A stretch of 64,000 bases of DNA from Beduinella massiliensis (GTDB lineage Bacteria; Bacillota; Clostridia; Christensenellales; Aristaeellaceae), in contig NZ_LT963430.1 of assembly GCF_900199405.1 (NCBI RefSeq), positions 2,573,605 to 2,637,604 of the forward strand. Reading direction: 5' to 3'. Numbering within the stretch: the stretch's first letter is position 1; the number at the start of each line of letters is the position of its first letter. The translations under genes were made by a program, and so were the position numbers. Below, piece by piece: positions 1 to 64,000 of this stretch. A model generated the notes under the pieces. It searched no databases. It was not told the origin of the DNA and was given only the letters and a program-made list of their open reading frames with translations.

Positions 1-51
1 TTCATCCGCGAACGCCGCGATTTTCTGAACGGCGAGTGGCCCGACGCATAA
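1..51 (+). CDS. C-terminal end of an unidentified protein (partial)
   Basis: The first 16 codons in frame 1 are open and end in TAA at 49-51; they read ...FLNGEWPDA. A strong hairpin terminator follows at once, which supports a real gene end. Too little sequence is present to name a family. Confidence 0.5.
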   Translation, partial: FIRERRDFLNGEWPDA

Positions 52-55
52 GCAA

Positions 56-98
56 AAGGCCGGCCCCCGAAGCGCATTCGGAGGCCGGCCTTCTTTTG
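56..98. terminator. Bidirectional intrinsic terminator
   Basis: Arms 56-71 and 77-92 pair over 16 positions with one wobble around a 5-nt loop, followed by a T-rich run (TTCTTTTG). It separates the incoming plus-strand gene from the convergent secreted-protein gene that ends at 104. Confidence 0.85.
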
Positions 99-103
99 TT
101 TCT

Positions 104-1618
104 TTATTCCGCCTGCATCAGCGTCGTCAACGCTTCCTGCGGAATCAGGCTCATGAATTGATACATCGCCTGCATGACGCCCGCCTGCAGCTCATTTTCA
201 AGCTGCGTCATCTCGCCGTTCGTCAGACCGACGACGTTCACGCGCTCATACCCGCTCACATCGAGTGCAACGTACGCCTGTGAATACAGGTCGAGGTTCA
301 GCGTCACGTCCAGCAGGTCGCTGACGGAAAGATTGACGGAGGACTGACTGTAAACGTCCTCTCCTTCTACCCACGTGCCGCTCACGCCGCGCCCTTGAAG
401 GGCATAGGCCATCTGCGAATTACCAGCCTTGTCGGCAAGCGATACGTTCGCCTGCACGTTGCCAGCCAGATAATCGATCTCGTCCTCCTGATAGGCGTCG
501 CTCTGCGCCGCAATCGTGAACGACGCCACCTCGTCGTACTTGTTGCCGACGAGCAGATTCAGGTCGAGCTTATTCGTGCGCCCCGTATCCAGCAGATTTC
601 CCAGTTCGACCGCCAGCGTCCCATCCACGCTGCCCTTTCCCTCCGGCAGGGTCATATGTCCCTGCGCGGTATGGCGGACGCTCTCGTCCAGCGTCTTGCG
701 GCTGTAGGAGAGCGTTCCCACGTCAAACGGGAAGCCTTTCCACATCGCGGGCATCGTGCCGTCAAAGCCGACCGTCTCGTAATCGTCGCCGTAGGAGACG
801 ACAAATTCCGTCGCGCCTTCGTTGGGCTCCAGCGCCGCAATCGCCAGGCAGACCGCCTTGCCCGCCTCAAAGACGCTCTCCGGCGTCGCGCCCTGCTCCT
901 TAAAAGCGTTTACGATATACTCCTGCAATTCCGCGTCCTCATAAAAGGTATCCGCGAGCGAGCGGATCAGCTTGCGGAAGTCGTCGTTGCGCACGCGGGC
1001 GTGCATCTGCGTCGCCACGCCATCGCGCGTCTCCGTCTCGTCGATGTAATCGTCGGTGTACTGGTACAGGTCTTCATGCTCGTACTGCACCTCGGACACC
1101 CAGTTCGCAACCTTGTAAAAATAGGTCACGTAGTCGTTGATCAGCATTTCCTGCAAATCCATCATCTCAGGGCTGGTCAGGTTGACTCCGTTCAGGGTCG
1201 CGCTGCTCGCCTTCTCAAACTCTTCCAGCGTGGTCACGAACGTCTTTCCGGGCACGAGGCTCGTCGAAAGCTCGATGTCGCTTTCCGTCACGCACAGCAG
1301 CGCGTCCACAACTGTCTGATCCTGCATCTGCAAAGAAAAATAGAACGTCGCGCCGCCATCTGTCTGTGCAGCGGTAACGTATAGTTTCAATGCGCTGGCG
1401 ATCTGCGAAATCGCCTCCATCTGCTCCGCCGCAAGGTCCGGCAGCGCGTCGACGCTCAATCCCAGACCCGCGACGATCTCGCGGCCATTCGCATAACCTT
1501 CAGGAATCAGCGTCTTCATCAGCGTGCCCGGCTCGGCGGCCTCTTCGGCCATCCCCCCCATGGGCAGGGCCATTACCAGCAGCGCCAGCAAGAGCGCCAG
1601 CAGCTTGTTTTTTTGCAT
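104..1618 (-). CDS. Secreted protein of unknown function (paralogue 1)
   Basis: A 504-residue protein with a clear N-terminal signal peptide: a positively charged start, a long Leu/Ala/Met core and a likely cut near GGMAEEA. No transmembrane segment follows, so it is probably exported. I recognise no catalytic motif; the sequence is rich in beta-prone repeats with many Asp, Gly and Thr residues. The ATG at 1618 was preferred over one five codons upstream because GGAGGA lies 7 nt before it. The next gene upstream (1678-3012) has the same organisation and a similar C-terminal end, so the two are probably tandem paralogues in one transcript. Function unknown. Confidence 0.75.
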   Translation of the reverse strand: MQKNKLLALLLALLVMALPMGGMAEEAAEPGTLMKTLIPEGYANGREIVAGLGLSVDALPDLAAEQMEAISQIASALKLYVTAAQTDGGATFYFSLQMQDQTVVDALLCVTESDIELSTSLVPGKTFVTTLEEFEKASSATLNGVNLTSPEMMDLQEMLINDYVTYFYKVANWVSEVQYEHEDLYQYTDDYIDETETRDGVATQMHARVRNDDFRKLIRSLADTFYEDAELQEYIVNAFKEQGATPESVFEAGKAVCLAIAALEPNEGATEFVVSYGDDYETVGFDGTMPAMWKGFPFDVGTLSYSRKTLDESVRHTAQGHMTLPEGKGSVDGTLAVELGNLLDTGRTNKLDLNLLVGNKYDEVASFTIAAQSDAYQEDEIDYLAGNVQANVSLADKAGNSQMAYALQGRGVSGTWVEGEDVYSQSSVNLSVSDLLDVTLNLDLYSQAYVALDVSGYERVNVVGLTNGEMTQLENELQAGVMQAMYQFMSLIPQEALTTLMQAE

Positions 1619-1677
1619 TACACAGTCCTCCAATCCATGTTTTCAACAGTATAGCGCATTTAAAATCAAAACGCAAT

Positions 1678-3012
1678 TCATTCTGCGCCTGCAAGGCGCG
1701 CTTTTGTGTCCTCCGGAAGGAGCGGAAAGAGCCGCTCGAGCAGGCGCTGCGGCAGCTCGTTCAACGACGCGCCCATCCCCGACGCGCCCGTCGATTCCGG
1801 AAGCTCGATTTCCACGGCCTCCGCCCCTGCGACGTCGATTTGCGCCGTACCCTTCAGGATGCGCTTTCCCCCGCAGGAAAGGTCAACGTCCAGGGTTTCG
1901 TTCAGGCGGACGTCCTCGGCCGCTTCGCCTGATACGGCTTCCGCGCGCTCCTTCACGGTGAGGCTGACATCGCCCAGCCCCAGCATCTGTACCGCGGGGT
2001 CCTTGTCCGTATACCCAATCGTCAGCGTATTCTTCAGGATTTCCGAAAGCTTCCCTGCGTCATTCGTCCGGTAGGTGTTGCCTAGGCTCGCGCTGAGACG
2101 GAACGTCCGCGAATACCCGCCGAGCTTTCCCGACACGTTCAGGCGGATTTTCTGCGTTTTCGCGGCCTCTTTGCTGCGCGTCGCCTTCGCGCTCGTCGAG
2201 TCGACCGCTAATACGGCTTGAAGCGTGTTGCGCTTATCCTGCTCCAGATTCAGCTCCGCGTCCACGTTTCCGTTCTTCACCCGCACATCCAGCCTGAGCG
2301 TCCACGGATCGCCACCGGAGCAGGACGCCGCAGCGTTCGCCTTGAGCCGCGCGAGCTCCCCCGTCTCCGATGCCGTCCAGTCGAGCTGCAGGGGGCGCGT
2401 CAGGGTCCATTGGCCCAACAAGGCCTCAGCCGACGACCGGAAGGGTTCGGACATTTGGGGAGACATCAGGACGAACAGGTTCTCAATCTGTTCCTGCGTC
2501 AGGCTCATCTGCATCTCGTAGGCCTGCCCCGGCGTAGCCGCCGCATAGGGCATCGCATCCTGCGTACCCTGTGCGCGCAGAGCAAAGAGCATCTGAAAGA
2601 CATCGCTTACGCCCAACGTCTCCCAAAGCTGCGCCTCGTTCTGGGCGCGAACGCTTGCCGGAAGCAGATTGCTTTCAAGCGACGCGCCGTCCGGCGTCCT
2701 GATCAGTTCAGCGTCCGCAAAGTCCACACCGCCGTACGCCAGCGTCCAGGCGTCCAGTCTTCGATCGGCCGATTGCTGCGACACATAACGGATGGTCAGT
2801 CCCTCGAAAAGCGATTGCAGCGTCTGCATGCCTTCGTCGCCGACGGACAGGAAATCCTCCGGCGAAAACGTCATCTGTGTTTCGATTCGCCCGCCGTTTT
2901 TCCATAACTGCTCAAGACGCGAAAGGCCCTGCGAAAATTCCGCTCGCACAGCGCCTATGGGCAGCAGAGCCATGCAGAAGACTGCGGACAGAATCTGCTT
3001 TAGATGCTTCAT
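1678..3012 (-). CDS. Secreted protein of unknown function (paralogue 2)
   Basis: A 444-residue protein with a signal peptide (MKHLKQILSAVFCMALLPIG, likely cut after VRA) and no later membrane segment. ATG 3012 has AGGAGG 4 nt upstream; the frame stays open further upstream but that part overlaps rimM and looks non-coding. The N-terminal LWETL region, the beta-rich body and a C-terminal L-PQ...LLPED segment resemble the downstream neighbour at 104-1618, which suggests a local duplication. It follows rimM by 65 bp with no visible terminator, so it may be read through from the SRP operon. No enzyme motif was seen. Confidence 0.75.
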   Translation of the reverse strand: MKHLKQILSAVFCMALLPIGAVRAEFSQGLSRLEQLWKNGGRIETQMTFSPEDFLSVGDEGMQTLQSLFEGLTIRYVSQQSADRRLDAWTLAYGGVDFADAELIRTPDGASLESNLLPASVRAQNEAQLWETLGVSDVFQMLFALRAQGTQDAMPYAAATPGQAYEMQMSLTQEQIENLFVLMSPQMSEPFRSSAEALLGQWTLTRPLQLDWTASETGELARLKANAAASCSGGDPWTLRLDVRVKNGNVDAELNLEQDKRNTLQAVLAVDSTSAKATRSKEAAKTQKIRLNVSGKLGGYSRTFRLSASLGNTYRTNDAGKLSEILKNTLTIGYTDKDPAVQMLGLGDVSLTVKERAEAVSGEAAEDVRLNETLDVDLSCGGKRILKGTAQIDVAGAEAVEIELPESTGASGMGASLNELPQRLLERLFPLLPEDTKARLAGAE

Positions 3013-3077
3013 AAGTCCTCCTGTTCCTGTCTGAATCCATTTAAAAAACGCGCTCGCGCCGCCTTTTCTTGCATAGA

Positions 3078-3620
3078 TCAGCAGATACTGGAGGAATCGT
3101 CCGAATAGACGGCCAGACGCGGCAGCGCGCTTTCGTCCAAAACCATGCGTTTTTCCTGCACGTCCACGCTGAGGATGACCTCCTTGAGCGCAGGCAGCAG
3201 CATTTCCCCGCGCGGCGTCTGAAAGACATACACGTCGTTCGCGCCGGGCTGCATCACGTCGCGAAGCATGCCGACCGGATTCCCCTCGCGGTCGAACGCC
3301 TCGCACCCGATGAGGTCGCAGATGAAATTTTCATTCTCGCCCAAGGGGACGGCATGCGCGCGATCCACGTAGAGCACCGCTCCGCGCAGGCGCTCTGCGC
3401 CGTCGCGATCCTCCACCCCTTCAAAATTCAGGTAGGCATAGCCTTCATGTACACGATGGCAGGAAACGCTCTGGGAAACATACGCCTCCCCCTGCTTTAT
3501 GTAGACCTCCTTCAGGTCAAAAAAACGGTCAGGGTCGTTCGTAAGGGGCTGTACCTTAACCTCCCCGCGTACGCCCTGCGGCTTCAAGACCTCCCCGACG
3601 GCCAGATAGTTGCTCAGCAT
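3078..3620 (-). CDS. rimM: Ribosome maturation factor RimM
   Basis: About 180 residues, normal for RimM, which binds S19 and helps 30S head maturation. The N-terminal YLAVGEVLKPQGVRGEVKV segment is the typical RimM start of the beta-barrel domain, and the C-terminal PRC-barrel part contains the usual GANDVYVF and LLPAL...V segments. The frame offers starts at 3638, 3629 and 3620; I favour ATG 3620 because AAAGGG lies 9 nt upstream and RimM normally begins a few residues before YLxVG. It is the last gene of the ylxM-ffh-rpsP-khpA-rimM block. The usual partners trmD and rplS do not follow. Confidence 0.93.
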   Translation of the reverse strand: MLSNYLAVGEVLKPQGVRGEVKVQPLTNDPDRFFDLKEVYIKQGEAYVSQSVSCHRVHEGYAYLNFEGVEDRDGAERLRGAVLYVDRAHAVPLGENENFICDLIGCEAFDREGNPVGMLRDVMQPGANDVYVFQTPRGEMLLPALKEVILSVDVQEKRMVLDESALPRLAVYSDDSSSIC

Positions 3621-3654
3621 CGTCTTCATCCCTTTCATGCCCGATGATAAAGAT

Positions 3655-3687
3655 AAGGGGCGTCAAGCCGAACGGCTCGAGCCCCTT
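3655..3687 (-). terminator. Intercistronic hairpin between khpA and rimM
   Basis: Outer arms AAGGGGC/GCCCCTT enclose an inner AGCCG/CGGCT stem. On the minus strand it is followed by ATCTTTATC, a weak U-rich stretch, so it may act as a partial terminator or processing site that lowers rimM expression relative to rpsP and khpA. Confidence 0.5.
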
Positions 3688-3697
3688 TTGGCTGTTC

Positions 3698-3925
3698 TCA
3701 TAGGATTTCCACAAAGACCGGCTTTGCGTTGCGGGCTGTCGCGGCCTTTACAACCGCGCGGATTGCCTTGGCAATGCGGCCCTGCTTGCCGATGACCTTG
3801 CCCATGTCTTCGGGCGCGACGCGAAGCTCGATAATCGTAGACTCCGGCCCCGCCACCTCGCGGACATCGACCGCATCGGGGTTATCCACCAGACTGCGGG
3901 CGACGTAGCGTACCAGTTCTTCCAT
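3698..3925 (-). CDS. khpA: KH-domain RNA-binding protein KhpA (YlqC)
   Basis: A 75-residue protein made of a single KH domain with the diagnostic GKQG loop (residues about 45-48) between two helices, and a final beta strand KPVFVEIL. KhpA forms a dimer with KhpB/Jag and binds RNA, affecting cell length and division in Gram-positive bacteria (family knowledge). Its position between rpsP and rimM is the conserved one in Firmicutes. Length and context make the assignment secure. Confidence 0.93.
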   Translation of the reverse strand: MEELVRYVARSLVDNPDAVDVREVAGPESTIIELRVAPEDMGKVIGKQGRIAKAIRAVVKAATARNAKPVFVEIL

Positions 3926-3961
3926 GTGTCAGGCCCTCTTTTCTTCAGGCGGTCGGAAATC

Positions 3962-4210
3962 TTACTTCGCAATCGCGCCGGTCTTCTTGAGCAGCGCACG
4001 CACGGTGTCGGTGGGCTGCGCGCCGTTCTTCATCCACTGCGCCGCCTTCTCGTTGTCGATCTTCAGGTCGACCGGATCGGAGATGGGGTTATAATAGCCG
4101 ATCTCCTCGATAAAACGGCCATCGCGCGGGCAGCGCTCGTCGGCGACGACGACGCGGTAAAACGGCTTCTTCTTCATACCCATTCTCTTCAGACGAATCT
4201 TAACGGACAT
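3962..4210 (-). CDS. rpsP: 30S ribosomal protein S16
   Basis: An 82-residue protein with the S16 signature: [11 protein letters not shown], then [11 protein letters not shown]. The ATG at 4210 has AAGGAGG at ideal spacing; a longer frame upstream has no ribosome site. It lies directly after ffh and before khpA, the order found across Firmicutes. S16 binds 16S rRNA early in 30S assembly. Confidence 0.97.
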
Positions 4211-4276
4211 TTGTTTTTCCTCCTTTAATGTTAGAAAGGTAAATCTATCTGCAATCACTCGTGATGATTGAGAGCT

Positions 4277-5597
<1,321 letters not shown>

Positions 5598-5608
<11 letters not shown>

Positions 5609-5963
5609 TCTGTCCCTCCTCGTCTGCGAGCAGCGCTTCGATGGTGCGTTTTGCCTGCGCAAGCGCCTCTTCGCTCCCCTGGGTTGCACAAACCGTTTCC
5701 AATATTTTTCGGCATTGCCCAAGCCCATCCGTCATTCGCCGGTAGCGCGCAAGCAATCCCAGTCGTTTTTCATAATCGTCCAGTTGGCGCTGTGCGCGGT
5801 GCACGGCGTCGTACACGCCCTGGCGGGATATATCCTCCTGCGCGGCGATTTCGGTCAGAGATAAGTCTTCATCGCAGTACATTGCCAGCAGCTCCCGCTG
5901 ACGCCCGGTCAGCAACGGCCCGTAAAATTCCAGCAGCCACGCCGTTTCAATGCGTTTTTCCAC
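5598..5963 (-). CDS. ylxM: YlxM/p13-like DNA-binding protein
   Basis: 121 residues with a sigma-70 region-4-like helix-turn-helix (residues about 20-60; LSLTEIAAQEDISRQGVYD). YlxM proteins precede ffh in most Firmicutes and are thought to act with the SRP system. The start is GTG at 5963 with GAGGA upstream. It opens the operon, driven by a consensus promoter at 6005-6033, and overlaps ffh by 11 nt. Confidence 0.9.
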
Positions 5964-6004
5964 GTTTCTTTCCTCGTAAAGCCAGGTCTCTTGGCACGCG
6001 GGAT

Positions 6005-6033
6005 ATTATACCGCAGTATCTGGCTGTTGTCAA
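6005..6033 (-). promoter_or_regulatory. Sigma-A promoter of the ylxM-ffh operon
   Basis: Minus strand: -35 TTGACA (6028-6033), 17-bp spacer, -10 TATAAT (6005-6010). Both hexamers are perfect. The start of ylxM is about 40 nt downstream. Confidence 0.88.
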
Positions 6034-6161
6034 GCATTTCTCCTTGTCATGCCGTTCAAGTTTCTTTTCCAGTGTAAAACGGCTCGTTTCTGCACATCTT
6101 GCCTGTTGATGGACTTTTACAATCCGGCCGGCACGCTGCCGGCGTTTCATACGGGAGGTTA

Positions 6162-6746
6162 ATGATGAAAAAGCTCATTCTCGTCGTCTCGCCGCCGGCC
6201 TGTGGCAAGACGTACGTCTCCAAAAAGCTTGCGCAGGCGCTGCCCCATGTGGCCTATCTGGATAAGGATACGCTGATCGTCCTGTCCAGCCAGATTTTTG
6301 CTGTCGCCGGGGAGCCGTATAACCGCAGCTCGGATTTTTTTGAGAAAAACATCCGCGATTACGAGTACGAAGCCATCGTCGACCTGGCGATGGAAGCGCT
6401 GGATTATGACGACGCCGTCCTCATCAACGCGCCCTTTTCGCGCGAGATTCGCGATAGGGTCTACATCGCCGCCCTGCGCAGGCGCCTCGCTGAAAAGGGC
6501 GCGAAGCTGTACGTCGTCTGGGTGCAGACGGATGTCGAGGTCGTACACGCACGCATGATTCAGCGCGCCAGCGACCGCGACACCTGGAAGCTGGCGAATT
6601 GGGACGAATACATCCGCCGCGTCAACTTTGAAGTACCCCTGGAGCTGGACGATCCGGATGACCCCAGCGATCTCATCATCTTTGAAAACTCCACGTCTGA
6701 GCAATTCGAGCGCTCGCTGAGCCGGACGGTGCGCCTGCTTCAATAA
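6162..6746 (+). CDS. P-loop ATPase, probable small kinase
   Basis: About 194 residues. The N terminus carries a Walker A motif (SPPACGKTYVS), a DKDT segment and, near residue 140, an LID-like Arg-rich region (MIQRASDRDTWK). This layout fits AAA/zeta-toxin-like or nucleoside-kinase-like phosphotransferases. The substrate cannot be read from the sequence. ATG 6162 and ATG 6165 are both preceded by GGGAGG; the second has the better spacing. No antitoxin-like partner is adjacent, so a toxin role is not supported. It is a single gene, divergent from ylxM. Confidence 0.75.
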   Translation: MMKKLILVVSPPACGKTYVSKKLAQALPHVAYLDKDTLIVLSSQIFAVAGEPYNRSSDFFEKNIRDYEYEAIVDLAMEALDYDDAVLINAPFSREIRDRVYIAALRRRLAEKGAKLYVVWVQTDVEVVHARMIQRASDRDTWKLANWDEYIRRVNFEVPLELDDPDDPSDLIIFENSTSEQFERSLSRTVRLLQ

Positions 6747-7101
6747 GAACTTGTTAAGGGAACTGCGGCTTCGTTTCCGGCCATCGACTTCGCCGATGAC
6801 CTTGTGCAAAATGAAAACTCCGATTGCGCGAAGGTCACGTAAAAAGTTTTTCTCCGCAGAAGCCGCGCACTGGCTCTGAAAAACGCCCTCCCGACCGGCA
6901 AAGCCGGTCGATTTGATTTCATCTAAAGAGGCGTTTCCTCTTCATGCATTTCCTCTTACACGACGATACTTTGTCAATTATATCAAACGGTACTGCGGCT
7001 CTGTTTTGCTGCTCCGTTTTTCTCACGCTTCTGCGCCTTTCACATACAGTAAAAGCAGGAGGCGTACGCCCCCGCGATACTTCCGCTTGGAGGGATGCAG
7101 A
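6747..7101. other. 355-bp intergenic region before feoA
   Basis: No convincing gene. It holds a perfect 7-bp hairpin GACCGGC-aaa-GCCGGTC near 6892-6908 inside a wider imperfect repeat (AACGCC...GGCGTT), two similar short segments (ACTGCGGCTTCG near 6771 and ACTGCGGCTCTG near 6992), and an AT-rich stretch around 6970-6990 (TTGTCAATTATATCAAA) that could carry the feoAB promoter. No clear Fur box was found. Confidence 0.4.
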
Positions 7102-7371
7102 ATGAACACATCCAGCTTATATGACATTCCCACAGGAAGAAGCGCGCACATTCTGCGCGTGCCGGGAGGGGACGCGATGAGCCGCCGCTTACTGGACATC
7201 GGCTTCACCCCCGGTACTTCCGTGACCTGCCTATACAAAGCGCCCGGCGGCGACCCGCGCGCTTACCTCGTGCGCGGCGCAGTGATCGCCCTCAGGAGCG
7301 AAGATGCGCGCGCCGTAGAAATCGAACCGGACGAAAGCCCGATCCTCCGGGAGGTGAGCGCATGGGCCTGA
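7102..7371 (+). CDS. feoA: Ferrous iron transport protein FeoA
   Basis: 89 residues, one SH3-like FeoA domain: SRRLLDIGFTPGTSV is the typical FeoA core, followed by DPRAYLVRGAVIALR. FeoA is a small cytoplasmic partner of FeoB. ATG 7102 is preceded by TTGGAGGGA; the frame extends upstream but without a ribosome site. The stop overlaps the start of feoB by 10 nt, so the two are translationally coupled. Confidence 0.93.
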   Translation: MNTSSLYDIPTGRSAHILRVPGGDAMSRRLLDIGFTPGTSVTCLYKAPGGDPRAYLVRGAVIALRSEDARAVEIEPDESPILREVSAWA

Positions 7372-9497
7372 CGGCTTCATCGACCGGAACCCACGCACGC
7401 GAAGAGATGCTGACGGTCCTGCGCCCGGATGAGGATACGGCCGTCGTCGCGCTTGCCGGAAATCCCAATGTCGGAAAGAGCACCGTCTTCAACGCGCTGA
7501 CCGGCATGCACCAGCATACGGGAAACTGGCCCGGAAAGACGGTCGCCAGTGCCCAGGGCATCTGCCGGCACAAGGGCCGAGCGTATGCGCTGGTGGACAT
7601 ACCGGGCGCTTATTCCCTGACCGCCCACTCCGCCGAAGAGGAAGTCGCCCGTGACTTCCTCTGCTTCGGCGGGGCGGACGCAGCGGTCGTCGTCTGCGAC
7701 GCAACCTGCCTGGAACGGAACATGAACCTGCTGCTGCAGGTGATGGAGCTCACGCCGAACGTCGTCGCCTGTATCAACCTCATGGATGAAGCCGCGAAGA
7801 AGCAGATCCACGTGGATACGGCGGCATTAGAACGTCAGCTCGGCATCCCCGTCGTCGGCACCAGCGCGCGCGGCGGCCGAGGGCTGGCAAAGCTCATGGA
7901 TCGCGTGGGCGAAGTCGTCAAAGAAGCTCCGCGGGAGGTGCACCGCGCCGTCTATCCTGACGCCATTGAGGCCGAAGCTCATAAGCTCGCCGGTATGCTG
8001 GAACCTTCCCTGCAAGGCCGGGTAGATGTCCGCTGGGCGGCCCTTCGCCTGCTCGAGGGCAACGAGTCCGTGTTGTCGGCGCTGGAAGCGCACTTGGGGC
8101 CCATCCGCACGCCGGAGCTGCTCGCGGCGGCGGCAGAATCCCGCTCCACGCTTTGTCTGACCGGCCCGCAAATCGAGAGCGCGCTCATCGGAGCCGTCTA
8201 TCGCGAGGCGGAGCGCGTGTGCGCATCGGCCGTACATATCGGGGACGCGCAGTACGGACGCCGTCAGCTGACGCTGGACCGCATTCTGACGGGACGCTTA
8301 ACCGGCATCCCGATCATGCTCCTGCTGCTGTCGCTCGTCTTCTACCTCACGATCTCGGGCGCCAACGTTCCCTCGCAGATGCTGGCGGACGGACTTTTCT
8401 GGGTACAGGATCGCCTCACGGACGCTTTTCACGCATTGAATGCGCCCGAATGGCTGCACGGGCTGCTAGTACTCGGCGTTTACCGCGTGCTGGCATGGGT
8501 CGTCAGCGTTATGCTGCCGCCCATGGCGATCTTCTTCCCGCTCTTTACCCTGTTGGAAGACGTCGGCTTCCTGCCGCGCATCGCGTTCAACCTGGATGGC
8601 TGCTTTAAGCGCTGTCACGCCTGCGGCAAGCAAGCTCTCACCGTATGCATGGGATTTGGCTGTAACGCTGCGGGCGTCATCGGCTGCCGCATCATCGACA
8701 GCCCCCGCGAGCGGTTGATCGCGATTCTCACGAACGCGCTCGTCCCCTGCAACGGGCGATTCCCCACCCTCATTCAGCTCATCACGATGTTCTTTCTGGG
8801 CTCCGGTGCCTTCCTCGGCGGGTCTGCCGCGAGCGCCCTCATGCTCACCGCGCTGATCGTGCTCTGCCTGCTGGTGACGTTTCTGGCGTCCCGGCTGCTT
8901 TCGGCGACGGTGCTCAAGGGGGTTCCCTCCTCCTTCACGCTGGAGCTTCCGCCCTTCCGCCGCCCGCAGATCGGCCGCGTCATCGTCCGTTCGGTCTTTG
9001 ACCGCACGCTCTTTGTTCTGGGCCGCGCCGCCGCGGTCGCTGCGCCTGCCGGACTGCTGATCTGGTTTCTGGCGAACGTCTCCGTCGGCGGCATGTCGCT
9101 GATGGCGCGTCTGAACGGCTTTCTCGATCCGCTGGGACGCCTCATGGGCATGGACGGCGTACTGCTGACGTCCTTTATCCTGGGGTTCCCGGCCAACGAA
9201 ATCGTGCTGCCGCTGGCGATCATGGGATATCTGCAAACCGGCGTGCTGGCCGAAATGGACAGTCTGGACGCGCTGCGCCTGCTGCTCGTGCAAAATGGCT
9301 GGACCTGGGTCACCGCGCTTTGTACCATGCTCTTCTCGCTCTTCCACTGGCCCTGCTCCACGACGATTCTGACCATTCACAAGGAAACGGGCAGCGTCAA
9401 ATGGACGGCTATCGCGTTTCTCCTGCCGACCGTCATCGGCATGGTGCTGTGCATGCTCGTAGCCGGCTTCGCCCGCCTCGCTGGGTTGATTTCATAA
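7362..9497 (+). CDS. feoB: Ferrous iron transporter FeoB
   Basis: 711 residues. The N-terminal G domain shows G1 GNPNVGKST (residues about 33-41), G3 DIPGAYS, G4 NLMD and G5 TSARGG. A helical insertion follows and then the membrane part with two gate regions, including GFGCNAAGV and LVPCNGRFP, the latter carrying the conserved Cys of the Fe(II) path. It imports Fe2+ driven or gated by GTP hydrolysis. The ATG at 7362 follows GGGAGGTGAGCGC and lies inside the end of feoA. A perfect terminator follows. No feoC was seen. Confidence 0.96.
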   Translation: MGLTASSTGTHAREEMLTVLRPDEDTAVVALAGNPNVGKSTVFNALTGMHQHTGNWPGKTVASAQGICRHKGRAYALVDIPGAYSLTAHSAEEEVARDFLCFGGADAAVVVCDATCLERNMNLLLQVMELTPNVVACINLMDEAAKKQIHVDTAALERQLGIPVVGTSARGGRGLAKLMDRVGEVVKEAPREVHRAVYPDAIEAEAHKLAGMLEPSLQGRVDVRWAALRLLEGNESVLSALEAHLGPIRTPELLAAAAESRSTLCLTGPQIESALIGAVYREAERVCASAVHIGDAQYGRRQLTLDRILTGRLTGIPIMLLLLSLVFYLTISGANVPSQMLADGLFWVQDRLTDAFHALNAPEWLHGLLVLGVYRVLAWVVSVMLPPMAIFFPLFTLLEDVGFLPRIAFNLDGCFKRCHACGKQALTVCMGFGCNAAGVIGCRIIDSPRERLIAILTNALVPCNGRFPTLIQLITMFFLGSGAFLGGSAASALMLTALIVLCLLVTFLASRLLSATVLKGVPSSFTLELPPFRRPQIGRVIVRSVFDRTLFVLGRAAAVAAPAGLLIWFLANVSVGGMSLMARLNGFLDPLGRLMGMDGVLLTSFILGFPANEIVLPLAIMGYLQTGVLAEMDSLDALRLLLVQNGWTWVTALCTMLFSLFHWPCSTTILTIHKETGSVKWTAIAFLLPTVIGMVLCMLVAGFARLAGLIS

Positions 9498-9507
9498 GCT
9501 GATATGG

Positions 9508-9552
9508 ACAAAACCGTCCAAGGCCTCTTGGGGGAGCCTTGGACGGTTTTGT
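9508..9552. terminator. Bidirectional terminator after feoB
   Basis: A perfect 17-bp inverted repeat (arms 9508-9524 and 9536-9552) ends in GGTTTTGT on the plus strand and the same on the minus strand. It separates feoB from the convergent GNAT gene. Confidence 0.92.
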
Positions 9553-9554
9553 AA

Positions 9555-10214
9555 TTACGTCGTCCTTTCACGCGGCCTTCTCCTCTGGGCCAGATCCAAA
9601 AAGCGCCTCTGCGAGACAAGGCCCTCCTGTTTTTCCCGCTGCGGAAAGCGTGCGTCGAAGGCCGCTGCCTTCTGCGGATCGATTTGAAATACAGGACTTT
9701 CGATAAAGCGCCCTGCGCATTCCGACAGCGCGCCCGGCGCCAATTCGCAGGCGAGCAGTGCGTCGGCATAGGTATCGTCCGCCGTGCCAATGCGATAGGT
9801 TTCCGCCGGTACAAAGCCTACCCTTTTATAAAATTCCGGATCGCCGTAGATGAGGATGGCGCGATACCCCATGTTCCGTGCGAGCGCCTGGGTGTGCTCG
9901 ATCAGGCGCGTTCCGATTCCCCGTCCTTGAACCTTGGGCGAAACGGAAACCGGTCCGAAACAGAGGACTTCCTTTTTTTCTCCGCTGTCGCACGCAATAG
10001 CGGCCCTCGTGTACAGGATGCTGGCGACGATTCGCCCGTCCACCATGGCGACCACGTCCAAATCGGCAATAAAGTCTGCCGCGTTCCGCATGATGTGCAC
10101 GAGATAATGCTCGTCGCAGCCGGGCGCGTAGTGATTCCAGAAGGCCGCCCGCGTCAATTCTTCCACTGCCCGGTAATCCGCCGGTTGTTCACGGCGAAAT
10201 GAAATATCGTTCAT
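9555..10214 (-). CDS. GNAT family N-acetyltransferase
   Basis: 219 residues. The GNAT core includes FGPVSVSPKVQGRGIGTRL, whose QGRGIG is the acetyl-CoA pyrophosphate loop, and GYRAILIYGDPEFYKRVGF, typical of the YhbS-like branch. The acceptor is unknown. GGAGG precedes the ATG at 10214. It follows the MATE gene by 18 bp and is probably the last gene of the marR-MATE-GNAT operon, so a role in drug tolerance is possible but unproven. Confidence 0.88.
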   Translation of the reverse strand: MNDISFRREQPADYRAVEELTRAAFWNHYAPGCDEHYLVHIMRNAADFIADLDVVAMVDGRIVASILYTRAAIACDSGEKKEVLCFGPVSVSPKVQGRGIGTRLIEHTQALARNMGYRAILIYGDPEFYKRVGFVPAETYRIGTADDTYADALLACELAPGALSECAGRFIESPVFQIDPQKAAAFDARFPQREKQEGLVSQRRFLDLAQRRRPRERTT

Positions 10215-10232
10215 CTTTTTTCCTCCGTTTTC

Positions 10233-11558
10233 TCAATAGTCGTATACTTTTTTGAATCGAATCATGCATCCGGCGGAGATAATCAGCGCAAGCCCTTCCG
10301 CCGCGGGAATGGAAAGCCAGATGCCATCCACCCCCAGCAGAGCGGGCAGAATCAAAACCGCCGCCACAATAAACACAAAGGTCCGCAAAAAAGAGAGGAT
10401 AGCGGATACCCTGCCGTTGGACAAGGCGGTAAAAAGCCCGGAAGCGAAGATATTGAGCCCCATAAAGAGAAATCCGGTCGCGAACAGGTACATGCCGTGA
10501 ATCGCGAGTTCATACACGCCGGTATCCGGCTTCGCGAATAACCGCACGACGGTTCCCGCCAGTGCGACGGATAAAACCGCTGCGACTGCGGAACAGGCCG
10601 CCGTAAACATCAGGCTCATGCGATAGATCTTTTTCAGCCGGCGCGTGTTCCGGGCGCCGTAGTTAAAGCTGATGAGCGGTGCCACGCCGGAGGTATAACC
10701 TAGAAAGACCGCGGTAAACAAAAACTGCGCATACAGCACGATCGTGATGGCCGCCACGCCGTCAGCCCCGATGTACCTCATCATCATGACGTTGAACAGG
10801 AACGTGGTCACCGCGACCGACAGATTAGAGACCATCTCCGAGGAACCGTTCGCACAGGCCTGCAACAGCGTCTTTACATGAAGGACGGGCCTGACGAAAT
10901 GCAGCGACGGATTGATCCTGCCCGCGAAGTAAAACAGGCCGAGGAACGCCGGAATGGCAAAACCGATTCCCGTCGCGATGGCCGCACCCTTGATGCCCAT
11001 GTCCAGGGGCACGATGAAGACATAGTCGAGCACGATATTGGCGATGCCGCCGAGGACGGTGGAGACGAGCCCCAGATTGGGTTGCCCCGCAGCCACAAAA
11101 AAATACTGAAACAGGATCTGAAGGATCGCAAACGGCGAAAACAGGCTGGTATAAAAGGCGTAGTCGTAGCAGTACGCATAAATGCTCTCATTTGCGCCGA
11201 GCGCGACGACGATCTGCTCTGTGAATACGACGCCTGTGAGGGCAATCGCCATGCCGAACGCCGCCCCGACGGCCGACAGCATGGAAAAGCTCTGCCGGGC
11301 CTCGCGCTCCTTCCCCTCGCCCATCTGCTTGGCTACGACGGCGCATCCACCGGTTGCCAGCATGATGCCCACCGCCAGTACGAGACTTATGACCGGATAG
11401 ACGATGTTGACTGCGGACAGCGCGTCCGTTCCGACAAAATTAGAGACGAAGCCGCCGTCCACCATGGTGTAAAAGGAGTTAAAGACCATCATGACGATGG
11501 TCGGCAGCGTAAATTTTACGAGAAACAAGGGGGTAATCTTTCTTTCCAGCGCGTTCAT
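10233..11558 (-). CDS. MATE family multidrug efflux transporter
   Basis: 441 residues with about 12 membrane helices and the MATE layout of two six-helix halves; the start MNALERKITPLFLVKFTLPT is typical. ATG 11558 has AGGA upstream and overlaps the marR stop as ATGA; a longer frame would run into marR. MATE pumps use H+ or Na+ gradients to export cationic drugs. Its place downstream of a MarR regulator suggests substrate-induced expression. Confidence 0.92.
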   Translation of the reverse strand: MNALERKITPLFLVKFTLPTIVMMVFNSFYTMVDGGFVSNFVGTDALSAVNIVYPVISLVLAVGIMLATGGCAVVAKQMGEGKEREARQSFSMLSAVGAAFGMAIALTGVVFTEQIVVALGANESIYAYCYDYAFYTSLFSPFAILQILFQYFFVAAGQPNLGLVSTVLGGIANIVLDYVFIVPLDMGIKGAAIATGIGFAIPAFLGLFYFAGRINPSLHFVRPVLHVKTLLQACANGSSEMVSNLSVAVTTFLFNVMMMRYIGADGVAAITIVLYAQFLFTAVFLGYTSGVAPLISFNYGARNTRRLKKIYRMSLMFTAACSAVAAVLSVALAGTVVRLFAKPDTGVYELAIHGMYLFATGFLFMGLNIFASGLFTALSNGRVSAILSFLRTFVFIVAAVLILPALLGVDGIWLSIPAAEGLALIISAGCMIRFKKVYDY

Positions 11559-12004
11559 TCCGAATTCCTCTCCGTTTGATCGTTTTCTTTTTGAAACCTT
11601 TTGTTGATCGAATCGAGCATGTCGCAAAGCAGCCTTACCTGATCCGGCGAATACGTCCGTTCGAGTTCATCCAGCGCGTCGTACAGCACCCGATCGTACG
11701 CCTTGTACTCCTCGCGCAGCGTCTCGTTGACCTTTAAATAATAGATTCTCCGGTCTCCGCTGCTTTGCCGCTTCTCCACCAGCCCCTGACGCTGCAGCTC
11801 CTTCACCTTTAACGTCACGGCCGATTTCGCAACCCGAAGCACCTGCGCGATGTAGCTGACCGTGCAGTTCTCCCTGTACGCGATGATGTCCAGATACAGA
11901 AGGCTGTTATAGGTGACGTGCTGATAGCTGTTGTAATTCGCCAGCCGCAGTTCGTTGATCACTCGATCCAGATACAGCCTGTTCATTTTTTGCTTCAGAT
12001 CCAT
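11555..12004 (-). CDS. MarR family transcriptional regulator
   Basis: 149 residues. The winged helix spans about residues 45-105, with TVSYIAQVLRVAKSAVTLKV as the HTH and SGDRRIYYL as the wing. It likely represses its own operon (marR-MATE-GNAT), from which phenolic or drug ligands would release it. The stop overlaps the MATE start by 4 nt. A near-palindromic AT-rich site lies in the promoter just upstream. Confidence 0.92.
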   Translation of the reverse strand: MDLKQKMNRLYLDRVINELRLANYNSYQHVTYNSLLYLDIIAYRENCTVSYIAQVLRVAKSAVTLKVKELQRQGLVEKRQSSGDRRIYYLKVNETLREEYKAYDRVLYDALDELERTYSPDQVRLLCDMLDSINKRFQKENDQTERNSE

Positions 12005-12025
12005 AACTTCTCCACTCGTTTAGCT

Positions 12026-12050
12026 ATTATAATTTCATTTACTTAACTAA
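12026..12050 (-). promoter_or_regulatory. marR promoter region with candidate MarR operator
   Basis: On the minus strand a TATAAT -10 (12026-12031) lies about 22 nt before the marR start. The near-palindrome TTAGTTAAGTAA (12039-12050) sits just upstream, where a bound MarR dimer would block RNA polymerase. The -35 is not clear. Confidence 0.5.
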
Positions 12051-12052
12051 TT

Positions 12053-12118
12053 TAACAAAAAGAGCGGAGGATGTCAAGCGCTTCTTCTCACATTTGCCAA
12101 GCGCTGCATCCTCCGCGT
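12053..12118 (-). terminator. Terminator of the flavoprotein gene
   Basis: On the minus strand, arms GCGGAGGATG and CATCCTCCGC, extended by AGCGCTT/AAGCGCT with a small bulge, form a 17-pair hairpin (12064-12116) that is followed by TCTTTTTG. Confidence 0.85.
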
Positions 12119-12121
12119 CAA

Positions 12122-12147
12122 AGCGGCGCCGGAATTCCGGCGCCGCT
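12122..12147. repeat. Perfect 26-bp palindrome downstream of the flavoprotein gene
   Basis: Two 11-bp GC-rich arms (AGCGGCGCCGG and its complement) flank AATT. It lies between the flavoprotein stop (12168) and the U-tract terminator at 12064-12116. It has no T run of its own, so it probably protects the mRNA 3' end or assists termination. Confidence 0.7.
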
Positions 12148-12167
12148 CATGGAGATTCTAACCTGTT

Positions 12168-13949
12168 TTACTTCGCCGCAGCTGCGGAGGCGCCCGCGAT
12201 GCGTCCGAACACCACGGTATCCGTCAGCGCGTTACCGCCCAGGCGGTTGCTGCCGTGGATGCCGCCCGTGACCTCGCCCGCCGCGTACAGGCCGGGGATC
12301 ACGTTGCCGTTCTCATCGATGACCTGCGCGTCTGTGTTGATGCGCACGCCGCCCATCGTGTGGTGCACGGTGGGAACGCGGGCCGCCGCGTAGAACGGGC
12401 CGTCGTCGATCGGGGTCTCGTAGAGCGTGCGGCCGAAAGCATCCGGTTCGCCGCTCGCCACGTGCGCGTTGAAGTCCTCTACCGCCGCGACCAGGTTCTC
12501 GGCGGGCACGCCGATCTGCGCGGCCAGTTCCTCCAGCGTCTCGCCCTTATAGGCGCGGCCCGCGGCGATCAGCTCGTTGACCGATTCATTGAAGTTGTTC
12601 TTCTCGTCGCCCGTCGGATACTTGTCGGAATCCATGATGATCCACATCCAGTTGTCCGTCTGCTCAAAAAGCGCGGCGGTCATCTCGTCGCGGCGTCCGC
12701 CCTCGTTGACGAAGCGGTTGCCCTCCTTGTTGACGAAGATGCGGGTCTCCACGTTCATCTCGATATTGCCGGACAGGCTGCCCGTCTGTGGGTCGCCGAG
12801 CGGCAGAAGCTGGATGTTGCCCATCTGTACGAAGTCTGCGCCGAGCTTCATCAGCATCTTGATGGCGTCGCCGGTCGCTCCCTCGTGGTTGGTGGACTTG
12901 ACGCTCTCGCCCAGATCCTTCCACTGGATGTTGTAGGCCTGGCGCAGCTCGACGTTCTTTGAGAAGCCGCCGGTCGCGACGATGACGCCGTTCTTCGCCT
13001 TTACGGTGACCTTGTTGCCGGTTTCGCCCGTGGCAATGACGCCGTTCACGCGGCCGTCCTCGCCCACGGTGATTTCTTCCGCCCGGGTATTCAGCATGAC
13101 GTCCACGCCGTCATGGCTGTCGATGTACTTCATGTAGGTATCGAAAAAGCCGGTACCCACGGGCATCACGGGCTTATGCGCGCGCGGCCACATGCCGCCG
13201 GTGACGGTGAACGTGGAACCCTCGATGAATTCCATCCCAAGGCCCTTGAGCCATTCCACGCCGTCCCAGGCATTGGCGACCAACGTATGCACGAGCTCCG
13301 GATCGCCCTGATAGTCGCCGCCGGAGAGCGTCTGCTCATAGTGCCACTCGACGGAGTCGTTGTTGGCGATCGCCGTCTCGCTGCGGTCGTCCACCGCGTT
13401 CAGCGCGCCGCCCGCGAGGATCGTGTTGCCGCCGACCTTCGGCATCTTCTCCAGCACGATGACGGTCTTGCCCGCCTCGTTCGCGGTGACCGCGGCCGCA
13501 AGACCTGCGCCACCCGCGCCGATGATCACGACGTCCGCCTCGAGCTCCACGTCCGCGGCCTGCTCGACGACCACTTCCTTCTTGACCATCAGCGCGTCGA
13601 TGTCGGCGCCCGCGGCCGTCAGCGCGGCGGTCGCAGCCTCCAGGATTGCGTTGGAGGTCATGGTGGCGCCCGCCACCGCGTCTACCGCCAGGCTCTGCTG
13701 GGCCACGATCTCGGACGGAATGCCGCTGACCGCTGCATCGCAGATGCCGGGGGTGTCGTTATGGGAGACGACCTGCACGTCCGCAATCGTTCCATCCTCG
13801 CCGACCGTCACGGCCACCTTCAGCTCGCCGCCGATCTGGCTGACGCCGGTGCCCTCATAGGTGCCTTCCTTGGCTTCCGCGATCGCGACAGCGCCAAACA
13901 TCGTCAGCAACATCGCAAGCGCAATCAGCACGCTCAGGAATTTCTTCAT
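12168..13949 (-). CDS. Exported FMN/FAD reductase (fumarate/urocanate reductase-like)
   Basis: 593 residues. A signal peptide (cut near AIAEA-KEG) leads to an FMN-binding domain (about 28-110) with the ApbE-type flavinylation motif DAVAGATMTS (T96 the likely FMN acceptor), then a flavoprotein reductase domain starting with the FAD motif VVIIGAGGAGLAAAV (about 140). GGRRDEMT and the final GLYAAGEVTGGIHG segment are typical of the fumarate/urocanate/methacrylate reductase superfamily. The electron acceptor cannot be decided. It is likely extracytoplasmic; ApbE is not in the window. ATG 13949 follows GGAGGA. It is controlled by a MerR-type promoter at 13995-14025. Confidence 0.88.
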   Translation of the reverse strand: MKKFLSVLIALAMLLTMFGAVAIAEAKEGTYEGTGVSQIGGELKVAVTVGEDGTIADVQVVSHNDTPGICDAAVSGIPSEIVAQQSLAVDAVAGATMTSNAILEAATAALTAAGADIDALMVKKEVVVEQAADVELEADVVIIGAGGAGLAAAVTANEAGKTVIVLEKMPKVGGNTILAGGALNAVDDRSETAIANNDSVEWHYEQTLSGGDYQGDPELVHTLVANAWDGVEWLKGLGMEFIEGSTFTVTGGMWPRAHKPVMPVGTGFFDTYMKYIDSHDGVDVMLNTRAEEITVGEDGRVNGVIATGETGNKVTVKAKNGVIVATGGFSKNVELRQAYNIQWKDLGESVKSTNHEGATGDAIKMLMKLGADFVQMGNIQLLPLGDPQTGSLSGNIEMNVETRIFVNKEGNRFVNEGGRRDEMTAALFEQTDNWMWIIMDSDKYPTGDEKNNFNESVNELIAAGRAYKGETLEELAAQIGVPAENLVAAVEDFNAHVASGEPDAFGRTLYETPIDDGPFYAAARVPTVHHTMGGVRINTDAQVIDENGNVIPGLYAAGEVTGGIHGSNRLGGNALTDTVVFGRIAGASAAAAK

Positions 13950-13994
13950 GTTCTTCCTCCTTCTTGACAACGGATTGTCAATGATGATGACCCT

Positions 13995-14025
13995 ATTCTA
14001 GCACCTATAGCAGCTATTGTTTCAA
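13995..14025 (-). promoter_or_regulatory. MerR-type promoter and operator of the flavoprotein gene
   Basis: Minus strand: -35 TTGAAA (14020-14025), a 19-bp spacer and -10 TAGAAT (13995-14000). The spacer holds the perfect dyad ATAGC-A-GCTAT (14007-14017). An over-long spacer with the operator inside it is the hallmark of MerR-activated promoters. A nearly identical site lies in front of the adjacent merR gene. Confidence 0.82.
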
Positions 14026-14044
14026 GCCCTATTTTCCATTTTTT

Positions 14045-14839
14045 TTAGTTAAAGGGAACCCATAGCTCCACATAGGTTTCCCGGATGCCATGGCTGCAGT
14101 CCACCACCACGATGTAGCCCCAGGCCGTACCTGTTCGCTTGAAGCCGTGTTCCTTCATATAGGAGAGGACGCCTTCGAATGCCTGTGCGGGCTGCCTGTA
14201 CAGGTCGTCGCAGCGGACGATCGTGTGCAGGGCGATCTGCTCCGGCAACTCGCGCACGACCGGCGGCTCGGCTCCGATACCGAGACCTGCCGCCCGCTCC
14301 TTCATGAGGACGTAGCCAAAGCACGCGCGTTCCCCGGCCTCGTCCAGCGTCACCGCCAGCCGTGTCGCCGGCATGTTCTCCAGCCATTCTTGCGTGCGCT
14401 CCTGCTCGCGCTTGTCGTGCGTCATCAGCCCATCCGGCTCGTGCTGCAGCAGCAATACCTCCGGTGAAGAGCGCACGTTAAAGCGCCCGAGCTGACCCGA
14501 GATGCTGCGGACCGCCTGTTCAAACTCGCCGATGTCCTCGCAAAGCGCACGGTAGTGCGCGGCCATGCGCGCCGCGTCTTCGCGCCTATGGGCGAGTCGG
14601 TCGGCGATGTCCTCTATCGGGTCGCCCGCGCGCGAAAACTGACGGGCGATCTGCTTGAGCGGAACGCCCATAGAACGGTATTTTTTATAGGACATCAGCC
14701 GGATGATGTCCTCCGTGGAGTAGTAACGCCGCCCGTTCTCTTCCTTGGGTGTCTCGATGACGCTTTCGCGCTCAAAGTAGTGCAGAGCGCCCGGCGTGAG
14801 CCCGAGGATGCGCGAGACGTCCCCGATGTAATAGCGCAT
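14045..14839 (-). CDS. MerR family regulator with GyrI-like effector domain
   Basis: 264 residues. The N-terminal MerR winged helix (1-70; YYIGDVSRILGLTPGALHYFE) is followed by a coiled coil (about 75-115) and a C-terminal GyrI/BmrR-like ligand domain (about 120-264) ending WGYIVVVDC...VELWVPF. Such proteins sense small hydrophobic ligands and activate promoters with long spacers. The flavoprotein gene downstream has exactly such a promoter, so it is the likely target. The merR start has no good Shine-Dalgarno and lies only 11 nt after its -10, which suggests a leaderless or near-leaderless mRNA. Confidence 0.9.
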   Translation of the reverse strand: MRYYIGDVSRILGLTPGALHYFERESVIETPKEENGRRYYSTEDIIRLMSYKKYRSMGVPLKQIARQFSRAGDPIEDIADRLAHRREDAARMAAHYRALCEDIGEFEQAVRSISGQLGRFNVRSSPEVLLLQHEPDGLMTHDKREQERTQEWLENMPATRLAVTLDEAGERACFGYVLMKERAAGLGIGAEPPVVRELPEQIALHTIVRCDDLYRQPAQAFEGVLSYMKEHGFKRTGTAWGYIVVVDCSHGIRETYVELWVPFN

Positions 14840-14850
14840 GTTATCACCAA

Positions 14851-14880
14851 CCTATAGCAACTATGGGATTTTATTCACAA
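14851..14880 (-). promoter_or_regulatory. merR promoter with second copy of the operator
   Basis: Minus strand: candidate -35 TTGTGA (14875-14880), 18-bp spacer, -10 TATAGG (14851-14856). The 11-bp site ATAGCAACTAT (14854-14864) matches the flavoprotein operator at 10 of 11 positions and shares the flanking CCT. Here it overlaps the -10, a position suited to autorepression. Confidence 0.65.
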
Positions 14881-14961
14881 ACTTCGCCGTACTTCGACCA
14901 AATCCTTCTTTTTATACGGCGAATGCGGCGAGGCCATTTCGCCCCGCCGCAATGTGTTCGC

Positions 14962-15792
14962 CTATTTCTTGAATTGCACGTCCGCCGTACCGTCCGGACA
15001 GACGAGGATCAGGCGGTTGGGCGATTCGATACCGCCGTGAACCATCGTCTCCGTCTGTTCTTTGGCGTCGACATTCAGATACCAGCTCGCGGGGTCGCCG
15101 CCGAGCACGGCACGGACGCTGCTGTCGTAGACGTACCAGTTGTGCTCACCCGCGCCCAGCTCCTCCGCATATACGCCTTCCAGCTCCTTTTCCTTGTCCC
15201 CATAAACGTACAGCGTGCTGAAGGCGACGTCACACCGATCCAAGCCGATGAAGCATTGGGTCAGGTTGCCGACCAACCGGTCCGTCTTCACCTCGTGGAG
15301 CCAAACCTGTGCCTTCCGGTTCATAATATCGATGTTCTGCGCTTCGATTTGATCCATCTCGATGGCTCCGTACGTCCGAATACGCACGTCCTCCAGCGCT
15401 TCCGGCACGGTGATGCAGACCTCCGGGGATTTTACGCGCCAGCCTGCAAGGTTGATCTGCATTTTCCCCTTCCCCGGCGCCTGCCGAATGCGCAGCGTCC
15501 CTTCGTCCTGCGTGATGTCGAAGACCGTGTCCAAGGTTTCGGATACCGAAAGCTTCCATTCCGTACCCTGCGCGACCTGTACGACGGCAATTTGATCCGG
15601 CGATCCTTCCAGCATGATTTCCAGAGAGCGGAAGGGCTCGACCGGGATATCCCGAACCATATCCCCTATGACATGTACGCCGTCTCCGTCGATCGTAAGC
15701 GTGCGCTCAGCGCCGAACTTCATCCCCGTGACCAGCAGCGCCACGCCCAGCAAAAACGCGGCCAGACAGGCCCACAAAGCCTTCTTTTTCAT
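14962..15792 (-). CDS. DUF4097-like membrane-anchored protein
   Basis: 276 residues: a short cytoplasmic tail, one N-terminal membrane helix (ALWACLAAFLLGVALLVTGM) and an external beta-helix-like body with repeated short strands (DVRIRTYGAIEMDQI...QNIDIMNRKAQVWL), the pattern of DUF4097 (putative adhesin). It overlaps the DUF1700 gene by 4 nt (ATGA) and is the third gene of a PadR-DUF1700-DUF4097 operon, a common Firmicutes arrangement linked to envelope stress. A GTG four codons upstream is an alternative start. Molecular function unknown. Confidence 0.82.
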   Translation of the reverse strand: MKKKALWACLAAFLLGVALLVTGMKFGAERTLTIDGDGVHVIGDMVRDIPVEPFRSLEIMLEGSPDQIAVVQVAQGTEWKLSVSETLDTVFDITQDEGTLRIRQAPGKGKMQINLAGWRVKSPEVCITVPEALEDVRIRTYGAIEMDQIEAQNIDIMNRKAQVWLHEVKTDRLVGNLTQCFIGLDRCDVAFSTLYVYGDKEKELEGVYAEELGAGEHNWYVYDSSVRAVLGGDPASWYLNVDAKEQTETMVHGGIESPNRLILVCPDGTADVQFKK

Positions 15793-16409
15793 CTTCTCGC
15801 CCACCTTTCCATGACCTTGCGCCTCATCGCCTTAAGTCCCCGCCCAATCCGCTCGAACGCATGCAGACAGGCGTGCCACGGGCGGGAGATGAGGGGCAGA
15901 TACGCCAGCATGCCCGCCGTACCGCCCGCCGCCAGCACCAACCCCACGCCGATAAAAAACGCTGCAGTCGGGATGTGCTGCGCGAAAACCGCCGCGCCGC
16001 AGATCACGCAGAGCACCCCGCCGAGCATCAGCACCGCCAAAAGCAGCACGCCGCATCCCAGCGCAAGCATAAACGTGAACACCGCGCAAAGCGCAACCAT
16101 GGCGGCGGCCACCACGAGCAGGATGCCCGCCGCCAGCAGGCTCAGCCACAGCGGAGAACCGAGAATTGTCAGCGTCCACAGCGCGACGCGCCGTCCTGAC
16201 GATTCCTCCCTGGGAACGCCCGCTTCCCGCAAAATCCGAGCTGCCAGCTCTCGCGGCGAACCAAGCCGCTCCGCCACCTCCTGCCAATCTTCCGCGCTCG
16301 CATCCTCGATGTACTCCGTCCAATATTCCATTGCGCTCAGGCGTTCCCGCCGCCCGAGCGGCTGCAGACGTACCTCCAGCTCGTTCAGGTACTGATCCTT
16401 ATTCAACAT
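15789..16409 (-). CDS. DUF1700 (HAAS-domain) membrane protein
   Basis: 206 residues. The N-terminal helical HAAS domain (about 1-65; LNELEVRLQPLGRRERLSAM...YIEDA) is followed by four or five membrane helices rich in Ala, Val and Leu, and a basic C-terminal tail. The start at 16409 (GGAGGGG upstream) overlaps the end of padR by 11 nt. In related operons these proteins pair with PadR regulators and DUF4097 proteins; the biochemical role is not known. Confidence 0.85.
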   Translation of the reverse strand: MLNKDQYLNELEVRLQPLGRRERLSAMEYWTEYIEDASAEDWQEVAERLGSPRELAARILREAGVPREESSGRRVALWTLTILGSPLWLSLLAAGILLVVAAAMVALCAVFTFMLALGCGVLLLAVLMLGGVLCVICGAAVFAQHIPTAAFFIGVGLVLAAGGTAGMLAYLPLISRPWHACLHAFERIGRGLKAMRRKVMERWARR

Positions 16410-16719
16410 CCTCGCTCCCCTCCAACAATGCATCGATGTGCTCCTTAAAACGCTCCCATTCGGCTCTCGCCTGCAAAAGTCTCTCCCTTCCCTGGGGGGT
16501 TATCGCATAGTAACGGCGATTGCGGCCCTGATAGGGCCGATCGTACGTGGAAAGACACCCTTCCTTTTGCAGCCTCCGGAGAACTGGATACAGCGTAGAT
16601 TCGGAAATTTCCGCGACGCTTTGCACATTCTGTGTCAGCGCGTAGCCGTACAGGTCCTGATGCTTAAGCATCGCCAGCACACAGGCATCCAGCAGACCGG
16701 CGCTCAACGGAATCGCCAT
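16399..16719 (-). CDS. PadR family transcriptional regulator
   Basis: 106 residues, a single PadR winged helix: LLDACVLAMLKHQDLYGYAL, then ISESTLYPVLRRLQKEG (recognition helix) and the YYAITPQGRERL wing. ATG 16719 has GGAGGG upstream. It heads the operon with the DUF1700 and DUF4097 genes and probably represses it through the long palindrome at 16762-16788. Confidence 0.93.
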   Translation of the reverse strand: MAIPLSAGLLDACVLAMLKHQDLYGYALTQNVQSVAEISESTLYPVLRRLQKEGCLSTYDRPYQGRNRRYYAITPQGRERLLQARAEWERFKEHIDALLEGSEDVE

Positions 16720-16749
16720 CGGATCCCTCCAATCTTTTTTCTTTTCAAT

Positions 16750-16788
16750 ATTATAATCCGTATAATATAGTCTTGTCAACTATATTAT
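16750..16788 (-). promoter_or_regulatory. PadR operon promoter with perfect operator
   Basis: Minus strand: -35 TTGACA (16774-16779), 18-bp spacer, -10 TATAAT (16750-16755). A perfect inverted repeat with 10-bp arms (ATAATATAGT and ACTATATTAT) and a 7-bp centre covers 16762-16788 and overlaps the -35, as expected for a repressor site. Confidence 0.85.
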
Positions 16789-16882
16789 CTGATTTTCTTC
16801 AGAACCTCCATTCAAGAAAAAAGAACGCAAAAAACGCCGCAAAGGCATGAAGTGACCCCCAAAAGTTAGACAAATAGTTTAA

Positions 16883-17725
16883 TTAAGCAGCCGCAAGGGC
16901 TTGCTGTCTGTGCATCGCAGGTGGCAAGCCCATTGTCTTTGCCTTGCGACGACGGTTGTTGTAGTAATCAAGATAGTCAGTCAGTTCATTCTTAAAATGT
17001 TCCATGGAATGAAACGTCTGCAAATACAGCAGCTCACTCTTGAGCAGGCCAAAGAAGCTTTCAATCACCGCGTTGTCCAAACAGTTGCCTTTGCGACTCA
17101 TGCTCTGATAAATTCCTTTTTCTTTGAGCATTCTTTGGTACTGCTTGTGCTGATACTGCCAGCCTTGGTCGGAATGTAGGATAAGATTTGTTCCATCCGG
17201 AATTTTTGCAAAGGCATTGTTCAGCATAGTTGTCACCATAGACAGCGCTGGCCTGTCCGAAATGGTGTAGCTGACGATATCCCGGCTGCACAGGTCGAGG
17301 ATTGGCGACAGGTAGAGTTTTTGCCCCAAGAGACTGAACTCTGTGACATCGGTCACCCACTTTTGATTCGGCTTCTCTGCTTCAAATTTGCGCTCCAGCA
17401 GATTTGGAGCGATTTTGCCAATTTCTCCTTTGTAGGAATGATATTTTTTCATCCGGACGCGGCAAACGAGTTTCAGGTCACGCATCAGTCGCTGTACCGT
17501 CTTGTGGTTGAGGACAAAACCTTTGTCACGCAATTCGTCTGTGATACGGCGGTAGCCGTAGCGACCTCTGTGCTCATGATAGATGGCCGATATCAACTCT
17601 TTTTCCAATTCGTATTTGTCTGGCGCGGCCTGTCGCTTTATGTGGTAATAGTAAGTGGCACGCGGGAGTTGAGCGATGGAAAGGAGCAGATCCAGCCGAA
17701 AATCTTGCCTCAGTTTTTGAATCAC
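16883..17725 (-). CDS. IS3-family transposase OrfB (DDE integrase domain)
   Basis: 280 residues with an HTH_21-type N-terminal region and an rve integrase core. The catalytic DDE residues are in WVTDVTEF, LHSDQGWQY and DNAVIESFFG, so the enzyme looks intact. It begins with GTG in the -1 frame relative to orfA and overlaps its stop (GTGA). A run of six A precedes the overlap (CACAAAAAACAC), so an OrfAB fusion by -1 slippage is possible. Confidence 0.93.
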   Translation of the reverse strand: MIQKLRQDFRLDLLLSIAQLPRATYYYHIKRQAAPDKYELEKELISAIYHEHRGRYGYRRITDELRDKGFVLNHKTVQRLMRDLKLVCRVRMKKYHSYKGEIGKIAPNLLERKFEAEKPNQKWVTDVTEFSLLGQKLYLSPILDLCSRDIVSYTISDRPALSMVTTMLNNAFAKIPDGTNLILHSDQGWQYQHKQYQRMLKEKGIYQSMSRKGNCLDNAVIESFFGLLKSELLYLQTFHSMEHFKNELTDYLDYYNNRRRKAKTMGLPPAMHRQQALAAA

Positions 17726-18072
17726 CAGTGTTTTTTGTGCTGGCGTCGCTCGTCTTCCAAAACCAAGGCTTGCAAGTTTTTTAGGTACGCATTCTCCGCT
17801 CGTAGCCGCTGCACTTCTGCAAGCAAGTCTTCTTCTGTTTTTTCAGGTAGCCTTGGTGGGCGTCCCTTACTCCCGCGTCCACGACGCTCCACGCAAAAGC
17901 CTTCCGGACCTTCTGTTAGGTAAATACGCTCCCACGCCGCGACCCGCTTGTCGTCTCCAACCTCGAATTGTCGCGCTGCTTCCTTGTAACTCAACCTTTC
18001 CTGTTGCATTGTTTCTACCACTATCGTCTTAAACTCTGGCGTGTATCGCTTGTTTGGTTTCCCTTTGGGCAT
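17722..18072 (-). CDS. IS3-family transposase OrfA (HTH)
   Basis: 116 residues from the ATG at 18072 (MPKGKPNKRYTPEFK). A helix-turn-helix of the IS3/IS911 OrfA type binds the element ends (YKEAARQFEVGDDKRVAAWE), followed by a leucine-zipper-like coiled coil (LLAEVQRLRAENAYLKNL). It pairs with OrfB to form the active transposase. Confidence 0.92.
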   Translation of the reverse strand: MPKGKPNKRYTPEFKTIVVETMQQERLSYKEAARQFEVGDDKRVAAWERIYLTEGPEGFCVERRGRGSKGRPPRLPEKTEEDLLAEVQRLRAENAYLKNLQALVLEDERRQHKKHW

Positions 18073-18169
18073 AAAAAGCACCCCCAACGTTTTCAGTATA
18101 CCATACTGTCTAACATTGGGGGTGCAGTTCAGCATTGCCTTTGCAGCGTTCTTCTCTTGCGTCCGATGC

Positions 18170-18709
18170 TTATTTCGCGTTCGCGGCAGCCTTCTGCAGC
18201 GCCTTGAGGTTATCGCCGATGCTGACGGTGCAGCTCGTCTTCAGATCCACGTCGTCCGGCACGCAATCGTGGTGGCCGTCGCCCTTGTCGTAAGTCGGCA
18301 TGCCCAGCACTTCCTCTACGGTCTTGCCCACACACCAGGCCTCCAGGGCGTCCATCTGCTCATACCATTCCTTGCCGATCGCGGAGGCAGGCTTCATGCC
18401 GTAACCCTCCTTCAGTTCGCGCTTGGAGGGGATTTCCGCCGTCACGTCGGTCTTGATCTCGCCCTTTTCGTCGAAGGCAACCGCCGTCTGCGCCACGTCG
18501 AAGGTGATGGAAACGATCTTTCCTTCGTCATCGAGCGTCACCGCGCAAATCGTGGAGTTCACGCTGGCCTTGCCGTCCTTGCCCTCTGCGGCGGATGCCG
18601 AAGAAGCGGCCTCCGTCACGATGCCCAAGCCCGTCTTGTCCGCCATCGCGCCGGACATGCATCCGATTACCATCGCTGCCGCCAGCAGTGCCGTCATCAT
18701 CTTTTTCAT
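18170..18709 (-). CDS. Exported lipoprotein-like protein, FMN_bind-like fold possible
   Basis: 179 residues. The signal sequence has a lipobox-like VIGC (Cys about residue 17) followed by an SGAMA site, so either lipidation or signal peptidase I cleavage is possible. The body (STICAVTLDDEGKIVSITFDVAQ, then ELKEGYGMKPASAIGKEWYEQM) resembles small exported proteins found beside flavin-based redox systems, and its beta pattern is like FMN_bind, but no GAT flavinylation motif is present. It ends about 20 bp from the terminator now split by the IS element. The neighbour upstream is the tandem FMN-binding protein. Confidence 0.65.
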   Translation of the reverse strand: MKKMMTALLAAAMVIGCMSGAMADKTGLGIVTEAASSASAAEGKDGKASVNSTICAVTLDDEGKIVSITFDVAQTAVAFDEKGEIKTDVTAEIPSKRELKEGYGMKPASAIGKEWYEQMDALEAWCVGKTVEEVLGMPTYDKGDGHHDCVPDDVDLKTSCTVSIGDNLKALQKAAANAK

Positions 18710-18791
18710 AGTTTTCCTCTTCCTTTCAGATCGCTTTGAGGTGCTTATCGTTCATTGCCCCCAAACCGCGGCTTTGGGAAGCAAAGAATCA

Positions 18792-19610
18792 CTATTCGGC
18801 AATGCGCTCGTAAGCGTTTCGGCTGATGCCGTCCCACAGAGCGGAGATCAATTTCGGCGTGCGGAGCGTCGCGGCGGTCGTCGCGTCCGTGTCGTCCGCG
18901 ATCTCTCCCGGTTGATAAAGGTCGTTGACGCAGGCAATTTCCTTGCCCTCGAGATATCCGAGTACCTGCCGAAACTGGGACGCGACCGCCTGCGCGCGCG
19001 CATCCGCATCCGGCGAGAGATAATTGACATGCTTATACTGCAGCGCGCGATAGGATAACGAAACAAATCGTCCGTCGCGTACCTCAAACTCCACGTTGAC
19101 CTCTTCCACCCCGTCCTCCATATAGGAGCCGCGGTAGATGCCGTCCTGGCAGGGCGGCGCCTCCGGAAGCTTCGTTTCTCCAACGATCTTGTAGGGCCTG
19201 CGCTTGATGCCGTCCCACAGGGCGGAGATCAGCTTGGAGGACTTGAAGGTTGCCGACGTGACCGCGTCCACGTCCTCCACGAAGCCATAGGGGCTGTACA
19301 GGTCGTCGATCGCCTCGACCCCTTTGCCGATCAGATAATCGGCCAGTTCCATGTACTGCTTACGAATCGCCTTTTGCGCGTCGCTCGCGTCCTCGGAGAG
19401 GTAGTCGCCGTCCTTATACTTGATACCTCTGTACACGATGGAGTCAAAGAGACCGTCCTTGAGCTCGAATTGAATCGCGATCTGTTCGATACCGCCGTCG
19501 TAGTAAAAACCTCGGTAAATCCCGTCGCAGATTTCCTCCTCGGACAGCACGGCGGCGCCCGGCGTCAGTGCGAGAATCCAGGCCAGCACGATTCCGATGC
19601 AGCGTTTCAT
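18792..19610 (-). CDS. Exported protein with two tandem FMN-binding-like repeats
   Basis: 272 residues: a signal peptide (about 1-22) and two clear repeats, about 29-135 and 156-266. Each starts DGIYRG, continues with a beta meander and YK..(D/N)YLS, and ends with a motif plus KLISALWDGI. The motifs DAVTSATFKSS (repeat 1) and DATTAATLRTP (repeat 2) line up with the flavinylation site of FMN_bind domains, with Gly replaced by Ser or Ala. Covalent FMN in either repeat is therefore possible but uncertain. It is divergent from a two-component system at 19767 that may control it. GGAGG precedes the start. Confidence 0.75.
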   Translation of the reverse strand: MKRCIGIVLAWILALTPGAAVLSEEEICDGIYRGFYYDGGIEQIAIQFELKDGLFDSIVYRGIKYKDGDYLSEDASDAQKAIRKQYMELADYLIGKGVEAIDDLYSPYGFVEDVDAVTSATFKSSKLISALWDGIKRRPYKIVGETKLPEAPPCQDGIYRGSYMEDGVEEVNVEFEVRDGRFVSLSYRALQYKHVNYLSPDADARAQAVASQFRQVLGYLEGKEIACVNDLYQPGEIADDTDATTAATLRTPKLISALWDGISRNAYERIAE

Positions 19611-19702
19611 TCCTTCATCCTCCCGACCGCTTGTTCAGTCTATCTCTGTTTTATGTCAAAATGATGGCATTTGGGAAAAAAAGTGATCCGTAAGTGAATT
19701 TC

Positions 19703-19731
19703 TTGACAAAGCATTCCAGTCCCTCTACAAT
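19703..19731 (+). promoter_or_regulatory. Sigma-A promoter of the two-component system
   Basis: -35 TTGACA (19703-19708), 17-bp spacer and -10 TACAAT (19726-19731) lie 36 bp before the response regulator ATG. Confidence 0.85.
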
Positions 19732-19766
19732 AAGACCGTCATCAATACAGGCAGGAGGCGCATCGC

Positions 19767-20450
19767 ATGAACCCTATCCTCGTGGTAGACGACAACGAAC
19801 AGATTTGTTCGATTCTCGCGCAGTATATCCGCAGGGACGGCATGGAAGCGATTCTCGCCAAGTCGGGCGAGGAAGCGCTCGCCCTCTTTGCCGGAGCTTC
19901 GCCCTGCCTGATTCTGCTGGATATCATGCTGCCGGGCATCGATGGGCTGGAAGTCTGCCGCCGCATCCGCCGGACGTCGAATGTGCCGATCCTGATGATT
20001 ACCGCGCGTGACGAGGATGCCGAACGCATCTTGGGGCTTGACATTGGAGCGGACGATTACATCGTCAAGCCCTTTTCCCCTGGCGAGGTCATGGCGCGCG
20101 TCCGCGCGGTGCTGCGGCGCATCACACCGGAAAAAGGAAATGAAACGCTGGTCATCGGGGGCCTCGTCCTGAACCTGCCTTCGCTCAGCGCCACGCTGAA
20201 CGGCGTGCCGCTGAACCTGACGCGCCGCGAGCTAGAGCTGCTGTGGACGCTCGCCAGTTCTCCCGGCCGCGTCTTCACCCGCGAAAACCTGCTCAACCTC
20301 GTGTGGGGGTATGAGTACGCGGGCAATTACCGCGCGGTGGATTCGCACATCAAGCGCCTGCGCGCCAAGCTCGACGCCTGTCCCCACGATTTCTTCGCCA
20401 TCCGCGCGGTCTGGGGCGCGGGCTACAAATTTGAAAGGCTCCTGCCGTGA
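19767..20450 (+). CDS. OmpR/PhoB-type response regulator
   Basis: 227 residues. The receiver domain (1-115) holds the acidic pair VVDDNE, the phosphoacceptor Asp in LILLDIMLPGIDG, the Thr in MITAR and the Lys in VKPF. The C-terminal winged helix (about 130-225) has LTRRELELL and the recognition segment YRAVDSHIKRLRAK. GGAGG precedes ATG 19767. The stop overlaps the kinase start by 4 nt (GTGA). Confidence 0.95.
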   Translation: MNPILVVDDNEQICSILAQYIRRDGMEAILAKSGEEALALFAGASPCLILLDIMLPGIDGLEVCRRIRRTSNVPILMITARDEDAERILGLDIGADDYIVKPFSPGEVMARVRAVLRRITPEKGNETLVIGGLVLNLPSLSATLNGVPLNLTRRELELLWTLASSPGRVFTRENLLNLVWGYEYAGNYRAVDSHIKRLRAKLDACPHDFFAIRAVWGAGYKFERLLP

Positions 20451-21919
20451 AAAGGATGCGGACGCCGCGCCGCAGCATCACCGCCCGGCTCATGTGCCTG
20501 ATCGCCCTGCTCCTCGCCGTCTTCACGCTGCTCGTGGGGCTCTTGTACAACGCACTTTTAAAGCGCCAGCTCCTCACGCACTACAGCAAGACGATGCAGC
20601 GCGACGCCTACGCGATCTCCCAAAGCCTTTCGGAATTGATCGCCCCTTCGGACTACGCCTCGCTGGACGAGAACCCCTTCATCGTGCGCGAGGACATGCT
20701 CTGCGCCTACCTAGCGCTGCTCGAGCACATCACGCGCTGCAATATCTACCTGGTCAACGACCACCACGACGTGACCGCCAATTTCGACGGCGTCATCAAA
20801 ACGCTGCGCCGCCCGCTGCTGGCCGGTTATCTGGAACAGACCATCGCTCTGGGCTTCATGGGCAAGACGCCTTTTCTGCAGACCCGGCGCGACGGCGAGG
20901 TGCACGTCTCTACCGCTATGCCCGTCATGAACGCCAAGGGACGCGTGCTGGGCGTCGTCGTCCTCGAATCCAACCTGCTCGATCTGGGCTTTGCGCAAGT
21001 GCCGAGCTATACCATCCTCATCATCAGCTGCCTCATCGCCTTTCTGGTCGCCTCCCTGCTCGCCTTTCTTCTCTCCCATGCCTTCACCCATCCCATCTCC
21101 GCCCTTGAACAGGTCGCGCTGCGGCTCGCTAAGGGAGAGTACGAGACGCGCACCACCTTTCATCAGGACGACGAGATCGGTAACCTGGCGAGATCGATGG
21201 ACGTGCTCGCGCAGCGGCTTGAAGAGGCGCGCAGCATGGACGAACGTCTGCACCGGCAGCAGCAGGTCTTTTTTTCCAACATCTCGCATGAATTGAAGAC
21301 CCCGGTCACAGTAATCCGCGGCTCGCTGGAGGCGCTGTGCGACGGCGTCCTGACCGAGCCCGCAGACGTGCAGGCCTACTATCGCCAGATGCTCACGGAA
21401 AGCCGCTGGCTCCAGCGGCTGATTCAGGATCTGCTCGAGCTCTCGCGCCTGCAAAGCCCGGATTACGCGCTCGAAATTGCGCCCGTAGACCTCAGCGAGC
21501 TGCTCAGCGACGTCGCGATGAGCGCCACCACGCTGTGCAGCGCCAAAGGGCTGCGCTTTTCCTGTCAGGAACCCGAGCGAACCTATACGATGTCGGGCGA
21601 TTACAGCCGGCTTCGCCAGATGTTGATGGCGGTCATCGACAACGCGGTCAAGTTTACGCCGCCGGGCAGGTGTATCGAACTTTCGCTGCTCGCCGATGAG
21701 CCCATCCTGATCGTAAAGGACGACGGAGTGGGCATCGACCCCGGCGATCTAGGGCAGATCTTCGACAGATTCCATCACCAGCAAGGCCGCAGCGGTGAAA
21801 GCACAGGCCTGGGCCTCGCGATCGTACGCGAAATTGCCCGCCGGCACGGCATCGAAATTGAAGTGGAAAGCGAGCTGGGCGGGGGAACGTCCTTCCGTTT
21901 CCATTTTCCTGCCGCGTAA
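20447..21919 (+). CDS. Sensor histidine kinase
   Basis: 490 residues beginning with GTG. A first membrane helix (about 12-35), an extracellular sensing domain (about 36-180), a second helix (about 182-208), a HAMP domain, the H box SNISHELKTPVT and the HATPase domain with N box DNAVKF, G1 DDGVGID and G2 STGLGLAI are all present. It phosphorylates the regulator encoded just upstream. The external ligand is unknown. A terminator hairpin follows. Confidence 0.95.
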   Translation: MKRMRTPRRSITARLMCLIALLLAVFTLLVGLLYNALLKRQLLTHYSKTMQRDAYAISQSLSELIAPSDYASLDENPFIVREDMLCAYLALLEHITRCNIYLVNDHHDVTANFDGVIKTLRRPLLAGYLEQTIALGFMGKTPFLQTRRDGEVHVSTAMPVMNAKGRVLGVVVLESNLLDLGFAQVPSYTILIISCLIAFLVASLLAFLLSHAFTHPISALEQVALRLAKGEYETRTTFHQDDEIGNLARSMDVLAQRLEEARSMDERLHRQQQVFFSNISHELKTPVTVIRGSLEALCDGVLTEPADVQAYYRQMLTESRWLQRLIQDLLELSRLQSPDYALEIAPVDLSELLSDVAMSATTLCSAKGLRFSCQEPERTYTMSGDYSRLRQMLMAVIDNAVKFTPPGRCIELSLLADEPILIVKDDGVGIDPGDLGQIFDRFHHQQGRSGESTGLGLAIVREIARRHGIEIEVESELGGGTSFRFHFPAA

Positions 21920-21934
21920 GGAAGGACTAAGCAA

Positions 21935-21994
21935 GCAAAGGCTGCCGGATCGAAAACGCATGCGTTTTCGCTACCGGTGGCCTTTGTCTTTTGT
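21935..21994 (+). terminator. Terminator after the histidine kinase gene
   Basis: Nested arms AAAGGC/GCCTTT, CCGG/CCGG and a perfect inner palindrome CGAAAACG-CATG-CGTTTTCG (21951-21970) are followed by TGTCTTTTG. The convergent dehydrogenase gene ends at 21995, so it may work for both. Confidence 0.82.
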
Positions 21995-23029
21995 TTACGG
22001 TTTCAATGCCACCTTAATGACGTTGTCTCGTCTCTGTTCAAAGAGGTCATAAGCCTCCATCGCCCGATCCAGGCTCAAGGTATGGGTAATCAGCGGCCGC
22101 ATGTCGATCTTTCCCGCAGCGATGAGCCGCAGAATTTCTCCGCAGTCGCAGGCATCCACACCCCCGGTCTTGAAGGTCAGGTTCTTGCCGTACATCTGCG
22201 GAAGGGGCAGCGCCTGCGGGGATTCGTACAGCGCGACGATGCAGACCGTCGCATTCGGACGGGCGACCTGCCAGGCGGTCTGCAGCGTATCCCTGCCGCC
22301 TGCAGCCTCTATCACGACGTCCGCGCCGCGTCCTTCCGTCATTTCCCGCAAAGCAGCCGCTACGTCCGTTTGCGCTGCATTCAGGGCGATGTCCGCAAAG
22401 CCCTCCCTTTGTGCCAGCGCGAGCCGATCCTCGCGCAAGTCCACCGCGACGACGTGCGCGGGATGATACAGCTTTGCACAAGCCATGGCACACAGCCCTG
22501 TCGGCCCGGCCCCCAGCACGGCCACCGTATCGCCTGCGCCGATTCCGCCGATCTTCGCAGCCCAGTAGCCCGTGGCGAGGATATCGCCGGTGAAGAGCGC
22601 CGCTTCATCGCTTACGCCCTCCGGGATGCGATCAAGCCCGCAATCCGCAAAAGGCACGCGCACGTATTCCGCCTGTCCGCCGTCGATTCGGCCGCCGAGT
22701 TCCCATCCGCCGCATACGCAGTTGTTCACAAAGCCGCGTTTGCAGTAAAAGCATTCGCCGCAGAACGTCTCCACGTTGACCGTGACGCGATCGCCTGCCC
22801 GGAAGCCCGCGACGGCTTCCCCCGTCTCGGTCACCACGCCGACCATCTCATGGCCTACGACGACGCCGGGCTCGGCGCGCGGCACGCTGCCATGCTTGAT
22901 GTGCAGGTCGCTGGAGCAGATCGAGCACAGCGTCACCCGCACGATGGCGTCCCGGGGATCGAGGATGCGCGGCATCGGGCGCTCTTCCAGCTCGAATACG
23001 CCCTTTTGCTTGTAGACGACAGCCTTCAT
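21995..23029 (-). CDS. Zinc-dependent medium-chain alcohol dehydrogenase
   Basis: 344 residues. The catalytic-zinc region has CSSDLH and GHEMVGVV; the structural-zinc loop has four Cys in FCGECFYCKRGFVNNC; the Rossmann fold has VLGAGPTGLCAM. This is the MDR family (threonine, sorbitol or butanediol dehydrogenase-like). The substrate is not certain. ATG 23029 has GGGGGAG upstream; the frame is open 15 codons further without a ribosome site. It is a single gene. Confidence 0.9.
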   Translation of the reverse strand: MKAVVYKQKGVFELEERPMPRILDPRDAIVRVTLCSICSSDLHIKHGSVPRAEPGVVVGHEMVGVVTETGEAVAGFRAGDRVTVNVETFCGECFYCKRGFVNNCVCGGWELGGRIDGGQAEYVRVPFADCGLDRIPEGVSDEAALFTGDILATGYWAAKIGGIGAGDTVAVLGAGPTGLCAMACAKLYHPAHVVAVDLREDRLALAQREGFADIALNAAQTDVAAALREMTEGRGADVVIEAAGGRDTLQTAWQVARPNATVCIVALYESPQALPLPQMYGKNLTFKTGGVDACDCGEILRLIAAGKIDMRPLITHTLSLDRAMEAYDLFEQRRDNVIKVALKP

Positions 23030-23050
23030 CGATTCTCCCCCTCCCTGATA

Positions 23051-23086
23051 CGGCAAAACCCCGCGCCCACTCAAGGACGCGGGGTT
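23051..23086 (-). terminator. Terminator of the yceD-rpmF operon
   Basis: Arms AACCCCGCG (23055-23063) and CGCGGGGTT (23076-23084) form a 9-bp stem, and on the minus strand it is followed by TTG. The position just after rpmF supports the call. Confidence 0.7.
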
Positions 23087-23106
23087 GCCGCCTGATTGGA
23101 GAAAGC

Positions 23107-23304
23107 TTACGCCTTCTTCTCGTTTTCAGCTTCCACAGCGATGACCTGCTTGCCATCGTAGTAGCCGCAGTGCTTGCACACGCGGTGGCTGAGCTTCATC
23201 TGCTGGCAGCGCGGGCACTTGACGATGCCGGGCGCGGACAGCTTCCAGTTAGCACGGCGCATACGGCCGCGAGACTTAGAAATTTTCCCCTTCGGAGTAG
23301 CCAT
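23107..23304 (-). CDS. rpmF: 50S ribosomal protein L32
   Basis: 65 residues: the basic start ATPKGKISKSRGRMRRA is typical of L32, followed by a zinc ribbon CPRC...CKHC. The four Cys indicate the zinc-binding form. It follows the YceD-like gene by 3 bp. Fatty-acid genes such as plsX, which often follow rpmF, are absent here. Confidence 0.96.
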   Translation of the reverse strand: MATPKGKISKSRGRMRRANWKLSAPGIVKCPRCQQMKLSHRVCKHCGYYDGKQVIAVEAENEKKA

Positions 23305-23307
23305 GAC

Positions 23308-23820
23308 TTACACCTCCTCATCCTGATTCAGCAAGGATGCCAACGCCGCAAAGGGCTGTTTGGATGGCATTTCTTTCTGGCATGAACATTGGGTCTGGTT
23401 GAGGTTTGCACCGCACACGGGACAGAGGCCTTTGCAGTCGGGCCTGCACAGAATGCGCATCGGCAATTCCAACAGAATGGCACCGAGCACGAGGTCGTCC
23501 AGATGCAGCACATGCCCCTCGTACGTAAACCGGTCAGGGTCGTCGGGATCTTCCTCGCGCGTAAAGACCTCGTCTACCTTTGCGCTGACCGGAAGGACAG
23601 CAGGTTCAAGGCAGTCGGCGCAGGGAACGGTGATCGTGGCCTTCACCTCGCCGCGCAACAGAATGGATTCCCCCGCAGCAGCAAACACACCCGATAAAGA
23701 AACGGGCGACGTGAAGACGAGCTCGTCTCCGTGCCATTCTTCCGGCGCGTGCGACTCCACGACCGCGAAGTCGAATTCCTCGCCCGGGGCTTTAAGCGCC
23801 TTGCTGATGTCTAGCTGCAT
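23308..23820 (-). CDS. YceD/YlbN (DUF177) family protein
   Basis: 170 residues. The DUF177 core has the conserved CADCLEP motif and, near the C terminus, LCRPDCKGLCPVCGANLN with paired cysteines. The family is almost always upstream of rpmF and is linked to 23S rRNA accumulation in plants and bacteria. ATG 23820 has GAGGTG upstream; a GTG three codons earlier is possible. It forms a two-gene operon with rpmF. Confidence 0.92.
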   Translation of the reverse strand: MQLDISKALKAPGEEFDFAVVESHAPEEWHGDELVFTSPVSLSGVFAAAGESILLRGEVKATITVPCADCLEPAVLPVSAKVDEVFTREEDPDDPDRFTYEGHVLHLDDLVLGAILLELPMRILCRPDCKGLCPVCGANLNQTQCSCQKEMPSKQPFAALASLLNQDEEV

Positions 23821-23851
23821 ACGTTTCACCTCGAAAAGTCAACCATCCGAT

Positions 23852-23880
23852 ATTATAACGGTTGTCCTCTTCTTTGTCAA
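23852..23880 (-). promoter_or_regulatory. Sigma-A promoter of yceD-rpmF
   Basis: Minus strand: TTGACA (23875-23880), 17-bp spacer, TATAAT (23852-23857), both perfect, 32 bp before the start codon. Confidence 0.88.
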
Positions 23881-23905
23881 TACCTGTGCGGCTTTTTAGC
23901 GCGCT

Positions 23906-25102
23906 TTACAGCGCCTCGACGATCGCCTTGGTATCGCGTGCGATCGGCAGCTCTTCGTTGGTCGCCACCACAATGACCTTGCAGGTGGAATCGTCCGTCG
24001 AAATCACGCCGGAAGCGCCGGTGACGTTCTTCTTCGGGTCGAGCTTCGCGCCCAGGAACTCCAGATCCTGAATGACGTAGCTGCGGGCCACGGCGTCGTT
24101 TTCGCCGATGCCGGCCGTCAGCACGATCGCATCCAGACCGCCCATCGCCGCCGCATAAGCGCCGATGTACTTGCGGATGCGATAGCCCCACGCTTCCATC
24201 GTCGTAATGGCCATCGGATCGCCCTTCTCCGACGCGCCGCGCACGTCGCGCATGTCGCTGCTGAGACCCGAGAGGCCCGCGAGGCCGGACTTCTTGTTCA
24301 GGATGTTCAGCATCTCGTGAATGTCGGTGATGTGGTCGTTTTCCATGATGCACTCGAGCACCGCGGGATCCAGGTCGCCCGAGCGCGAGCCCATAATGAC
24401 GCCTTCCAGCGGCGTCAGGCCCATCGAGGTATCCACGCACTTGCCGCCCTTGATGGCGGAAAGCGAGGAGCCGTTGCCCAGGTGGCAGATGACGAACTTG
24501 CAGTCCTCCGGCTTCTTGCCCAACATGTCCGGCACGATGCTGGCGACGTAGCGGTGGCTGGTGCCGTGGAAGCCGTACCGGCGAATCTTGAGGCGCTTGT
24601 AGTAGTCGTAGGGAATCGCGTACAAAAACGCCTTGGGCGGCATGGTCTGGTGAAACGCCGTGTCGAACACCGCGACGTTGGGCGTATTGGGCATGACCTT
24701 CTGGCAGGACTCGATGCCCATGAGGTTCGCGGGCATGTGCAGCGGCCCCAGCGGCACGAGCTCCTTCATGCCCTTCATCGTCTCCTCCGTCACCAGAACG
24801 GATTCCTTGAACGTCTCGCCGCCGTGCAGCACGCGGTGGCCGACCGCCGAGATCTCGTCCATGCTCTTGATGGCGCCCTTCTCCGCGTCCGTCAGCGCCG
24901 CCATGACCGCTTCGATGGCCTCGACGTGATCCTTCATGTTGCGTTCATAGTCGATGACCTTGTCTGCGACCTTCTGCTTGAAGTGCGTGCCCTCGATGCC
25001 GATGCGCTCGACCTGGCCCTTCGCCTCGACGGTCTCGCCCTCCATGTCGATCAACTGATACTTGAGCGACGAAGAACCCGCGTTGATAACCAAGATTTTC
25101 AT
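23906..25102 (-). CDS. ackA: Acetate kinase
   Basis: 398 residues. The start MKILVINAGSSSLKYQLID and the motifs VGHRVLHGGE, GFHGTSHRYV and LTAGIGEND are diagnostic of acetate kinases. It makes ATP from acetyl phosphate and ADP, the last step of acetate fermentation. ATG 25102 follows GGAGAG. It lies downstream of pta on the same strand, separated by 71 bp that contain a GC-rich hairpin. Confidence 0.97.
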   Translation of the reverse strand: MKILVINAGSSSLKYQLIDMEGETVEAKGQVERIGIEGTHFKQKVADKVIDYERNMKDHVEAIEAVMAALTDAEKGAIKSMDEISAVGHRVLHGGETFKESVLVTEETMKGMKELVPLGPLHMPANLMGIESCQKVMPNTPNVAVFDTAFHQTMPPKAFLYAIPYDYYKRLKIRRYGFHGTSHRYVASIVPDMLGKKPEDCKFVICHLGNGSSLSAIKGGKCVDTSMGLTPLEGVIMGSRSGDLDPAVLECIMENDHITDIHEMLNILNKKSGLAGLSGLSSDMRDVRGASEKGDPMAITTMEAWGYRIRKYIGAYAAAMGGLDAIVLTAGIGENDAVARSYVIQDLEFLGAKLDPKKNVTGASGVISTDDSTCKVIVVATNEELPIARDTKAIVEAL

Positions 25103-25139
25103 GTACAACTCTCCTACCCAATACGTATTTCATATACGA

Positions 25140-25162
25140 CGGGGCGCACGGCGTGCGCCCCG
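25140..25162 (-). other. Intercistronic GC hairpin between pta and ackA
   Basis: Arms CGGGGCGCAC and GTGCGCCCCG pair over 10 bp with a 3-nt loop. There is no T run on the minus strand, so it probably tunes mRNA processing or the pta/ackA ratio rather than ending transcription. Confidence 0.6.
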
Positions 25163-25173
25163 CTGCCTGTATC

Positions 25174-26172
25174 TCAGCCCTGTGCCTTGACCGCCGCGAT
25201 TGCAACGACGGAGACGATGTCGTCTACCGAGCAGCCGCGGGAAAGGTCGTTCACGGGCTTGGCCAGACCCTGGATGATCGGGCCGACCGCCTCTGCGCCC
25301 GCCAAGCGCTGCACCAGCTTGTAGCCGATGTTGCCCGCCTGCAAGTCCGGGAAGACCAGCACGTTCGCCTTGCCGGCGACGGGGCTGCCCGGGCTCTTGA
25401 GCTGGCCGACGGATTCTACCAGCGCGGCGTCTGCCTGCAGTTCGCCGTCTACGTTCAGGTCGGGGGCGATCTCATGTGCAATCCGGGTCGCTTCCTGCAC
25501 CTTGGTGACGTTCTCGTGCTTGGCCGAACCCTTCGTGGAGAAGGAAAGCAGCGCCACGCGCGGGTCGAGGTCCGCCAGCGCCCTGCCGGTCTGCGCGGAA
25601 GAAACCGCGATCGCGGCCAGCTCCTCTGCCGTGGGGTTGGGGATGACCGCGCAGTCGCCAAAGACCATCACGCCGTCGTCGCCGTATTTCTTGTTGGGCA
25701 CGTCCATCAGGAAGCAGGAGGAGACGACCTTGATGCCGGGGGCCGTCTTGACGATCTGCAGCGCCGGGCGGAGCACGTCGCCGGTGGTGTTGATCGCGCC
25801 CGCGACCATGCCGTCCGCGTCGTCCATCTTCAGCATCATCGTAGCGAAGTAAAGCGTGTTCTTCGTCACCAGCTCGGTCGCCTGCTCCAGCGTCATGCCC
25901 TTCTTCTGGCGCAGCTCGAAGAGCTTCTGCGCGTAAGCCGGGGTCTTCTCGCAGGTAGCGGGATCGACGATGGAAACGCCCGACAGGTTCACGCCCAGCT
26001 CCTGTGCCTTGGCCTCCACCTCGGCCTTGGCGCCGACCAGCGTCACCTTCGCAAGCTTCTGCTCGACGATCTTCGCGGACGCCTGCACCGTACGGGGCTC
26101 CGTACCCTCGGCCAGCACGATGTGCTTGATGTCGGCAGCCGCCTTCGCCTTAATCTTTTCAATGACAGACAT
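25174..26172 (-). CDS. pta: Phosphate acetyltransferase
   Basis: 332 residues, the short single-domain Pta form. Recognisable segments are IVLAEGTEPRTV, MVAGAINTTGDVLRPALQI, SSCFLMDVP, VFGDCAVIPNPTAEELA and the C-terminal NVLVFPDLQAGNIGYKLVQR. It converts acetyl-CoA and phosphate to acetyl phosphate, the substrate of AckA encoded next. GGAGGA precedes ATG 26172. A -10 TATAAT lies at 26237-26242 with only a weak -35. Confidence 0.96.
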   Translation of the reverse strand: MSVIEKIKAKAAADIKHIVLAEGTEPRTVQASAKIVEQKLAKVTLVGAKAEVEAKAQELGVNLSGVSIVDPATCEKTPAYAQKLFELRQKKGMTLEQATELVTKNTLYFATMMLKMDDADGMVAGAINTTGDVLRPALQIVKTAPGIKVVSSCFLMDVPNKKYGDDGVMVFGDCAVIPNPTAEELAAIAVSSAQTGRALADLDPRVALLSFSTKGSAKHENVTKVQEATRIAHEIAPDLNVDGELQADAALVESVGQLKSPGSPVAGKANVLVFPDLQAGNIGYKLVQRLAGAEAVGPIIQGLAKPVNDLSRGCSVDDIVSVVAIAAVKAQG

Positions 26173-26236
26173 GTTCAAATCCTCCTCGACGTGGTACTAT
26201 AGTAAAGAGTTGGTTTCATTGTAGAAATCATCCTAT

Positions 26237-26242
26237 ATTATA
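26237..26242 (-). promoter_or_regulatory. Probable -10 of the pta-ackA promoter
   Basis: TATAAT on the minus strand, 65 bp before the pta start. The -35 at the right distance is only TTTTCA, so an activator may assist. Confidence 0.5.
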
Positions 26243-26269
26243 CAGGAAAAAGCGTTTTTTGAAAAGGCA

Positions 26270-26295
26270 ATACGGCCGCTTTTGCCGTATTTTTC
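26270..26295 (+). terminator. Hairpin with T run upstream of tmcAL
   Basis: Arms ATACGGC (26270-26276) and GCCGTAT (26284-26290) followed by TTTTC. It lies 48 nt before the tmcAL start with no plus-strand gene behind it, so it looks like a leader terminator (attenuator) rather than a gene end. Confidence 0.45.
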
Positions 26296-26342
26296 GGAAA
26301 AAGGGCGGCTTTGAGAGCGTCCGCAGCAGTCAGGAGGGCCCT

Positions 26343-27551
26343 ATGCGCGTCGTCGGCGTCATCTGCGAATACAATCCCTTTCATAACGGCCACGCCTATC
26401 ATCTCGCGCAGGCGCGCGCCCGCGCCCGCGCGGACTACGTGGTCTGCGTCATGAGCGGCTGCTTTACGCAGCGCGGTGAGCCCGCGCTGCTGGATAAATG
26501 GATCCGCGCCCGCATGGCGCTGTCCGGCGGCGCGGACCTCGTGCTCGAGCTGCCCTTTGCGTTCGCCTGCGCGCAGGCGGAACGCTTTGCGCGCGGCGGC
26601 GTGGCGCTGCTCGCTTCCCTCGGCGCCGTCACCCACCTCTCCTTCGGCTGTGAGGAACAAAGCCTGCCGTATCTGCGCCAGGCTACGGAGCTGCTGGGCG
26701 AGGAGCCGCCCGCCTTTCGCGCCGCCCTCGCTCGCGCGCTCGCGCGGGGCTGCTCCTTCCCACGCGCCCGCGCGCAGGCGCTTTGTGAGACGCTGGGGCT
26801 CCATGAAGAGGACGCGCCTGCGCTCGCGCAGCCGAATTTTTCGCTCGCTGCGGAATACCAACGCGCGCTGAGAGAGCTCGCGCCCGCCGTCAAGGCGCTC
26901 CCCGTCGCGCGCAGTGGAAGCGGCTATCACGAGGAAGCGCTCTCCCCTCTCGCCTCCGCGACCGCCATCCGCTTGGCCGCGCGGCGCGGGGAGTGGCAGG
27001 CACTCCATGCCGCCATGCCGGACGCAGACCTGCTGCAAGCGGCATTTGCAGAAGGTCGCTGTGCCGACCTGGATGCTTTTTCCAATCTGCTGCTCTACCG
27101 GCTTCGCACGATGCGGCTTTGCGACCTGCGCGCGCTCTACGATATGCCGGAGGGGCTCGAAAACCGCATTCTGCGCTGCGCGCAGGATGCGGCGGCGTAT
27201 GAGCAGCTCGTTACCGGCATCAAGTCCAAGCGCTACACCCGCGCGCGTATCACCCGCATGCTGCTGCACGCGCTCGTGGGATTCACGCGCGAACAGGCGC
27301 AAGCATCCCCGCTGCCAAGCTATGCGCGCGTGCTCGGCTTTCGCGAGGATGCCGCTCCCCTGCTTCGCCATCTCAAGGGTTCCTCCTCCGTTCCGCTCGT
27401 CCTGCGCGCCGCGCCCTTTGAGCGGCAGGCTGATCCCCTCTTTTGCCTGGACGTCCGGGCGACCGACGTCTGGGCCCTCTGCTGCACCGCTCCTGACGCG
27501 CGTCTGGGGCGGCGGGATGCGCGCACTTCCCCCGTCATCCTCCGGTCATGA
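26343..27551 (+). CDS. tmcAL: tRNA(Met) cytidine acetate ligase (YlbM/TmcAL)
   Basis: 402 residues. The start MRVVGVICEYNPFHNGHAYHL has the HxGH nucleotidyltransferase motif. MSGCFTQRGEPALLDKW and DLVLELPF are typical of TmcAL, which makes N4-acetylcytidine at the wobble position of elongator tRNA-Met using acetate and ATP. Acetate supply by the divergent pta-ackA genes fits this chemistry. ATG 26343 has AGGAGGG upstream. Confidence 0.94.
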   Translation: MRVVGVICEYNPFHNGHAYHLAQARARARADYVVCVMSGCFTQRGEPALLDKWIRARMALSGGADLVLELPFAFACAQAERFARGGVALLASLGAVTHLSFGCEEQSLPYLRQATELLGEEPPAFRAALARALARGCSFPRARAQALCETLGLHEEDAPALAQPNFSLAAEYQRALRELAPAVKALPVARSGSGYHEEALSPLASATAIRLAARRGEWQALHAAMPDADLLQAAFAEGRCADLDAFSNLLLYRLRTMRLCDLRALYDMPEGLENRILRCAQDAAAYEQLVTGIKSKRYTRARITRMLLHALVGFTREQAQASPLPSYARVLGFREDAAPLLRHLKGSSSVPLVLRAAPFERQADPLFCLDVRATDVWALCCTAPDARLGRRDARTSPVILRS

Positions 27552-27597
27552 AGCCCGTCCCCCGCGCATACGATGCCTCAGAACAGGGGGGGATTCC

Positions 27598-28602
27598 ATG
27601 GCCGCCGTCTTTGCCGGCTTTTTGCTCGCGCTCATGCTGCGCTTTCCGCTTGAGGCTCTCGATGCCGCTGCCAGCGGCCTGCGCGTGTTTTCGCAGGGGG
27701 TTTTGCCCGCGCTTTTTCCGTACATGGTGCTCTGCCAGCTTCTTACGCCCGCCCTCTGCCGCATGCGCCGCATTCCCCGCGCGCTGCCTGTCGCCGCGCT
27801 CGCCTTTATGGGCGGTTCACCCGGCGGCGCTCGGCTCATTTCGCTTCTGCGCGAGCAGGGGGCGTTGAACTCGCGGCAGACGCGCCTGCTCGCGGCGCTC
27901 ACCGGCACATGCAGCCCCATGTTCCTGCTCGGAACAGTAAGCGTATGGGCTTCCTCACGCGCGCTGGGGGTTGCCGTGCTCGCCGCACATTGGCTCGGCT
28001 CGGCGCTGTGCGCGCTGTGCATCTGGCCATTTTTGAAGCCGGAAAGCGTCCCAAAATCGTCAGCCCCTGCCGCCGTGGAACCTGTTTCGTTCGCCAAGGC
28101 GGTGCAGGGCAGCGCCCTGGCGATGCTCACCGTCTGCGGGTGCATCGTGCTCATGAGCGTCGCCGCCTGCCTGTGCGGCTGTGCCTTTCCGGTCTTTACC
28201 CGCACGGCACAGGCCTTTTTGCACGCGGCGCTCGAAATGGCTGGCGGCTCCCGGGCCATCATTTCCCTTGGTTTTCCCCCGCGCGAAGCCGCCGTCTGCG
28301 TGTGCGCGGCTATCTCGTTCGGCGGCGTCAGCATTCTGCTGCAAAACCTTTCCTTTTTGCGGCCGGTCGGTGTGCCCGCGGTCTTTCTGTGCGGCTGCCG
28401 GGCGCTGCACGCGTTGTTTTCCGCCGCGCTGGTCTACGCCCTCTATCCCCTCTGCGCCCGCGTTATTCCGGCCGCCTCGCTAGCGCCCACCGCTCCCTCC
28501 CCGCTTCTGATGGCCGCGCTCTTTACATCGCTCGCGCTGGCCGCTGCGCTCGTCATGCTGTTCAGGCGTTCCGGAAAGGCAAAGGGCCTTCCGGCAAAAT
28601 AG
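27598..28602 (+). CDS. ylbJ: YlbJ/SpoVV-like sporulation membrane protein
   Basis: 334 residues with about eight membrane helices and two nucleoside-recognition (gate) type segments: GVLPALFPYMVLCQLL and FMGGSPGGARLISLL. YlbJ (SpoVV) of Bacillus moves dipicolinic acid into the forespore, so its presence suggests a spore former. ATG 27598 follows GGGGGG and lies 46 bp after tmcAL, the same neighbourhood as in Bacillus (ylbJ...ylbM). Identification rests on helix pattern and context. Confidence 0.8.
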   Translation: MAAVFAGFLLALMLRFPLEALDAAASGLRVFSQGVLPALFPYMVLCQLLTPALCRMRRIPRALPVAALAFMGGSPGGARLISLLREQGALNSRQTRLLAALTGTCSPMFLLGTVSVWASSRALGVAVLAAHWLGSALCALCIWPFLKPESVPKSSAPAAVEPVSFAKAVQGSALAMLTVCGCIVLMSVAACLCGCAFPVFTRTAQAFLHAALEMAGGSRAIISLGFPPREAAVCVCAAISFGGVSILLQNLSFLRPVGVPAVFLCGCRALHALFSAALVYALYPLCARVIPAASLAPTAPSPLLMAALFTSLALAAALVMLFRRSGKAKGLPAK

Positions 28603-28639
28603 ACATTCAAGCTGGGCGCGGCATCCAAAATGCAAGGCG

Positions 28640-28667
28640 GTGTTGCAGATTAAAAAATCTGCGGCAC
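28640..28667 (+). terminator. Terminator stem of ylbJ, cut from its T run by an IS
   Basis: Arms 28640-28651 and 28656-28667 pair over 12 positions (two G-U) around AAAA. The T run that should follow is found at 29965-29970, on the far side of the insertion sequence that starts at 28668. Confidence 0.85.
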
Positions 28668-28726
28668 TGGACTGTATCCGGTTGAACGGACAGGAAAATA
28701 AAAGGATATTGTAGAATTACGCAACC

Positions 28727-29578
28727 TTACGCGGCGTTGCTCCTGATTTCATAGGGAGTAAGGCCGTATTTCAGGTTAATGCGTTCGAAGTTGTAGAAGT
28801 GGACATATTGTGCAACCAACTCCTCTACCTCTGCGCGAGTAGAATAATGGGCACGATAAAGGCATTCCGATTTAAGCGTTCCGAAGAAATTCTCCATAGC
28901 AGCATTGTCGTATGGACAACCGGGACTGGACATAGAGGGTTGAAAGTGATATTCTTTGCTTAGGTCGAAGTATGCTTCGGAGGTGTATTGAGACCCTTGG
29001 TCACTGTGGAGCGCGAGTCCATCAGTGACCTTCTCTGTTATCATAGCGTCTCGGATCGTCTGAGTAACCAGCGATGCGGCCATGTCGCCACCAATGCGAT
29101 AGGCCAACACCATTCGACCACAAAGGTCAATCACCGCACACATATACAGCATTCCCTGTGGTGTGGGGATATAGGTGATATCTGTTGACCAGAAACGATT
29201 GGGCCGTTGCTGTTCAAAGGCACGCTGCAATAGGTTTGGGTATTTGTACACGTTTTGCTGATGTTGAGTATATCTTCTTTGCCGCCGAATCTGTGCAAGC
29301 AGATTGGTCTTGCGCATGACGCGCAGAAGTGCTTTAAGATTTACATTTTTTCTTTTCTTCCGCTGGATCCAGAGACGAACACGGCGGATGCCGTAGGTCT
29401 GGTTGCACTGCTGTTGACATTCCACAATCAGATCGACCAACCACTGATCTTTCGGCGTTTTTTCTTGCTTTTTACGCCAAGCATAATACCCACTTCGGGA
29501 AACTTCAAATACTTCACACATTGTGACGATAGGATAAATGTTGCGAAAACGTTCTATAACTCGATATTTCAATTTCAC
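28727..29578 (-). CDS. IS3-family transposase OrfB
   Basis: 283 residues: HTH_21-type N terminus (YGIRRVRLWI) and an rve core with catalytic residues in FWSTDITYIP, LHSDQGSQYTS and DNAAMENFFGTLK. Intact. The start is GTG 29578, overlapping the orfA stop (GTGA); a GGAAGGAGG inside the end of orfA would also serve TTG 29572, so OrfB is probably made independently rather than by frameshifting. Confidence 0.93.
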   Translation of the reverse strand: MKLKYRVIERFRNIYPIVTMCEVFEVSRSGYYAWRKKQEKTPKDQWLVDLIVECQQQCNQTYGIRRVRLWIQRKKRKNVNLKALLRVMRKTNLLAQIRRQRRYTQHQQNVYKYPNLLQRAFEQQRPNRFWSTDITYIPTPQGMLYMCAVIDLCGRMVLAYRIGGDMAASLVTQTIRDAMITEKVTDGLALHSDQGSQYTSEAYFDLSKEYHFQPSMSSPGCPYDNAAMENFFGTLKSECLYRAHYSTRAEVEELVAQYVHFYNFERINLKYGLTPYEIRSNAA

Positions 29579-29877
29579 CTCCTTCCAACTTCTAACAGAA
29601 AATTTCGCAGCAGTTCCACCTGCATACGCAGTTTTACCAATTCATTATTCTGCTGGATTTCCTCGTTCTCCGGCATTTTACGCGGACGGCCTTTAGGGCG
29701 AGGTACATCGCCCTTTGCGATTAATCGTTCTCTACGGTTTTCTCGATTGACTAGTTGCTCAACCTGTTTCTTCGTTAGCCCAAGGCTGGCTCCGATTTCA
29801 CGATTCGTTTCGCCCGTGATTTTCCGCTCGCGTATTGTTTCAATAAGGCCTTGTACCTTCGTGTATTTTTGCCTCAT
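29575..29877 (-). CDS. IS3-family OrfA-like DNA-binding protein
   Basis: 100 residues. A helix-turn-helix (NREIGASLGLTKKQVEQLV) is followed by a basic PRPKGRPRK segment and a coiled coil (NNELVKLRMQVELLRNFL). It corresponds to OrfA of the element at 28668-29964. AGGAGG lies before ATG 29877. Confidence 0.9.
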   Translation of the reverse strand: MRQKYTKVQGLIETIRERKITGETNREIGASLGLTKKQVEQLVNRENRRERLIAKGDVPRPKGRPRKMPENEEIQQNNELVKLRMQVELLRNFLLEVGRR

Positions 29878-30014
29878 ACAATAAACCTCCTGTCGTAGTT
29901 TGCTTCTTACATTCTACAACAGGAGGTCTCTTATTTCATTGTCCGTTTATCGGGATACAGTCCATTTTTTCATTTTCTTGTTACGGTCTTTTTGTGCAAC
30001 GGCCCCTTCTATGA

Positions 30015-30737
30015 TTACAGCACCTTGCGCAGGAAGTCCTGCGTGCGCGGGTTCTGCGGGTTGCCGAAAATCTGCTGGGGCGTGCCTTCCTCCATGACGA
30101 TGCCCTCGTCCATGAAGAGCACGCGGTCACCCACTTCGCGGGCAAAGCCCATTTCGTGCGTCACGACGACCATCGTCATGCCGTCCTTTGCAAGCTGCTT
30201 CATGACGTCGAGCACCTCCCCGACCATCTCCGGATCCAGCGCGCTCGTCGGCTCGTCAAAGAGCATGACGTCCGGGTTCATCGCCAGCGCGCGCACGATG
30301 GCGATGCGCTGCTTCTGCCCGCCGGAAAGCTGATTCGGGTAGGTATTCGCCTTGTCCTTAAGCCCAACGCGCGCGAGGAGCTGTTCTGCCTTTTTCGCGG
30401 CCTCGTCCTTGTTCATGAGGCCGGTGTTGACGGGCGCTAAGGTGAGGTTTTGCAGCACGGTCAGGTGGGGAAAGAGGTTGAACTGCTGAAAGACCATGCC
30501 CATGCGCCTGCGAATCCGGTTGATATCGCACTTGGGATCGGTGATGTCGGTGCCCTCAAAGAGAATCTGTCCGCTCGTGGGCGTCTCCAGCAGGTTCAGA
30601 CAGCGCAGAAAGGTGCTTTTCCCGCTGCCGCTGGGCCCGATCACGACGACCTTCTCTCCGGGGGCGATGTGCTGATGGATGCCCTTTAATACTTCCAGGT
30701 CGCCGAATTTCTTATGCAAATCCTTAACGGTTATCAC
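30015..30737 (-). CDS. Polar amino-acid ABC transporter ATP-binding protein
   Basis: 240 residues. Walker [10 protein letters not shown], signature LSGGQKQR, Walker [15 protein letters not shown] and the His switch VVTHEM are all intact. The GlnQ/ArtP-type length and the neighbours (permease, binding protein) place it in the PAAT family. It overlaps the permease gene by 14 nt. Confidence 0.95.
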
Positions 30738-31473
30738 CCTGACGAAGCCTCCTCTCCAGCTTGCTGACCAGCCACGTGAAGAACATGACCACCATGAGGT
30801 AAATCAACGCCACGGCGATCAGCGGCATGAACGCCGAATAGGTGACGCCGCGGATGCGGTTGCCGCCGAACGTCAAATCGGCCACCGCTACGTAACCGGC
30901 GACGGAGGTCTCCTTCAGCAGGGCGATGAATTCGTTGGCCAGCGTGGGCAGCACGTTTTTGAGCACCTGCGGCGCGATGATCAGCCACATGGTCTGCAGG
31001 TAGTTCAGTCCAAGGCTGCGCCCGGCCTCCATCTGCCCCTTGTCCACCGACAGGATGCCGCCGCGGATGATCTCGGACACGTATGCGCCGGAGTTAATGC
31101 CGAACGCCAGCGCCGCCACCATCAGGCCGTTGTCGGAGGACGCGAAGATGACGTAGTACATGATGAGCAGCTGCACCACGACGGGCGTGCCGCGGATCAC
31201 CGTGGTGTAAAGGCGGCAAATGCGGTTGAGCAGCGACAGCACGAACCGTGCCGGCCCCTTGCGCATCGCAGCGCCGTTATTCTCCCAGGTGGTGCGGACG
31301 ATAGCGATGAGAACGCCGATGACGATGCCGAGCAGGCAGGCCAAAAAGGAGATGAGGAGCGTGTTCTGCAGGCCGTTCCACAGCAGCTTCCAGCGATCCT
31401 TCTGTATAAAGTTCAAAATAAATTCAGCCTTTACGCCGTCGAACCACGCCGCTAAGCTGTTGAAAATCGTCAC
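30724..31473 (-). CDS. Polar amino-acid ABC transporter permease
   Basis: 249 residues with five or six membrane helices and the PAAT permease core ([34 protein letters not shown]). The EAA loop is [21 protein letters not shown] 31473 has GGAGGT at good spacing; the ATG at 31488 has none. The gene lies between the binding protein and the ATPase. Confidence 0.93.
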
Positions 31474-31511
31474 GCAGGTGACCTCCATTTTCCATTCAAA
31501 TTCCGAAATAA

Positions 31512-31550
31512 CCCGTCCATGGGCCGCGCGTTACGCAGCCCATGGACGGG
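31512..31550 (-). terminator. Intercistronic hairpin between binding protein and permease genes
   Basis: Perfect 13-bp arms (CCCGTCCATGGGC and its complement) with a 13-nt loop, followed on the minus strand by TTATTT. It likely gives partial termination or RNA protection, so that the binding protein is made in excess of the membrane parts. Confidence 0.75.
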
Positions 31551-31598
31551 GAAATGCCCCGGTTATATGTTCTGACTTGGGATCCATCAGTCCTAGCT

Positions 31599-32351
31599 TT
31601 ACTCGGCGCTGATGTACTTGTCTACGATAGCCTTGACGGTTCCGTCCTCGATGAGCCCCTTCAATGCCTCGTTGAACTTGGCGACCAGTTCGCTGTCCTT
31701 GGCGAAGCAGGCGGCGTAGTCCTCGACGGCATACTGGGTGTCGAGCACCTTCAGTCCTTCGTTAGCGGCTACATAAGCCTTCGCGGGCTCGTTATCGATG
31801 ACGACACAGTCGATTTTGCCGTTTTTCAGCGCCATCACGGCCTCGTTGCCGTTGGGATAACGCATGACCTTGCCCAGCCCCGCTTCCTCGATGTCGCCGG
31901 TTACGTAGATGTCGCCGGTCGTGGAGAGCTGCACGCCCACGCTGTAGTTGGCGCCTTCTACGAACAGGTCGTCGACGGTGGTGATCGGCGAACCCTCCTT
32001 GACGACGACCGCCTGAATGCCGGTGGCGTAGCTGTCGGAGAAATCGACCATCTGCGCACGCTCTTCGGTCACGGTCATGCCAGCCATCGCGAAGTCGGCC
32101 TTGCCGGACTGCACGGCGGCGATGATGGAATCGAACTCCATGTCGTCGATCTTGAGCTTGTAGCCGAGCTTTTCGCAGACCGCGGCAGCAATGTCGGCGT
32201 CGATGCCCACGACGTCCTCGCCCTCGCGGAACTCATAGGGCGGGAAGGAGGCGTTGGTCGCCATGGTGAGCGTATCGGCGTCCGCTGCAAAGGCGCTAAC
32301 CGCCATCGTCAGCATCGCAATACAAAGAGCAAAGGAAATCAGCTTTTTCAT
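31599..32351 (-). CDS. Polar amino-acid ABC transporter substrate-binding protein
   Basis: 250 residues. A signal peptide (cut near AFAA-DAD; no lipobox Cys) precedes a family-3 solute-binding fold: TNASFPPYEFREG, VVGIDADIAAAV, DFAMAGMTVTEERA, VDFSDSY and the C-terminal GTVKAIVDKYI. The Asp and Arg positions fit an amino-acid ligand; which one is not clear. First gene of the transporter operon. Confidence 0.93.
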   Translation of the reverse strand: MKKLISFALCIAMLTMAVSAFAADADTLTMATNASFPPYEFREGEDVVGIDADIAAAVCEKLGYKLKIDDMEFDSIIAAVQSGKADFAMAGMTVTEERAQMVDFSDSYATGIQAVVVKEGSPITTVDDLFVEGANYSVGVQLSTTGDIYVTGDIEEAGLGKVMRYPNGNEAVMALKNGKIDCVVIDNEPAKAYVAANEGLKVLDTQYAVEDYAACFAKDSELVAKFNEALKGLIEDGTVKAIVDKYISAE

Positions 32352-32392
32352 TTTTCTTCCCCCATACTTGCTTGTTTTTTGAGAATGGCTGA

Positions 32393-32421
32393 ATTATATC
32401 GCATAATCATGAATGTGTCAA
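32393..32421 (-). promoter_or_regulatory. Sigma-A promoter of the amino-acid transporter operon
   Basis: Minus strand: TTGACA (32416-32421), 17-bp spacer, TATAAT (32393-32398), both perfect. Confidence 0.88.
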
Positions 32422-32523
32422 GGCCAATTTCGCTTTTTTCTGCATAAAAATGAGTATGATTTTTAAAGCGGCGAATATTTAAGCAACTTCTATGCAATCG
32501 GGACGAGGCGGCGTCCTTTGGGC

Positions 32524-32551
32524 TTGCAAAAATCGACAAAGGCGGTATAAT
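32524..32551 (+). promoter_or_regulatory. Promoter of the lipid kinase gene
   Basis: -35 TTGCAA (32524-32529), 16-bp spacer, -10 TATAAT (32546-32551), 32 bp before the TTG start. Confidence 0.72.
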
Positions 32552-32582
32552 GGTAACAGTTTGATTGCCGGAGGGATCTCGT

Positions 32583-33455
32583 TTGCTTCACCTGATCGTC
32601 AACCCCATCGCCGGAAACGGACGGTGCGCCGCCATTGCCGGGCGTATTGAGGAAGCGCTCCGGGCGAAAGGCCATGTCTTTGAAACGCAGCGGACGCTCC
32701 GGCCCGGGCATGCCGAGGAACTCGCCCGGCGCGTCGCACAGACGGGCGCGCCGCTCGTGCTGTGCGCTGGCGGGGACGGAACCGCCTTCGAGGCCGCGCA
32801 CGGCCTGATCGGCTCGAAGACGGCGCTCGGCATCCTCCCCTGCGGCACGGGCAACGACTTCACGCGCATGCTCCATCTGCCCTCAAAACCCGAGGAGGCG
32901 GCTCTCGCGCTGCTCGAAGGCCACGCCCAACCGATCGACGTGGGCTACATCAATGGGCATCTGTTTCTCAACTCCTGCGGAGCCGGGTTTGACGCCCAAA
33001 CCGTACAGGCGGCACAGAAAGCAAAATTTCTCGGCCGTGGCATGCTCCCCTACCTCTACGGCGTGTTCGACACGCTCGCTCACTACAGACCGCGCGAAAT
33101 GACGATCCAGGCGGACGACGCCCCGCCCTTCACGCAGCCCTGCCTGCTGTGCATCGTCGCAAACGGGCAATTCATCGGCGGCGGTATGCAAATCGCCCCA
33201 TGTGCGCGTTTTGACGACGGGCTGTTCGACCTCCTTTACGTCGATCCGCTGCCTCGCCGCAAAATCGTTCGTCTCCTGCCAGAAATGATCCGTGGAAAAC
33301 ACATGCGCTTTACAGAAATCGTTCATCACATCCGCTGCCGGAGCGTACGCATCGACTGCCCCGGCATGCTCATGCAATGCGACGGCGAGCTGCAAACGCT
33401 GGACAGCGCTTCGTTTTCATTGACGCCCGCACGATTGCTGCTTCAGGTTCCCTAA
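32583..33455 (+). CDS. Diacylglycerol/lipid kinase family protein
   Basis: 290 residues. The start LHLIVNPIAGNG, the ATP-loop motif CAGGDGTAFEA and PCGTGNDFTRM define the DagK/YegS/BmrU lipid kinase fold, with a beta-rich C-terminal half. It probably phosphorylates diacylglycerol or another lipid at the membrane. The start is TTG 32583, with GGAGGG 7 nt upstream. It is a single gene with its own promoter and terminator. Confidence 0.92.
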   Translation: MLHLIVNPIAGNGRCAAIAGRIEEALRAKGHVFETQRTLRPGHAEELARRVAQTGAPLVLCAGGDGTAFEAAHGLIGSKTALGILPCGTGNDFTRMLHLPSKPEEAALALLEGHAQPIDVGYINGHLFLNSCGAGFDAQTVQAAQKAKFLGRGMLPYLYGVFDTLAHYRPREMTIQADDAPPFTQPCLLCIVANGQFIGGGMQIAPCARFDDGLFDLLYVDPLPRRKIVRLLPEMIRGKHMRFTEIVHHIRCRSVRIDCPGMLMQCDGELQTLDSASFSLTPARLLLQVP

Positions 33456-33476
33456 TGCCTGCACAGGTTTTTCAAA

Positions 33477-33500
33477 ATCCCCCGGCGCGCGCCGGGGGAT
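33477..33500. terminator. Palindromic bidirectional terminator
   Basis: A perfect 24-bp palindrome (arms ATCCCCCGGCGC and its complement). It lies between convergent lipid-kinase and membrane-protein genes. T runs are short. Confidence 0.7.
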
Positions 33501-33533
33501 CTGCTTTGCTCGGAAACGAATTTTCATCCTGTT

Positions 33534-35342
33534 TCATTGAACGGGGAGGAGCGCAGGCTTGCCATTTTCCTGCGTGACGCGGTAAAGCGTCTGCTGCGTG
33601 AGCCCCTGCGGAAAAAACGCGGCGAAATCCCGTTCAAACGCTTCCTTCGTCCAGCAAAGATACAGGTAATCGTAATGCGCCGCTACCTCCGACGCCCAAT
33701 CTTCGGGGGCCATGACGCGCGTCCAGATGTCACCCTCCGCATAGGGTGCGGTGCCGACGCTCGTCCAGTCCGATGGATTGAGCGCGTCGTCCGGCAGCCC
33801 GAGGTCGTAGCGCACGAGCCACCAGTCGTAATCCCCGCCCACGGGCGAGAGGATGTACAGGCGTTCCCCCTCCTGCATGAGTCTCTTCGCATTCCGCGCC
33901 GGAGCATAGCTTTCCCTTGCGTTGGCCGTCTCTCTCGATTGAAGCGGCGCGGTCGCCTCGTGATAGAGGGTCAATCCCACGTTTTGCAGCACGCACAGGC
34001 TCAAAAAGACGCACACCGCCGCCTTGACCCCTCCGCCGCGCCGTGCGCCTTGAACGCAGCCAATGCCCGCTGTGAAAAACAGCATCGCCAGGGCGTAGGT
34101 CATCATGTATCGGCCAAAAGAGGCCAGGTTTTCCGCCTCATATTCCGAATATGCGAAAAGATAGAGCGCGAGCAGCGTTCCGGCATATAGGGCGGCGCCT
34201 ATCGCCGTCATGCCAAACGCCATGCTCATACGCCTTTGCTCCGCCAAGGGCCGCTTTCTCAGCAGCGCCCAGCCCGCGCACAGGAAGAGGATGAGCGCCG
34301 TAAAGCATGTGACCGGCATCAGATAACCCGTGAGCTCGAATTCACCCAGCGCCCTCAGGAAGTAGAGCACCGCGTTCTTCCTCCCGCCGCTCAGGCCCGC
34401 AAGGCGGCTCAGGCCGTCCATCGTCCAGGAGGAACCGACTCCGGCCAGCGTCGTGTGCGCCTTCCACGAAAGCAGCGCGATCAGCACCGCCCCAGCAGTC
34501 ATGAAGACCGCCCTGCGGTTTCCGTGCGAAAAGCGCAGCGCATCCACCGCCATCACGACCAGCGCGATCGCCGCCAGCCCCGCGCCGGACGATTTCGTCA
34601 GCGCGAGCAGGCAGAGCTGCGAAAGAACGCAGAACCGGCCGCACAGGCTGTCGTCCGAAAAGTAGGTCGCGAGCGCCCCGCCCAGCAGCAGTCCCAGCAT
34701 TGCGTCGACGTACAGTTCGCTGAAAAACGAAGGGTAAAACGCCGTCGGCAGCAGAAGGGCATTCAGGAAAAACAGCGTACCTGCCGTCAGACAATGCCGT
34801 TTGCGCGTCAGCGAAAAGACCGGCATCACGAGCGCAAAGTAGGCCGCGTTCATGGCGATCAGCGTCGCATCCTCCCGGAACGCAGGATAGGTTCGTGCAA
34901 AGAAATACTGAATCAGCGACATCGCCGGGGGATAATCCCTAAACGTTGCGTTCGAGACAGGATCGGTATTTAAGACGTTCAGGACCGACATCGTCTTCGC
35001 AGTCAATCCCCAGTGAGTAAATTCGTCCCAGTTGACCAACATGCGCCCTCTGTTCTGAACGAGCGCGAAGACAAAAAAGAGCAGCCAGACGAGCAACGCG
35101 CCAAAGGTTCCTTCGGGTACATTTTTGCGCCTGACCGCTAGAAAGATGAAGCAGCCGAGCCCGGCCAATGCCAGAAGATACACAGCGTAAACCCCTGCGT
35201 AAAGTCCCCCGAAGAGCGCCGGAACGTACAGCACGCCGACCACGACGCCCAGCGCCAGCGGAAAAGCGCGTGCCGCGCGCACGCGCAGGAGAGAAGACGC
35301 TCCGAGCGCGAGCGCAGCCAGGGCAAGCCATGGCACCAGCAT
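33534..35342 (-). CDS. Large multi-pass membrane protein, possibly GT-C glycosyltransferase
   Basis: 602 residues with about 11-13 predicted membrane helices and a soluble C-terminal portion (about 470-600). After the third helix, an external loop holds NWDEFTHWGLTAK, with an acidic pair where GT-C enzymes (PMT/ArnT-like) keep their catalytic Asp/Glu, and SNATFRDYPPAMSL follows. A glycosyltransferase using a polyprenyl-phosphate sugar is a reasonable idea but not proven. GGGGG precedes ATG 35342. A TetR gene lies just upstream on the same strand. Confidence 0.7.
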   Translation of the reverse strand: MLVPWLALAALALGASSLLRVRAARAFPLALGVVVGVLYVPALFGGLYAGVYAVYLLALAGLGCFIFLAVRRKNVPEGTFGALLVWLLFFVFALVQNRGRMLVNWDEFTHWGLTAKTMSVLNVLNTDPVSNATFRDYPPAMSLIQYFFARTYPAFREDATLIAMNAAYFALVMPVFSLTRKRHCLTAGTLFFLNALLLPTAFYPSFFSELYVDAMLGLLLGGALATYFSDDSLCGRFCVLSQLCLLALTKSSGAGLAAIALVVMAVDALRFSHGNRRAVFMTAGAVLIALLSWKAHTTLAGVGSSWTMDGLSRLAGLSGGRKNAVLYFLRALGEFELTGYLMPVTCFTALILFLCAGWALLRKRPLAEQRRMSMAFGMTAIGAALYAGTLLALYLFAYSEYEAENLASFGRYMMTYALAMLFFTAGIGCVQGARRGGGVKAAVCVFLSLCVLQNVGLTLYHEATAPLQSRETANARESYAPARNAKRLMQEGERLYILSPVGGDYDWWLVRYDLGLPDDALNPSDWTSVGTAPYAEGDIWTRVMAPEDWASEVAAHYDYLYLCWTKEAFERDFAAFFPQGLTQQTLYRVTQENGKPALLPVQ

Positions 35343-35362
35343 CCTGCAGTCCCCCTTTCCGT

Positions 35363-36052
35363 CTACGGGTTCCTCTCCTCCATCATCGAACGGCAGATCT
35401 TCGCCATGTCCGTGACGCTGAGCAGCGTGACAGAGCCAAACGGCGCGCCCAGCAGGCGTTCGATCGCGTAGCGGTAAATCTCCAGCTTGTCCACGATCGC
35501 GTTCAGCACGTCGCTCTCGTCCGAGCCCGCGGATAACAGGAACGCGATCTCATCGGTCAGCTGCAGCCCGAGGCGCAGGACGAGCTCCGCCATCCCGTCT
35601 CCCGCCGGGGTGAAGAACACGCCCTCTGCGACGCCCTCGCGCACGATGCGCCGCAGGATGGGCAGCGTCAGCTCGAGCTGGCGCTGCTTCATCTTCTCGC
35701 GCATTAAAGCGCCGTCCTCGCGGTAAGCTACGCGCACCAGCAAGCTGATGAAGTCCGTCGAATCCGACTGCCAAATGCCGGAGCGCTGAAAAAACGCATT
35801 GAGCTTCTCCACCGCGCTGCCGCTGCAGGCGTCCACCGCATGTTGCGCCGCTTGGCAGGAAGTCCGCGCACGCTCCTCACAGATCGCCTCGAGCAGCGCA
35901 AGCTTGCTCTCAAAGTGATGGTAAAAGCCGCCCTTGGAAAAGTGCAGCTCGTCCAGAATATCCTGTACGGATGTCTGTTCATAACCGCGCGCATAGAACA
36001 GCCGCTCCGCCGTTTCCAGCAGCGCCTGCCTGCGGTCGTCGCCTTTACGCAT
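35363..36052 (-). CDS. TetR family transcriptional regulator
   Basis: 229 residues. The N-terminal HTH (about 8-55) reads RRQALLETAERLFYARGYEQTSVQDIL and FSKGGFYHHF, classic for TetR; the C-terminal helical domain binds an unknown ligand. GGGAGG lies before the start. A perfect operator in its promoter suggests autorepression, and the membrane-protein gene 20 bp downstream may be co-transcribed and controlled by it. Confidence 0.93.
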   Translation of the reverse strand: MRKGDDRRQALLETAERLFYARGYEQTSVQDILDELHFSKGGFYHHFESKLALLEAICEERARTSCQAAQHAVDACSGSAVEKLNAFFQRSGIWQSDSTDFISLLVRVAYREDGALMREKMKQRQLELTLPILRRIVREGVAEGVFFTPAGDGMAELVLRLGLQLTDEIAFLLSAGSDESDVLNAIVDKLEIYRYAIERLLGAPFGSVTLLSVTDMAKICRSMMEERNP

Positions 36053-36112
36053 GCGTGACTTCCCTCCCCGCCATCGCCTGGTGCTTCATGCAGCATCCTT
36101 CCCGGGCCGTAT

Positions 36113-36167
36113 ACAGACTTATAGTCTGTTATGTTCCTATTATACGTGGAACCCGCCGCCGCGTCAA
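36113..36167 (-). promoter_or_regulatory. tetR promoter and operator
   Basis: Minus strand: -35 TTGACG (36162-36167), 17-bp spacer, -10 TATAAT (36139-36144). The perfect palindrome ACAGACT-TAT-AGTCTGT (36113-36129) lies just downstream, over the probable transcription start. Confidence 0.85.
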
Positions 36168-36172
36168 GCATA

Positions 36173-36203
36173 GAAAAACAGACCGCCGATATTTCCGGCG
36201 GCC
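36173..36203 (-). terminator. Terminator of the rex-vanW transcript
   Basis: Minus strand: arms GGCCGCCG and CGGCGGTC (8 pairs, one G-U) around GAAATAT, then TGTTTTTC. Confidence 0.85.
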
Positions 36204-36255
36204 TCTGACTGTTAAAAAAGCCTTTTACTTCATCGGAGATGAAGCGGTCTCTGAC

Positions 36256-37779
36256 TTAATTATAGTATATTTCCTTTTGAACGGCTCTATACGTCGTCTG
36301 CCATAATTTTTCGCGGTGAAGCTCGATGCCGTTTACATCGTAAAACACCTTATAAGTATCTACGACATAGCCCGTGCGCTTCTTCTTCGCCACCTTGCTC
36401 GCACCTCTGGCCATCGACTCGTCGCGGGTATAAATCACCTCGTCGGACGGCGTCAGCGTGCGTATGGTTTCGGAGTACAGGTTGATCGTCGTGCCGTTTT
36501 CCAGCATCTTGCCGTACACCTCGACCGTGACCTTCTGATCCTCGTACCACGCAAGAATAAAGACTGGGAAATCCGTATTGTTGCGGAAGACGAAGTCCAG
36601 TCTCGGCCAGTCCACCGCCGCGTCCTCGCCCTTAGGCACATACGTGCTCGGCCAAGAATGCTGCGAACGATCCACGATTTCCAGGTTTGCGCGGACAACC
36701 GCATTAAAGAGCGTCGAGGAAGTCTGGCACACGCCGCCTCCCGTGTCGTCGATCAGCTGTCCACCGGAAATCGCGCCCGCCTCTTTGTAGCCCTTGGCCT
36801 TGGTGCGCTGGCCGGTGCACTCGTTAAAGGAGAGCGTCTCGCCGGGCATGACCACCCGGCCGTTGAGCGCGTCGGACGAAAGCGCGATGTTCGTGTTGCG
36901 GTTGTTGTCCTTCGTCGTCTCCGTCGTAAAGGAGGAAACGCGTCCGAACATCGGGGTCAGCATCGCCTGGGTGACCGCTGGCTGAACAGGCGCTCCCGTA
37001 ACCTCGACCACCGCGTCGTAACGTCCGGCATCCAGCGCCTCCACCACGTCGCGATACAGCCTATCCGCGTCTGCGGCATAACCTACCTGCTCCGGCGTAA
37101 AGACGAACGTCTTCGTCACTGGGTCAAAGGCGTACAGCGTCGCGTCCGTCGCAGGCTGATCGATGCGGGCGACGACTACGTCCGTCAGCTCGCGTACCTT
37201 TCCCTTGTCGTATCCGAGTCCCGTTTCAAAGGACGCTCCGCCGGTTTTCAGCATCTGAACGTCGCTGTAGCGCTGTTTCAGGCTTCCGCGCCTTCCCAGC
37301 GCATAGGCTCTGGCGAGCACTTCCTGCGTATCGAAGCGGATAGGAACCTCTTCGGACGTGATCCGCCATTTTTTGTCGCCATACGTGATCCCGATGGCGA
37401 ACGCCTCGCTCTGCTGATTGGTATGCGATTCCAGGGTAGCCTGGGCCTCTCCCATCGTCATGCCGCCGATATCCGTGCCGTTTACGCGAATGCCCGGATA
37501 GAACGTATCGACGGCCACCTGCCGGGATACCTCCTGAAACTGCTGATAAACCTGATACTCCTGCGCGACCCACCAGGATATCAGGGAAAGGAGCCCTACG
37601 CACACGAAGACGACCGGAATCGTCCAATAGGGAAAGACCTTCTTTTCTTCTCTTTCGTACGCGTTCCGCGGAGGCGGCATGCGCCGCACCTGCGTGTTTC
37701 TTTGGCTCGTTTCGCTGCCCGGACGCTGAAAGCGGCTGACGTCGCCGCCCGGCCTTCCCGGCGTTTTCTGGCTCGGCAT
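36256..37779 (-). CDS. VanW family protein with PG-binding-4 and G5-like regions
   Basis: 507 residues. A basic, Pro/Arg-rich cytoplasmic tail (1-45), one membrane helix (about 50-70), one or two PG_binding_4-like domains (about 90-270), the VanW domain (about 275-405, NIALSSDALNGRVVMPGETLSFNECTG, GGGVCQTSSTLFNAVV) and a short G5-like C-terminal part. It is likely an extracellular, membrane-anchored wall protein; the VanW activity is unknown and vancomycin resistance should not be inferred. Located downstream of rex on the same strand. Confidence 0.9.
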   Translation of the reverse strand: MPSQKTPGRPGGDVSRFQRPGSETSQRNTQVRRMPPPRNAYEREEKKVFPYWTIPVVFVCVGLLSLISWWVAQEYQVYQQFQEVSRQVAVDTFYPGIRVNGTDIGGMTMGEAQATLESHTNQQSEAFAIGITYGDKKWRITSEEVPIRFDTQEVLARAYALGRRGSLKQRYSDVQMLKTGGASFETGLGYDKGKVRELTDVVVARIDQPATDATLYAFDPVTKTFVFTPEQVGYAADADRLYRDVVEALDAGRYDAVVEVTGAPVQPAVTQAMLTPMFGRVSSFTTETTKDNNRNTNIALSSDALNGRVVMPGETLSFNECTGQRTKAKGYKEAGAISGGQLIDDTGGGVCQTSSTLFNAVVRANLEIVDRSQHSWPSTYVPKGEDAAVDWPRLDFVFRNNTDFPVFILAWYEDQKVTVEVYGKMLENGTTINLYSETIRTLTPSDEVIYTRDESMARGASKVAKKKRTGYVVDTYKVFYDVNGIELHREKLWQTTYRAVQKEIYYN

Positions 37780-37805
37780 GTCGCGGGGTCTCCTTCTCGA
37801 TGCGT

Positions 37806-38462
37806 TTATTGATCGCCCTTTTCAGCCAAGAGCTCCTGCTCGTGCATCCTGTAGGAAAGGATATGCAGGGTATCGCTCAGGTGAACATTGACGACGGGGA
37901 AATTTTCCGGGGTACTCAAATCGACCGGCGCAAAATTCCAGATAGCGCGCACGCCCCCCTGGATCAGTCGGTCGCACATCTGCTGCGCCGCCGCATGGGG
38001 CACGGCGAGCACGGCGATGTCGACGCCGTGCGAAGCGAGCCATCCATCCAGCTTTTCAATCGGCTGCACGACGATGCCATGCACGTCGATTCCGACGAGC
38101 GCGGGGGATACATCGAACATCGCCTGTACCTTGAAGCCTTCCCGCGCAAAAGAAGAGTAGTTCGCCACCGCACGGCCGATATTGCCCGCGCCAATGATGA
38201 TGACGTGATACTCGCGCGTAATTCCCAGAATTTCCGCGATGCGCATCTTCAGTTCAGATACATGGTACCCAAACCCCTGCTGGCCAAAACCGCCAAAGCA
38301 GTTGATATCCTGCCGAATTTGCGAGGCAGTTAATCCCATTCGTTCGCCAAGCTCCTGAGACGAAATTCGGGTAACGCCTGCTTTTTCCAATTCACGCAGG
38401 TGCCTGTAATAGCCCGGCAGGCGGCGGACAACGGCGTCGGAGACGCGGGAACGGTAGGCCAT
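37806..38462 (-). CDS. rex: Redox-sensing transcriptional repressor Rex
   Basis: 218 residues. An N-terminal winged helix (about 1-75; VVRRLPGYYRHLRELEKAG, TASQIRQDINCFGGFG) and a Rossmann domain with IIIGAGNIGRAVANY that reads the NADH/NAD+ ratio. In Clostridia Rex controls fermentation and alcohol genes. ATG 38462 was chosen (GTGGGGTG upstream). The promoter carries an imperfect palindrome that could be its own site, but it is not the canonical Rex box. Confidence 0.95.
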   Translation of the reverse strand: MAYRSRVSDAVVRRLPGYYRHLRELEKAGVTRISSQELGERMGLTASQIRQDINCFGGFGQQGFGYHVSELKMRIAEILGITREYHVIIIGAGNIGRAVANYSSFAREGFKVQAMFDVSPALVGIDVHGIVVQPIEKLDGWLASHGVDIAVLAVPHAAAQQMCDRLIQGGVRAIWNFAPVDLSTPENFPVVNVHLSDTLHILSYRMHEQELLAEKGDQ

Positions 38463-38523
38463 CTGCTTGCACCCCACTCACTTCATTGTCATTCCGGCTG
38501 TTATGATGACATCCGTACTGTTT

Positions 38524-38552
38524 AGTATAACAGCTTCCTTTTTTGTGCGCAA
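38524..38552 (-). promoter_or_regulatory. rex promoter with imperfect palindrome
   Basis: Minus strand: -35 TTGCGC (38547-38552), 17-bp spacer, -10 TATACT (38524-38529). The palindrome CTGTTATACTAAACAG covers the -10 and is a weak candidate for Rex autoregulation. Confidence 0.55.
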
Positions 38553-38622
38553 GGGGAAAATCCATCGGAGCCGTCTCCGATTTCACAAAATTTTGTCGGA
38601 CAAGCACCGCCCCAAATGCAGT

Positions 38623-38653
38623 AATCCGCCGGAAGCGTTGCTTCCGGCGGATT
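38623..38653. terminator. Hairpin after the LytTR regulator gene
   Basis: Perfect 14-bp arms (AATCCGCCGGAAGC and its complement) with a 3-nt loop. It lacks a strong T run. It ends the nfeD-floA-LytTR operon, 5 bp after the stop. Confidence 0.72.
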
Positions 38654-38657
38654 GTAT

Positions 38658-39425
38658 TCACGAAAACAGGCGTTCCAGCTCTTCATAGCGTTCGTGCGTG
38701 ATGAGCGCGTCCTGCTGCGTGCCGCAAAGGCGAACCACATAGGTCCATCGTCCATATGGCGTGATGCTGTCGATTTCGTGCAAGTTGATGATGTAGGACT
38801 TATGGCAGCGATAGAAAATTTCGGGATCCAGCCGCGCCTCGATGTCCCCCAGCGACTCGCTCGTCACGAATCGGCCGCCACCCTTCATGTAAAGGACGGT
38901 CGCACGATTTTCGCGCTGAACGAGCAGGATATCTTCCATCGCGACGAAGTTGACGCCCTCCCGGTGGCGGAGCATGAGCCTTCCCGCCGCCACCCTCGCC
39001 CGAGGCGCGGCATTCTGCGTAGGGTTAGGCACCGGATCATCCTGCGCGCGCCTCAGCAACACGTCCTGCGCGCGCTCCAGCGTCTTCATCACGCGTTCGA
39101 GTTTAAACGGTTTGACCAGATAGTCGAATGCATACACCTCAAACGCATCGGCCATGTACTGATCGTGCGCGGTTGCAAACACCAGAATAATGGAAGGATC
39201 CGTATCCTGAATGACGCGCGCCGCTTCCACACCGCTCATTTCCGGCATCTCCACGTCCAGAAAGACGAGCTGCGGCTTTTCCTGCTCCACTTTTTCGAGC
39301 AGTTCCCTGCCGTTCGTCGCCTCTCCGCGCAGTTCAAAGCCTTCTACGCGCTCGATCATCTTACGCATGATGGTCCGCATGCCCGCGTCGTCGTCTGCAA
39401 TGACCACCGGTATCTTTTCACTCAT
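38658..39425 (-). CDS. LytTR-type response regulator
   Basis: 255 residues. The receiver (1-120) has IADDD, the phosphoacceptor Asp in LVFLDVEMPEMSG, Thr/Ala in FATAHD and VKPF. After a linker, the LytTR DNA-binding domain (about 150-255) shows VNFVAMEDILLVQREN and FYRCHKSYIINL. No histidine kinase is next to it. The start overlaps the stop of the 180-residue gene by 4 nt (ATGA), tying it to the nfeD-floA operon. Confidence 0.94.
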   Translation of the reverse strand: MSEKIPVVIADDDAGMRTIMRKMIERVEGFELRGEATNGRELLEKVEQEKPQLVFLDVEMPEMSGVEAARVIQDTDPSIILVFATAHDQYMADAFEVYAFDYLVKPFKLERVMKTLERAQDVLLRRAQDDPVPNPTQNAAPRARVAAGRLMLRHREGVNFVAMEDILLVQRENRATVLYMKGGGRFVTSESLGDIEARLDPEIFYRCHKSYIINLHEIDSITPYGRWTYVVRLCGTQQDALITHERYEELERLFS

Positions 39426-39964
39426 CGCATCCGCATCCTTCGCCTGTCCTGAGGTTTTGTGAGAATTTCAGAGAGGATAATGCCCCGAAGCAGCTCCTGC
39501 GCCTCATCCTGCACGTCCTGCGCATGCTGCATGCGAGGCTGCGGCGCCGCGTAGGAGGGCGTACCAAGCTCGTGGCATGGGTCTTCCCCCTCGCCCGCCT
39601 GTTCCATTTCCTCCTGCGTCACGGTTCTCGGCTGCATGCGGCTCATCCGCTCCGCATCCAAGCGATGCTCCACGCGTGCGGAGCGCTCGACCGCCGAGGC
39701 CTCCCGCAAAATCGGGGCGCCACCTTCTTTTTTGTGCATCCGCTTATGCGAAGGCGCAGGCTGTTCTTCCACCTTCGGCATCTCTTCGGGGTCTTCGCTG
39801 ATCTGTTTGGCCGCCTCGGCGAAGCGTCCCAGCATCTGCTGCCACTCTCCCTGAGGCGCGCGCGGCATCGCCTTTGCGGCCTGGCCCGCGCTGTTCTTCA
39901 CCTGCTTTTGGCTGGCACGAACGATCGCCCACACGACAAGGCCGATGACAATTAAAACATCCAC
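39422..39964 (-). CDS. Unknown protein with N-terminal membrane anchor
   Basis: 180 residues: one membrane helix at the very N terminus (MDVLIVIGLVVWAIVRA), then a charged, Gln/Glu/Met-rich cytoplasmic region with probable coiled-coil and low-complexity segments and a basic end (RRRMRMR). No family recognised. It stands at the position of YqfB-like genes after floA, and its coupling to the LytTR regulator suggests it may link the flotillin complex with signalling. Function unknown. Confidence 0.78.
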   Translation of the reverse strand: MDVLIVIGLVVWAIVRASQKQVKNSAGQAAKAMPRAPQGEWQQMLGRFAEAAKQISEDPEEMPKVEEQPAPSHKRMHKKEGGAPILREASAVERSARVEHRLDAERMSRMQPRTVTQEEMEQAGEGEDPCHELGTPSYAAPQPRMQHAQDVQDEAQELLRGIILSEILTKPQDRRRMRMR

Positions 39965-39985
39965 GCGCGGTCCCCCTTTCTGGCA

Positions 39986-40009
39986 GACCGGGGCCCATGG
40001 GCCCCGGTC
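39986..40009 (-). other. Perfect 24-bp intercistronic palindrome after floA
   Basis: Arms GACCGGGGCCCA and its complement, without a T run. It lies between floA and the 180-residue gene and may stabilise the floA message or reduce read-through into the downstream pair. Confidence 0.65.
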
Positions 40010-40030
40010 CTCAAGCTTCGTCTTAGACGA

Positions 40031-41035
40031 TTACTTCTTGCTCGGGCGCGGCGGCTCAGCCTGCCCGCCTTCGGGCTTGCCGATCTTGGCGATCGCGTCG
40101 CGCATCGTGGTATCGGCGATGGTGTTCTGCATCTGATAGTAATCCATGACGCCCATCTTGCCCTCGCGAAGCGCAGTCGCCATCGCGCGCGGCACTTCCG
40201 CCTGTGCCTCGACGACCTTCGCCTGCATCTCCTGCACGGCGGCCTTCATTTCCTGCTCGCGCGCCACAGCCATCGCGCGGCGTTCCTCGGCCTTTGCCTG
40301 CGCGATACGCCGGTCGGCCTCCGCCTGATCCATTTGCAGCTGCGCGCCGATGTTGCGCCCGACGTCTACGTCCGCGATGTCGATCGAGAGGATCTCAAAC
40401 GCGGTGCCCGCGTCCAATCCCTTGGAAAGCACCGTACGGCTGATCAGGTCGGGGTTCTCCAGGACGGACTTGTGCGATTCGGCTGAGCCGACCGTCGTTA
40501 CGATGCCCTCGCCAACACGGGCGACGATCGTTTCTTCGCCTGCGCCGCCGACCAGGCGTTCGATGTTCGCGCGCACGGTCACGCGGGCCTTGGCGCGAAG
40601 CTCGATGCCGTCCTTGGCGATCGCCGCGACGATCGGCGTTTCGATGACCTTGGGGTTGACGCTCATCTGCACAGCCTGTAGCACGTCGCGTCCAGCCAGG
40701 TCGATGGAACGCGCCTCTTCAAAGTTCAGATCGATATTCGCCCCCTGCGCCGTGATCAGCGCGCGGATCACGCGATCCACGTTGCCGCCCGCCAGGAAAT
40801 GCGCTTCCATTTCGCCGATGTCCGGCTGAAGACCGGCCTTCACGGCCATAATCAGCGGTTGCACGATGCGCGCCGGCGCGATTCGGCGAAAGCGCATGCC
40901 CACCAGCGTACCGATCGACACCTTGACGCCCGACGCACGGGCAGATATCCACAGTCCCAGCGGTACAAAGCTCAGGAACGTGATAACCACGACCGCTACC
41001 AGGACAATCAAGAGAACCATCCAGACCATTTCCAT
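40031..41035 (-). CDS. floA: Flotillin-like protein FloA
   Basis: 334 residues. An N-terminal membrane hairpin (about 5-30), the PHB/SPFH-like domain ([32 protein letters not shown]) and a long Ala/Glu-rich coiled coil (about 230-300; [20 protein letters not shown]) are typical of FloA/YqfA, which organises membrane microdomains. nfeD lies directly upstream, the conserved pair in Firmicutes. Confidence 0.95.
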
Positions 41036-41129
41036 AGGTCAACCCCCTTTTTTCCCAACGAGTCCTTTATATGCACGCCTCTTTGGCGGGCACTACCCCT
41101 CTAGACGCAGGCGATTCGCGTCGCCCTGT

Positions 41130-41642
41130 TCATTCGGCCTTTTCCTTGGCCTTGCGCACCACGATGCGCCTTCCTTCCACGGACACGATTTGAATGTCGC
41201 TGTCCGCTTCCAGGAACTCGCCCTCCGTCACCACGTTGAGACGGACGCCCTCGAATTCGCCGATACCGGACGGGCGCAGCACCGTACGCGCCTTGCCCTC
41301 CTTGCCCAGCAGTACCTGCATATCTTCGTACCCGTTTTCGCCGCCCTCGTCCAAGGCGGTGTTATTGAGGATCAGCGGCGAATTGGAAAGAGCCCCCTTT
41401 GCCGCCGATCGCAGGGAGAGCGATATGGCAATGGCCACGATCGCGATGATGATGATGAGCACCCCCAGCGCCGCCATCATGCCGTGGGTCATGATCGTCA
41501 CGCCCACGCCGATGGCCAGCAGCACCAGGCCTGAAATGCCCGGCACGCCGAACCCAGGGAGAAAAACCTCTAAAATCACGAGCCCTGTCCCTACCACGAG
41601 GCAAAGCAGAATCGGCAGGTTGGTTACGAGAAAATCTACCAT
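41130..41642 (-). CDS. NfeD family membrane protein
   Basis: 170 residues: three membrane helices in the first 90 residues with EVFLPGFGVPGISGLV, then an OB-fold domain (about 110-170) with LLGKEGKARTVLRPSGIGEFEG and GRRIVVRK. This is the short NfeD form that lacks a protease domain and works with FloA. ATG 41642 was chosen; AAAGGTG lies upstream and a GTG four codons earlier is possible. It starts the nfeD-floA-unknown-LytTR operon. Confidence 0.93.
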   Translation of the reverse strand: MVDFLVTNLPILLCLVVGTGLVILEVFLPGFGVPGISGLVLLAIGVGVTIMTHGMMAALGVLIIIIAIVAIAISLSLRSAAKGALSNSPLILNNTALDEGGENGYEDMQVLLGKEGKARTVLRPSGIGEFEGVRLNVVTEGEFLEADSDIQIVSVEGRRIVVRKAKEKAE

Positions 41643-41677
41643 CGCTATGCACACCTTTCAGCTATTGCGTTAGCCAG

Positions 41678-41705
41678 AGTATAGCATGCTTTTTTGCAGA
41701 AGCAA
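41678..41705 (-). promoter_or_regulatory. Promoter of the nfeD-floA operon
   Basis: Minus strand: -35 TTGCTT (41700-41705), 16-bp spacer, -10 TATACT (41678-41683), 35 bp before nfeD. Confidence 0.6.
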
Positions 41706-41745
41706 AGAAGAAAGCGCTCAATTATACACTTTGACGTTCAAAACC

Positions 41746-42330
41746 TCACAGGCCGGGGAGGACCTGCGCCAGCGCGGCCACGTCCTGCTCGTACACAGGC
41801 CCCAGACTTCGGTTGTAGAGCAGGCTCGCCGGATGATAAAGCGCAAATACGGGACACGGAACCTCCCGCGCTTCCACCAGCGTACCGTGCACCGCGCCGA
41901 TCGTCTGCCTGCCGCCGGTGATTGCCCCCAGCGGCACGTTGCCCAGCGTCGCGATGCATTTGGGCTTCACGAGCGCAATTTCACGCAGCAGCCAGGGACG
42001 CATCAGCGCGATCTCCTCCTTCGTTGGCGGGCGGTTGGACACGCGGCCCGCTGGCGACATCTTCGTCGGCCTGAACTTTACGGCGTTCGTGATGTAAAGC
42101 GCCTCGCGCGAAAGCCCCGCCATCGCGAGGAAGACGTCCAGATTCTTCCCAGCCTTTCCGACGAAGGGACGCCCCTGCATGGCTTCCTGCTCGCCCGGCG
42201 CTTCGCCTACGAGCATCAGCTTCGCTCCGGATGCCCCCTCCCCGTATACGATCCGCCGCTCGTCGCCCACGTATACCGAGCGCACGAAGTGCAGCAGCTC
42301 GTCGCGGTATTTCGCCATGCTGTCCGCCAT
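41746..42330 (-). CDS. Uracil-DNA glycosylase-like protein lacking Fe-S cysteines
   Basis: 194 residues with the family-4 UDG fold: motif A GEAPGEQEAMQGRPFVGKAG and C-terminal motif B YHPASLLYN. The four Cys that hold the [4Fe-4S] cluster in the upstream paralogue are absent (for example VKFRP replaces VKCRP), and the acidic pair after motif A is changed (QEAM instead of QEDL). It may be a diverged glycosylase or a non-catalytic protein. ATG 42330 follows GGGAGGG and lies 11 bp after the paralogue. Confidence 0.85.
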   Translation of the reverse strand: MADSMAKYRDELLHFVRSVYVGDERRIVYGEGASGAKLMLVGEAPGEQEAMQGRPFVGKAGKNLDVFLAMAGLSREALYITNAVKFRPTKMSPAGRVSNRPPTKEEIALMRPWLLREIALVKPKCIATLGNVPLGAITGGRQTIGAVHGTLVEAREVPCPVFALYHPASLLYNRSLGPVYEQDVAALAQVLPGL

Positions 42331-42341
42331 GTAAGCCCTCC

Positions 42342-42917
42342 CTATTGCTCCGTGCTCTGCGTTTTCAGCGAGTTCAGCTTGTCGCGCACTGCCTGAAAGT
42401 CTTCCCAGGCGGGCCGTTTTTTGCTCTCGTCGCGCAGCAGGGCCGCGGGATGAAATGTTGGCATGATCCACACGCCCTTGCGCTCGACCCATTTACCCCG
42501 GTCGCGCGTGATTCGCGTCTCCTCGCCCAGGATCGCCTTTGCGGGCGTCGCGCCCAGCAAAACGATGACCTGCGGACGGACGAGCGCCACCTGTGCGCGC
42601 AGGTAGGGCATGCAGGCCGCAGCCTCATCCGGCGTGGGCACGCGATTCTGCGGCGGCCTGCACTTGACGACGTTTGCGATGTAGACATCCTCCCGCGCAA
42701 GGCCGATGGCCGCGAGCATCCTGTCCAGCAGCTGTCCGGCCGCGCCGACGAAGGGCCTTCCCGTCAGGTCTTCCTGCGCGCCGGGGCCTTCTCCGATGAA
42801 CATGAGGCGCGCGTGCAAGTTGCCCTCCCCGGGCACGACATTCGTTCGCCCGGCTGAAAGGCCACAGGCTTTACAGCCGTAGATTTGATCCATCAGCGTT
42901 GGCCATGAGGTCTTCAT
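42342..42917 (-). CDS. Family 4 uracil-DNA glycosylase ([4Fe-4S])
   Basis: 191 residues. Cluster cysteines C15, C18 (CKAC), C86 (VKCRPP) and C102 (AACMPYL) are in place; motif A is GEGPGAQEDLTGRPFVG and motif B FHPAALLR. It removes uracil from DNA to start base-excision repair. ATG 42917 has GGAGGGG upstream. First gene of a two-gene operon with the cluster-less paralogue. Confidence 0.94.
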   Translation of the reverse strand: MKTSWPTLMDQIYGCKACGLSAGRTNVVPGEGNLHARLMFIGEGPGAQEDLTGRPFVGAAGQLLDRMLAAIGLAREDVYIANVVKCRPPQNRVPTPDEAAACMPYLRAQVALVRPQVIVLLGATPAKAILGEETRITRDRGKWVERKGVWIMPTFHPAALLRDESKKRPAWEDFQAVRDKLNSLKTQSTEQ

Positions 42918-42938
42918 TCGTATCCCCTCCGCGCTCCG

Positions 42939-42975
42939 GTTGTGTATTAGTATAACACAACTGGCATGCCCCGTA
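42939..42975 (-). promoter_or_regulatory. UDG operon promoter with palindromic site
   Basis: Minus strand: candidate -35 TTTACG, 17-bp spacer, -10 TATACT. A perfect inverted repeat GTTGTGT...ACACAAC with a 9-bp centre (42939-42961) covers the -10. It does not match the Gram-positive LexA box, so the regulator is unknown. Confidence 0.5.
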
Positions 42976-42984
42976 AACAAAACC

Positions 42985-43018
42985 GCCGGGCAGCGAAAGA
43001 AATTCTTCGCTGCCCGGC
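42985..43018 (-). terminator. Terminator of the small membrane protein / Na-Pi operon
   Basis: Perfect 13-bp arms (GCCGGGCAGCGAA and its complement) with an 8-nt loop; on the minus strand GGTTTTGTTT follows. Confidence 0.85.
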
Positions 43019-43116
43019 CAAATTGTCTTCATTTTTTCGCCGGATTCGTACAGACACGGATGCTTTCGTCCCGCCCGCCGCGGCAAAATGGCGCGCCCCG
43101 CCGCCGTACCGTTCGC

Positions 43117-43329
43117 TTATCGGTTGTCCGTCGCGTCTACGACGACCGCCTCCGTGATGTTCTCGCTGATGCCCGCGAAGGTCGTCTGCAGATCCTGCCG
43201 CAGCCAGGTATACAGGCTGGAAAGCAGCAGCATGAGGATGACGATCGCTAGCGACGCCGCGGCGACGCCGAAAAAATCCAGCACGCTGGCCGCGATCTTA
43301 AACCCCGTATGCGGCTTATGCTCGGTCAT
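43117..43329 (-). CDS. Small single-pass membrane protein of unknown function
   Basis: 70 residues: a short His/Lys-rich N terminus, one membrane helix (about 20-42; AAASLAIVILMLLLSSLY) and an external C-terminal tail. AAGGAG lies before ATG 43329. It sits between the Na/Pi cotransporter gene and a terminator, so it is likely the last gene of that transcript. No family recognised. Confidence 0.65.
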   Translation of the reverse strand: MTEHKPHTGFKIAASVLDFFGVAAASLAIVILMLLLSSLYTWLRQDLQTTFAGISENITEAVVVDATDNR

Positions 43330-43412
43330 ATGCTTCACTCCTTTAGGTCATGCGCCCATGGTTTCCTCACATACTAGACGCCTCGCCCCTCCGGTTTGTT
43401 GCACTTTCTTTA

Positions 43413-45065
43413 TCAGTGCATCGACCAATCCTTGGGTACCTCCGGCGGTTCGTCGGTCGCGATGGAGAACGCGATGTTCGTAGCGTGGTCGGCTACGCGC
43501 TCCAGATTGGAAAGGATATCCGAAAACAGCATGCCCGACCGCGGCGTGCACAGCCCCTTGGAAAGACGGTCGATGTGGCTCTGCTGGAGCTCCTTTTCCA
43601 TGTCGTCGATCTCATCCTCCAGCTCCAGCGCGTCTGCCAGATGCTCGCGCGTGCGCGTATGGAAGATATCGCGAGAAAGCGTCAGGAGCTGCAGAACCCG
43701 TCCCCACATGTCCTCAAGCTCCGAAATGCCCTGCTCTGAAAACGGGATACCGTCGCGGATACGCGCCTGGGCAAACTCGGCCATGTTCTCCGCATGGTCG
43801 CCGATGCGCTCGATGTCGTTGATCACGTGGTACAGCGAACCCACGAGCGCCGCATCCGAGCCGGTGATGTCCTGCTGGCCGATCTGGATGAGATAGGTCG
43901 TGATCTCGTGGTTGAGGAAGTTGATCGTGTCCTCGTGCTGCGCGACCTCCGCCGCCCTGCCGCTATCCTGATCGATAAAGGCGCGCATGGAGCGCTCCAT
44001 GTTCTCCACCGCAATCTGTCCCATGCGCTCCGTCTCCTTGACGGCCTGCGCCACGGCAATCGAAGGCGTGGCGAGCATGCGGGGATCCAGGAAATTCACG
44101 CGCCTCTCGACGTCTTCATCGGGCTTGTCCTCCTCATGGACGAGCGCCCCGCTCATCCGAACCAGCAGCGGCGCCGCGCCAAAGAGCACGACAATCTCGA
44201 CCAGCTTGATCAGCATGTTCGCATTCGCGATTTCACGCTTGATGTCCCCGCCGCTCACCGCGCGCATCCAATCCGCGAGCGGGATAAACTGCAAGGCAAT
44301 CAGCATGATCGTCGATCCGATCACGTTGTAGAGCAGATGGATCATCGCGGCGCGGCGTGCCGTCGGCGTGGTGCCGACGGAGGCGAGCACGGCGGTGATG
44401 CACGTGCCGATCGCACAGCCCAGGGAAATATAAATCGCCATATCCAGCGTCACCAACCCCTGCGCTGCGAGCAGCTGCGTCAGGACCACGGACGCGGAGG
44501 AACTTTGAATGATACACGTGACCACCACGCCGATCAGCATCGCCGTCACCGGCGTGGAGGCGGCTATATGGATCATTCGGATGAAGGTCTCGTTCGTGCG
44601 CATGGGGCCCATGGCCTCCGACATCATGTCCATTCCGACGAACAAAATACCGAATCCGGCCAGGACGATACCGATTTTCTGCACGGCGGGACGCTTGATG
44701 AACATGAACATCACGACGCCCCCGAGCAGAATCACCGGCGCGATTTCAGAAAGCTTAAACGCAGCGAGCTGTGCGGTGATGGACGTGCCGAAGTTTGCGC
44801 CCATGATGACGCCGCTGGCCTGCAGAAGATCCATCAGCCCCGCGTTGACAAAGCCGACGACCATGACCGTCGTGGCGGAAGAGGATTGGATGATCATCGT
44901 GAAGGCGGCGCCGACCAAAATGCCCATCAGGCGATTCTTCGTCAGGATTTCGAGCAGGCGGCGCATGCGGTCCCCCGCGACGCGCTCCAGTCCGTCGCCC
45001 ATCATCTTCATGCCGTAGAGAAAAAGACCCAAGCCCCCCATTAAGCCTGCGATCATGCTGAGCAT
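43413..45065 (-). CDS. Na/Pi cotransporter family protein with PhoU-like domain
   Basis: 550 residues. Two NptA-type repeats each carry a QSSSA motif (MIIQSSSATTVM and CIIQSSSASVVL) within about nine membrane helices; the C-terminal third (about 330-550) is two PhoU-like helical bundles. These proteins couple Na+ to phosphate movement or regulate its level. GGGAGG precedes ATG 45065. Confidence 0.93.
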   Translation of the reverse strand: MLSMIAGLMGGLGLFLYGMKMMGDGLERVAGDRMRRLLEILTKNRLMGILVGAAFTMIIQSSSATTVMVVGFVNAGLMDLLQASGVIMGANFGTSITAQLAAFKLSEIAPVILLGGVVMFMFIKRPAVQKIGIVLAGFGILFVGMDMMSEAMGPMRTNETFIRMIHIAASTPVTAMLIGVVVTCIIQSSSASVVLTQLLAAQGLVTLDMAIYISLGCAIGTCITAVLASVGTTPTARRAAMIHLLYNVIGSTIMLIALQFIPLADWMRAVSGGDIKREIANANMLIKLVEIVVLFGAAPLLVRMSGALVHEEDKPDEDVERRVNFLDPRMLATPSIAVAQAVKETERMGQIAVENMERSMRAFIDQDSGRAAEVAQHEDTINFLNHEITTYLIQIGQQDITGSDAALVGSLYHVINDIERIGDHAENMAEFAQARIRDGIPFSEQGISELEDMWGRVLQLLTLSRDIFHTRTREHLADALELEDEIDDMEKELQQSHIDRLSKGLCTPRSGMLFSDILSNLERVADHATNIAFSIATDEPPEVPKDWSMH

Positions 45066-45128
45066 ATTCGACCTCCCACGCGAGACCGTTCCCCCGCGTT
45101 TTTCCCATCTTACTTAATCGATATAAAT

Positions 45129-45158
45129 ATTTTACAGGGGCTTTGCAAACCTTGTCAA
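45129..45158 (-). promoter_or_regulatory. Promoter of the Na/Pi cotransporter gene
   Basis: Minus strand: -35 TTGACA (45153-45158), 18-bp spacer, -10 TAAAAT (45129-45134) with TG in front. Confidence 0.72.
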
Positions 45159-45198
45159 GGGATGTCGAAATTTTACGAACATTTTACACTTCGCCCCA

Positions 45199-45714
45199 TC
45201 AAAGGTAATCGAGCCACGGCGCGTCCGGCTCCTCCCGGCCGGTGAGCTGCCCGGCGCTCCGCATGGCCGGAAAGCCCTGCTGGCGAAGCGCCTCGTATAC
45301 GATGACCGCCACCGAGTTGGACAGGTTGAGCGAACGCGCCCCCTCTACCATCGGTATGCGGATGCAGCGGTCGTATACGCAGGAAAGCAGATTTTCCGGC
45401 AGGCCGCGCGATTCACGGCCGAAGACGAGGAACGCGTCCTGAGGATAAGCGACGGACGCATAGTCGTGCGGCGCTTTGGTCGTCGCATAGAAAAACGACG
45501 CGGCCGGATAAAACTTCAGCAGCGCCTCAAAAGACGCGTGCACCCTGACCTCGACCATGGGCCAGTAATCCAGCCCCGCTCGCTTCAGGTATTTGTCCTC
45601 GAGCTTAAATCCGAGGGGCTCCACCAGGTCGAGCGTGCACCCCGTCGCCGCGCAGGTACGCGCGATATTGCCGGTATTTTGCGGAATCTCCGGTTCAACC
45701 AAAACGATATGCAA
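45199..45714 (-). CDS. trmL: tRNA (cytidine(34)-2'-O)-methyltransferase TrmL
   Basis: 171 residues. The SPOUT-family TrmL start MHIVLVEPEIPQNTGNIART is diagnostic, and the knot region shows FLVFGRESRGLPENLL and IPMVEGARSLNLSNSVAV. It methylates the wobble ribose of leucine tRNAs using SAM. It has a good ribosome site (GGAGGAAAAG). Confidence 0.96.
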   Translation of the reverse strand: MHIVLVEPEIPQNTGNIARTCAATGCTLDLVEPLGFKLEDKYLKRAGLDYWPMVEVRVHASFEALLKFYPAASFFYATTKAPHDYASVAYPQDAFLVFGRESRGLPENLLSCVYDRCIRIPMVEGARSLNLSNSVAVIVYEALRQQGFPAMRSAGQLTGREEPDAPWLDYL

Positions 45715-45739
45715 AATCTTTTCCTCCTATTCAGCTTAC

Positions 45740-45770
45740 AAAAGCGACGCCCGGCCAGAAGCCGGGCGCC
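45740..45770 (-). terminator. Terminator after the degenerate-receiver gene
   Basis: Minus strand: arms CGCCCGGC and GCCGGGCG around a 5-nt loop, then TCGCTTTTG. Confidence 0.72.
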
Positions 45771-45781
45771 GGTAAGGTCTC

Positions 45782-46564
45782 TTAGTTTTCGCCCTCCTGC
45801 GCGCAAAGCGCATAAAGCGATTCGTAGACGATACACTTGCGGATCTCCATGTCCAGATCGAAGAATTCCTTCAGATCCTCCTTGGCGACGAGCATGTGAT
45901 TTTTCGTGTGCAGCTCCACTTCGCCCGAGACCATCCGCGTCTTGGGGTACGCCAGCAGGCGCATGTGATGGGGGTTGAGCACCTGAAGCACGTAGCTCAT
46001 ATCCGGTTCGTCGCGCTCGAAGATATTTCGCAGCGCGTTTTCCAGCCGCTCGCTTCCGTAGCGCCAAACCTCATCCAAAAAGCGTTCGCCCTGCGGCATC
46101 CGCATGGAGATGAGGCAAACCGGCCACTGCGGCCTGATCTGGAGCCGAAGCATCTCCACCCGGCGATCGAGATCGGCCGTCTCAAAATGCGTTCCCTGCA
46201 AAATCGTGTGAAAGAAATCCGCCTGCAGCATGGGCAGGACGTCGTCCAGATCCGTTTCCTGCTCGCGCTCGACGAGCGTTCGGCGCGTGATGCCGATTTC
46301 GCGGCGCAACCGCGCGTGATCCCCGGCGGCCTCCATGCCGACGATCTCCTGATGGGTCGATAGAAATGTGAAAAAATCCTGCCCCGCGTCTTTGGGCAGC
46401 AGGTACGCGACGGCATCAGCCTCCTGACGGTTCAGGCGCCGCTTTGCCTCTTCGACATCGCTCAGCAACAGCGGTTCTTCAAAGCCCAACTGCTCCCATT
46501 CTGGGAAGCTCTTAAACGCTTCGCGGACGTCTTCCTGATCCGTTACGAGCATCAATTTGTACAT
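45782..46564 (-). CDS. Response-regulator-like protein lacking a DNA-binding domain
   Basis: 260 residues. The N-terminal 100 residues (MYKLMLVTDQEDVREAF, then LSDVEEAKRRLNRQEADAVAYLLP) resemble the receiver of YesN-type AraC regulators, but the acidic pocket and phosphoacceptor Asp are missing. The rest (about 110-260) resembles the middle region of such regulators, and the expected C-terminal AraC helix-turn-helix is absent. It may be a signalling protein that acts through partners. It is a single gene with its own terminator. Identification is tentative. Confidence 0.6.
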   Translation of the reverse strand: MYKLMLVTDQEDVREAFKSFPEWEQLGFEEPLLLSDVEEAKRRLNRQEADAVAYLLPKDAGQDFFTFLSTHQEIVGMEAAGDHARLRREIGITRRTLVEREQETDLDDVLPMLQADFFHTILQGTHFETADLDRRVEMLRLQIRPQWPVCLISMRMPQGERFLDEVWRYGSERLENALRNIFERDEPDMSYVLQVLNPHHMRLLAYPKTRMVSGEVELHTKNHMLVAKEDLKEFFDLDMEIRKCIVYESLYALCAQEGEN

Positions 46565-46677
46565 GGATTCCCTCCATAACCTTCAAGTGGGCATGTCAGT
46601 ACCATTAGGCCAGCTTGCACCGTTGTTTATTGTACCTCACTCTTTCTGCAAAAACAAGGTAAAATCTTTTTTTCAAG

Positions 46678-46707
46678 AAAGGGGGTGCACTTTCATGCAT
46701 CCCCTTT
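46678..46707 (-). terminator. Hairpin after purB
   Basis: Arms AAAGGGGATGCA and TGCACCCCCTTT (one mismatch) with a 6-nt loop. The T run after it is weak. Confidence 0.6.
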
Positions 46708-46718
46708 AGGAATTATGC

Positions 46719-48017
46719 TCAATCATCAAGGCCCAGCTGGTGGAAGATGTCGTCCACATGCGTGTAGTGATAGGCGAGGTTAAAACAGTCGTCCAGCTCC
46801 GCCTGCGTGAGGCGTTCCTGCACTACCGGCTCCTTTTCGATCAGCGATTTGAAAGGCACCTGTTCTTCCCAGGCGCGCATCGCATTCTTCTGCACCACGT
46901 CGTACGCCGTCTCGCGCAGCATGCCCTTTTCAATCAGGGTAAGCAGCACATGCTGGGAAAAGATCAGGCCCATGGACTTGTCCATATCCTTCAGCATGTT
47001 CTCCGGATACACGAACAGGTCGCCCAGAATGCCGCACAGCTTGTGCAGCATGTAGTCGAGCAGCTCCGTGGCGTCCGGCAGGATGATGCGCTCGGTCGAG
47101 GAGTGCGAAATGTCCCGCTCGTGCCACAGCGTGATGTTTTCCAGCGCGGTCACGGAATAGCCGCGGATGATGCGCGCAAGGCCGCAGATCTGCTCGCAGT
47201 TGATGGGGTTACGCTTGTGCGGCATCGCCGAAGAACCCTTCTGGCCCTTGCGGAAGGGCTCCTCCACCTCGCGCAGCTCTGTCTTCTGCAATCCGCGCAC
47301 CTCAGTGGCGAACTTTTCCAGGCTGGAGGCGATGATCGCAAACGTCGTCATCAGCTCCGCATGGCGGTCGCGCTGTAGCACCTGCGTGCTGATGGGCGAC
47401 GCAGAAAGCCCCATGTGCTCGCAGACGTACTGCTCCACGAACGGGTCAACGTTGGCATAGGTGCCGACCGCGCCGGAAATTTTGCCCACGGCAATGGTCC
47501 TGTGCGCGTGCTCAAGGCGGTCAAGGTTGCGCTTCATTTCGGCATACCACAGCGCGAACTTGAGTCCGAGCGTCGTCGGCTCTGCGTGCACGCCATGCGT
47601 GCGGCCCATGCAGGGCGTCATCTTGTACTTCTTGGCCTGGCGCGCGAGCATGTCGATGAACGCGCGCATATCCGCTTCCAGGATGCCGCAGGCCTTGCTG
47701 AGCAGGGAGGAGAGCGCGGTATCCACCACGTCCGTGCTGGTCAGGCCAAAGTGCAGGTACTTCGATTCGTCGCCCAGGCTCTCCGCCACGCAACGCGTGA
47801 AGGCGACCACGTCATGGCGGGTGGTCTCTTCGATCTCCTCGATGCGTTCCACCGTAAACTTCGCATTTTCGCGCATCCTGCGCGCCGCCTCCGGCGGCAC
47901 CTTGCCCAGCTGCACCCATGCGTCGGTGGCGTTCAGTTCGACCTCCAGCCAGGTCTGAAATTTTCTTTCTTTCGTCCACAGGGCCGCCATTTCAGGCCGG
48001 GTGTAGCGGTCGATCAT
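46719..48017 (-). CDS. purB: Adenylosuccinate lyase
   Basis: 432 residues of the fumarase/aspartase superfamily. The catalytic loop signature [11 protein letters not shown], the segment [10 protein letters not shown] and [12 protein letters not shown] are intact. It cleaves SAICAR and adenylosuccinate in purine synthesis. It overlaps purC by 4 nt (ATGA), so the two are coupled. Confidence 0.97.
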
Positions 48018-48733
48018 TTCTTTTCTCCTCCCATGAGGCGGTGCAGGATCTCCTGATAGGCCTCCTCCACGTCGCCCAGGTCGCGGCGGAAGCGATCCTT
48101 GTCCAGCTTTTCGCCGGTCTTGGAATCCCAGAAGCGGCAGGTGTCGGGCGAAATCTCGTCCGCCAGGACAATACGCCCGTCGAAGCGGCCAAACTCTAGC
48201 TTGAAGTCGATCAGCTCGATGTTCAGGTCCTTCAGGTAATCGGTGAGCACTTCGTTAACCTTCAGCGCCATGGAAGCGATATCGTCCATCTCTTCCTTCG
48301 TCGCCAGCCCCATCGCCGCGATGTGCGTCTCGTTGATCATCGGATCGCCCAGATCATCGTTTTTGTAGCAATATTCGAGCACGGTGCTTTTCAGCTTCGT
48401 GCCCTCCGGATAGCCGATGCGCTTGGAGAGGCTGCCCGCGGCGATGTTGCGCACGATGACCTCGATCGGCACGATCTGCACGCGGCGAACCAGCGTGTCG
48501 CGCTCGCTGAGCTGCTCCACCAGATGGCTTTCCACGCCGTGTTCTTTCAGAAGCGTCATCAGATGATTGCTAACCACGTTATTGATGACGCCCTTCCCCA
48601 CGATCGTGCCCTTCTTCAGGCCGTTGAAAGCGGTCGCATCGTCCTTATAGTGAATAATCGCGAGCGTCGGATCGTCCGTCGCAAAGACCTGCTTGGCCTT
48701 GCCTTCGTACATCATTTCGCGCATCTGTGCCAT
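48014..48733 (-). CDS. purC: Phosphoribosylaminoimidazole-succinocarboxamide synthase
   Basis: 239 residues. [36 protein letters not shown] and [10 protein letters not shown] are standard SAICAR synthetase motifs. It adds aspartate to CAIR; the product goes to PurB encoded next. GGAGG lies 10 nt before ATG 48733; an in-frame ATG three codons on is an alternative. Confidence 0.97.
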
Positions 48734-48783
48734 GTTTTATCATCCTCCAGCATTCATGCGGTGATTTGTGGCTTCCACGGGTT

Positions 48784-48812
48784 ATTGTATCAGACTTTCC
48801 CAGCGCATTCAA
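48784..48812 (-). promoter_or_regulatory. Promoter of purC-purB
   Basis: Minus strand: -35 TTGAAT (48807-48812), 17-bp spacer, -10 TACAAT (48784-48789). No purine riboswitch or PurR box was recognised in the short leader. Confidence 0.75.
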
Positions 48813-48841
48813 GAGAGATATTGAACAATTTTCCCGATATT

Positions 48842-49498
48842 TTATGGAACGTTCGTCTTTTCGTCGTGCGTTCCTCCCTCTTCCCCGTAAAAACGCTTCA
48901 GCCGTTCCGCCAGCGCTTCGGGAGCTTCGAGGTTTACCTCGTGCCCCGCGTCCTCGATCCACTGCAGCCGGGCAGAGCTGATCCCCTCGGCAAGCTGGCG
49001 GCCCGCTTTCCGGTTCGCGCTGTCCTTCGTTCCGCAGAGCACCAGCGTAGGACAGGTCACCCTGCGCAGCCCCGCGCTCAGGTCAATGTCCATCATAGAG
49101 CGCGTCAATTCCATGAACGCGGTCTTGTGAAATCCCGTCGATTGGAAGGCCTTCTCCGGCATAAAGTGAAAGACAACGTTTTGTATCTTCAAAAGGGCCT
49201 TCGGCATCCTGTACTGCGGGGCGATCAGCGCGAGCGAACGCACGCCCTCCGGGCGCTGAATCGCGTATTGCAGCGCCAGCACAGCGCCAAGCGACAGGCC
49301 GCACAAATCTACAGGCTGTGACAGCCCCTCGCAGTGCGCGGAAAACGCGCTGTACAGATGCCCGTAGGAAACCTCCCCGCCTTGCAGGAATGCGCTTAGC
49401 TCCGGGCAATCGGCAGGCTCGCGCAGCGCCAGGCAGGAAAGCGTACGTTCCCAGCTGGACGCATTCTGTCCCAGCCCATGCACAAATACGTAGGGCAT
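48842..49498 (-). CDS. Alpha/beta hydrolase
   Basis: 218 residues. The oxyanion segment VFVHGLGQNASSWE, nucleophile elbow CGLSLGAVLAL, an Asp in LVLCGTKDSANRK and the catalytic His in DAGHEVNLE make a full triad. Substrate unknown. ATG 49498 has GGGGGG upstream; the in-frame ATG ten codons earlier has no ribosome site. It is adjacent to a VOC-family gene on the same strand (30 bp). Confidence 0.9.
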   Translation of the reverse strand: MPYVFVHGLGQNASSWERTLSCLALREPADCPELSAFLQGGEVSYGHLYSAFSAHCEGLSQPVDLCGLSLGAVLALQYAIQRPEGVRSLALIAPQYRMPKALLKIQNVVFHFMPEKAFQSTGFHKTAFMELTRSMMDIDLSAGLRRVTCPTLVLCGTKDSANRKAGRQLAEGISSARLQWIEDAGHEVNLEAPEALAERLKRFYGEEGGTHDEKTNVP

Positions 49499-49528
49499 GA
49501 TCGTCCCCCCTTTTCCCATCCATTCCAA

Positions 49529-49909
49529 TTATTCGTGCAGCTCCAGCGGCAGCCCGTCCGGGTCGCGGAAGAACGTCATGCGCATGCCCGTATAGGAATC
49601 CACGCGTATGGGCTCCGTCTCGATTCCCAGCCGCCGAAGCTCCGCCGCCGTCTCCTCCACGTCTTCCACCCGGAACGCCAGATGCCGAAGCCCGCAGGCC
49701 TCCGGGTAGCTCGGGCGCTTCGGCGCGTTCGGCACGCAAAAGAGCTCCAACTCGCAGTCGCCCAACGCAAGGTCGATCTTGACGTCGCCCCGTTCCGGTC
49801 TCGTGTTTTCGCGCACGACGGCAAAGCCCAGAAGCTCCACGTAGAAATGCTTTGATTTTTCGTAGTCGCTCGCGATCACGGCGACGTGATGAATGGCGTT
49901 CAAATTCAT
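49529..49909 (-). CDS. VOC family (glyoxalase-like) protein
   Basis: 126 residues, one glyoxalase/VOC domain of two beta-alpha-beta-beta-beta units: start NAIHHVAVIASDYEKSKHFYVELLGF, then DCELELFCVP, GLRHLAFRV and the end GLPLELHE. Conserved His and Glu suggest a metal site (YaeR/GloA2-like). The reaction is uncertain; lactoylglutathione lyase activity should not be assumed. Confidence 0.9.
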   Translation of the reverse strand: MNLNAIHHVAVIASDYEKSKHFYVELLGFAVVRENTRPERGDVKIDLALGDCELELFCVPNAPKRPSYPEACGLRHLAFRVEDVEETAAELRRLGIETEPIRVDSYTGMRMTFFRDPDGLPLELHE

Positions 49910-49933
49910 ATGGCTTCCCTCGCTTCTTCCTGT

Positions 49934-50098
49934 TCATAATAAACGGCGGCGGCCGTCGCGCACCCGTCGTATGCGTCCATGCCGTGCAGCCCAGCGCAAT
50001 GAACGCGCTGGACCCCTCCGGCCCGCGCAGCGTCGGAACCACGCGTTCAAGGCCAGCGTCAAAAGCGCTGCGGACAAAAAAATGCGCTTTTTGTTCAT
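49934..50098 (-). CDS. Possible small signal-peptide protein or gene remnant
   Basis: 54 codons from ATG 50098 with GGAG upstream. The start MNKKRIFLSAALLTLALNAW looks like a signal peptide, but the rest is Arg/Gly-rich and resembles out-of-frame GC-rich DNA, as if a frameshift had occurred. It lies in the 309-bp gap between the VOC gene and hisF. Uncertain. Confidence 0.25.
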   Translation of the reverse strand: MNKKRIFLSAALLTLALNAWFRRCAGRRGPARSLRWAARHGRIRRVRDGRRRLL

Positions 50099-50218
50099 CG
50101 CGTCTCCTTCCGCCCTCTTCCAGCTCCCCGTGCTGAGCCCCATTATACGGGTTTTGTGCGGCGCTGTAAAGAAAAGCAGCAAAGCCCATCGCGCTTTGCT
50201 GCTGCCGTATGAGATTTT

Positions 50219-51004
50219 TTATCGCACGGTCGCCCCGTCCGGCGTCATCCGAACCGGGATGCCCCGCTGCGCCAGATAGCGCTTGACGTCCGCGATTTTG
50301 TAGGTGCCGAAGTGAAAGAGCGAGGCCGCAAGCACCGCGTCTGCATGCCCCTGATCGATCGCCTCGTAAAAATGCTCCAGCTTGCCCGCGCCGCCCGAGG
50401 CGATGACCGGAATGCGCACCGCATCCGCGATAGCCCGCGTGACGCGCAGGTCATAGCCGTTTTTCGCGCCGTCCCCGTCCATGCTGGTGAGCAGAATTTC
50501 GCCCGCGCCCAGCCGTTCGACCCTGGCTGCCCATTCCACGGCGTCGAGCCCGGTGTTGACGCGCCCGCCGTTGACGTAGACGTCCCATCCGCTGCCGTCC
50601 GACCGCTGTTTTACGTCCATGGCGACGACCACGCACTGGCTGCCGAAACGGCCCGCCGCCTCGCTGATGAAGGCAGGATTGCGCGCCGCAGGCGAGTTTA
50701 CGCTCACCTTGTCCGCGCCGAGGCGCAGCAAGTCGCGAATCTGCTCCAGGCTCGTGATGCCGCCGCCCACGGTGAAGGGGATGAAGACCTGCTCTGCCAC
50801 GCGCGCGACCACGTCCAGCAGGGTCTTTCTGCCCTCGTGCGAGGCGTTGATGTCCAGCAGCACCAGTTCGTCCGCGCCCGCCGCGTCGTAGGTGCGCGCG
50901 CACTCCACCGGATCGCCCGCGTCGCGTATGGAGACGAAGTTGACGCCCTTGACGACGCGCCCATCCCGGATGTCCAGACAGGGAATGATCCGCTTGGTCA
51001 GCAT
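50219..51004 (-). CDS. hisF: Imidazole glycerol phosphate synthase subunit HisF
   Basis: 261 residues. A TIM barrel with the catalytic Asp in [15 protein letters not shown] and the second Asp in [15 protein letters not shown] and VIASGGAG are phosphate-binding loops. It joins ammonia from HisH to PRFAR in histidine synthesis. It lies 1 bp after hisH. Other his genes are not in the window. Confidence 0.97.
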
Positions 51005-51005
51005 G

Positions 51006-51617
51006 TCAGCAGCCCTCCTTCAGCGCGGCGAAGTTTTGCAGCATCTGAAGTCCCGCCGCGCCGGACTTTTCCGGGTGAAACTGTGTGCCGTAAACGTTTC
51101 CCCTGCGCACCGCAGCCGTAAAGGGCGCGCCGTAATCACAAGTCGCGACCGTCCACGCGTCCGACACCTCGGATGCGTAATACGAATGCACAAAGTACAC
51201 GTAAGGGGATTCGGGGAGTCCCTCGAACAGCGGGCAAGGCCGCAGATTCAAGCTGTTCCAGCCCATGTGCGGCACCTTAAGCCCCCGGTCCGGAAAGCGC
51301 GTCATCGTCGAGGGGATGATACCCAGCCCTTCAAAGCGCCCGCCCTCCTCGCTGGAGGCGAAGAGCAGCTGCATGCCTAGGCAGATGCCCAGCAGCGGCT
51401 TGCCTGTCTCGGCCGCCTCCAACACCGCCTTATCCAGTTCCCGGCGCTTGAGCTGCGCCATGGCGTCGCCAAACGCCCCGACGCCCGGCAGGATGATACG
51501 CTCCGCCGCCGAAAGCGCCGCGCGCTCGTCGGTGATGACCGCCTCATGCCCGAGAAATTCCAGTGCCTTTTGCACGCTGCGCAGGTTGCCCATGCCGTAA
51601 TCGATGATGGCGATCAT
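51006..51617 (-). CDS. hisH: Imidazole glycerol phosphate synthase subunit HisH
   Basis: 203 residues, class-I glutamine amidotransferase. [15 protein letters not shown] is the HisH start; the nucleophile is in [10 protein letters not shown], with the His and Glu in [10 protein letters not shown] 51617 follows GGAGG. It supplies ammonia to HisF. Confidence 0.96.
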
Positions 51618-51686
51618 GCGCCGCACCTCCTTCTTGGGGCCCAAACCCGAGTTCCGCCTGGCGAAAAGCGCCCTCTCCGAAGCGTC

Positions 51687-54600
51687 TTACAATATCAGCT
51701 CGTGCAGGCCCAGCGCCTCGACCTCGCGGCCCTGTTTGGAAAGCTTCACGCACTTCACCAGCAGGGTCGCCGTATCCAAGCTCGTGATGCAGGGAACGCC
51801 ATACTCCACCGCCATGCGGCGCAGACGGAAGCCGTCGCGCTGCGGGGCGCGCCCGTGCGTGGGGGTCGTGATGATGAGCTTGATCTTTCCGCTGTCCAGC
51901 AGCTTGCTCAGCGCCTCGTGATCCTCGCTGGGCTTGGGCACCTTGCTCGCCGCGATGTAGTTGTGGTTCAGGTGGTTGGCCGTGCCGGCCGTCGCGTACA
52001 GGTCAAAGCCCATTTGATCGAGCCGCTCCGCCAGCCCCAGCACCTCCTGCTTGTCGTGGCGGGAGATGGAAAGCAACACGCCGCCTTCCTGCGGGATCAG
52101 CATCTTCGTGGACTGGAAGCCCTTCAGATACGCTTCCTCCGCCGTCTTTGCCAGCCCCAGCACCTCGCCGGTGGACTTCATCTCCGGCCCGAGCGAAACC
52201 TCGACCTCCGGCAGCTTTTCAAAGGAGAAGACCGGCATTTTGACCGCAATGCTCGGCGCGGGCGGGTAAAGGCCCGTGCCGAAGCCGAAGGTCGGCACCT
52301 TCTCGCCCAGCGAGGCGCGAACGCCCAGCTCGACGAGCGGAATGCCCGTCACCTTGCTGATGTACGGAATCGTGCGCGAAGAGCGCGGGTTGACCTCGAT
52401 GATGTACAGGTCGCCCGCGTGCTGGATGAACTGGATGTTCACCAGCCCCTTCACGTGCAGCGCGCGCGCGATGCGGACGGTGTAGTCCGTCACCATGCGC
52501 TGGATGCGCGGGGCGAGCGTCTGCGGCGGATAGACCGAAATCGAGTCGCCGGAGTGAATGCCCGCGCGCTCGATGTGCTCCATGATGCCGGGAATCAGCA
52601 CGTCCTCGCCGTCGCAGATGGCGTCTACCTCGATCTCCTGGCCCAGCAGATACTTGTCGACCAGAATCGGATGCTCCTGTACGTTCAGATTGATGATCTT
52701 CATGTACTCGCGGATGGACTGTTCGTCGTAGGCGATCTCCATGCCCTGGCCGCCGAGCACGTAGCTGGGACGCACCAGCACCGGGTAGCCAAGCCGTTCC
52801 GCAGCCGCGACCGCCTCCTCCGCGGTAAATACCGTGGTGCCGCTGGGCTGGGGAATCGAAAGGGAGCTCAACAGCTCGTTGAACAACTCGCGATCCTCCG
52901 CCGCGTCGATGTCGGAAAGGTCCGTGCCCAGGATGGGATAGCCCGCCTGCTTCACAAATTTCGCAAGCTTGATGGCCGTCTGGCCGCCAAACTGGCATAC
53001 GACGCCGACAGGACGCTCGATCTCCAGCACGTTCCACACGTCCTCCGCGGTGAGCGGCTCGAAGTACAGACGATCAGAGGTATCAAAGTCGGTAGAGACG
53101 GTCTCCGGGTTGTTGTTGATGATGACGGTGTCGAAGCCCGCCTTTTTGAGCGCCCAGACGCAGTGCACGGAGCAGTAATCGAACTCGATGCCCTGGCCGA
53201 TGCGGATCGGGCCGGAGCCAAGCACCACCACGGTCTTTCGGCCGCTGTACTCCGCCTCCGTCTCAGCCCCATAGGTGCTGTAAAAATAAGGGCTGACAGC
53301 CGCGAACTCGCCGCCGCAGGTATCGACCATGCGGAAAGCAGGCAGCACGTCCAGCTTCCTGCGCAGGCTGCGAATCTCATCTTCCGAAACGTTCAGCCAG
53401 CGGGCGATCGCCTTGTCGGCGAAGCCCATTTTTTTGACGGCGAGCAGGGTTTCCTTCGTTAGCTCCTCCGCTTTCATGGAGCGAAGCTCCTGCTCCTTCA
53501 AAACGATCTTCTGCACCTTGCGCAGGAACCACAGGTCGATCTTCGTGATTTCGTGAATGTGTTCCATAGAGACGCCGCGGCGCAGCGCCTCCGCCACCAC
53601 GAAGGAGCGCTCGGTGTTGATCTCGTGCAGCCTGCGCTCGATCTCCTCGTCCGAAAGCTGCTCCAGCGCAGGGCTGACCAGCGAATCAAAACCCATTTCC
53701 AGCGAGCGCACGGCCTTGAGCAGCGCGCTTTCAAAGTTCGTGCCGATGGCCATGATTTCGCCCGTGGCCTTCATCTTCGTGCCGATGCGCTTGTCCGCGT
53801 AGACAAACTTATCAAACGGCCAACGCGGGAACTTGAGCACGCAGTAGTCCAGCGTCGGCTCTGCGCAGGCGTAGGTCTCGCCCGTCACGCCGTTGACGAT
53901 CTCGTCCAGCGTGTAGCCCAGAGCGATGCGCGTGGTCACCTTGGCGATGGGGTAGCCGGTCGCCTTCGATGCGAGCGCCGAGGAGCGGCTCACGCGCGGG
54001 TTGACCTCGATGACGTAGTACTGCATGCTGTCGGGCGAGAGCGCGTACTGCACGTTGCAGCCGCCCTCGATGCCCAGCGCGGAGATGATGTTAATCGCAG
54101 CGGTGCGCAGCATCTGGTGCTCCACGTCGCGCAGCGTCTGGCTGGGCGCGACGACGATGGAATCGCCCGTGTGCACGCCGACCGGATCGAAGTTTTCCAT
54201 ATTGCAGACCGTGATGCAGTTGCCCGCGCCGTCGCGGATGACCTCGTACTCGATCTCCTTCCAGCCGGCGACCGAACGCTCAATCAGGTTCTGGTGGACG
54301 CGGCTGGCGCGGAGGCCGTCCGCGCAGATTTCGCGCAGTTCCTCCTCGTCGTCGGCCAGGCCGCCGCCCGTTCCGCCCAGCGTGTAGGCGGGACGCACGA
54401 TGACCGGATAGCCGATCTCGTTTGCGAAATCGACGGACGCCTGCACGTCGTGCACGATCACGGAGTCGATGCAGGGCTCCCCGATGGAGAGCATCATGTC
54501 CTTAAACTCTTCGCGGTCCTCCGCGCGGCGAATGGAGGCGATGTTCGTGCCCAGCAGCTTCACGCCGTACTTTTCCAGGATCCCGCGCTCGTCCAGCTCC

Positions 54601-54899
54601 ATGGCGAGGTTCAGGCCCGTCTGACCGCCCAGGGAGGCGAGCAGGCTGTCCGGACGCTCCTTTTGCAGGATGCGTTCGATGGTTTCGCAGTTCAGCGGCT
54701 CCAGGTAAACCCGATCCGCGATGTCTGTATCCGTCATAATCGTCGCGGGGTTGGAGTTGACGAGGACGACCTCGATGCCCTCCTCCTTCAGCACGCGGCA
54801 GGCCTGCGTGCCCGCATAGTCGAACTCCGCGGCCTGGCCGATGACGATCGGGCCGGAGCCGATCACGAGCACCTTTTGAATCCATTCCTTCTTCGGCAT
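51687..54899 (-). CDS. carB: Carbamoyl-phosphate synthase large subunit
   Basis: 1070 residues, full length. Two ATP-grasp halves (about 1-400 and 550-930) with repeats such as GSGPIVIGQAAEFDY and GSGPIRIGQGIEFDY, ending in an MGS-like allosteric domain (about 930-1070). It makes carbamoyl phosphate for pyrimidines and arginine. It follows carA by 16 bp. Confidence 0.97.
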   Translation of the reverse strand: MPKKEWIQKVLVIGSGPIVIGQAAEFDYAGTQACRVLKEEGIEVVLVNSNPATIMTDTDIADRVYLEPLNCETIERILQKERPDSLLASLGGQTGLNLAMELDERGILEKYGVKLLGTNIASIRRAEDREEFKDMMLSIGEPCIDSVIVHDVQASVDFANEIGYPVIVRPAYTLGGTGGGLADDEEELREICADGLRASRVHQNLIERSVAGWKEIEYEVIRDGAGNCITVCNMENFDPVGVHTGDSIVVAPSQTLRDVEHQMLRTAAINIISALGIEGGCNVQYALSPDSMQYYVIEVNPRVSRSSALASKATGYPIAKVTTRIALGYTLDEIVNGVTGETYACAEPTLDYCVLKFPRWPFDKFVYADKRIGTKMKATGEIMAIGTNFESALLKAVRSLEMGFDSLVSPALEQLSDEEIERRLHEINTERSFVVAEALRRGVSMEHIHEITKIDLWFLRKVQKIVLKEQELRSMKAEELTKETLLAVKKMGFADKAIARWLNVSEDEIRSLRRKLDVLPAFRMVDTCGGEFAAVSPYFYSTYGAETEAEYSGRKTVVVLGSGPIRIGQGIEFDYCSVHCVWALKKAGFDTVIINNNPETVSTDFDTSDRLYFEPLTAEDVWNVLEIERPVGVVCQFGGQTAIKLAKFVKQAGYPILGTDLSDIDAAEDRELFNELLSSLSIPQPSGTTVFTAEEAVAAAERLGYPVLVRPSYVLGGQGMEIAYDEQSIREYMKIINLNVQEHPILVDKYLLGQEIEVDAICDGEDVLIPGIMEHIERAGIHSGDSISVYPPQTLAPRIQRMVTDYTVRIARALHVKGLVNIQFIQHAGDLYIIEVNPRSSRTIPYISKVTGIPLVELGVRASLGEKVPTFGFGTGLYPPAPSIAVKMPVFSFEKLPEVEVSLGPEMKSTGEVLGLAKTAEEAYLKGFQSTKMLIPQEGGVLLSISRHDKQEVLGLAERLDQMGFDLYATAGTANHLNHNYIAASKVPKPSEDHEALSKLLDSGKIKLIITTPTHGRAPQRDGFRLRRMAVEYGVPCITSLDTATLLVKCVKLSKQGREVEALGLHELIL

Positions 54900-54915
54900 A
54901 TCGTAAATCCCTCGA

Positions 54916-55977
54916 TTACTTCGTATTTTCGCGAACCATGGTGAGGAAATCGTCGAACAGATAGCCCGTCTCGCGCGGGCCGCCGCACGCCTCGGGGTGG
55001 AACTGCACGCTGAAAGCGGGTCTGTCCAGATAGCGCACGCCCTCGACCGTCTGATCGTTCCAGTTCAGGTGGCTGACCTCCGCCGTCTGGGGCAGGGTGC
55101 TGGGATCCACCATGAAGCAGTGGTTCTGCGACGTCACCGAGCAGGTGCCGCGCCGCAGGTCCTTCACCGGATGGTTCGTGCCATGGTGGCCGTACTTCAT
55201 CTGAATCGTACCCGCCCCCATCGCCAGCGCCATCAGCTGATGCCCGAGACAGATGCCGAAGACCGGACGCTTTTCCATCAGCGCGCGGATCGTCTCGATG
55301 TCTTCGCGGTTGTCCGCGGGATCTCCGGGGCCGTTGGTCAGCATCACGCCGTCGCAGCCGGCCTCGAGAATCTGCTGCGCAGGCGTCTGCGCGGGGTAGA
55401 CCTTCAAACGGCAGCCCCGTTCAGACAGGGAATGGAGAATGCCCCGCTTGAGCCCAAAGTCCATTACCGCGATCGTCGGTCCGTCGCCCGGAATCTCGTA
55501 GGGTTCCTTGCAGGTCACGCGCGACACCTGGTCGTGCAGCGCCCAGGCCTTTACCTCGTCCATATCCGCCTGCGTCGGTTCCCCGGACACGATCTTCCCC
55601 CGCAGCGTGCCGTACACCCGGATGCGCCGCGTCAGCGCGCGCGTGTCCACGCCGGTCAGGCCCGTCACGCCCTGCTCGTCCAAATAGGCCGAAAGGTCCT
55701 TCTTCATCTGCCAGTTGCTCGGCAGGTCGCAAAGCTCCGACACCACGAAGCCCTTCATCGCCACGCCGCCGGACTCGCTGTCCAAATCGTTGATGCCGAC
55801 GTTGCCGATCAGCGGGTACGTCATGCAGACGATCTGTCCGCAGTAGGAAGGGTCGGTCAGCGTCTCCTGATAGCCCGTCATGCCCGTGGTGAAGACGACC
55901 TCGCCGGTCACGTCGGCCTTATGTCCAAACAATTCGCCCTCATAACGGGCGCCATCTTCCAGGATCAAAGTTGCCAT
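54916..55977 (-). CDS. carA: Carbamoyl-phosphate synthase small subunit
   Basis: 353 residues. N-terminal CPSase domain (MTGYQETLTDPSYCGQI) and a class-I glutaminase with the nucleophile in FGICLGHQ and the catalytic His in VQFHPEA. The ribosome site is modest (GGATGTGAG). First gene of carA-carB. No PyrR-type attenuator was seen in the leader. Confidence 0.96.
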   Translation of the reverse strand: MATLILEDGARYEGELFGHKADVTGEVVFTTGMTGYQETLTDPSYCGQIVCMTYPLIGNVGINDLDSESGGVAMKGFVVSELCDLPSNWQMKKDLSAYLDEQGVTGLTGVDTRALTRRIRVYGTLRGKIVSGEPTQADMDEVKAWALHDQVSRVTCKEPYEIPGDGPTIAVMDFGLKRGILHSLSERGCRLKVYPAQTPAQQILEAGCDGVMLTNGPGDPADNREDIETIRALMEKRPVFGICLGHQLMALAMGAGTIQMKYGHHGTNHPVKDLRRGTCSVTSQNHCFMVDPSTLPQTAEVSHLNWNDQTVEGVRYLDRPAFSVQFHPEACGGPRETGYLFDDFLTMVRENTK

Positions 55978-56026
55978 GCGCTCACATCCGTATATTTATT
56001 GATTATTTGTCGTGTATTTATGCATC

Positions 56027-56062
56027 TCAAATATTATACACCGATTCTCCCCGCCGCGTCAA
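56027..56062 (-). promoter_or_regulatory. carA promoter and short leader
   Basis: Minus strand: -35 TTGACG (56057-56062), 18-bp spacer, -10 TATAAT (56033-56038). The leader of about 50 nt contains an ATG-initiated 9-codon frame (MHKYTTNNQ) near the transcription start. Confidence 0.75.
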
Positions 56063-56089
56063 GCGGCGCAAACGGGCTCCCATCTGCCG

Positions 56090-56130
56090 CGGCAGGCAAA
56101 AAGAAAAGGCGGAAATAATCCGCCTTAAAA
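56090..56130 (-). terminator. Terminator of purA
   Basis: Arms AAGGCGGA (56106-56113) and TCCGCCTT (56119-56126); on the minus strand TTCTTTTTG follows. Confidence 0.88.
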
Positions 56131-56225
56131 AGAAAATCCAAAGGACGAAACCGGAAACGCGACGGGCAAACCGACCATCATGCAAAAAAGCTCCATCGCC
56201 TTGTACTCCCTTCTGCATAGTTCGT

Positions 56226-57500
56226 TTATCGGATGATGATTTCATCGCGGCGCGGTCCGTTGGATACGAACCTGACCGGCGCGCCGATCCGCGCTTCGAT
56301 GAACTCCACATAGCGCCGCGCGTTCTCCGGCAAATCCTCGTACTTTCTGATGCCTCGCGTATCGCACATCCAGCCCGGCAGCATTTCGTATACAGGCTTC
56401 GCGCGCTCCAGCAGCGGGGTCACCGGGAAGTTTTCCGTGCGCTCGCCGTCGATCTCGTAGGCCACGCAGACCGGGATTTCCGGCAGATAACCCAGCACAT
56501 CCATATTCGTCAGCGCCACCTGCGTCGCGCCCTGCATCATGCAGCCGTAGCGCGTTGCCACCGCGTCGAACCAGCCCACACGGCGGGGACGTCCCGTCGT
56601 CGCGCCGAACTCGCCCTTGTCGCCGCCGCGCACGCGCAGCTCCTGCGCCTCTTCGCCGAACAGCTCCGTCGTAAACGGCCCGCGGCCCACGCACGAGGAA
56701 TACGCCTTCGTCACCGCGATCACGTCGCTCATCGCCCACAGCGGAACGCCCGCGCCGACGGGGCCGTAGCCCGCGAGCGGGGAGGAGGAGGTGGTCATCG
56801 GATAGATACCGTGATCCGGGTCGCGCAGCGTGCCGAGCTGGCCCTCCAGCAGAACGCGCTTGCCCGCCCTGCACGCCTCGTGCAGGTAGAGGTTCGTATC
56901 GCAGACGTATGGGCGGATGCGTTCCGCCAGCGCCGTCATTTTATCGATCAACTCTTCCAGATCGATCTGAGGCTTGTGATACAGATGCTCGAGCAGCGCG
57001 TTTTTGATCGAAAGCGCGTGCGTAAGCTTTTCGCGCAGCACCTCCGGATAATACAGCTGGCAGAGCTGAAGGCCGATCTTCTGGAACTTGTCGCCGTAAA
57101 ACGGCGCGATGCCGCTCTTCGTGGACCCGAAGTTCTTCGCGCCCAGGCGTTCTTCCTCGTAGCAGTCCAGCAGCACATGATAGGGCATCATCACCTGTGC
57201 GCGCTCGGATACGAGCAGCTTCGGCGCAGGCACACCGGCCTTTACGACGCTATCCAGCTCGCTGAGCAGCGCTTCGATGTTCAGCGCCACGCCCGGGCCG
57301 ATGATGTTGACGACGTTGGGGTTAAAAACGCCGGAAGGCAGCAGATGCAACGCAAAGCGGCCATAATCGTTGATGATCGTGTGACCCGCGTTTGCTCCAC
57401 CCTGGAAGCGGACGACGATGTCGGATTCACCCGCGAGCATGTCCGTAATCTTGCCCTTGCCCTCGTCGCCCCAGTTCGCGCCGACGATTGTACGAACCAT
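56226..57500 (-). CDS. purA: Adenylosuccinate synthase
   Basis: 424 residues. The GTP-loop start WGDEGKGKITD, NAGHT, SGIAPFYGDKF and TTGRPRRVGWFD are diagnostic. It joins IMP and aspartate with GTP; PurB then releases AMP. GGGG precedes ATG 57500. Confidence 0.97.
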   Translation of the reverse strand: MVRTIVGANWGDEGKGKITDMLAGESDIVVRFQGGANAGHTIINDYGRFALHLLPSGVFNPNVVNIIGPGVALNIEALLSELDSVVKAGVPAPKLLVSERAQVMMPYHVLLDCYEEERLGAKNFGSTKSGIAPFYGDKFQKIGLQLCQLYYPEVLREKLTHALSIKNALLEHLYHKPQIDLEELIDKMTALAERIRPYVCDTNLYLHEACRAGKRVLLEGQLGTLRDPDHGIYPMTTSSSPLAGYGPVGAGVPLWAMSDVIAVTKAYSSCVGRGPFTTELFGEEAQELRVRGGDKGEFGATTGRPRRVGWFDAVATRYGCMMQGATQVALTNMDVLGYLPEIPVCVAYEIDGERTENFPVTPLLERAKPVYEMLPGWMCDTRGIRKYEDLPENARRYVEFIEARIGAPVRFVSNGPRRDEIIIR

Positions 57501-57570
57501 TTTGCAGCCCCTTTCTTAAACGCAACGCGCCGCGCATCTCGCGCAGCCTGTGCAGGCACATACCTTTTAG

Positions 57571-57599
57571 TTTATACCCCATTTGCGCGCGCTTGTCAA
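57571..57599 (-). promoter_or_regulatory. Promoter of purA
   Basis: Minus strand: TTGACA (57594-57599), 17-bp spacer, TATAAA (57571-57576). Confidence 0.82.
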
Positions 57600-57673
57600 G
57601 GGAAGCAAAGCGAATCGACGCGAATTGTGCGGGCTCGCGACAAATCGCGTCGAATTTTTTGTCTTTTCTGCCG

Positions 57674-59296
57674 TCAGTAGACGAACTCGAGGTATTGGCT
57701 CATGATGTAGCCGCGCTGTCCCTCGTATTCGACGAACTTCCATTCACCGTTGGTCGCGATGACCAGCACGCGGCGTCCCTGCGGTACGCGCAGCAGCACA
57801 TCGCTCTGGCTCGTGGCGTCCTTGCGCATCGCAAGCTTGTTTTCCTTCGTGCGCGCGTAGCCGCCGATGTCGCCCGAGAGCTGCGCCCGCGGCACAAAGC
57901 CCGCCTGATCCTCCGAACGCACGCAGCACCAGGAGCCCAGCACGCCGAGCACCGTCACGCGGCTGCCGTCCGCAAGACTGCGCACTGCGTTGGAATCCGA
58001 CTTGGTCTGCGCGCGCATCGTGACACCGCCGGGCGCCGTCACCTGCACTTCCGGCGGCGCGGGCGAAATCGCCGCCGCCGTGGAATCGCCGCTGCGGATC
58101 AGCAGGTCTTCCTTCAACATGAAGCCCTCCTGGCCGCCCGCGCGCACCTTGGCCCAGGCGCTGAGCGTCAGGTCCAGCAGCTCTACCTCTACGCCCTGGT
58201 AGTACAGTCCCAGTTCGTCCGCGTCCTTTTTCGCTTCCTTATAGATGGGCTGCAGGCTGGTATGGCCGCTGCCCGCCTCGTCCGGGGCGACGACCGCGTA
58301 CAGGCCGTGCATGCCGTCGGTATTGGGCGCGAGCTTTCCGACGGACGAAGCCTTCACATAGCCCGTCAGTCCGGTCAGCGCGTAGGGATTGCCGTCGTAG
58401 ACGCGCACATGCAGCCATTTGCCGTTCCCGCTTTCGCCGAGCACCTCGATGGATTCGTCCTTTTCGCAGATCAGAAGCTCGTCCGACTTTTCCGCCGCCT
58501 GCGCGCGCAGCTCCGTCCGCTTGGCGGAAATGCTCGTGACCGGCGGATAGTACGGAAAAGCAATCCTTTCCGCGGTTTCGGCAGACAGATCGCCCTCCTC
58601 CATCCAGCCAACCACGTCCCCGATGCGCACGCGCGCCCAGCCGTCGCGCTGATAGGAGAACAGCTTCACGGCCTGCACGCCGTTGTAGTAGCTCCCGATG
58701 ACCTTGGATTTGGCGCTCGCATCCGCGCGCAGCTTGGCGGGCTTTTGCGGGTCAGGCGCCGAAACCAGCAGGTACTTGAGATGCTCGCTCTCCGTCACGT
58801 ACTTTGAAAGTGCATATCCGGCGAGCGCCGGCTCCTGCTCCGTGCGCACGTAAACCCAGTCGTCCATAAAGGCGAGGATGCGAATCTTCGTTCCATTTTC
58901 AAGCGATGCGGTCTCTTTGGCCTTGACCGAGGGCTCCTCGCGCAGCTGCAGCATCTCCTGCGGCAAGGCGACGTCTACCTCCCCGGAGCCGCCCTCCGCC
59001 AGGCCCTTCGTCTCCGCCTCGTCGGGCGTGATGAGGTATTCTGAAAGCACGTAGCCCGTCTGTCCGCCGAATTCCACCTTGGACCACTCGCCCGCATTCT
59101 CCTGGCGCTCTACCCGCGTGCCGTCATAGAGCAGACCCAGGGTTCCCGCAGTCGTCGCAGGGTCCGTGCGCAGGTTCAGGCGCTTGTTGCCGCCCGCCGC
59201 GTTCTTGTTGTCGATGACCGCGGCGTCCGCAAGCGCGAAGACGCTTACCATGCAAAGCAGCAGTCCCAGCGCGCATGCACACCAACTTTTCCTCAT
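57674..59296 (-). CDS. Secreted multi-SH3-domain protein
   Basis: 540 residues: signal peptide (cut near ALADA), then about six or seven bacterial SH3 repeats, each with an LR-x-(D/E/A) entry, a G-x-x-V turn, a (S/E)W-x-(K/R)V strand and a final GY(V/I/A) (for example LNLRTDP...WSKVEFGGQTGYV, and KLAMRKDA...FVEYEGQRGYI). Such domains bind wall peptides or proteins. There is no hydrolase domain, so it probably acts as a binding or scaffold protein outside the cell. ATG 59296 has GGGGGAG upstream. Confidence 0.85.
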   Translation of the reverse strand: MRKSWCACALGLLLCMVSVFALADAAVIDNKNAAGGNKRLNLRTDPATTAGTLGLLYDGTRVERQENAGEWSKVEFGGQTGYVLSEYLITPDEAETKGLAEGGSGEVDVALPQEMLQLREEPSVKAKETASLENGTKIRILAFMDDWVYVRTEQEPALAGYALSKYVTESEHLKYLLVSAPDPQKPAKLRADASAKSKVIGSYYNGVQAVKLFSYQRDGWARVRIGDVVGWMEEGDLSAETAERIAFPYYPPVTSISAKRTELRAQAAEKSDELLICEKDESIEVLGESGNGKWLHVRVYDGNPYALTGLTGYVKASSVGKLAPNTDGMHGLYAVVAPDEAGSGHTSLQPIYKEAKKDADELGLYYQGVEVELLDLTLSAWAKVRAGGQEGFMLKEDLLIRSGDSTAAAISPAPPEVQVTAPGGVTMRAQTKSDSNAVRSLADGSRVTVLGVLGSWCCVRSEDQAGFVPRAQLSGDIGGYARTKENKLAMRKDATSQSDVLLRVPQGRRVLVIATNGEWKFVEYEGQRGYIMSQYLEFVY

Positions 59297-59492
59297 GATG
59301 TTCTCCCCCTTCGTATCTTCTCCGCCTTGACGCATGAAGCGGCGGTGAAACGCCGCGCAGGCCGCGCGACACTGTAAATCGTTCTACTATCTGAACGCTT
59401 GACCGCACTGAAATCTTCCATACAGGATCACAAAAACGTGCGGATGAAAAAGACTCCGCGTCCCTTTCAAAAGAAACGCCGTCATGCGCCGA

Positions 59493-60326
59493 TCAGGGAT
59501 CCGTCCACTCCCCGTCAAAGACGAATGCGGCGGGGCCCGTCTTGTAAACCGTGTCCTCCTCCCACTCGACGAGCAGCTCTCCGCCGTCCAGCTCCACGAT
59601 CGCCCTGCGTCCGGCCAGTCCGCACAGCGAAGCTGCGACCGCCGTAGCGCAAGCGCCCGTTCCGCAGGCCAGCGTCACGCCGCTTCCCCGCTCCCATACG
59701 CGCATGCGGATGCGTCCCTCTTCCTTCACCTGCGCAAATTCCACGTTCGTGCGATGGGGAAAGGCCGCGTGCCGCTCGATCAGGGGGCCATAGCGACCGA
59801 CGTCGAAGGTTTCCACGTCCTCATTCAGGAAGATGACGGCATGCGGATTGCCCATGCTCACGCAGGTTACCTCGAACGCGCGGCCGTCCACTTCCAGCGG
59901 CTGACGCAGCACCCGCCCGGTCCCCAGCGTCGTGGGAATCTCCTTCCCGTCGAGCACGGGCGCGCCCATGTCCACCCGTACACGGGATACAACGCCGTCT
60001 TCCACCGTGAGGTACAGCGTCTTAATGCCCGCAAGCGTCTCCAGGGTAATGCGCTCCCGGCGCGCAAGCCCGCGCTCGTAGACGTACTTGCCCACGCACC
60101 GCGTCGCGTTTCCGCACATTTCGCTCTCCGAACCATCCGCGTTGAAGATGCGCATGGAAAAGTCCGCACACCTGGAAGGACCGATGAGCACCAGCCCGTC
60201 CGCGCCGACGCCAAAGTGCGGCCTGCTGACCGCGACAGCCAGCGCAGACGGATTCTCCACGCGCTCGCGCGTCAGATCCACGTAGACGTAATCGTTGCCA
60301 AGGCCCTGCATTTTGGTAAAATGCAT
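59493..60326 (-). CDS. dapF: Diaminopimelate epimerase
   Basis: 277 residues in two similar halves with the catalytic cysteine pair in SEMCGNATRC and ACGTGACAT, plus GNDYVYVD at the start and FNADGSE. It converts LL- to meso-diaminopimelate for lysine and peptidoglycan. It is a single gene, divergent from the DUF1538 transporter. Confidence 0.96.
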   Translation of the reverse strand: MHFTKMQGLGNDYVYVDLTRERVENPSALAVAVSRPHFGVGADGLVLIGPSRCADFSMRIFNADGSESEMCGNATRCVGKYVYERGLARRERITLETLAGIKTLYLTVEDGVVSRVRVDMGAPVLDGKEIPTTLGTGRVLRQPLEVDGRAFEVTCVSMGNPHAVIFLNEDVETFDVGRYGPLIERHAAFPHRTNVEFAQVKEEGRIRMRVWERGSGVTLACGTGACATAVAASLCGLAGRRAIVELDGGELLVEWEEDTVYKTGPAAFVFDGEWTDP

Positions 60327-60428
60327 TCTCTCGCCCCTCTCGCTTTGCCTGTTTTCACATTTCTACGCGCCGCCTGAAAATCCTGCTTTTGCACACGATG
60401 CAGCCGATTTGTCATTCCCGCGAATAGT

Positions 60429-60453
60429 ATAAAGACAATCTTTATGATATAAT
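60429..60453 (+). promoter_or_regulatory. Promoter of the DUF1538 gene with palindromic site
   Basis: -10 TATAAT (60448-60453); the -35 is weak. A perfect inverted repeat ATAAAGA-CAA-TCTTTAT (60429-60445) fills the space between the two, a good position for a regulator. Confidence 0.6.
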
Positions 60454-60482
60454 GGTTGTAGATATAGAACGGCAAGAGAGGG

Positions 60483-62036
60483 ATGACATTGATCGGAAAG
60501 CATGGAAAGAAAGTCCAGTTTTTTTACCAGCACCGCAGCGTCCTGAAGGAAAAGCTGATGGAGTCTCTGACCTCGGTCATACCCATCACGCTCATCGTCC
60601 TGCTGCTGTGCTTCAGCGTTTCGCCCATTCCCGTCGCTACGCTGACGGCTTTTCTCATCGGCGCGGCGATGCTGATCTTGGGTATGAGCCTCTTCACGCT
60701 CGGCGCGGATCTGTTCATGACGCCTTTGGGCGAGCGTCTGGGCGCGTCCATCACCAAATCCCGGCGGCTCCTCATCGTCGCCGTCGTCGGCTTCCTGATC
60801 GGCGTCATCGTCACCATTTCCGAACCCGACCTGCAGGTGCTCGCCAATCAGGTGCCCTCCATCCCCAACGCGGTCATCATCTGGTCCGTCGCGCTGGGCG
60901 TAGGCGTCTTTCTGGTGGCCGCGCTCATGCGCGTGCTGTTCGGCATACGTCTGGGGACGATGCTCGTCTTCTTTTATGGGATCGTATTCGCCCTTTGCTT
61001 TTTTGTTTCCCCCGATTTCTGGGCGATCGCGTTTGACGCGGGCGGCGTCACGACAGGGCCCATGACGGTCCCCTTCATCATGTCGCTGGGCGTGGGCGTT
61101 TCCGCCATGCGCTTTGACAAGCACGCGGAAAACGACAGCTTCGGCCTCGTCGCGCTCTGCTCCGTCGGGCCCATTCTGGCCACGCTGCTGCTTGGCATCT
61201 TTTACAACACGGGCAGCGGCAGCTACGTGCCGGTCACCGTACCGGACGTGGCGGATTCCCGCGGGTTGATGCAGCTCTTCACCGCCGCCCTGCCCACCTA
61301 TCTGCACGAGGTATTCGCCGCCCTGATGCCCATCGTGCTCTTCTTCTTCGCGTTCCAGCTGCTGTCGATGCGCCTGGGGGCCGCGGACTTCGTGCGCATG
61401 TGTATCGGCTTCCTCTATACCTTCGTCGGGCTGGTGCTCTTCCTGACCGGCGTAAACGTCGGCTTCATGCCCGCCGGCAACTACCTGGGCAAGATGATCG
61501 CAGAGCTCCCCTACCGGTGGATTCTCATTCCCATTGCCATGGTCATCGGCTACTTCATCGTCGCCGCCGAGCCCGCCGTACACGTGCTCAACCGCCAGGT
61601 GGAGGAAATCACCTCCGGCGCGATCCCTCAGGGAGCGATGAACACGGCCCTCGCTGTGGGCGTCTCTATTTCCCTCGGCCTCTCCATGACCCGCGTGCTT
61701 ACCGGCATTTCGATCATGTGGTATCTCGTTCCCGGCTATGCCGCCGCCATCGTGCTTTCCTTTATTGTACCCAAGATTTTTACCTCCATCGCCTTCGACT
61801 CCGGCGGGGTCGCTTCCGGCCCCATGACGGCGACATTCCTTCTTCCGTTCGCGATGGGCGCTTGCGACGCGGTCGGCGGCAACATCGTCGCCGATGCGTT
61901 CGGCGTGGTTGCCATGGTCGCGATGACGCCGCTCATCACCATTCAGATCATGGGGCTGTACTTCAAGTACAAGAGTGCGCATCGTCCGGCGTCCGACGCG
62001 GCTGTGATCGTCGAAGACATCATCGACCTGTCGTGA
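60483..62036 (+). CDS. Double DUF1538 membrane transporter
   Basis: 517 residues with about 13-14 membrane helices. Two homologous halves are obvious: SEPDLQVLANQV/AEPAVHVLNRQV and AFDAGGVTTGPMTVPF/AFDSGGVASGPMTATF. DUF1538 proteins include the two-subunit UmpA/UmpB Na+(K+)/H+ antiporter; here both units are fused in one chain. The conserved Asp, Gly and Thr in the repeated GG motifs could form the ion path. ATG 60483 follows AGAGGG. The next gene encodes a PII-like regulator and starts 8 bp later. Confidence 0.85.
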   Translation: MTLIGKHGKKVQFFYQHRSVLKEKLMESLTSVIPITLIVLLLCFSVSPIPVATLTAFLIGAAMLILGMSLFTLGADLFMTPLGERLGASITKSRRLLIVAVVGFLIGVIVTISEPDLQVLANQVPSIPNAVIIWSVALGVGVFLVAALMRVLFGIRLGTMLVFFYGIVFALCFFVSPDFWAIAFDAGGVTTGPMTVPFIMSLGVGVSAMRFDKHAENDSFGLVALCSVGPILATLLLGIFYNTGSGSYVPVTVPDVADSRGLMQLFTAALPTYLHEVFAALMPIVLFFFAFQLLSMRLGAADFVRMCIGFLYTFVGLVLFLTGVNVGFMPAGNYLGKMIAELPYRWILIPIAMVIGYFIVAAEPAVHVLNRQVEEITSGAIPQGAMNTALAVGVSISLGLSMTRVLTGISIMWYLVPGYAAAIVLSFIVPKIFTSIAFDSGGVASGPMTATFLLPFAMGACDAVGGNIVADAFGVVAMVAMTPLITIQIMGLYFKYKSAHRPASDAAVIVEDIIDLS

Positions 62037-62044
62037 GGTGAAAC

Positions 62045-62770
62045 ATGAGTACGTATAACCTGCTTCTGACCATCGTAAACCGTGACTACACGGAAGCTTA
62101 CCTCCGCCTGTACCGCGAGCTCGGCGTACAGACGGTGTTGGGTATCCCCGCCAGCGGCACCGCGACCCGCAGCATGCTGCATTTTCTGGGGCTGGAAGCG
62201 AGCGAAAAGACGGTGCTGGTATGCGCATGCGACGCCCGCGCCGAAAAAAAGCTGCTGCATTCCCTCGTGCACACCCTGCACATCGACATCGCGGGCAACG
62301 GCATTGCGGTCTCCGTTCCCATCGCCAGCCTCGGCGGCCAAACCGCCGCGCAGGTGCTCATCGGCCAATCGATAGACGATACCGCCCGCCAGGCGGCCAA
62401 GGAGGAAAGACGCATGGAAAAACAGGATCACGAGCTGATCGTCGCGATCGCCAATACGGGCTACACGGATTTGGTGATGGCCTCCGCACGCAAAGCCAAG
62501 GCCAGCGGCGGCACGATCGTCCACGCCAAGGGCACGGGAACCGGGTTGGCCGAAAAATTCTTTGGCGTATCCATTGCCGCCGAAAAGGAACTCGTGCTCA
62601 TCGTCTGCCGCGCCGGAGACCGCACCCCCATTATGCGCGCCATTATGGAGGGGGCCGGCGCTCAGAGCAAGGCCCAGTCCATCGTCTTTTCCCTGCCGGT
62701 CAGTGCCGTCGCCGGGCTCGCCTCCTTCCAGGGCGAACCCGACGCCGAGGATGCGCCAGCGGGCGAGTGA
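62045..62770 (+). CDS. Double PII-like regulatory protein
   Basis: 241 residues in two PII-like ferredoxin-fold units (about 5-110 and 125-230). The second unit has the typical ASGGTIVHAKGTG T-loop region and ELVLIVCRAGDRTPIMRAI; the first is more diverged (GIPASGTATRSMLHFLG). PII-like proteins regulate transporters in response to nucleotides. Its position right after the DUF1538 transporter strongly suggests control of that transporter. Confidence 0.85.
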   Translation: MSTYNLLLTIVNRDYTEAYLRLYRELGVQTVLGIPASGTATRSMLHFLGLEASEKTVLVCACDARAEKKLLHSLVHTLHIDIAGNGIAVSVPIASLGGQTAAQVLIGQSIDDTARQAAKEERRMEKQDHELIVAIANTGYTDLVMASARKAKASGGTIVHAKGTGTGLAEKFFGVSIAAEKELVLIVCRAGDRTPIMRAIMEGAGAQSKAQSIVFSLPVSAVAGLASFQGEPDAEDAPAGE

Positions 62771-62785
62771 ACACCGGCGCAAAGA

Positions 62786-62834
62786 TGAATCAGCCCTGTC
62801 TTCGCACGCAAATGCGGAGGCAGGGCTGATTTTA
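62786..62834. terminator. Bidirectional terminator after the PII-like gene
   Basis: Arms AATCAGCCCTG (62788-62798) and CAGGGCTGATT (62821-62831) with an inner CGCA/TGCG stem, followed by TTT. The convergent glutaredoxin-like gene ends at 62859. Confidence 0.85.
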
Positions 62835-62858
62835 AATGCAGAAACCTAACAAAGAGTC

Positions 62859-63110
62859 TTACAAAGAAAGCGCTTCCTGGACGTCGAGCGTCATGCGCCC
62901 GCCAGGCAGGATGAAGCAGGGAACGCCGATCCCGCCTGCCGCCTTGACCTCGTCGAATAACGGGCTTTCATCCCGCAGTTTCAGGAACGCCTTCAGGTTT
63001 GCGGTGGACTCCGTGATGTCGACGTAGTCAAACGGAATTTTTTTCGCCTTGAGCGCCGCCTCTGCCTCCACGCAATCCGGGCAAAGCGGCGTCCCGTACA
63101 TCGTCAGCAT
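62859..63110 (-). CDS. Glutaredoxin-like protein
   Basis: 83 residues: thioredoxin fold with the redox motif CPDC (about residues 10-13), a cis-Pro region GIGVPCFILPGG and a final LDVQEAL. This is the small glutaredoxin-related family common in Clostridia. It may reduce disulfides or bind a metal. GGGAGGG lies before ATG 63110. Confidence 0.85.
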   Translation of the reverse strand: MLTMYGTPLCPDCVEAEAALKAKKIPFDYVDITESTANLKAFLKLRDESPLFDEVKAAGGIGVPCFILPGGRMTLDVQEALSL

Positions 63111-63157
63111 GCATCGTCCCCCTCCCTTATCCGTGAGCCCCTTCCGCCTGCAGAACT

Positions 63158-63733
63158 TTAACCCGCCTGCGATGCCTGCGGCTCAAGGATGCCGCAGGCT
63201 ACCTCATACAGACGCTTGCCGCTGTCCATGCTGATCTTCTGCATGCGGCGATGCGCCTCCGCCTCGCTCATGTGCATCGAATCCATCAGCATCCCCTTCG
63301 CGCGTTCGATGACCTTTCGCTCGTCAAGTGTGCGGGTCAACCGGTTGACCTCGCGCCCCAGGCGCAAAATCCGTTCGTTCATGCGCAGCAGCACCGCTAC
63401 GCTTTGCAAAAACGCCTCGCGGTTGATCGGGTTTGACAGCGGCACCACGCACTCCGGCAGCCCCTCCTGCGAAACGCCTTGGGGCGCAATGAGCAAAGCG
63501 CCGCCCAGCTCGCCCAGTTCGCGGATGAGGGAAAGACCCGTCATGTCCGGCAAACGATAGGTCGTGACCAATAGCCCGGGCAGATGCCCATCTTGCGCCG
63601 CCCGAATCGCCTGCTCACCGGTATGCGCGATGATATCCAGGGCATACCCGGCATCCTCCAGGATGCCCTTGAGGCGCACCGCTACCGTCTCCGGCGCGGC
63701 CAGCATGATAGTGTGAACGGCAAACTCGGCCAT
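63158..63733 (-). CDS. ANTAR-domain regulator with pseudo-receiver
   Basis: 191 residues. The N-terminal receiver-like domain (1-120) lacks the phosphoacceptor Asp (Thr58 in LLVTTYRLPDMTG), the acidic pair and the conserved Lys (LSNPIN). A coiled coil (about 120-140) leads to the ANTAR RNA-binding domain (VIERAKGMLMDSMHMSEAEAHRRM). ANTAR proteins antiterminate by binding paired hairpins in leaders. AmiR also has a pseudo-receiver, so control by a protein partner is likely. Its own promoter is at 63814-63842. Confidence 0.9.
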   Translation of the reverse strand: MAEFAVHTIMLAAPETVAVRLKGILEDAGYALDIIAHTGEQAIRAAQDGHLPGLLVTTYRLPDMTGLSLIRELGELGGALLIAPQGVSQEGLPECVVPLSNPINREAFLQSVAVLLRMNERILRLGREVNRLTRTLDERKVIERAKGMLMDSMHMSEAEAHRRMQKISMDSGKRLYEVACGILEPQASQAG

Positions 63734-63813
63734 CTCTCATCGCCCCCCTGATCCGTAGGCTGCGGGCGCCGGCTCCGGCGTCTGCACAAGCTTTTTCCGT
63801 TTTGAATGGTCGA

Positions 63814-63842
63814 ATTATATCATCCATCCCGGTCGATTGCAA
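63814..63842 (-). promoter_or_regulatory. Promoter of the ANTAR regulator gene
   Basis: Minus strand: -35 TTGCAA (63837-63842), 17-bp spacer, -10 TATAAT (63814-63819). Confidence 0.75.
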
Positions 63843-63904
63843 GCGCTTTATGAAACTTTTTATGTTGATACTTGCATTTTTGTCGTTTTCCCTTCATGCA
63901 GGAA

Positions 63905-64000
63905 CTATTTTTGTCTGTTTTTGATCTGAATACATCCTCCCTGATTCGCTTCCTGTGCGGCGGACGGTTTCAGCTTCAGCGCCGCGCCCACGAAGTCGCG
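63905..64000 (-). CDS. C-terminal end of an unidentified protein (partial)
   Basis: A frame open from the window edge (31 codons, RDFVGAALKLKPSAAQEANQ...) ends in TAG at 63905-63907. The length is too short to assign a family. If real, it is the gene upstream of the ANTAR regulator. Confidence 0.4.
   Translation of the reverse strand, partial: RDFVGAALKLKPSAAQEANQGGCIQIKNRQK

Follow-up and report, generated by a model that had tools for sequence, protein, structure and literature searches.

An apparent split terminator between ylbJ and glnQ is probably a nested, deleted IS1182-family transposon, and IS3-family elements appear to target terminator-like hairpin loops

When an insertion sequence is bordered by a hairpin on one side and by a run of T residues on the other, it is natural to ask whether the element has entered an intrinsic terminator and, if so, whether it did so by some targeting rule. 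Such an arrangement occurs between a ylbJ-like and a glnQ-like gene in the window, as we call the whole stretch of 64,000 nucleotides from the genome of Beduinella massiliensis (G000) that was analysed. A first-pass annotation of this DNA had held that a second, unrelated IS3-family element cut the ylbJ terminator exactly between its stem and its T run, and that together with the other IS3-family element of the window this showed both transposons hitting intrinsic terminators. The geometry on which this proposal rests is borne out: the 12-pair hairpin, the IS3-family element (here IS#2) and the six T residues directly beyond it (29965-29970) follow each other without a gap (table 1). The arms of the hairpin (28640-28651 and 28656-28667) form 12 pairs, including two G-U pairs, around the loop AAAA. 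A consensus terminator scan of positions 28500-30100 did not call this hairpin and returned one other site, where 2.0 were expected.

Table 1. Features of the window discussed in the text.
Feature	Coordinates	Strand	Remark
Left arm of the IS#1 target hairpin	16833..16847		16845-16847 is the target duplication GCA
IS#1, the window's other IS3-family element	16848..18131	-	1284 bp
Second copy of the duplication and right hairpin arm	18132..18150		duplication copy at 18132-18134
ylbJ-like gene	27598..28602	+	convergent with the glnQ-like gene
IS1182-family left end	28634..28667		28636 is the first G of the terminal repeat; hairpin incomplete in its 3' arm
Hairpin, 12 pairs, AAAA loop	28640..28667	+	remnant of a longer stem (16 pairs or more)
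IS#2, IS3-family insertion sequence	28668..29964	-	1297 bp; target duplication absent
IS#2 OrfB	28727..29578	-	HTH_21, rve integrase core
IS#2 OrfA	29575..29877	-	named from its position; no family match
IS1182-family right end	29965..30006		42 nt, from the T run to CAACGGCCCC
Amino-acid ABC transporter ATPase (GlnQ-like) gene	30015..30737	-	convergent with the ylbJ-like gene

The product of the ylbJ-like gene matches TIGR02871 (spore_ylbJ) with an E-value of 2.6e-29 and 102 bits, below the cut-off of 304.65, and the gene has matches of 68-69% identity in both genomes of the same genus (G025 and G065). The top model for the GlnQ-like protein is PRK09493 (GlnQ), with 332 bits and the cut-off of 379 not reached. 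IS#2 is bounded by inverted repeats of 37 nt (28668-28704 and 29928-29964; 81% complementary, TGGACTG...CAGTCCA) that start with TG, and it encodes OrfA and OrfB as two overlapping open reading frames, with a transposase scoring 294 bits against NF033516 (IS3; cut-off 160). The assignment to the IS3 family thus stands; calling the element unrelated to IS#1 was too strong, since the OrfB proteins of the two, both members of that family, are 33% identical.

Both halves of the apparent terminator recur elsewhere in G000, and they do so together with IS#2. The T run is part of a tail, and a 31-nt stretch beside it has seven sites in the genome (at most three mismatches), every one of which adjoins a copy of IS#2. 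The left arm of the hairpin is found at ten sites with 0-1 mismatch (an eleventh row, at 3772054, represents the other arm of a hairpin already counted), eight of them lying next to IS#2 or in one element with it. At four loci (L003/L033, L005/L034, L006/L032 and L011/L038, the last broken by a stretch of N) the hairpin is followed by a transposase segment of 1.1-1.5 kb, then by IS#2 and then by the T-run tail. The transposase matches NF033551 (IS1182) with 272 bits at a cut-off of 270, aligned from model position 74, as well as DDE_Tnp_1_6. Three of the four IS1182 copies in G000 are cut short by IS#2 ahead of their right end, and the fourth runs into a stretch of N. The transposase gene, present beside these four sister copies of IS#2, is missing at the window copy.

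The sister copies also show how much of the hairpin has been lost. Their stem has at least 16 pairs, formed by GGCGGTGTTGCAGATT with AATCTGCGGCACCGCC, and the two that were folded reach -29.4 and -33.3 kcal/mol. The window stub folds at only -15.6 kcal/mol because the last CGCC of its 3' arm is missing at the boundary with IS#2, and the junction therefore lies inside the stem and not at its foot. The notion that the hairpin ends where the insertion sequence begins is contradicted by the sister stems, which run on into CGCC.

The nature of the element that contributes these sequences is clarified by relatives from the same bacterial family (L044, L045 and L046), which carry similar elements with 68-69% DNA identity in the main match, each with a hairpin plus a T run near the right end. 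The element in L044 starts with GGGGCTGTTGCAG, which folds into a hairpin, and ends with TGCAACAGCCCC; the outer arm of this hairpin is at the same time the terminal repeat of the far end, GGGGCTGTTGCA being present at both. In L046 the hairpin and the right end are both seen, in L045 the right end only. The hairpins of L044 and L046 are homologous to the left end in G000, with arms that have changed yet still pair. Since hairpin and tail bound the element in L044 and L046, they represent the two extremities of a single IS1182-family transposon. The terminal repeats in G000, GGCGGTGTTGCA and GGGGCCGTTGCA, are by eye less alike than those of L044. Placing the end of the IS1182 element just inside the hairpin was considered and rejected, since L044 has the outer arm of the hairpin at both ends. 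No target duplication of the IS1182 element was seen by eye. A scan of contigs for a close relative gave 53% identity over part of the protein as its best match (among the 80 loci listed of 104), and a plasmid search returned two records with 4% of the query covered.

These results bear directly on the idea that IS#2 broke up a terminator native to ylbJ, leaving its stem on one side and its T run on the other. Stem and T run do flank IS#2, and another IS#2 copy of the genome, L004, likewise lies between a short stem and TTTT. However, both halves recur as ends of the IS1182-family element: what lies beside the T run is the right end of that element, whose 31-nt core adjoins IS#2 wherever it was found, so the T run cannot be assigned to the stem. 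The sister stem extends past the junction, and IS#2 is without the target duplication. An empty-site comparison, which the first-pass annotation had itself named as able to refute its reading, goes against it. In G025 and G065 the gap between ylbJ and glnQ measures about 50-100 bases, is free of mobile DNA and contains other terminator-like sequences (e.g. AAAAAGGGCGACCGCTTCAGGCGGCCGCCCTCTCTTTTT in G025), and neither the hairpin nor the tail of the window occurs there. We therefore regard a split ylbJ terminator as highly improbable, and take its supposed halves for the two termini of an IS1182-family element that is nested and has lost internal sequence. The terminator-like hairpins at the 3' end of ylbJ in the two genus-mates (L395 and L396) are unlike each other and absent from the window strain.

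A different objection is that the hairpin might be no part of the IS1182 element at all, being instead a dispersed terminator repeat of the host that served as a target for both the IS1182 element and IS#2. Two solitary left-end hairpins in apparent intergenic DNA with no transposase alongside (1478222, in L031, G000:C3:1478199-1478239; and 1194629, in L042, G000:C3:1194629-1194670) are what such a repeat would look like, and two IS#2 copies, L009 (G000:C3:1043837-1045133) and L010 (G000:C3:410390-411686), sit at the foot of the hairpin, two bases off, in opposite orientations. The outer hairpin arm of L044, by contrast, doubles as the terminal repeat of the other end, and eight of the ten hairpin copies in G000 accompany IS#2, long IS1182 sequence being present at four of these, so that we consider a host repeat unlikely. 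With the hairpin taken as the left end of the transposon, the solitary copies are perhaps relics that now act as putative terminators. In L009 a second, different hairpin starts exactly at the other edge of IS#2.

The very probable explanation of the locus as a whole, in our opinion, combines a nested and deleted IS1182 copy with the targeting of terminator-like hairpin loops by both IS3 lineages. The element between ylbJ and glnQ would be an IS1182-family transposon with IS#2 inside it. IS#2 may have entered at or near the hairpin of the right end. This hairpin with its T run would offer a landing pad to any element in search of terminator loops, which would account for the nesting of IS#2, in either orientation, next to one and the same T run. 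The entry step is a reconstruction: the searches showed no intact copy of this IS1182 element free of IS#2, and no IS#2 junction in G000 is clean. The compound element then would have spread over the chromosome, probably with the IS1182 transposase acting in trans. An identical left junction of IS#2, inside the IS1182 gene, is shared by L005 and L006, as expected if the compound element was copied. At the copy in the window, DNA next to IS#2 may later have been deleted, with loss of the transposase gene and the last bases of the left hairpin, and what remains, i.e. the left-end stub, IS#2 and the 42-nt right end, would mimic a terminator split in two.

The copies of IS#2 in G000 do not show the targeting rule. 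There are ten full copies and one partial copy, plus four diverged fragments (L012-L015), and nine of the 11 copies adjoin or sit within remains of IS1182 elements, L002 and L004 being the exceptions. None of the ten full copies has a 3-bp target duplication, and none reaches the 95th percentile of the control for a loop hairpin across the junction. The loop-stem score used here, expressed as control percentiles, replaced a count of base pairs spanning the junction, which was dropped as weak (23.6% of random 60-mers reach 14 pairs). No IS#2 row out of 20 reaches the 99th percentile, eight of the ten own copies being counted in both readings among these rows, and two IS#2 relatives with both ends available, L074 and L075, have neither a duplication nor a hairpin.

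In the case of IS#1, all four intact G000 copies (a fifth, rearranged copy, L020/L021, was left out) carry a 3-bp duplication (GCA, AAA, GGC and TCT) and have hairpin arms on both sides with A or T runs outside them; their loop-stem scores all exceed the 95th percentile of the control, three being at or above the 99th. Together with copies from relatives there are 14 two-ended IS#1 copies, eight of which exceed the 95th and four of which reach the 99th percentile; the remaining six show no loop hairpin above the 95th percentile, L255 and L258 despite a 3-bp duplication. The claim that insertion falls between stem and T run is not sustained by these copies: clean insertions lie in the loop, with a 3-bp duplication.

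Because numerous contigs of the relatives break off within the insertion sequence, single flanks were collected, L012-L015 and ends that could not be placed (e.g. L388, whose end departed from the motif searched) being left out. With identical flanks (30-35 nt at the edge of the element) removed and one batch of left flanks not included, the first T run lies 10-25 nt from the edge in 72 of 127 pooled IS#1 flanks, which are mostly from relatives and include those of G000, and in 25 of 48 IS#2-type flanks from relatives; the corresponding figure for random positions is 1310 of 20000 (6.6%), these controls having been taken from all long loci without restriction to gene ends, so that the contrast may be overstated. 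A T run 60 nt further out is found in only 16/127 (IS#1) and 3/48 (IS#2-type) flanks. Counted by side, 42 of 64 right IS#1 flanks contain a T run in their first 45 nt, and A runs are present in 48 of 63 left ones. The G000 flanks of IS#2 have a T run at 45 nt or less in 12 of 18 cases, at a median distance of 1 nt and mostly as part of the IS1182 tail; in the count by side some of these flanks apparently stand on both sides, the inverted repeats matching each other.

The flanks were also paired with each other. IS#1 flanks with a genome label numbered 46 on the right (of 64) and 42 on the left (of 63). The strongest duplex partner of a right flank comes from the same genome in 29 of 46 cases, compared with a mean of 5.3 and a maximum of 15 in 5000 shuffles of the labels. 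The 3-bp ends are identical in 12 of these 29 same-genome pairs and in none of the 17 cross-genome best pairs (2.3% of all cross-genome IS#1 pairs have identical ends). A single left flank often comes out as the top match for several right flanks; given this, and given look-alike hairpins in the genome G236, some same-genome pairs join different insertions. The IS#2-type set comprises 16 left rows, among which L386 and L248 represent one flank; 15 of the rows, or 14 distinct flanks, have a candidate from the same genome. Five of the 15 chose a same-genome partner, 0.95 being expected, and all five pairs have identical 3-bp ends (GAA, AGT, AGA, CTG and TTC); the other ten chose another genome, and the cross-genome best pairs L376/L095 and L074/L093 share 3 bp too.

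Could all this reflect a mere preference for AT-rich intergenic DNA at gene ends? The controls, coming from all long loci, leave room for such an effect. The T runs, however, concentrate 10-25 nt from the edge and are few 60 nt beyond this band, and left and right flanks that pair and have the same 3-bp ends occur in excess of expectation, a result that a simple preference for gene ends does not predict; we hold such a preference alone to be quite unlikely. That relatives of both insertion sequences often land in loops of terminator-like hairpins is thus supported, as far as flanking sequences can tell. The earlier statement that both elements hit terminators holds for IS#1 in G000 as well as in relatives, and for IS#2 in the relatives only, because no full IS#2 copy in G000 represents a clean insertion. 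The collection of copies that was to check it likewise gave a divided result, with hairpin loops at four of four IS#1 copies and none of ten IS#2 copies in G000, and with enrichment near T runs for relatives of both. In G236, IS#1-type insertions on the contigs C44, C53, C14, C55, C95 and C30 are located at terminator hairpins that look alike (ACGCCG..GAGAAAGC type), which suggests a dispersed terminator repeat in that genome.

The hairpin arms vary from site to site by eye, and with so many sequences the recognition of one particular arm sequence is unlikely. Common to the sites are a dyad, a loop with the 3-bp cut and, beyond the arms on either side, runs of T or A. The transposase most likely reads a DNA hairpin, be it a cruciform or a dyad, rather than a sequence; targeting linked to the polymerase would be an alternative. 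On balance we favour the view that two IS3 lineages of this bacterial family, as distant as their OrfB proteins are, share a rule by which they enter the loops of varied intrinsic terminators with a 3-bp duplication, that their transposases or a shared host factor read the hairpin or cruciform, and that transposons ending in terminators serve as landing pads and give rise to nested elements.

Several known systems invite comparison. Terminator stems are also targets of group IIC introns; these are retroelements with a ribozyme and insert after the stem, whereas here DDE transposases are involved and insertion takes place in the loop with a duplication. The element IS231A reportedly inserts in the ends of Tn4430, a choice ascribed to DNA bending; that case resembles ours in that one insertion sequence chooses the terminal repeats of another transposon, and differs in the families concerned. 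The host transposon agrees with the IS1182 family in encoding an IS1182 transposase and in having a relative, L044, with matching end repeats; it differs in the truncation of the G000 copies and in a left end made up of a terminator-like hairpin. Closest to the case at hand are IS1397, ISKpn1 and ISPsy8, all of the IS3 family, which enter REP palindromes, ISPsy8 inserting where a probable hairpin has its axis of symmetry and being flanked by a direct repeat of 3 bp (PMC1525189). IS#1, from the same family, likewise sits on palindrome axes, between short duplications. In those elements, however, the target is one conserved REP repeat, whereas the sites described here have varying terminator-like arms, often with a T or A run 10-25 nt out, and no conserved REP-like target sequence was apparent by eye among the IS#1- and IS#2-type sites, the arms being different. 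The target is thus a class of structures and not a single repeat. Our survey of the literature, covering titles and the openings of abstracts and scarcely reaching subscription journals, yielded no description of IS3 elements choosing terminator loops.

For a mobile element, terminator loops would be safe harbours, plentiful in bacterial genomes and independent of any one repeat family, and an element finding its target by shape could spread widely without breaking genes. Insertion in terminators would alter read-through between adjacent genes, and an element inserting into terminator loops could become a tool for insertion after genes. The window itself illustrates that a nested and eroded transposon can mimic a cut terminator, a trap whenever target sites are read from single copies.

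Further observations made by eye concern the surroundings of the IS1182-family elements. At L008 (G000:C3:1978560-1979857), IS#2 and the 42-nt IS1182 right end abut the start of a putative serine-recombinase gene. In the relative G122 (L044, reverse strand 1-330), the IS1182-family element lies directly after an array of tRNA-like genes.
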